Source: a bacterium (GTDB taxonomy: Bacteria; Vulcanimicrobiota; CADAWZ01). From it: a stretch of DNA of 19,234 nucleotides. The notes under the pieces were generated by a model. It was not told where the DNA came from and searched no databases. It worked only from the letters and a program-made list of their open reading frames with translations. This document shows, piece by piece, positions 1 through 19,234 of the stretch (positions are counted from its first letter, which is position 1; each line of letters begins with the position of its first letter). The stretch is from the NCBI GenBank assembly GCA_024409025.1, contig JAKSUM010000003.1, positions 1-19,234 on the forward strand. Direction: 5' to 3'. Position numbers and translations under genes: made by a program.

Positions 1-1058
1 AAACAGGCAAATACCAAGAAGCGGAAGAATGCTTTGACAGGATAATGTCAAAAGATCCCGAGAACACGAGAGCAATGATATATAAATCCGCATCGCTGAT
101 AAATCAGGAAAAATTTACGGAAGCGCTTTCGCTTATTTCAAAAATACTCGCCCTCGAACCGAGGAACGGCATGGCCATGCTTGCCCAAAGCATAGTCTTA
201 TACAGGACCGGCAAAATAAAGGAAAGCTCGGAAGTGCTGGAAAAAGTCTTCGACATAGAGCCTGAGAATCCTGAGGTCTGGAATGCCAGAGGAATAATAA
301 TGAGAAAACTTGACAGGATGAAGGAGGAGATATTCAGCTATAACAGGGCTATAGAACTGGATAAATTCAGCCCAAACGCATGCGTCAACAAGGCAATATG
401 GCTTATGGAAATAAACAAATATGACGCTGCCAAAAACCTTCTTGACAACGTCCTCTCAAAAAGGCCTGATTTTTCAATGGCATGGAGGGAAAGCGGCGAA
501 TGCCAGATTAAGCGCGAGCACCTGCGGGATGCTCTAAGATGCTATGAAATGGCGTTGCAATATAATCCGGACGATTATGAGTCATATAATGGAAAAGCGG
601 AAGTCATGTCAAAAACCGGTGGCAATATCAATGAGATATTGTGGACGCTTGAGCATTCACTCAGCATAAACAGCAGGCAGGGAAGAATATGGAATAATTT
701 CGGTGTCCATCTTGTAAAAGCCGGAAGATACGAGCAGGCATATAAAGCCTTCAAGAACGCATACGAGCAGGAAGATCTGCATGACGAGTTCCTTTACAAT
801 CTTCTTCTCCTGTCTATGGAAACGGGAAAGAAAGAGGATGCGGAGCTGTACCTCAAGAGATTCAGGGATACGGAGAACCAGCTTGATGTTCCTCAGGCTT
901 CAAAATCAGAGTATCTTGAGACCTCCTACAGAAAAACAATAACCCCGTTCCTTCTTATAGACTTCGCAGATTATTTCAAATGCGAGATAAAGGATCTTCC
1001 GATACTTCTCCCAAAAACAGGAGAATATCTGGCATCAAGGAAAAAACTGATAAAATAA
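1..1058 (+). CDS. TPR-repeat protein, 5' end outside the window
   Basis: The reading frame is open to the left edge: bases 3-44 encode TGKYQEAEECFDRI, itself a TPR helix, so the ATG at 45 is an internal methionine and the gene starts upstream of the window. What is visible is about 350 residues made almost entirely of 34-residue tetratricopeptide repeats, with the usual small and aromatic positions (for example ALRCYEMALQYNPDD and AYKAFKNAY). A non-repeat C-terminal part of about 60 residues (around PFLLIDFADYFKCEIKDLP) follows. TPRs are protein-protein interaction scaffolds; partner and pathway cannot be read from the sequence. I see no membrane segment or signal peptide in the visible part. 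The gene ends at a TAA directly before a bidirectional terminator shared with the convergent hydrogenase operon, so it is probably a separate transcription unit. Confidence 0.85.
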   Translation, partial: TGKYQEAEECFDRIMSKDPENTRAMIYKSASLINQEKFTEALSLISKILALEPRNGMAMLAQSIVLYRTGKIKESSEVLEKVFDIEPENPEVWNARGIIMRKLDRMKEEIFSYNRAIELDKFSPNACVNKAIWLMEINKYDAAKNLLDNVLSKRPDFSMAWRESGECQIKREHLRDALRCYEMALQYNPDDYESYNGKAEVMSKTGGNINEILWTLEHSLSINSRQGRIWNNFGVHLVKAGRYEQAYKAFKNAYEQEDLHDEFLYNLLLLSMETGKKEDAELYLKRFRDTENQLDVPQASKSEYLETSYRKTITPFLLIDFADYFKCEIKDLPILLPKTGEYLASRKKLIK

Positions 1059-1087
1059 AAAAAGCGGAGAATCCTCCGCTTTTTTTA
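1056..1087. terminator. Bidirectional intrinsic terminator between the TPR gene and the hydrogenase operon
   Basis: A perfect 7-bp stem, AGCGGAG (1063-1069) with CTCCGCT (1074-1080), encloses the loop AATC. It is flanked by an A-run on the left and a T-run on the right, so it has a U-tract on either strand. It lies between the TAA of the TPR gene (ends 1058) and the stop of the convergent hydrogenase gene (1100), and can end transcription from both sides. Confidence 0.9.
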
Positions 1088-1099
1088 TTTCAAATCAGG

Positions 1100-2527
1100 C
1101 TATTTGAGAAGCGATACGGCATCCTTTATGGTCTTTTCCATTGCCTCTCTTCCATAAGCGTCAACCTGCATCCTGTCCTTAGGACCATGAGTAAGACATC
1201 CGGGACCTCCGATACAGCCGCCTTCGCATGCCATTCCCTCTATAAAATTCCAGTCAGCGCCGGGAACATTCTTTGATTTTTTGAACAGGGCGGTCTTACA
1301 TGCCTCAATTCCGTCACAGGCTGTTCCATTAAGGGCAAACTCTATATTCTGTTCCTTAAGAGCCTCAGCTACAGCGTCTGAAAGCCCGCCGCACCTTGCA
1401 AAAATCCTGCCATAATAGGAAGCATTGTCAAGAGGAGAATTTTCCATTGACGTCAAGTCAATGCCATATGCATCTATAAGGGCCTGAAGTTCCTCAAACG
1501 TCATGGCCTCATCAACATAAGGAGCAACAGTCTCTTTCCTTACCTCAACCTTCTTTGCCGTGCAGGGTCCTATGAAGACAACCTTTGAAGAAGGATCATT
1601 TGACTTTATGTATTTTGCAATGGCTCCCATGGGCGAAAGAGAACCTGAGATATGCTTGGCCATTTCAGGGAAGTTTTTCTTTGCATAGTCAACAAAGGCA
1701 GGACAGCATGAGCTTAAAAGGAATCCCTTTTCCACAAGCTCCTTTGATTCTCCCAATGCAACCATATCGGCGCCAAGAGCAGCTTCAACAACAGTATGGA
1801 AGCCCATCTGCTTCATTCCGGCGACAACCTGGCCGAGCTTCGCATAAGAGAACTGGCTTGATATTGACGGAGCTACGACAGCATATACATGAGGTCCTCC
1901 GTTTTCAGACTTCTTAAGCATATCTATGACATTAAGTATGAAAGACTTGTCCATAATAGCGCCAAACGGGCACTGATAAACGCATGAGCCGCATGAAACG
2001 CACTTTGAATTGTCAATCAGGGCATGGTTATCAGGATCTATGCTTATGGCTTTCGGCTTGCATGCGTTCTGGCAGGGACGCGTTCTTACAACTATTGCAG
2101 AATAAGGGCAGACCTTTGAGCACATTCCGCATTCCACGCATTTTGACTTGTCAATATGGGCAACATGGCTGTGATTGTCAAAAAAGATAGCTCCCTTTCT
2201 GCAGGCTGCCTCGCATCTGTGAGCAAGACATCCCCTGCATGAAGACGTAACCTCGTAACCGGCAGCGGGACATTCGTCACATGCTATGTCTATAACCTGT
2301 ATTACATTAGGATTCTTTTTGTCTCCGCCCATGGCAATCCTTACACGCTCGGAAAGAATTGCCCTCTCCTTATAAATACAACAGCGCATTGTAGGAGTCT
2401 TGCCAGGGATTATCATCTTGGGAATGTCAAGAAGTGTCTCCGTAAGCCTTCCGGCAATGGCTTCTTCTGCGACAGTCCTCAATACCTTATACTTTAATTC
2501 CTGTACTTTTGTATCAAATTTTCTCAT
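1100..2527 (-). CDS. hydA: Monomeric [FeFe] hydrogenase, catalytic type
   Basis: 475 residues. Catalyses reversible proton reduction to H2 with ferredoxin-like electron donors in the cytoplasm. The H-cluster domain (about 210-450) shows all three signatures: SSCCPAF (C274/C275), GPCTAKK (C322) and MACEGGCIGGP (C434, C438). The N-terminal part is rich in Fe-S motifs: C97-x2-C-x4-C-x3-C109, C130-x2-C-x2-C-x3-C140, an extra C152-x3-C156 pair and C176-x2-C-x2-C-x3-C186; with C83 and C86 this makes 16 cysteines, enough for up to four [4Fe-4S] clusters. The usual MPC of the second signature is GPC here. I see no NADH-binding or HydB/HydC partners, so this is a monomeric (group A/B-like) enzyme. It starts 5 bases after the phosphatase stop and is probably translationally coupled to it; the only SD-like sequence (AAGGT) lies in the last codons of that gene. 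Last gene of the operon. The maturation genes hydE, hydF and hydG are not in the window. The family is certain; the subgroup is inferred. Confidence 0.93.
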   Translation of the reverse strand: MRKFDTKVQELKYKVLRTVAEEAIAGRLTETLLDIPKMIIPGKTPTMRCCIYKERAILSERVRIAMGGDKKNPNVIQVIDIACDECPAAGYEVTSSCRGCLAHRCEAACRKGAIFFDNHSHVAHIDKSKCVECGMCSKVCPYSAIVVRTRPCQNACKPKAISIDPDNHALIDNSKCVSCGSCVYQCPFGAIMDKSFILNVIDMLKKSENGGPHVYAVVAPSISSQFSYAKLGQVVAGMKQMGFHTVVEAALGADMVALGESKELVEKGFLLSSCCPAFVDYAKKNFPEMAKHISGSLSPMGAIAKYIKSNDPSSKVVFIGPCTAKKVEVRKETVAPYVDEAMTFEELQALIDAYGIDLTSMENSPLDNASYYGRIFARCGGLSDAVAEALKEQNIEFALNGTACDGIEACKTALFKKSKNVPGADWNFIEGMACEGGCIGGPGCLTHGPKDRMQVDAYGREAMEKTIKDAVSLLK

Positions 2528-2532
2528 AATCT

Positions 2533-3705
2533 TTAAAAATAACTGACCTTAACGCGTTTTCCCATCTTTACAAGAGATTCTGAAAGCTCTCTTGCAAGAT
2601 TCATCTTTATATTGAAGTTAATAGGAAGATCCGGATTCTGATGCGCAGGGTTTACAGCCCTGCCGACATAGAAGTTGATATCAGTAGCCTCCTCAAAAAG
2701 CATCCTGCTTATAAGTGAGGCTCCATCCCTGTTCATGCTCCACCTTGCATACGAATTATTCTCGCTGAGGTAATCCCTTGCATACTCTATTACCTTATTT
2801 ATAGTAATAACGCCTTCTGTAACGAGATCGACACCTTCAATTTCAGCAATCGGCGGAAGACCGGAATCATCAAAAAACAATGTCGGCTTTACCGTCTTGC
2901 CAAGATATTTTGCGGCAATGGACGAGGTTGTGCCTCCACATACGATATGCTTTCCCGATTTTGAGAAGAAAAGGGACATCATCCTGTTGCAGTCGTCAGG
3001 ATTTGACGGAGGTCCGAACAGTATGCTCATAGGCTCCCTTTTTCTAAGCCTGACCACACAGGATGTGGCATCATCCTTAGGCTCACCTCCGTAAAGGGAG
3101 TAGCATTCATCGACAAGAAGCGAAGCGAGATTTTTGGCGGTATAGCCGACGCTTGCGAATGTCTCCATAAATTCGATTATATGCTCCCTTTTCCATCCGA
3201 AGTTATACGCCTGACCGATTCCCGCATGAGGACATCCGTCGCTCATCATAACGAATATGTCGTCTTCCTTGAGTGGAATTACAGATTTGAGAATCTTCTT
3301 GCCGCCTATAGTCATTTCGGTAGTCTGGTACTCATAATTCTTTCCGTCTCTGAGAAGAATTGCAAGCGGATTGTCATACTGTATCAGCTCTGCAGTGGCA
3401 TTGTCTCGCAAATTCATGATTGTGAACGTAGAATAGGCAATGCCTCTTACCGAGCAGATAGGAAGAGTCTCGGCAATGGTTGACACGCATTCCTCGATAG
3501 AGAGCCCTGCAGCCATCATTGTCGATATAATTTTGGAAGTAAGGGTTGAAAGTATGCTTGCCTTTACTCCGCTTCCAAGGCCGTCTGCAAGAACGATAAC
3601 GGACGAATCATCTCCGCTGGGCACTATATCAACATGATCGCCGCAGAGCTGCTCGCCAACATGATTGACGCTTTTAAAACCGATATCAGCGCATAAATCA
3701 TTCAT
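2533..3705 (-). CDS. SpoIIE/PP2C-type protein phosphatase with extra C-terminal domain
   Basis: 390 residues. The N-terminal half (about 1-222) is a PPM/SpoIIE serine/threonine phosphatase domain with the metal-binding aspartates in place: LADGLGSG (D41), MMSDGCPHAG (D156) and DDAT (D211/D212). The C-terminal part, about 165 residues from GPPSNPDDCNRMM onward, is not a phosphatase domain; it has a glycine-rich stretch VCGGTTSSIAAKYLG and I do not recognise it. Phosphatases of this build are known beside PAS-containing [FeFe] hydrogenases in fermentative anaerobes, where they are thought to carry the hydrogenase signal. The gene overlaps the end of the sensory hydrogenase by 8 bases, so the two are translationally coupled, and it precedes the catalytic hydrogenase by 5 bases. 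The substrate is unknown; obvious candidates are products of the same operon. Soluble, with no membrane segments. Confidence 0.9.
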   Translation of the reverse strand: MNDLCADIGFKSVNHVGEQLCGDHVDIVPSGDDSSVIVLADGLGSGVKASILSTLTSKIISTMMAAGLSIEECVSTIAETLPICSVRGIAYSTFTIMNLRDNATAELIQYDNPLAILLRDGKNYEYQTTEMTIGGKKILKSVIPLKEDDIFVMMSDGCPHAGIGQAYNFGWKREHIIEFMETFASVGYTAKNLASLLVDECYSLYGGEPKDDATSCVVRLRKREPMSILFGPPSNPDDCNRMMSLFFSKSGKHIVCGGTTSSIAAKYLGKTVKPTLFFDDSGLPPIAEIEGVDLVTEGVITINKVIEYARDYLSENNSYARWSMNRDGASLISRMLFEEATDINFYVGRAVNPAHQNPDLPINFNIKMNLARELSESLVKMGKRVKVSYF

Positions 3706-5365
3706 CTTTTATAAACTCCTTAAGCTTTGTAAGGGCAATCTTAGTCTCTGCAGCGGTTTCACCGAGAAGAGACGCAATTTCCTGAACGATCTTCATCTGT
3801 TTATCGACAACCTTATCGGCAATTTCGACTGTCTGCTCGCTTATCCTGTCCTTCTTTCTTTTTGCGGCCTCCTCGTCGGTAACATCCCTCATAATACATA
3901 TTACAAGGCTTGACTCAGAATCATATACGACCGTCTGCTCAATAAATCTCTTATATTCAGCAAGATAAACCCTATGATCCCTGACATCCTTATGGGAATT
4001 AAGGACATTTATAAACACTGTAGGATCAAGAACTCTGATAACAGGCTCTCCAACAACATCTGATGCCGACTTAAGGTTCATCATCTTAAGAGCGGCAGTA
4101 TTTATCTGCTGCACCTCAAGGGAATCATTGAGAACAATAAGTCCATTGGGGCTGCTGCTGACAATGCTGTCAGAGAAGCTTTTCGCCTTGTCCTTAAGGA
4201 AGGGAAGGCACATGGATATATCAGCCTTGCCGTTAAATATCGCAGCGGCCTTTGCCCTGCAGGTATCATAGCCGCATGAACCGCAGTTAAGCTCGTCTTC
4301 AGGCTTTATCTTGCCCATCTTCCTTAAAATGGAAAGAATCTCATTCTCTGAAGGCATAGCGGCCTTTTTGTCAATAAACGTAAAATGCTTGCGCAAATCC
4401 TGATGAGAAGGCTGCAGGACGTCAAAATCTTCCTTTCCGGCGTACCTTTCTACGGCTTTGTAATTTTCAATCACTCCGCGCTTTTCCATAACAGGGCCGC
4501 CTATGCAGCTTCCATGGCAGGCGGACATTTCAATAAAGCATTTGGACACATTCCCTGAGGCAATATCCTGAAGGGCTTCCATACAGCTGTCAAGTCCGTC
4601 GACAACCATATATGTATATTCGGGATTCTTTTCAAGAATAGTATTAAGGACTCCGCCTGAAGTCGGAAATATTCTTGCAAGAGAATGATCATCATTATCA
4701 AATGCATGCTCAATCTCTATATTTTCCTTTTTAAGCCAAGCGCTGAGCTCATCAAAGGTAAGGACGGCATCAACGATACCCTCATAATGCTCAGCCTCGT
4801 CCTTTTTTGCGATGCATGGACCTATAAACACGGTCTTAGCATCAGGATATCTCTTTTTGATGTCCATGCAGTGGGCCTGCATGGGAGACAATACGTCGGC
4901 AAGGCATGAAAGCTGTGCGGGGAAATACTTCTGTATAAGAAGATTTACGGAATGGCAGCATGACGTTATGATTACATCGCGCTTTTCCTCCCTGACAAGC
5001 CTCTCATATTCCCTTTTTACAATAGTAGCTCCGATTGCAGTCTCTTCAGCCCCTGCAAAGCCAAGCTTCTTCAAAGCCTTTTCGATCTCTTTTATTCCCG
5101 TATTATAGTTAGCTGCAAAAGACGGAGCGACGCTGGCATATACGGGGGCTCCGGAATACATCAGAACTTTAGTCTTTTCAACTTCGCTGACAATCTTCTT
5201 TGCATTCTGGGGACATACGGCATAGCAATGGCCGCAAAGAATGCATTCTGATGAAATGATGTGCGCCTGATTTCCGGAAAAGCGTATTGATTTTACAGGA
5301 CAGTGCCTTATGCACTTATAGCAGTTCCTGCAGTTAGATTTATTAAGCTTAAGACATTCTGTCAA
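3698..5365 (-). CDS. Sensory [FeFe] hydrogenase with PAS domain
   Basis: Numbering is from a GTG at 5374 (558 aa); the TTG at 5365 that I prefer gives 555 aa. Domains in order: a 2[4Fe-4S] ferredoxin module (C15-x2-C-x2-C-x3-C25 and C44-x2-C-x2-C-x3-C54); an H-cluster domain (about 75-310) with TSCCHS (C139/C140), IGPCIAKKDE (C187) and MSACHGSCIGGP (C286, C290); a four-cysteine Fe-S motif CGSCGYDTC plus C389; a PAS domain (about 403-500); and a C-terminal helical stretch (about 505-558) that could form a coiled coil. This is the architecture of group C (HydS-like) hydrogenases, regarded as H2 or redox sensors rather than main H2 producers. TSCCH instead of TSCCP and GPC instead of MPC separate it from the catalytic enzyme. 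The cysteine preceding the presumed H-cluster ligand in the first signature is kept, so some turnover is possible. It sits between the [2Fe-2S] gene and the phosphatase, which it overlaps by 8 bases. There is no kinase or GGDEF output domain, so output must go through a partner. Confidence 0.92.
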   Translation of the reverse strand: MTECLKLNKSNCRNCYKCIRHCPVKSIRFSGNQAHIISSECILCGHCYAVCPQNAKKIVSEVEKTKVLMYSGAPVYASVAPSFAANYNTGIKEIEKALKKLGFAGAEETAIGATIVKREYERLVREEKRDVIITSCCHSVNLLIQKYFPAQLSCLADVLSPMQAHCMDIKKRYPDAKTVFIGPCIAKKDEAEHYEGIVDAVLTFDELSAWLKKENIEIEHAFDNDDHSLARIFPTSGGVLNTILEKNPEYTYMVVDGLDSCMEALQDIASGNVSKCFIEMSACHGSCIGGPVMEKRGVIENYKAVERYAGKEDFDVLQPSHQDLRKHFTFIDKKAAMPSENEILSILRKMGKIKPEDELNCGSCGYDTCRAKAAAIFNGKADISMCLPFLKDKAKSFSDSIVSSSPNGLIVLNDSLEVQQINTAALKMMNLKSASDVVGEPVIRVLDPTVFINVLNSHKDVRDHRVYLAEYKRFIEQTVVYDSESSLVICIMRDVTDEEAAKRKKDRISEQTVEIADKVVDKQMKIVQEIASLLGETAAETKIALTKLKEFIKDE

Positions 5366-5368
5366 GCC

Positions 5369-5377
5369 GATCACCTC
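5369..5377 (-). promoter_or_regulatory. Perfect Shine-Dalgarno that decides a TTG start
   Basis: On the minus strand GAGGTGATC (5377 to 5369) is fully complementary to the common 3' end of bacterial 16S rRNA (GATCACCTC). It overlaps the first in-frame GTG (5374), so that GTG is more likely part of the ribosome binding site. The TTG at 5365 lies 8 bases after GAGG, which is ideal spacing, so the sensory hydrogenase most likely begins there with MTECLKL. I see no SD upstream of the GTG. Confidence 0.7.
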
Positions 5378-5420
5378 AAAAAAAATATTTTTATATAATA
5401 AAAAAACTCCATATACTAAT

Positions 5421-5444
5421 GAGAGCCCCTTTTCAGGAGCTCTC
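5421..5444 (-). promoter_or_regulatory. Intercistronic hairpin between the [2Fe-2S] gene and the sensory hydrogenase
   Basis: GAGAGC (5421-5426) pairs with GCTCTC (5439-5444), continued after one mismatch by CC/GG, with a short A/T-rich loop. It lies 20 bases after the [2Fe-2S] stop in the only sizeable gap (about 90 bases) of the operon. On the transcribed strand the nearest long U-run begins about 14 bases after the stem, so it is not a textbook terminator. A partial terminator, processing site or 3'-end stabiliser that sets the ratio of upstream to downstream products is possible. Confidence 0.45.
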
Positions 5445-5464
5445 CTTATTTAATATGGATTTGC

Positions 5465-5704
5465 TTAAGCCTTAGGCTCTATTTCAGACTCAAAGAAGGA
5501 TGTCACTGATTCAGGAGATACAGAATGAATCTCTCCGTCAACGGTAACGCATACGCCCTGCTGGCACTTGCCCATGCAGAATGCACCGCCGAGCTCAACC
5601 TTATCCTTAAGGGAATTCTTGTTGATAAGCCACTGAAGCTGCTCGACAACCTGTCTTGCTCCTTTAAGGTGGCAGGAGCTTCCTATGCATACGGTAATCT
5701 TCAT
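5465..5704 (-). CDS. Thioredoxin-like [2Fe-2S] ferredoxin
   Basis: 79 residues with the thioredoxin-like ferredoxin pattern C6-x4-C11 ... C43-x3-C47, the four ligands expected for one [2Fe-2S] cluster (ITVCIGSSC and FCMGKC). Related domains are the small NuoE/HndA-type subunits and C-termini of electron-bifurcating hydrogenases. Free-standing ones occur in front of PAS-containing hydrogenases, where they may pass electrons to or from the sensory protein. An additional C52 is present. The start is an ATG preceded by GGAGGG about 12 bases upstream. It lies 35 bases after the phosphotransferase gene and 90 bases before the sensory hydrogenase, in the same orientation. Too short to contain a catalytic flavin or NAD site. 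Confidence 0.88.
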   Translation of the reverse strand: MKITVCIGSSCHLKGARQVVEQLQWLINKNSLKDKVELGGAFCMGKCQQGVCVTVDGEIHSVSPESVTSFFESEIEPKA

Positions 5705-5739
5705 TTTTAAATTTTGCCCTCCGCGTAATTTAGCATAAT

Positions 5740-6489
5740 TTAATTGTATTCAAAAACATTTACCCAGGAAAGCAGGAATTCACGTTCCTTCTCATTTCCC
5801 TTTGTAGACTGGGCAGCAGCGACAACAGGCATCCAATTCTGTACATCCTGCTTGGAAACTCCTGACTTCATGCAGTAAAGATCGAGATACTGAGAAGCGC
5901 CGTTTATGTTTCCGCCAAGCCAGAAAAGAAGATATGTTCTTGCAACATCAGCAAGAGGATTTCCCTGAGTGACATGAGCCCAATCAATAACGAACGGGCG
6001 GCCGTCTTCAGCTACTATGACATTGGAAGGAATGAAATCCCCATGGCATACATTGGCGCCTCTGGGCATTCCGTCGACTCTTGCATGAAGATCATATCTG
6101 GCAGTAGCATCAATGTCGGCAAGAGTGATCTGAGCGTTCATCTTGTCTTTCAGTCTGTTGAGATTAGGACATGTCTTGGAGAGTATATCCATGTGAAGCG
6201 ATACGAACTGCTCCAGATATTCATCCTTCTTCTCAGGCTCAAGCTCCATAAGGCGCTCGATAGTGTTTCCCTTTATATATTCGGACACTATTGCCCATTT
6301 TCCGTCGATCTTGCATACTTCCTTAATCTCAGGTATGCATATGCCGATTTTTTCAACCTTAGCCTGATTAAGAGCCTCATTGAGAACATCCGCCTTAGAA
6401 TATCCTTCATCAAAGACCTTTATGCAGTTGGCGCCGTCACGGTATACGGTCTTACTGTTTCTGACAGCTATGACTCTTTCAAGAACCAT
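5740..6489 (-). CDS. APH/choline-kinase-like phosphotransferase
   Basis: 249 residues with a complete kinase-like active site of the aminoglycoside/choline phosphotransferase fold: NCIKVF (K24, ATP-binding lysine), E38 in the following helix, a hinge around IVSEYIKG, catalytic loop VCHGDFIPSN (H149, D151, N156) and metal-binding FVIDW (D169). The true substrate is unknown. The family includes choline, methylthioribose, homoserine and aminoglycoside kinases, and some relatives act on proteins. An ideal RBS (AGGAGGGG) overlaps the adhE stop codon (TTAG), and the gap from adhE is only 9 bases, so it is co-expressed with adhE. Sitting in one operon with a PP2C phosphatase and a sensory hydrogenase suggests a role in a phosphorylation switch, but that is inference. 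Drug resistance is unlikely given this context. Confidence 0.85.
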   Translation of the reverse strand: MVLERVIAVRNSKTVYRDGANCIKVFDEGYSKADVLNEALNQAKVEKIGICIPEIKEVCKIDGKWAIVSEYIKGNTIERLMELEPEKKDEYLEQFVSLHMDILSKTCPNLNRLKDKMNAQITLADIDATARYDLHARVDGMPRGANVCHGDFIPSNVIVAEDGRPFVIDWAHVTQGNPLADVARTYLLFWLGGNINGASQYLDLYCMKSGVSKQDVQNWMPVVAAAQSTKGNEKEREFLLSWVNVFEYN

Positions 6490-6498
6490 ATTCCCCTC

Positions 6499-9213
6499 CT
6501 AATTTTTGTCCGTTTTGGAGCTGTATACATACTTAAAATTATGACTGTCGAACTGGGAATCTCCGGATGCGATGAATGAAGCGTCCGGCTTTTCCTCTTC
6601 CTTGAATGAGCGGCCATAGTAAGCATTGAGATACATCTGCTTAATCTCGCTCATAAGAGGATAGCGAGGATTTGCAGCTGTGCACTGATCATCAAACGCC
6701 TGTTCGGTCATTTCGTCCAGCCTGTCAAGGAAATCCTTTTCATCAGGAACATAATCCCTGATTGTAGGCTTTATTCCGACTCTTTCCTTGAGAGAATCGA
6801 TAGCCATTATAAGATTTTCAAGCTTGTCAGAATCGCTGTCTCCATCAATACCGAGCGCCTCAGCCACCTCAGCATAACGGGCAAGCGTATGAGGATGATC
6901 GTACTGCGGGAATGTTCCCATCTTAGAAGGAGCTTCTGACGCGTTGAAACGGAGAGTCTCGTCGATAAGAAGAGCATTTGCAATTCCATGGGGAATATGA
7001 TGGAAAGCTCCAAGCTTATGAGCCATTGAATGACATACTCCAAGGAATGCGTTTGCAAAGGACATACCTGCCATAGTTGCGGCATTTGCCATCTTCTCAC
7101 GGGCAACGGCATCATTAAGACCATTGTCATAAGCTCTGGGAAGATATTTGAATATAATCTGAAGAGCTCTGATTGCAAGAGAATCCGTATAATCTGTGGC
7201 CATAAGGGAAGCATATGCCTCCAAGGCATGCGTAACGGCATCAATTCCGGAAGCAGCCGTAAGACCCTTAGGGGCGGTCATATGGAAATCGGTATCTATG
7301 ATTGCCATATCAGGCATAAGCTCATAGTCAGCAAGAGGATACTTGACGCCTGTCTTCTCATCTGTTATTACAGCGAAAGGAGTAGCTTCCGAACCTGTTC
7401 CGGCGGAAGTAGGCACGGCTATGAAATAAGCCTTCTCCCCCATCTTCGGGAATACATATGTTCTCTTGCGGATATCCATGAAGCGCATTGCCATATCATG
7501 GAAGTCTGCCTCCGGATGCTCGTAAAGAACCCACATAATCTTGCCGGCATCCATCGCAGAGCCTCCACCAACAGCGATGATGCAGTCAGGGCGGAAAGCC
7601 TTCATCTGCTCGGCGCCTTCCCTTGCGCATGCAAGAGTCGGATCAGGAGCTACATTGAAGAAAGCCGCATGCTCAATACCCATTTCATCAAGCTGGCTGG
7701 TTATGGGCTTTATGCATCCATGCTCATAGAGGAATTTATCAGTGACAATGAATGCCCTCTTCTTTCCAAGAACATTCTTCAGCTCGTCAAGGGCAGTCCT
7801 CAGGCAGCCCTTCTTAAAATAGACTTTTTCAGGAGCGCGGAACCAAAGCATATTTTCTCTCCTTTCCGCAACTGTCTTTATATTAATAAGATTCATGGGA
7901 CCTACGTTTCCGGAAACAGAGTTGCCTCCCCAAGAGCCGCAGCCGAGGGTGAGAGAAGGATCGAGTCTGAAATTATAAAGATCTCCGATTCCGCCATGAG
8001 ACGAAGGAGTATTTACGAGAACACGGCATGTCTTCATGCGTGAGCTGAATTCCTGTATCTTATCCTGCTCTGTGACAGCATTAAGATATATGGAAGAGGT
8101 ATGTCCGAATCCGCCGTCAGCAACAAGCCTTTCCGCCTTTGCAAAAGCGTCCTGTATATCCTTAGCCCTGTACATTGCAAGAACAGGCGAAAGCTTTTCA
8201 TGAGCGAATTCCTCAGAGATATCAACGCTTTCCACTTCGCCAATGAGAATCTTTGTTCCACAAGGAACATTTACATGGGCAAGAGCCGCTATAGTGGCAG
8301 CCTTCTGGCCGACAATCTTGGCATTAAGAGCGCCATTGACAATAATTGTCTTTCTGACTCTCTCTGTTTCATCTTCTTTAAGGAAATAGCAGCCTCTTGC
8401 CGCAAATTCAGCCTTTGCAGCATCATAGACCTTGTCAAGGACTATTACGGACTGCTCTGAAGCGCATATCATTCCGTTGTCAAAAGTCTTGGAATGAATG
8501 ATTGAGTTTACGGCAAGAACGACATCAGCCGTATCGTCAATTATCGCGGGAGTATTTCCTGCTCCGACACCGAGGGCGGGCTTTCCGCTTGAATAAGCGG
8601 ATCTGACCATTCCAGGGCCTCCGGTTGCAAGCATTATGGCCGCCTTCTTCATCCGAGTCGCTTTCACCTCAAGGCTCGGAACATCAATCCATGAAATAAT
8701 ATTCTCAGGAGCTCCGGCAGCAACAGCGGCTTCAAGAACAATCTTTGCAGCCTCAACAGTAGACTTTTTAGCTCTCGGATGAGGGCTGATAATAATTCCG
8801 TTTCTTGTCTTCAGGGCCAAAAGAGCCTTGAAAAAAGCCGTAGAAGTCGGGTTAGTCGTAGGAATTACAGCCGCAACCACGCCTATAGGCTCAGCAACCT
8901 TTTTCATTCCGCTGGCCTTATCCTCACAGATTACCCCACAAGTCTTGAGATCTCTGTATTTGTTATATATATATTCAGAGGCGAAGTGGTTCTTTATAAC
9001 CTTATCCTCAACTATGCCCATCCCAGTCTCTTCAACAGCCAGCTTTGCCATTGATATGCGGGCTCTGTTAGCTGCCATAGCTGCAGCAGAAAATATCCTG
9101 TCAACCTGCTCCTGAGTATATGATGCAAAAATCTCCTGAGCGGCTCTGACTCTAGAAATTGCGGCTTCAAGCTTTTCAACGCTGTCCGTAATTTCATATA
9201 CGTTGCTTTCCAT
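6499..9213 (-). CDS. adhE: Bifunctional acetaldehyde-CoA/alcohol dehydrogenase
   Basis: 904 residues. Converts acetyl-CoA to acetaldehyde and then ethanol with two NADH, the main ethanol route of fermenting anaerobes. The N-terminal aldehyde dehydrogenase domain (about 1-440) has the catalytic cysteine in NGMICASEQS (C250) and a nucleotide loop near GVGAGNTPA. After a linker, the C-terminal Fe-dependent alcohol dehydrogenase domain (about 460-870) shows GGGSAMDAGK, PTSAGTGSEATPF, and iron-binding His in SGIDAVTHALEAY and in the VCHSMAHKLG / HHIPHG region. Length matches typical AdhE (about 870-900). I chose the ATG at 9213 because AAGGAGGG ends about 8 bases upstream; a GTG further out (9237) lies before this RBS. 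AdhE forms filaments (spirosomes) in other bacteria. First gene of the hydrogenase operon, driven by the promoter at 9278-9306. Confidence 0.97.
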   Translation of the reverse strand: MESNVYEITDSVEKLEAAISRVRAAQEIFASYTQEQVDRIFSAAAMAANRARISMAKLAVEETGMGIVEDKVIKNHFASEYIYNKYRDLKTCGVICEDKASGMKKVAEPIGVVAAVIPTTNPTSTAFFKALLALKTRNGIIISPHPRAKKSTVEAAKIVLEAAVAAGAPENIISWIDVPSLEVKATRMKKAAIMLATGGPGMVRSAYSSGKPALGVGAGNTPAIIDDTADVVLAVNSIIHSKTFDNGMICASEQSVIVLDKVYDAAKAEFAARGCYFLKEDETERVRKTIIVNGALNAKIVGQKAATIAALAHVNVPCGTKILIGEVESVDISEEFAHEKLSPVLAMYRAKDIQDAFAKAERLVADGGFGHTSSIYLNAVTEQDKIQEFSSRMKTCRVLVNTPSSHGGIGDLYNFRLDPSLTLGCGSWGGNSVSGNVGPMNLINIKTVAERRENMLWFRAPEKVYFKKGCLRTALDELKNVLGKKRAFIVTDKFLYEHGCIKPITSQLDEMGIEHAAFFNVAPDPTLACAREGAEQMKAFRPDCIIAVGGGSAMDAGKIMWVLYEHPEADFHDMAMRFMDIRKRTYVFPKMGEKAYFIAVPTSAGTGSEATPFAVITDEKTGVKYPLADYELMPDMAIIDTDFHMTAPKGLTAASGIDAVTHALEAYASLMATDYTDSLAIRALQIIFKYLPRAYDNGLNDAVAREKMANAATMAGMSFANAFLGVCHSMAHKLGAFHHIPHGIANALLIDETLRFNASEAPSKMGTFPQYDHPHTLARYAEVAEALGIDGDSDSDKLENLIMAIDSLKERVGIKPTIRDYVPDEKDFLDRLDEMTEQAFDDQCTAANPRYPLMSEIKQMYLNAYYGRSFKEEEKPDASFIASGDSQFDSHNFKYVYSSKTDKN

Positions 9214-9277
9214 CAAGCAACCCTCCTTTGTTTTCACTGTCTTTCTAAAAATCTATTATTTAAAACAAACTTAATAT

Positions 9278-9306
9278 ATTCTAACATATAATTATTAATA
9301 ATTCAA
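9278..9306 (-). promoter_or_regulatory. Sigma70-type promoter of the adhE-hydrogenase operon, with palindrome in the spacer
   Basis: On the minus strand TTGAAT (-35, 9306-9301) is followed by a 17-bp spacer and TAGAAT (-10, 9283-9278), extended by TG one base upstream. The expected start near 9271 gives a leader of about 58 bases to the adhE ATG. The spacer and part of the -35 hold a perfect 14-bp palindrome, AATTATTAATAATT (9290-9303), which could be an operator, although in such AT-rich DNA it may be chance. Confidence 0.7.
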
Positions 9307-9364
9307 TATTAAGACAAAAAACCTTGCCATACTCCCCATAAATAAAAAGAGTCACCTGCCCACA

Positions 9365-9434
9365 AGCCGAATTAACGGTCTTGTTACATCACAGGATGTT
9401 TGACAGCACCGTTTAAAGAAAAACATACTCGGCT
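9365..9434. repeat. Nested inverted-repeat (structured) element upstream of the adhE promoter
   Basis: An outer stem AGCCGA (9365-9370)/TCGGCT (9429-9434) encloses a long inner hairpin: AACGGT (9374-9379)/ACCGTT (9408-9413), then CTTGT/ACAG (one bulged base), then ACATC (9386-9390)/GATGT (9395-9399) with loop ACAG. GC content and pairing stand out from the AT-rich surroundings. An alternative pairing of CAGC-CCG with CGGCTG would compete with the outer stem. It could be a small RNA, the 3' end of the LysR transcript or a cruciform protein-binding site; the strand is undetermined because the pairing works on both. Confidence 0.5.
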
Positions 9435-9515
9435 GTAACCGCATGTACTTCGCTTTTTTAAAATTGGCTTATTTAATAAAAGGAAAAAATATGCACCTTC
9501 GGACTTGGCAAAACG

Positions 9516-10436
9516 TCAGTCCAAATATTTTCTCTTGGAATCGCACAGCCTTGTAATAAAGTCCTTGTCAAGATCCGAAAGCAGATATCCTTTCTTATAG
9601 ATAAGAACATCCTTGAAAATCTTTGCAGGCCCTGAAAAGTTTTTCTGTACAAGGCCGTATTTTGCAAGATTATCCTCTGATGTCTTAGGATGCCACATAA
9701 AAGCTTCAGGATTTTCCGAAACTATCCTGAATCTTAAAGCCCTGTCCGAAACAAAAAGACGCCTTGAGGACTCACCCGATATGTTGTCCCTCTTCAATTT
9801 TGCTGAAGGAAGATCGGATGTATCACATTCGGATATCCTTATGTAAGGCTTTAAATCCTGCAGTCTTATCGATTTCATAGATGCGAGCGGGCTATCTTTT
9901 CTCATGGTTATAAGGAAAGAAAATTCAGAAATCAGCTCGCAGTTAAAAATCTTATCTTTAAGCATACTACGGAAGACCTTGTCGTAATCGCTGCAATACC
10001 TTATGATCCCCAGCCTGCAGTCAAAAGCCCCGACCCTTTCAACCGTATTTAAGGCTGTATCCTCATAATATCTGAATTCAGACTCTCCGTTTGAAGAATT
10101 CGCCCTGACAAAATCAGAAAAGGCAAAGGAAATATAATCAGCCTCAGGGGCGGATATTGAAAATCTGTTAACAGACGGGCGGACCCCCTTATATATCTTT
10201 GCAATATCATCCATATGGGCAATAAGCCTGCGGGCATGGGAAATAAAAACCTCCCCGTCCTTGGTAAGCATCATTCCTCTTGCAGATCTTTCAAATATGC
10301 ATATTCCCAGCTCCGCTTCAAGCTCCTTTATGCATCTGCTTAAATTAGGCTGGGCAATCAGCAGAGCCTTGGAAGCCTTATTAACAGAGCCCGTCTTTGC
10401 AACCTCTACGGCATATTTCATATGAAGAATATTCAA
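9516..10436 (-). CDS. LysR-type transcriptional regulator
   Basis: 306 residues, the usual LysR length. The N-terminal winged helix-turn-helix (about 1-62) has the family pattern: AVEVAKTGSVNKASKALLIA, QPNLSRCIKELEAELG and LTKDGEVF. A linker helix and a periplasmic-binding-protein-like effector domain (about 90-300) follow. The ligand cannot be inferred. The start is a TTG: AGGTGA lies about 5 bases upstream on the minus strand, while the ATG five codons later has poor spacing. It is co-oriented with, and just upstream of, the adhE-hydrogenase operon, separated by 302 bases that include a separate promoter, so adhE is a natural target candidate. It also faces a divergent TPR gene; a LysR-type T-N11-A dyad in that spacer suggests autoregulation. 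Confidence 0.93.
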   Translation of the reverse strand: MNILHMKYAVEVAKTGSVNKASKALLIAQPNLSRCIKELEAELGICIFERSARGMMLTKDGEVFISHARRLIAHMDDIAKIYKGVRPSVNRFSISAPEADYISFAFSDFVRANSSNGESEFRYYEDTALNTVERVGAFDCRLGIIRYCSDYDKVFRSMLKDKIFNCELISEFSFLITMRKDSPLASMKSIRLQDLKPYIRISECDTSDLPSAKLKRDNISGESSRRLFVSDRALRFRIVSENPEAFMWHPKTSEDNLAKYGLVQKNFSGPAKIFKDVLIYKKGYLLSDLDKDFITRLCDSKRKYLD

Positions 10437-10476
10437 TCAGCTCACCTCTCATAAATTCTAAACATATATTCAATAT

Positions 10477-10485
10477 AGTATAACA
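10477..10485 (-). promoter_or_regulatory. Putative extended -10 of the LysR gene
   Basis: Minus strand TGTTATACT (10485-10477) fits an extended -10 (TGnTATAAT-like). No good -35 is seen at the right spacing, as is common for extended -10 or activator-dependent promoters. The start would fall near 10470, giving a leader of about 35 bases. Confidence 0.4.
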
Positions 10486-10525
10486 AAGGACCTCCATCTA
10501 ATATAGATATAAATAATGAAAAAAA

Positions 10526-10538
10526 TATCTTCAAGATA
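10526..10538. promoter_or_regulatory. Candidate LysR-binding dyad (T-N11-A)
   Basis: TATCTTCAAGATA is a perfect 13-bp inverted repeat around one central C and fits the T-N11-A dyad typical of LysR-type regulators. Its centre lies about 60 bases upstream of the inferred LysR transcription start, close to the usual -65 recognition site, and in the spacer shared with the divergent TPR gene. Confidence 0.45.
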
Positions 10539-10610
10539 AAAAAAGAAAAGGCTATTTTTAAAATATAAAGAAATATTATTTCATGACAAATCAGAGGAGA
10601 ATTCTTTATA

Positions 10611-11114
10611 ATGAATATGAACAATCCAACACAGGCTGATGTAATAAAATCTCTTGCAAGCAGAGCAAAATCATTTGCAGGCGAAAAGAGATATTCGGAA
10701 GCAGTAGAGGCTCTTGCGGAAATTACAACACTTGATCCAAGAAATTTTCAAGCAAATTTTCAGATGGCTCAAATCTTCTATGTTATGAAAAAATTTCCTC
10801 AGGCCGAACAAAAATGCCAGCAGGCGCTGATAATAAAGCCGGAGGACATAAGACCCTGGCTTATACTCGGAAACATATATCTTGCGACAGGAAGCTTTGA
10901 CAAAGTAATAAGCCAGCTTCCGGCAGGGCTTTCAATGAATCCGGACAATTTCCAGCTCAACTATCTCGTCGGATACGGATATGCAAAAAAAGGCGAATTC
11001 CGCAAAGCAAAGGAATATCTTGAAAAAGCAATGCGCATAGAACCAGGCAACCCCAAAGTCCGCCAGGCTATAACAATGGTCAATCAGGTTCTTTCAAGAG
11101 GCACAGGAAGATAA
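10611..11114 (+). CDS. Small TPR-repeat protein
   Basis: 167 residues composed of about four tetratricopeptide repeats (SEAVEALAEITTLDPRN, PQAEQKCQQALIIKPED, a degenerate one near FDKVISQLPAGLSMNPDN, and RKAKEYLEKAMRIEPGN) with a short N-terminal helix and a basic C-terminal tail. It has no signal peptide or other domain, so it is a cytoplasmic scaffold of unknown partner. The ATG has a strong RBS (AGAGGAGAA) about 9 bases upstream. Transcribed divergently from the LysR gene and ending in its own bidirectional terminator, it is monocistronic. It resembles the TPR protein at the left edge in repeat type, but nothing shows they work together. Confidence 0.85.
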   Translation: MNMNNPTQADVIKSLASRAKSFAGEKRYSEAVEALAEITTLDPRNFQANFQMAQIFYVMKKFPQAEQKCQQALIIKPEDIRPWLILGNIYLATGSFDKVISQLPAGLSMNPDNFQLNYLVGYGYAKKGEFRKAKEYLEKAMRIEPGNPKVRQAITMVNQVLSRGTGR

Positions 11115-11147
11115 AAAAAAGACCGCTTTTATGCGGTCTTTTTTTTA
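11112..11147. terminator. Bidirectional intrinsic terminator between the small TPR gene and the FGGY gene
   Basis: AAGACCGC (11119-11126) pairs with GCGGTCTT (11133-11140) around an A/T loop, with A-runs on the left and T-runs on the right. It serves the TPR gene (+) and the convergent six-gene xseA-to-FGGY operon (-), overlapping both stop codons. Confidence 0.9.
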
Positions 11148-12581
11148 TCTTCCTGCAAACAGACTCTTAAGGGAAGGATAAAGCTCCCTGTATACCCTGT
11201 AATTCCTGTCATATTCAGCCCTATGCTCATCAGAAGGCTCTACCGCAGGACCAAATTTTGACATATGTCCGGAAGCCTCCTTAAAGGAAGCGAACAATCC
11301 GGCTCCTTTTGCCGCGATAGAGACTATACCAAGCAAATCCGGCTCGAGGCAAAGAGCTGGCTGTACAGGAAGACCTGTAATATCTGCCTTAATCCTGTTC
11401 CAAACTCCTATAGAAGAAGGAAGACCTGATGCCCTTATTACAGACGGTCTGACTCCATGAGACGCAAAGATGTCAAGGACTTCCCTTATCTGATATGCGA
11501 CTCCCTCCATTACGGCTCTCAGCATATCATGCCTCTCATGCATCCTTGAAACACCAAAAAATACCCCTCTGGCATCAGGATCGGCAACAGGGCAGCGCTC
11601 ACCGGCAATATAAGGCAGAAAAACAAGCCCACCACATCCCGGAGCAGACAGGGATGCATCAGAAATCATGCTCTCAAACCGGAATGAGTCCCCATAAAAA
11701 GCTCTGCGGAACCAATCGAGAGTCCCTCCTCCGGATGACATTGCAGCCCCTGCATGCCAAGATCCGTTAAGAAAAGGATGTGGAGCCACGAAAAATCTGG
11801 AGTCAGGAATCCGTTCATTGGAAATTATCTCTATTCCTTCTGAAGTACCGGTTTTGTCTCCGGCAATATGAGGTTCAAGGCATCCGGTGCCCAAAATAGT
11901 CTCGGCGACATCAGCCCCACCTGTACCCGCATACACCGGAATTCCGGAAGGAATGCCGATTAACGTGGCAGCTCCTGCGGAAAGGCCGCCAATACGCTCT
12001 CCTGTCCGTATTTTAGAGGGGATAAGCTCTTCCGAAAGAGACGCCGCATCCCACTGCTTCTTGGAAAACGGAGTGAAGGTCTCGGCAAGCATTGAAAATG
12101 ACGGGATTCCTGTCAGAATAAGAGCCGCATAATCAAGAGGCTGCATAACATATGCCGTCTTTTTAAAAATCTCAGGCTCATTATCCCTAAGCCACATAGA
12201 GACAGGAGCCGTAAAAGAAGGGGGCGCATGAACGCCTGATGCCCTGCTTAAAAAGGCGGCTTCTCGGACAGCTCTGGAATCAAGCCATATTATACTCTTT
12301 CTCAAAGGCTTCAAGGAGGAATCAAGAAATATCTCAGCCGGACCAAGAGAGCAGACGCATATGGCTCCGATATCCTTTGATCCGCTCTTTATTACGGCAT
12401 CGCGCATTGTTTTTAAAAGAGCTGCAGACCATAGCTCAGGATCAGCCTCGGCCCTTATCCCGGCATATTCAAAGCTTATACGCTCATAACATGAAGACAG
12501 CATATGTCCGTCAGCATCAAAAACAGCCGATTTTACCCTTGAGGAGCCAATCTGTGAAGCCAGACAGAAAAAATCATGCAT
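11145..12581 (-). CDS. FGGY carbohydrate kinase family protein, divergent xylulokinase-like
   Basis: 478 residues, normal for the family. It has N- and C-terminal FGGY actin-like domains, with IIWLDSRA, GTGGADVAETILGTG (D224 is the expected catalytic base), FLPYIAGERCPVADPDARGVFFG and the AVMEGVAY region. Closest in pattern to xylulokinases, which phosphorylate D-xylulose and in some bacteria also 1-deoxy-D-xylulose. Unusually, the N-terminal phosphate-binding motif, normally D-x-G-T, reads SQIGSS, with Gln10 in place of the conserved Asp, and the C-terminal nucleotide motif GGGA reads ASGL (384-387). It may have altered or weak kinase activity, or a non-kinase role. The start is ATG 12581, preceded by AGAGGA; it overlaps the PqqD-like gene by 8 bases. 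A TTG/ATG further upstream (12605) lacks an RBS. Last gene of the xseA-dxs operon; its place after dxs suggests a link to DXP or deoxyxylulose, by inference only. Confidence 0.82.
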   Translation of the reverse strand: MHDFFCLASQIGSSRVKSAVFDADGHMLSSCYERISFEYAGIRAEADPELWSAALLKTMRDAVIKSGSKDIGAICVCSLGPAEIFLDSSLKPLRKSIIWLDSRAVREAAFLSRASGVHAPPSFTAPVSMWLRDNEPEIFKKTAYVMQPLDYAALILTGIPSFSMLAETFTPFSKKQWDAASLSEELIPSKIRTGERIGGLSAGAATLIGIPSGIPVYAGTGGADVAETILGTGCLEPHIAGDKTGTSEGIEIISNERIPDSRFFVAPHPFLNGSWHAGAAMSSGGGTLDWFRRAFYGDSFRFESMISDASLSAPGCGGLVFLPYIAGERCPVADPDARGVFFGVSRMHERHDMLRAVMEGVAYQIREVLDIFASHGVRPSVIRASGLPSSIGVWNRIKADITGLPVQPALCLEPDLLGIVSIAAKGAGLFASFKEASGHMSKFGPAVEPSDEHRAEYDRNYRVYRELYPSLKSLFAGR

Positions 12582-12927
12582 TCTCAAGTTCCTCTCTATT
12601 GACATACGATATCATTTCGCATTTTTCGAGATAGCACATGAAGGAATACAGCCTGTCATATACGTCATCGTTGCCGAACCGCTCTGCAAATTTTTCCGCA
12701 ATATCGGCATTAGAATATTTGCCGTCGCAGAGATTCCATACAAAGGTGCCCTTGTCATCAAGCTTTACATTGACATCAGGCAGATGAAACACACTCTCGG
12801 CAAGCTTCCTGACAAATCCGTTAAAAAAACGAGGCTGGCGCACTGATACGCAGCCGTTATCCATAATTGAAAACTCCCTGGCTCTCATGGGCACAAGCCT
12901 GCCAAAATCAATTTTCTTTTTTGCCAT
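12574..12927 (-). CDS. PqqD-like (RiPP recognition element) small protein
   Basis: 117 residues. The second half (about 50-112) reads as a PqqD fold: VKLDDKGTFVWNLCDGKYS, then an alternating helical region NADIAEKFAERFG and a last helix with YLEKCEMISY. PqqD-type domains bind leader peptides for radical SAM enzymes in peptide modification, but free-standing copies in other settings have unknown roles. No radical SAM enzyme, precursor peptide or transporter is seen nearby. The N-terminal 50 residues (basic, RLVPMRAREFSIMDNGCVSV) are unassigned. Its ATG directly follows the dxs stop (TAG-ATG), and its end overlaps the FGGY gene by 8 bases, so it belongs to the isoprenoid operon. Function unknown. 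Confidence 0.72.
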   Translation of the reverse strand: MAKKKIDFGRLVPMRAREFSIMDNGCVSVRQPRFFNGFVRKLAESVFHLPDVNVKLDDKGTFVWNLCDGKYSNADIAEKFAERFGNDDVYDRLYSFMCYLEKCEMISYVNREELENA

Positions 12928-14787
12928 CTAACCACCAACAATCGCCTTTACTATTCCCTGAGGAGTAAGCCCGCACTCAGCAAGGCTTTCATCCTGCTTG
13001 GCATGCATAATGAACCTGTCCGGAATTCCCAAAATCGTAACGGACGCCGATATCCCCCTGCTGTTAAAAAGCTCCGAAACCGCAGCTCCAAATCCGCCAG
13101 AAACGGCATTTTCCTCAACAGTAACTATTCTTCTGAATTTTTCGGCAGCCTTGCATATCAGTTCCTCATCAAGAGGCTTTACCGAACGGGCATTTATAAG
13201 CATTGCGGATATTCCTATGCCCGAAAGCATATTGACGGCAATCATAGACGGAAAGACCATGCTTCCAACCGCTATTATCGCAAGATCCTTCCCATCGCAT
13301 ACAATATCCGAAACCCCTATTCTTACCTTTGGTACCGGCGATGATTCAGGAAGACCGACAGCCATTCTCTTGGGATATCTTATGGCGGCAGGACCGTCAT
13401 GATTAAGCAGCAGCTTCATCATCTCACGCATTTCAAGCTCATCTCCGGGCGCTAAAATAGTCATATTAGGAATGAGCCTCATATAAGATATGTCAAAGGC
13501 ACCCTGATGAGTGGCGCCGTCCTCTCCTGTTATTCCAGCCCTGTCAATACAGAAAACGACAGGAAGGTTCTGCAGGGCCACATCATGGATAATCTGATCG
13601 AATGCCCTCTGCAGAAAAGTCGAATACACGGCAACAAAAGGTCTAAGCCCCTGCTTTGCCATAGCGGCGGCAAACGTTACCGCATGCTGTTCGGCTATGC
13701 CTACATCGAAAAACCTTTCCGGATGGCGTTTTGCAAATTCAGAAAGTCCGGTTCCGTCCTTCATGGCAGCAGTAACCGCAATAACCCTCTCGTCATTATC
13801 CGCAAGCTCGGCAGCATAAGAGCCGAAATAGGATGTGTATGAGCCGGATGACGGCTTTGAAAGGGACTTTCCTGTCTCTATGTCAAACGGCCCCGTCCCA
13901 TGGAAGAGTGACGGATTCTTTTCTGCAAACTTATAGCCTTTTCCCTTTTTAGTCCTAACATGTATAAGCTTATTTCCCTCTATCTTCTTTGCTTTTTCAA
14001 GCACCGATATCATAAGAGGTATATCATGCCCGTCAAATGGACCGAGATATGAAAATCCAAGAGCTTCAAAAAGGACTCCGGGACACAAAAAATAGGTAAG
14101 ATGATCTTCAAGCTCCTCTGCGACTTTCAGCATTTTTTTCCCGATTCCAGATATCAACCTGACAAGGGCTCTAAGATCGCTCCTTGCTCTTATGAACCCG
14201 GACCTAAGCCTTATGCCCGAAAGATATGATGCAAAAGCCCCTACGCTTTTACTTATGGACATATTGTTATCATTAAGGATGACAGTAAGATCGCCGCAGA
14301 CAGAAGAAGCGTTATTCAAGGCCTCAAAAGCCATTCCTCCGGTCATAGCTCCATCGCCAATGACTGCCGCTATGGAAAAATCCTCTTTTTTTATTTTTCT
14401 GGCCGCTGCAAATCCCAGTGCTGCAGACAGGGAGGTAGTTGAATGACCAGCCATAAACGCGTCGCATCTGCTTTCAAAAGGATTGACAAAGCCGCTGACG
14501 CCCCCCTTCTGCCTTAAAGTTGTAAAAGCATCCCTTCTGCCGTTTATGATCTTGTGCGCATAAGCCTGATGGCCAACATCCCAAATAATCTTGTCGTTTG
14601 GAGGGGAAAAGACATAATTAAGCGCTATCGCAATATCCACAGCTCCGAGGCTTGACGCAAGATGCCCTCCATTATGGGAGACCACATTGATTATATATTC
14701 CCTGATGTCTTCAGCAAGAGCGCTAAGCTCCTCATAAGACAGACTTTTCAAATCTTTGTTTGAGTTTATTTTTTCAAGAACAGACAT
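12928..14787 (-). CDS. dxs: 1-deoxy-D-xylulose-5-phosphate synthase
   Basis: 619 residues, normal length. Condenses pyruvate and glyceraldehyde 3-phosphate into DXP, the first step of the MEP isoprenoid pathway and a precursor of thiamine and pyridoxal phosphate. The thiamine diphosphate site is clear: GDGAMTGG (144-151) through NDNN (172-175). The pyrimidine domain has GIAEQHAV with the essential Glu366, and an early VGHQAYAHK segment. The C-terminal transketolase domain follows. The ATG has AAGGA about 8 bases upstream. It lies 16 bases after ispA and touches the next gene, so it is part of the xseA-to-FGGY operon. Other MEP enzymes (dxr, ispD-H) are not in the window. Confidence 0.97.
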   Translation of the reverse strand: MSVLEKINSNKDLKSLSYEELSALAEDIREYIINVVSHNGGHLASSLGAVDIAIALNYVFSPPNDKIIWDVGHQAYAHKIINGRRDAFTTLRQKGGVSGFVNPFESRCDAFMAGHSTTSLSAALGFAAARKIKKEDFSIAAVIGDGAMTGGMAFEALNNASSVCGDLTVILNDNNMSISKSVGAFASYLSGIRLRSGFIRARSDLRALVRLISGIGKKMLKVAEELEDHLTYFLCPGVLFEALGFSYLGPFDGHDIPLMISVLEKAKKIEGNKLIHVRTKKGKGYKFAEKNPSLFHGTGPFDIETGKSLSKPSSGSYTSYFGSYAAELADNDERVIAVTAAMKDGTGLSEFAKRHPERFFDVGIAEQHAVTFAAAMAKQGLRPFVAVYSTFLQRAFDQIIHDVALQNLPVVFCIDRAGITGEDGATHQGAFDISYMRLIPNMTILAPGDELEMREMMKLLLNHDGPAAIRYPKRMAVGLPESSPVPKVRIGVSDIVCDGKDLAIIAVGSMVFPSMIAVNMLSGIGISAMLINARSVKPLDEELICKAAEKFRRIVTVEENAVSGGFGAAVSELFNSRGISASVTILGIPDRFIMHAKQDESLAECGLTPQGIVKAIVGG

Positions 14788-14803
14788 TAAAACAGTCCTT
14801 CTT

Positions 14804-15616
14804 CTATAATCCTATCCTTGCCGCAAGAAAATCGGCAGCCGATACAAGAAGCTTTTCGTGCCTGCCGTATTCCATGGCTTTTTCCTTTGCCCTTAAAACA
14901 ATATCCGAAGCCATTTTTAAAGCATTATCCCTGCCTGCGGCAAATGCAAGGTTTTTGCCGCCTTCGTCAAAATCCAGATAGTCATCGGTCAGCTGGAAAA
15001 GAAGTCCTATGTCAGAAGCATATTCCTCCAGACTTCCCTCATAGGAGTCGCTTTCAGAGCAGAGAGCTCCAAGAGCGACGGCACCCTTTATTAACGCTCC
15101 GGTCTTAAGCTCATGAATTTTAATTATGCTTTCAATGGTTACGTCCGGCGTCCTCATTTCAAGCAGCTGGCCCTCAATCATTTTCATAGAGGCCTCGGAA
15201 ATAATCCCGCATGCCTTTGAATAAATTTCAGAAGACGAAATTTTTCCAAGCATCCTGAACGCAGCCGCAAAAAGCCAATCTCCGCCGAGAAGGGCCTCCG
15301 CATGTCCGAATCTGGCATGACAGGACGCCTTTCCGCGCCTTACAGGATCACTATCCATCTCAGGAAGATCGTCATGTACAAGAGAAAACGAATGAACAAG
15401 CTCAAGCGCGCATGATACGGAAAGGATGTCATTTCTGCCCCTGCTGTCTGCCGATTCCGCAAAAATCATTGAAAGAGCAGGACGGAACCTCTTTCCTCCT
15501 CCGCATACACAGTACGCCGCCTCATCCCTCATAATCCCGTATGAGCTCAGGAATTCCCCAAGGAACGCTTCCGCCTCATGTGCCGTCCTCCTCATATGCT
15601 CTTCAAAAAGAATCAT
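14804..15616 (-). CDS. ispA: Short-chain polyprenyl diphosphate synthase
   Basis: 270 residues. Head-to-tail condensation of IPP with allylic diphosphates to geranyl/farnesyl (possibly geranylgeranyl) diphosphate. Both aspartate-rich motifs are present: DDLPEMD with RRGK after it (first) and DDYLD preceded by QLT (second), plus GGGKRFRP near residue 40. Product length cannot be settled from sequence alone; length and context favour a farnesyl diphosphate synthase. The start ATG overlaps the xseB stop by 4 bases (ATGA) and the gene is followed by dxs, the common bacterial order xseA-xseB-ispA-dxs. Confidence 0.94.
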   Translation of the reverse strand: MILFEEHMRRTAHEAEAFLGEFLSSYGIMRDEAAYCVCGGGKRFRPALSMIFAESADSRGRNDILSVSCALELVHSFSLVHDDLPEMDSDPVRRGKASCHARFGHAEALLGGDWLFAAAFRMLGKISSSEIYSKACGIISEASMKMIEGQLLEMRTPDVTIESIIKIHELKTGALIKGAVALGALCSESDSYEGSLEEYASDIGLLFQLTDDYLDFDEGGKNLAFAAGRDNALKMASDIVLRAKEKAMEYGRHEKLLVSAADFLAARIGL

Positions 15617-15861
15617 ATCCTCTGACCGTCCTCCGAAACAGCATTTTCCGTTATGGAGCCGTCATCGGCTCTTGCAATCCTCTTTATCTCGCCGTCCATC
15701 TTTTCAATGCGCTTTTTACATTCGTTATAAAGCTCTTTAGCTTCCTTAAAAATCTTTACCGCATCTTCAAGCTCCAGATTAGGTCCTCCCAAAGTCCTGA
15801 CCTTATCCTCAAGCGAAGAAAAAATTTCCCTGTATGTCTTATTTTCCTTCATAATTCGCAT
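15613..15861 (-). CDS. xseB: Exodeoxyribonuclease VII small subunit
   Basis: 82 residues (or 79 from ATG 15852). Small helical subunit of exonuclease VII, which degrades single-stranded DNA. The conserved core is visible: IFSSLEDKVRTLGGPNLELE, DAVKIFKEAKELYNECKKRIE. The acidic C-terminal tail is variable in the family. It overlaps the end of xseA by 23 bases (14 if the second ATG is used) and ispA by 4. Two start ATGs lie nine bases apart; GGGGA 10 bases before the second makes it slightly more credible, but the choice is open. Confidence 0.9.
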   Translation of the reverse strand: MRIMKENKTYREIFSSLEDKVRTLGGPNLELEDAVKIFKEAKELYNECKKRIEKMDGEIKRIARADDGSITENAVSEDGQRI

Positions 15862-17080
15862 ATCCCCATTTATCCTGAACGCAGTCTGTTACTGATGCGC
15901 TTGCCGAGCCGTCAGACAGCTTAAGGGAAATGGATTCCCCGACAGAAAGCTCCGAAACGCTCTTTACTATATGTCCGGACGAATCCGTCACAAACGCATA
16001 TCCCTTTTCAAGAGGCCTGTAAGGATTCCTTTCCCTCATAATGCCTTCAATTTTATCAAGAGAGTGCCTGACGCCGGAAAATATAACTTCAAAATTTCGG
16101 TCAAGACGCTCTCCAACGCCCTCAAGCATGCGCATCATGGCTTCAATCCTTGCAGAGGGCCTAAGAGCAATAATATGGCTGCCCATAAGCTTGAGCCTGT
16201 CATGACATTCCTTCAGGCGGCGTTCCATAAACTCCGAGCACAGGGAATCTTTTGACTTAAGATCCCTAAGCATTGCGGCAGAATCAGGAACAGCTGCTGA
16301 GGCAGCTGCCGTAGGTGTTGCCGCCCTCATATCCGAAGCAAGCTCTATAAGCGTAACATCGCTTTCATGCCCTACAGCCGCGATTATAGGAATCGGAAAC
16401 GAGGCGGCCATGCGGACAAGCTCCTCGTCATTAAAGCAGTTGAGATCCTCAAAGGAACCTCCTCCCCTTCCTATTATGACGGTATCTATGCATCCATATG
16501 CATTGAGAAGCGACAATGCCGACATCATGGACTTGGGAGCAGACGGCCCCTGAACAATGGCAGGAGCTAAAACTATGGATACCCATGGAGCCCTCTGCCT
16601 TACGGTCGTTATGATATCATGAATTACAGCTCCGGTTTCAGATGTCACAACCCCGATCTTTGAAGGGAATTCAGGAATAGGCCTCTTTCTGTCAAGATCG
16701 AACAATCCCTCGGACTGAAGCTTTGATTTAAGCTTCAGATAATCCCCATAGATCTCTCCGCTGCCTGCAGGCTCTATTGATACGGCCTTAAAGCAGTACT
16801 CCCCCCTTCCGCCATAAAGATCGACGCATCCATCACAGACGATCTTTAATCCGGTCTTAAGGGCAACTGTACATTTATCCGCATAACTGCTGAAGAACTT
16901 TACGCTTATCTGTCCCTCATCATCCTTAAGGTTAAAATAGAAGCTGCCTTTTGAAGATGTAATATTTCCTATCTCGCCGGATATCGATATCTTTCCGGAA
17001 AGCAGAAAGTCATTTTTTAAAAGCTCTCTGGTATAATTATTAATCTCTGTAACAGTAAATACTTTTCTTCTGATTGCCAT
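15839..17080 (-). CDS. xseA: Exodeoxyribonuclease VII large subunit
   Basis: 413 residues, slightly short for the family but complete. N-terminal OB-fold (about 5-100: FTVTEINNYTRELL and WYFNLKDDEGQ-like GSFYFNLKDDEGQI). The catalytic domain has IGVVTSETGAVIHDI, the core IIGRGGGSFEDL, AAVGHESDVTLIE and MRAATPTAAA. A helical C-terminal part follows. Works with XseB in single-strand DNA degradation and repair. The start ATG has no clear Shine-Dalgarno. First gene of the operon; its upstream region (17081-17231) is shared with the divergent thiT. Confidence 0.95.
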   Translation of the reverse strand: MAIRRKVFTVTEINNYTRELLKNDFLLSGKISISGEIGNITSSKGSFYFNLKDDEGQISVKFFSSYADKCTVALKTGLKIVCDGCVDLYGGRGEYCFKAVSIEPAGSGEIYGDYLKLKSKLQSEGLFDLDRKRPIPEFPSKIGVVTSETGAVIHDIITTVRQRAPWVSIVLAPAIVQGPSAPKSMMSALSLLNAYGCIDTVIIGRGGGSFEDLNCFNDEELVRMAASFPIPIIAAVGHESDVTLIELASDMRAATPTAAASAAVPDSAAMLRDLKSKDSLCSEFMERRLKECHDRLKLMGSHIIALRPSARIEAMMRMLEGVGERLDRNFEVIFSGVRHSLDKIEGIMRERNPYRPLEKGYAFVTDSSGHIVKSVSELSVGESISLKLSDGSASASVTDCVQDKWGYANYEGK

Positions 17081-17231
17081 AAATTAAAAACTTCTATAAA
17101 TTGAATATGTTTTCCTTTGAATGGGCAAGGCATTGCGTTTTTCTTAATTTTAAAGGTGAAAATATAAAAAAATGTAAATTAAAGCAAGCAGATAAAAGAA
17201 TAGATCTATAAAAATAACAAGGGAAAAAAAA

Positions 17232-17768
17232 TTGCGAAAAAAAATGGCAAAAGCCTCAGTATGCATATCACTGTCATTCATTCTGAGCTTCTTCAATATC
17301 TTTCAGCTTCCGTCAGGAGGCGGCGTCTCACTCGAATCACTTCCACTTATGATTCTTGCATGGTCTGAAGGTCCAGCGGCAGGTCTTGCAGGAGGAATAG
17401 CCTGTGGAATGCTGCTGCTTATGAAGCCCTCATGCATCGTTCACCCGCTCCAGTTTCTCCTTGACTACCCTATAGCCCTGTCATCATTTGCAATAGTCGG
17501 ATTTATTGGGAAGAACTCCGGACATATAAAAAAATGGGCCATGTCCGCTTCCGCATTCACAGCCCGAGCATTATGTCATACACTATCCGGAGTTCTTTTC
17601 TGCAGCCTGTTCCTAAAGACTCCTCCGGAAAATATCCTTATTTACTCGGCAGCATATAATCTCTCATATATGGTTCCTACGGCGATCATATGCTCAATAC
17701 TTTTCATATGGATATCATCAGGTATTGAAAAAAGAAACATGCCTCAGTCAGAGAGGGAATCAAAATAG
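17232..17768 (+). CDS. thiT: Thiamine transporter ThiT (energy-coupling factor S component)
   Basis: 178 residues with about six membrane helices. It has the ThiT signature: LPSGGGVSLESLP after the first helix, a central HPLQFLLDYPIA, and CHTLSGVLF and YSAAYNLSY near the end. It binds thiamine and works with a shared ECF module (EcfA, EcfA', EcfT) not present here. The start is probably TTG 17232: AAGGGA lies about 8 bases upstream, and the alternative ATG (17244) would be 20 bases away. I see no TPP riboswitch in the 150-base leader, which is notable for a thiamine transporter. Divergent from xseA and converging onto phnW, with a 25-base overlap of the 3' ends. Confidence 0.9.
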   Translation: MRKKMAKASVCISLSFILSFFNIFQLPSGGGVSLESLPLMILAWSEGPAAGLAGGIACGMLLLMKPSCIVHPLQFLLDYPIALSSFAIVGFIGKNSGHIKKWAMSASAFTARALCHTLSGVLFCSLFLKTPPENILIYSAAYNLSYMVPTAIICSILFIWISSGIEKRNMPQSERESK

Positions 17769-18853
17769 GCTTTAAGCTCCTTTATGAAAACGGCAATGTC
17801 GCTTCTGTCTATAGCGCCTATATTTGCAATCCTAAATGTCCTGCCCTCACTGATCTTTCCCGGATATATGGTTATCCCCTTTGAGTAAAGATAATCATGC
17901 ATGTCATTAAATGAATAGCCTGGGATGTCAGGCTCCAAGACGGTAGTTATTATATGACCATGGCAGCTGTCGTCAACAAGCCTCTTAAGCCCAATGGAAT
18001 CGAGACCGCGCTTTAATTCCTCCCAGCTTTCCGTATAACGCTGATACCTCTTGGCGACTGTCTCATTCTTCAATTCGTCAACAGCCTGCTTAAGGGCATA
18101 AAGAGTCTGTACGGGAGGGGTAAACCTCGTCTGCCGCGTCTTAATGAAATAGTCATGCTGGGCATAAAGATCAAGATAAAAGCTTCTCGGCTTTTTTCCA
18201 TCCCTGTCAGCAAGAGTCTTGTCTGAAGCAATTACAAAGACAACTCCTGCCATGCCCTGAATGTTCTTATTGGAGCTTGCTATAAGGAAGGATATGTTCA
18301 TTTCCTCCATATCAATGGGAACTGCGGCGAAAGAGCTCATTGCATCAACAATAAGCTTTATTCCGAACTCAGCAGCAATTCCTCCGATAGCCCCAATATC
18401 ATTAAGCAGACCCGTCGTAGTCTCGCTGTGCACGCATGATATATATCTGGCATTTTTTTCAGAAACGGCTCTTCCGACAAAAGCCCTGAAATCATCGAGA
18501 TCCAGCTTTTCCGTCTTGGATGACACATATTCCTCAAAGCCTATGGAATAAGTCTTGAGAATATCGCACATTCTCTTGCCATAAGCTCCATTATTTATAA
18601 CAATAACAGACTCCCCCTCAGCAGGAACAGAGGACAGCACGGCTTCAACGCCGGCAGTGCCAGAACCTCCGAAAAGGACAGCTTTGTATCCACCATTCGG
18701 GGCAGCAATCAAGGCAAGGGAATTGGAAACATATTCCATCAAATCCCCGAATTCTTTCTCTCTCGGGCATATATCAGGAACTATTTGGGCTGCTTTTACG
18801 GTATCTGTCGTAGAAGCCGGTCCCGGATTAAGAAGTATCTTTCTTTCAGGCAT
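17744..18853 (-). CDS. phnW: 2-aminoethylphosphonate--pyruvate transaminase-like PLP enzyme
   Basis: 369 residues, normal for PhnW. Class V aminotransferase converting 2-aminoethylphosphonate and pyruvate to phosphonoacetaldehyde and alanine. Signs: LLNPGPAST at the N-terminus, GGSGTAGVEA, NNGAYGKRM, HSETTTGLLN, LIVDAMSSF (D170), SSNKNIQG with the PLP lysine K196, RQTRFTPPVQT and YPGKISEGRTFRIANIG. I chose ATG 18853 because AGGGGAG lies 6 bases upstream; a TTG (18874) precedes this RBS. No phosphonatase (phnX), phosphonate synthase (ppm) or transporter is adjacent. A related alanine-glyoxylate or other class V activity cannot be excluded. Its 3' end overlaps thiT by 25 bases. Confidence 0.85.
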   Translation of the reverse strand: MPERKILLNPGPASTTDTVKAAQIVPDICPREKEFGDLMEYVSNSLALIAAPNGGYKAVLFGGSGTAGVEAVLSSVPAEGESVIVINNGAYGKRMCDILKTYSIGFEEYVSSKTEKLDLDDFRAFVGRAVSEKNARYISCVHSETTTGLLNDIGAIGGIAAEFGIKLIVDAMSSFAAVPIDMEEMNISFLIASSNKNIQGMAGVVFVIASDKTLADRDGKKPRSFYLDLYAQHDYFIKTRQTRFTPPVQTLYALKQAVDELKNETVAKRYQRYTESWEELKRGLDSIGLKRLVDDSCHGHIITTVLEPDIPGYSFNDMHDYLYSKGITIYPGKISEGRTFRIANIGAIDRSDIAVFIKELKAYFDSLSD

Positions 18854-18880
18854 AAGAATCTCCCCTATTTTCAATATTGT

Positions 18881-18920
18881 AAACTACCACCCACCTGAAG
18901 ACAGTGGGTTTTACGCTCCC
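18881..18920 (-). mobile_element. Hairpin resembling an IS200/IS605-type element end (remnant)
   Basis: On the minus strand ACCCAC (18909 side; stem 18904-18909/18889-18894) with loop TGTCTTCAG, followed by GTGGTAGTTTAC, resembles the hairpin and right end that follow tnpB genes of IS200/IS605-like elements (CCCAC...CTTCAG...GTGGGTAGTTTAC). No transposase or TnpB is present, so this would be a solo end or decayed copy between rpsI and phnW. No target-site duplication is expected for this family. Confidence 0.45.
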
Positions 18921-18927
18921 TCTTTAT

Positions 18928-18956
18928 AAAAAAAAAGCCTTCCTTGAGGAAGGCTT
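18928..18956 (-). terminator. Intrinsic terminator of rpsI
   Basis: A 9-bp perfect stem, AAGCCTTCC (18935-18943) with GGAAGGCTT (18948-18956), loop TTGA, is followed on the minus strand by a run of nine or more U's. It lies about 36 bases after the rpsI stop. Strong Rho-independent terminator. Confidence 0.92.
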
Positions 18957-18992
18957 CCTTTTTTTGATGCAATACGATTTCCTGAGGAACGA

Positions 18993-19234
18993 TTAACGTT
19001 TTGTCCACTGGAATCCTTTTCTTGCTCTCTTGCGTCCGTATTTCTTTCTTTCTTTTTCTCTGGGGTCTCTGGTGAGAAGACCGTCCTTTTTGAGGACAGA
19101 GCGAAGAGTCTCATCAAATACGAGAAGAGCGCGGGAAATACCATGGCGTATAGCTCCGGCCTGGCCGGCGATTCCGCCGCCGTTTGAACGGACTATAACA
19201 TCAAACTTTTCCTGAAGACTTACGAGTTCAAGAG
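18993..19234 (-). CDS. rpsI: 30S ribosomal protein S9, C-terminal part (5' end outside the window)
   Basis: About 80 residues up to the TAA at 18993-18995. [44 protein letters not shown] and the basic end [10 protein letters not shown] are typical S9. The conserved lysine-arginine terminus (KR) that reaches the ribosomal P site is kept. The gene continues beyond the right edge, presumably with rplM upstream. The FQWTKR end differs from the common APQFSKR of many Firmicutes. Confidence 0.96.

Follow-up and report, generated by a model that had tools for sequence, protein, structure and literature searches.

The window, by which the whole analysed stretch of DNA is meant (19,234 nucleotides), carries six intact open reading frames, all of them on the minus strand: adhE, the gene of an APH-fold kinase, a [2Fe-2S] gene, and the genes of HydS, a SpoIIE/PP2C phosphatase, and HydA. 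They were taken from the list of open reading frames and from reading of the sequence; the [2Fe-2S] gene, which is shorter than the 80-aa limit of that list, was identified from the sequence and by a Pfam search. The features are collated below in the direction of transcription:

9516..10436, minus strand: LysR-family regulator (HTH_1, PF00126), with 45% identity to its counterpart ahead of the R. albus operon
9214..9515, minus strand: leader between LysR and adhE (302 nt), with a promoter-like TTGAAT-N17-TAGAAT at 9306-9278
6499..9213, minus strand: adhE, bifunctional acetaldehyde-CoA/alcohol dehydrogenase, 904 aa (PRK13805 equivalog, 1361.9 bits), placed with Clostridial AdhE in a tree
5740..6489, minus strand: APH-fold kinase, 249 aa, with intact catalytic residues (PF01636)
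5465..5704, minus strand: thioredoxin-like [2Fe-2S] ferredoxin, 79 aa (PF01257)
5400..5459, minus strand: terminator-like hairpin with U7 tail, behind the [2Fe-2S] gene and ahead of hydS (-27.3 kcal/mol, z -4.75)
3698..5374, minus strand: HydS, putative sensory [FeFe] hydrogenase (PF02906, PF04060), 65% identical to R. albus HydS
2533..3705, minus strand: SpoIIE/PP2C-type phosphatase (PF07228, E 1.9e-16, residues 32-220), overlapping hydS by 8 nt
1100..2527, minus strand: HydA, catalytic monomeric [FeFe] hydrogenase, group B1 (TIGR04105, 550.7 bits; cut-off 450)
1051..1092, minus strand: intrinsic terminator closing the operon after HydA (19-pair stem plus T tail; -27.4 kcal/mol, z -7.57)

The original prediction had described six co-oriented genes with small gaps or overlaps, and this description was borne out: from adhE to HydA, the gaps between consecutive genes amount to 9, 35, 90, -8, and 5 nt. 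The ribosome site of the kinase (AGGAGG) overlaps the TAG stop of adhE, as had also been claimed. The start of HydS is more likely TTG at 5365, because the GTG at 5374 is itself part of the Shine-Dalgarno-like GAGGTG and because relatives such as those at loci L090 and L093 begin with the corresponding residue. The apparently acquired segment is flanked by a TPR-repeat gene (assigned by Pfam) at 3-1058 and, at its other end, by a TPR-like gene (assigned by eye) at 10611-11114 on the plus strand. Neither an Rfam match nor a tRNA was found within the window.

For the hairpin at 5459-5400, equal stability was reached in none of 200 shuffles, and it was not listed by the consensus terminator scan, which returned 5 terminator-like sites in the region versus 8.3 expected, the terminator after HydA among them. 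Its location before hydS means that transcription is possibly attenuated or split there, so that a single transcript from adhE to HydA is not a given. Among 17 relatives, in a check that covered gaps of 25-500 nt, a strong terminator-like hairpin ahead of HydS was found in L092 and a weak one in L020; conservation of the hairpin across the system is therefore lacking. Its position corresponds to the place of the second [2Fe-2S] gene in R. albus. Long structured gaps between the kinase and the HydS module were seen at L019, L020, L091, and L109.

The promoter-like site in the leader is a consensus match only, the region containing 18 promoter-like sites versus 15.6 expected by shuffling, and a search of the adhE leader for a Rex-box-like pattern gave only matches with 3-4 mismatches. 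The LysR protein is a probable transcriptional regulator of the operon, and from sequence comparison its gene is probably part of the adhE-HydA unit, a homologue (the 45% identical protein) preceding the operon of R. albus. A LysR homologue is also found upstream of the operon at L009, L093, and L094; R. albus has both LysR and Rex, and Rex occupies that upstream position at L010, L019, L030, and L031.

HydS contains two [4Fe-4S] motifs of the Fer4 type, an H-cluster domain (PF02906, E 5.7e-50), and an FeS motif (PF04060, E 1.4e-11). It had been predicted to be a PAS-containing sensory hydrogenase; the H-cluster and Fe-S domains agree with this, but the PAS-like C-terminal match (PF00989, 21.7 bits) falls slightly below the Pfam cut-off of 22.6. 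The protein resembles the group C sensory [FeFe] hydrogenases (HydS, HfsB) in its H-cluster domain, its Fe-S motifs, its phosphatase neighbour, and putatively its PAS-like domain, and no difference from them was seen among the features tested, the PAS score lying just below the cut-off. The HydS of C. thermocellum is presumably Cthe_0426. In the SpoIIE protein the residues D41, D156, D211, and D212, which we take to be metal-binding, are invariant in 7 sequences, that of the window included. Its C-terminal part of about 160 residues (gene at 2533-3015) matches no Pfam family, yet is conserved among relatives, and is a possible input domain for HydS. The fold search with a model of this part listed 50 matches, all of them phosphatases or phosphatase-containing chains, and the profile search returned 3k6q at E 0.06.

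The kinase, which had been predicted to be intact and APH-like, passes the APH model PF01636 with 43.1 bits (cut-off 23.2) and contains the HGD...N, D catalytic motif. The residues K24, E38, H149-G-D151, N156, and D169 are invariant in a structure alignment of 39 sequences, made up of 27 of the 31 loci of the genome_contigs scan (without L027, L035, L037, and L039), the window protein, and 11 further homologues out of another 119 listed; in the underlying search the 8000 best candidates were scored and 120 listed. The fold is that of small-molecule kinases, at 8-17% identity to solved kinases. The window kinase thus shares fold and catalytic motifs with the APH/choline kinase family (PF01636) and differs from it by its linkage to adhE. 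It is not a member of TIGR02172 (53.8 bits; cut-off 228.2). The label of a eukaryote-like Ser/Thr kinase, as reported from Zheng et al., found no support in the profile searches with the window kinase, for which PF00069 was not listed at E 0.01; PF00069 was recorded in five of six relatives at 16.1-26.4 bits, below its cut-off of 31.7. In favour of that label, 4 of the 120 homologues listed carry a precomputed PF00069 label besides the APH label.

Three further contexts for the kinase were considered and rejected: in viral contigs, 5 stretches fitted the pattern and none was a relative; a relative in Methylorubrum lacked a fermentation context; and for a role in anti-phage defence only weak padloc matches were obtained. 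Among the literature matches listed, which cover subscription papers for the most part poorly, no study of an AdhE-companion kinase was found beyond the operon papers.

The operon is of the R. albus type: adhE, kinase, [2Fe-2S], HydS, phosphatase, and HydA are co-oriented and follow in matching order. On plasmid pRUMAL01 of R. albus 7 the order is LysR-Rex-adhE-kinase-2x[2Fe-2S]-HydS-SpoIIE-HydA2, and the common genes agree with the window in order and orientation, with identities of 64% (kinase), 65% (HydS), 73% (AdhE), 74% (SpoIIE), and 72% (HydA). They differ in that R. albus carries Rex and a second [2Fe-2S] gene, whereas the window has no Rex, a single [2Fe-2S] gene, and the terminator-like hairpin before hydS. 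According to the abstract of Zheng et al. from 2014, the dehydrogenase is reportedly transcribed as one unit together with kinase, phosphatase, and Rex.

The R. albus 7 operon is treated by Zheng et al. 2014, cited here by way of PMC5707799 and PMC10838669, and by Greening et al. 2019; PMC3848806 was drawn on as well. According to PMC6776011, a putative eight-gene cluster of R. albus that codes for the ferredoxin-only hydrogenase, for the bifunctional alcohol/aldehyde dehydrogenase, and also for a putative sensory hydrogenase is 111-fold lower in co-culture with an H2 consumer. The same paper assigns the ferredoxin-only hydrogenase to group A1, whereas the HydA of the window scores as B1, the window protein alone having been scored. 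A 90-fold figure for R. albus HydA2 appears in PMC10838669. In C. thermocellum, Cthe_0424 is annotated as an aminoglycoside phosphotransferase, and the region Cthe_0422-0432 falls together after furfural. By annotation, Cthe_0422-0430, which goes down strongly on furfural, is alike: Rex, AdhE, aminoglycoside phosphotransferase, a hypothetical protein, an Fe-S cluster domain protein, SpoIIE, and an Fe-only hydrogenase. It differs in the gene of an NADH dehydrogenase 24 kDa subunit, by number ahead of the hydrogenase, the likeness being one of annotation alone.

With these precedents in R. albus and C. thermocellum, the layout and the idea of control by H2 are already published. An H2-responsive operon joining both electron sinks, as put forward in the original prediction, is therefore supported through the R. 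albus work, and not as a novelty; the kinase between adhE and the sensor and the co-transcription with adhE, which had been thought new, have their precedent on pRUMAL01 and, by annotation, in C. thermocellum.

The class of the window genome is represented by 5 genomes in the sample, and the kinase was found in 2 of 149 genomes of the phylum, the window's own included; the second has Rex, AdhE, kinase, and HydA on one contig (L134). The flank of the operon (XseA-XseB-IspA-Dxs-PqqD-like-FGGY) is syntenic with three genomes of the same family (dxs 67-71%), so the window contig is not misplaced. The AdhE of the window is 59-60% identical to AdhE of the same family, versus mostly 73-80% to the AdhE encoded beside Clostridial kinases. 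In a tree of 56 of 85 AdhE frames (at least 800 aa, duplicates removed) it falls into a supported group that consists of its own row and three others of Clostridial type.

Within the same family, the genome G001 carries a [2Fe-2S]-HydS-SpoIIE-[2Fe-2S]-HydA-AdhE cluster (L136) without a kinase, and G003 has HydS, SpoIIE, an 88-aa frame, HydA, and AdhE in matching order (L135); in G002, HydS and AdhE share a contig with the same spacing, as judged from positions only. No match to the kinase was obtained in any of these three genomes. The native HydS of the family is 33% identical to that of the window over residues 12-557, and no PAS family was detected in it at E 1e-5. The window genome (G000) shows the Clostridial version only; as it is 69% complete, loss of the native cluster is unproven. 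No near-identical DNA was found on plasmids. It seems that the window genome swapped a native, kinase-free HydS-SpoIIE-HydA-AdhE cluster for the Clostridial version, and to judge from the sequence comparisons horizontal exchange is the likely history of the operon.

The distribution of the kinase was followed in two samples. In the genome_contigs scan, adhE lies directly upstream of the kinase at 31 of 31 loci. HydS was seen at six of them, some contigs being too short to tell, and SpoIIE at the same six. Fifteen of these loci entered a whole-genome search for HydS with all candidates scored: HydS was absent at E 1e-60 in 9/15 adhE-kinase genomes, and the other 6/15 have it at the kinase locus.

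The wider sample comprised 391 genomes of one class, that of the Clostridia MAG with locus L009. Kinase places of at least 185 bits numbered 93, in 89 genomes; matches below this threshold (9 of 102 rows) were left out, and the second fragment of G202:C77 was also not entered. The kinase lies directly behind adhE in 77 of the 93 places (73, and 4 more in which the contig end truncates AdhE), at a median distance of 20 nt between aligned ends. The remaining 16 divide into six places before a HydS module without adhE (L090 and L092-L096, one of them behind an Fe-ADH-like frame), two with AdhE downstream, one with HydA downstream and neither HydS nor adhE (L103), and seven without a fermentation neighbour (six inspected; the seventh is G346:C442). 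The linkage of the kinase with HydS-like proteins, for which a neighbourhood search had been suggested, is recurrent in part: the kinase lies at most 1 kb upstream of HydS in 28 of 111 HydS places (26 of the 52 best-scoring ones), but HydS lies within 6 kb of the kinase in only 30 of 93 kinase places. For these place counts the 15 weakest HydS rows listed (<275 bits) and the AdhE rows below 928 bits were omitted, AdhE places being those listed; both sets were restored in the genome-level comparison that includes all 175 AdhE genomes.

The odds ratio of kinase and AdhE was 105 (strong AdhE) or 39 (all 175 AdhE genomes), and that of kinase and HydS 2.8 to 3.5 across the 391 genomes. Among AdhE-positive genomes the latter fell to 1.6 to 1.75 (p 0.16 to 0.22), i.e., kinase and HydS are statistically independent there. 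Since the sampled genomes are related, the p-values overstate the evidence. In two of the scans of the 391 genomes, scoring was confined to the best 2 and the best 3 candidates of each genome, and their absences are softer than those of the 15-genome search; with this reservation, 46 of the 89 kinase genomes gave no HydS match.

Where the order is reshuffled to [2Fe-2S]-HydS-SpoIIE-HydA-AdhE-kinase (L107 and L108), with the HydS module first, the kinase stays behind AdhE. An adhE-kinase pair is also present in a Collinsella record, with HydS absent within 8 kb, and in two Spirochaetales MAG records. At L103 and L134 the kinase is located directly upstream of a HydA relative with no HydS between them. 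Diverged kinase copies (49-51% identity) were seen at L099 and L101 upstream of a cysteine desulfurase-like gene, as judged by its N-terminus.

The post-translational switch of the original prediction, in which HydS senses H2 through its PAS domain and kinase and SpoIIE phosphatase control how far AdhE and HydA are phosphorylated and thereby divide the flux between ethanol and H2, has the joint presence of kinase, sensor, and phosphatase here and in R. albus in its favour, together with the six kinase-HydS places without adhE. It is also in line with the proposal of Zheng et al., as told in PMC5707799, that HydS signals to a Ser/Thr kinase encoded next to it, and with hfs mutants of T. saccharolyticum, in which NADH-ADH activity is up and NADH-ALDH activity is not, which the authors see as a sign of post-transcriptional control. 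We nevertheless consider it improbable in view of the many kinase genomes without a HydS match, of the HydS-SpoIIE-HydA-AdhE clusters that exist without a kinase, of the small-molecule kinase fold with PF00069 below the cut-off where listed, and of an H2 response that was seen in transcripts in R. albus (PMC6776011). It is further opposed by the comparison of 31 AdhE sequences with and 18 without the kinase (L104, L110, L122, and the four same-class outgroups L049-L052 omitted), in which no Ser/Thr/Tyr residue was found that is retained where the kinase is present and missing where it is absent; a shared C-terminal tail of AdhE was not seen in the kinase-bearing loci either. A kinase/phosphatase pair setting the flux is thus left unsupported, the kinase tracking adhE, and a dedicated partnership with HydS was rejected as its main role by the position behind adhE and the independence of HydS once AdhE is given. 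The kinase and the sensor may still share a role, given the six places without adhE and the 28 of 111 HydS places.

A kinase that modifies AdhE independently of H2 sensing, for example by altering the spirosome state or the ADH/ALDH balance, would account for the tight and widespread pairing in Clostridia, Collinsella, and Spirochaetales; the AdhE comparison, the fold, and the rarity of SpoIIE at kinase loci make this unlikely. The broader form, a dedicated regulator by which AdhE or its filaments are modified in Clostridia and in other groups, with the HydS module docked behind it so that in some lineages this control came under H2 sensing, is distinctly unlikely. Close to even chances are given to phosphorylation of a small molecule tied to acetaldehyde/alcohol metabolism, the field of the AdhE reaction, as a substrate, repair, or detoxification step, although a fold at such low identity to solved kinases by itself names no substrate. 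Finally, the kinase might have travelled behind adhE by shared ancestry, with no role in fermentation. Of the 123 strong AdhE places listed, 50 have no kinase directly downstream (contig ends uncorrected), the seven neighbourless kinase places fit such an accident, and if the AdhE tree is reduced to its starred branches, no more than 3 changes of the kinase label are required. Over the whole tree, however, the label changes 9 times versus 18.7 in shuffles (0/500 as low), as would be expected from recurrent gain or loss combined with persistence, and the pairing outlasts gene reshuffling and is present in several phyla; mere co-inheritance is accordingly very improbable.

We prefer to read the locus as a horizontally acquired, HydS-controlled, and mainly transcriptional operon of the R. 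albus/C. thermocellum type that includes an AdhE-companion kinase (probability roughly 0.7). In this operon HydS would read H2, and the translationally coupled SpoIIE phosphatase would then act on a regulator, for which LysR is a candidate. High H2 would switch the operon on, mainly via transcription, so that AdhE, which passes electrons from NADH to ethanol, and HydA, which passes them from ferredoxin to H2, would be produced. The steps that lead from HydS to the DNA, and their operation in the window organism, are inferred, the transcript response having been shown only in R. albus. The APH-fold kinase would be a companion that serves the function of AdhE and adjoins the HydS module by chance in this layout; to judge from its distribution, it does not form the dedicated kinase side of a switch with HydS and the phosphatase. 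It would serve AdhE, at about even odds, by phosphorylating a small molecule around the AdhE reaction or, less probably, AdhE itself or another protein.

The split of electrons between ethanol and H2 in anaerobes sets the ethanol yield of biofuel strains and the supply of H2 to methanogens in the rumen. The layout of the operon and the idea of its control by H2 were already known; what looked new, the kinase, is linked to AdhE more than to the sensor, as a partner of adhE. Uncoupled from the HydS switch and tied to AdhE in this way, the role of the kinase becomes a question that is open to a simple genetic test.
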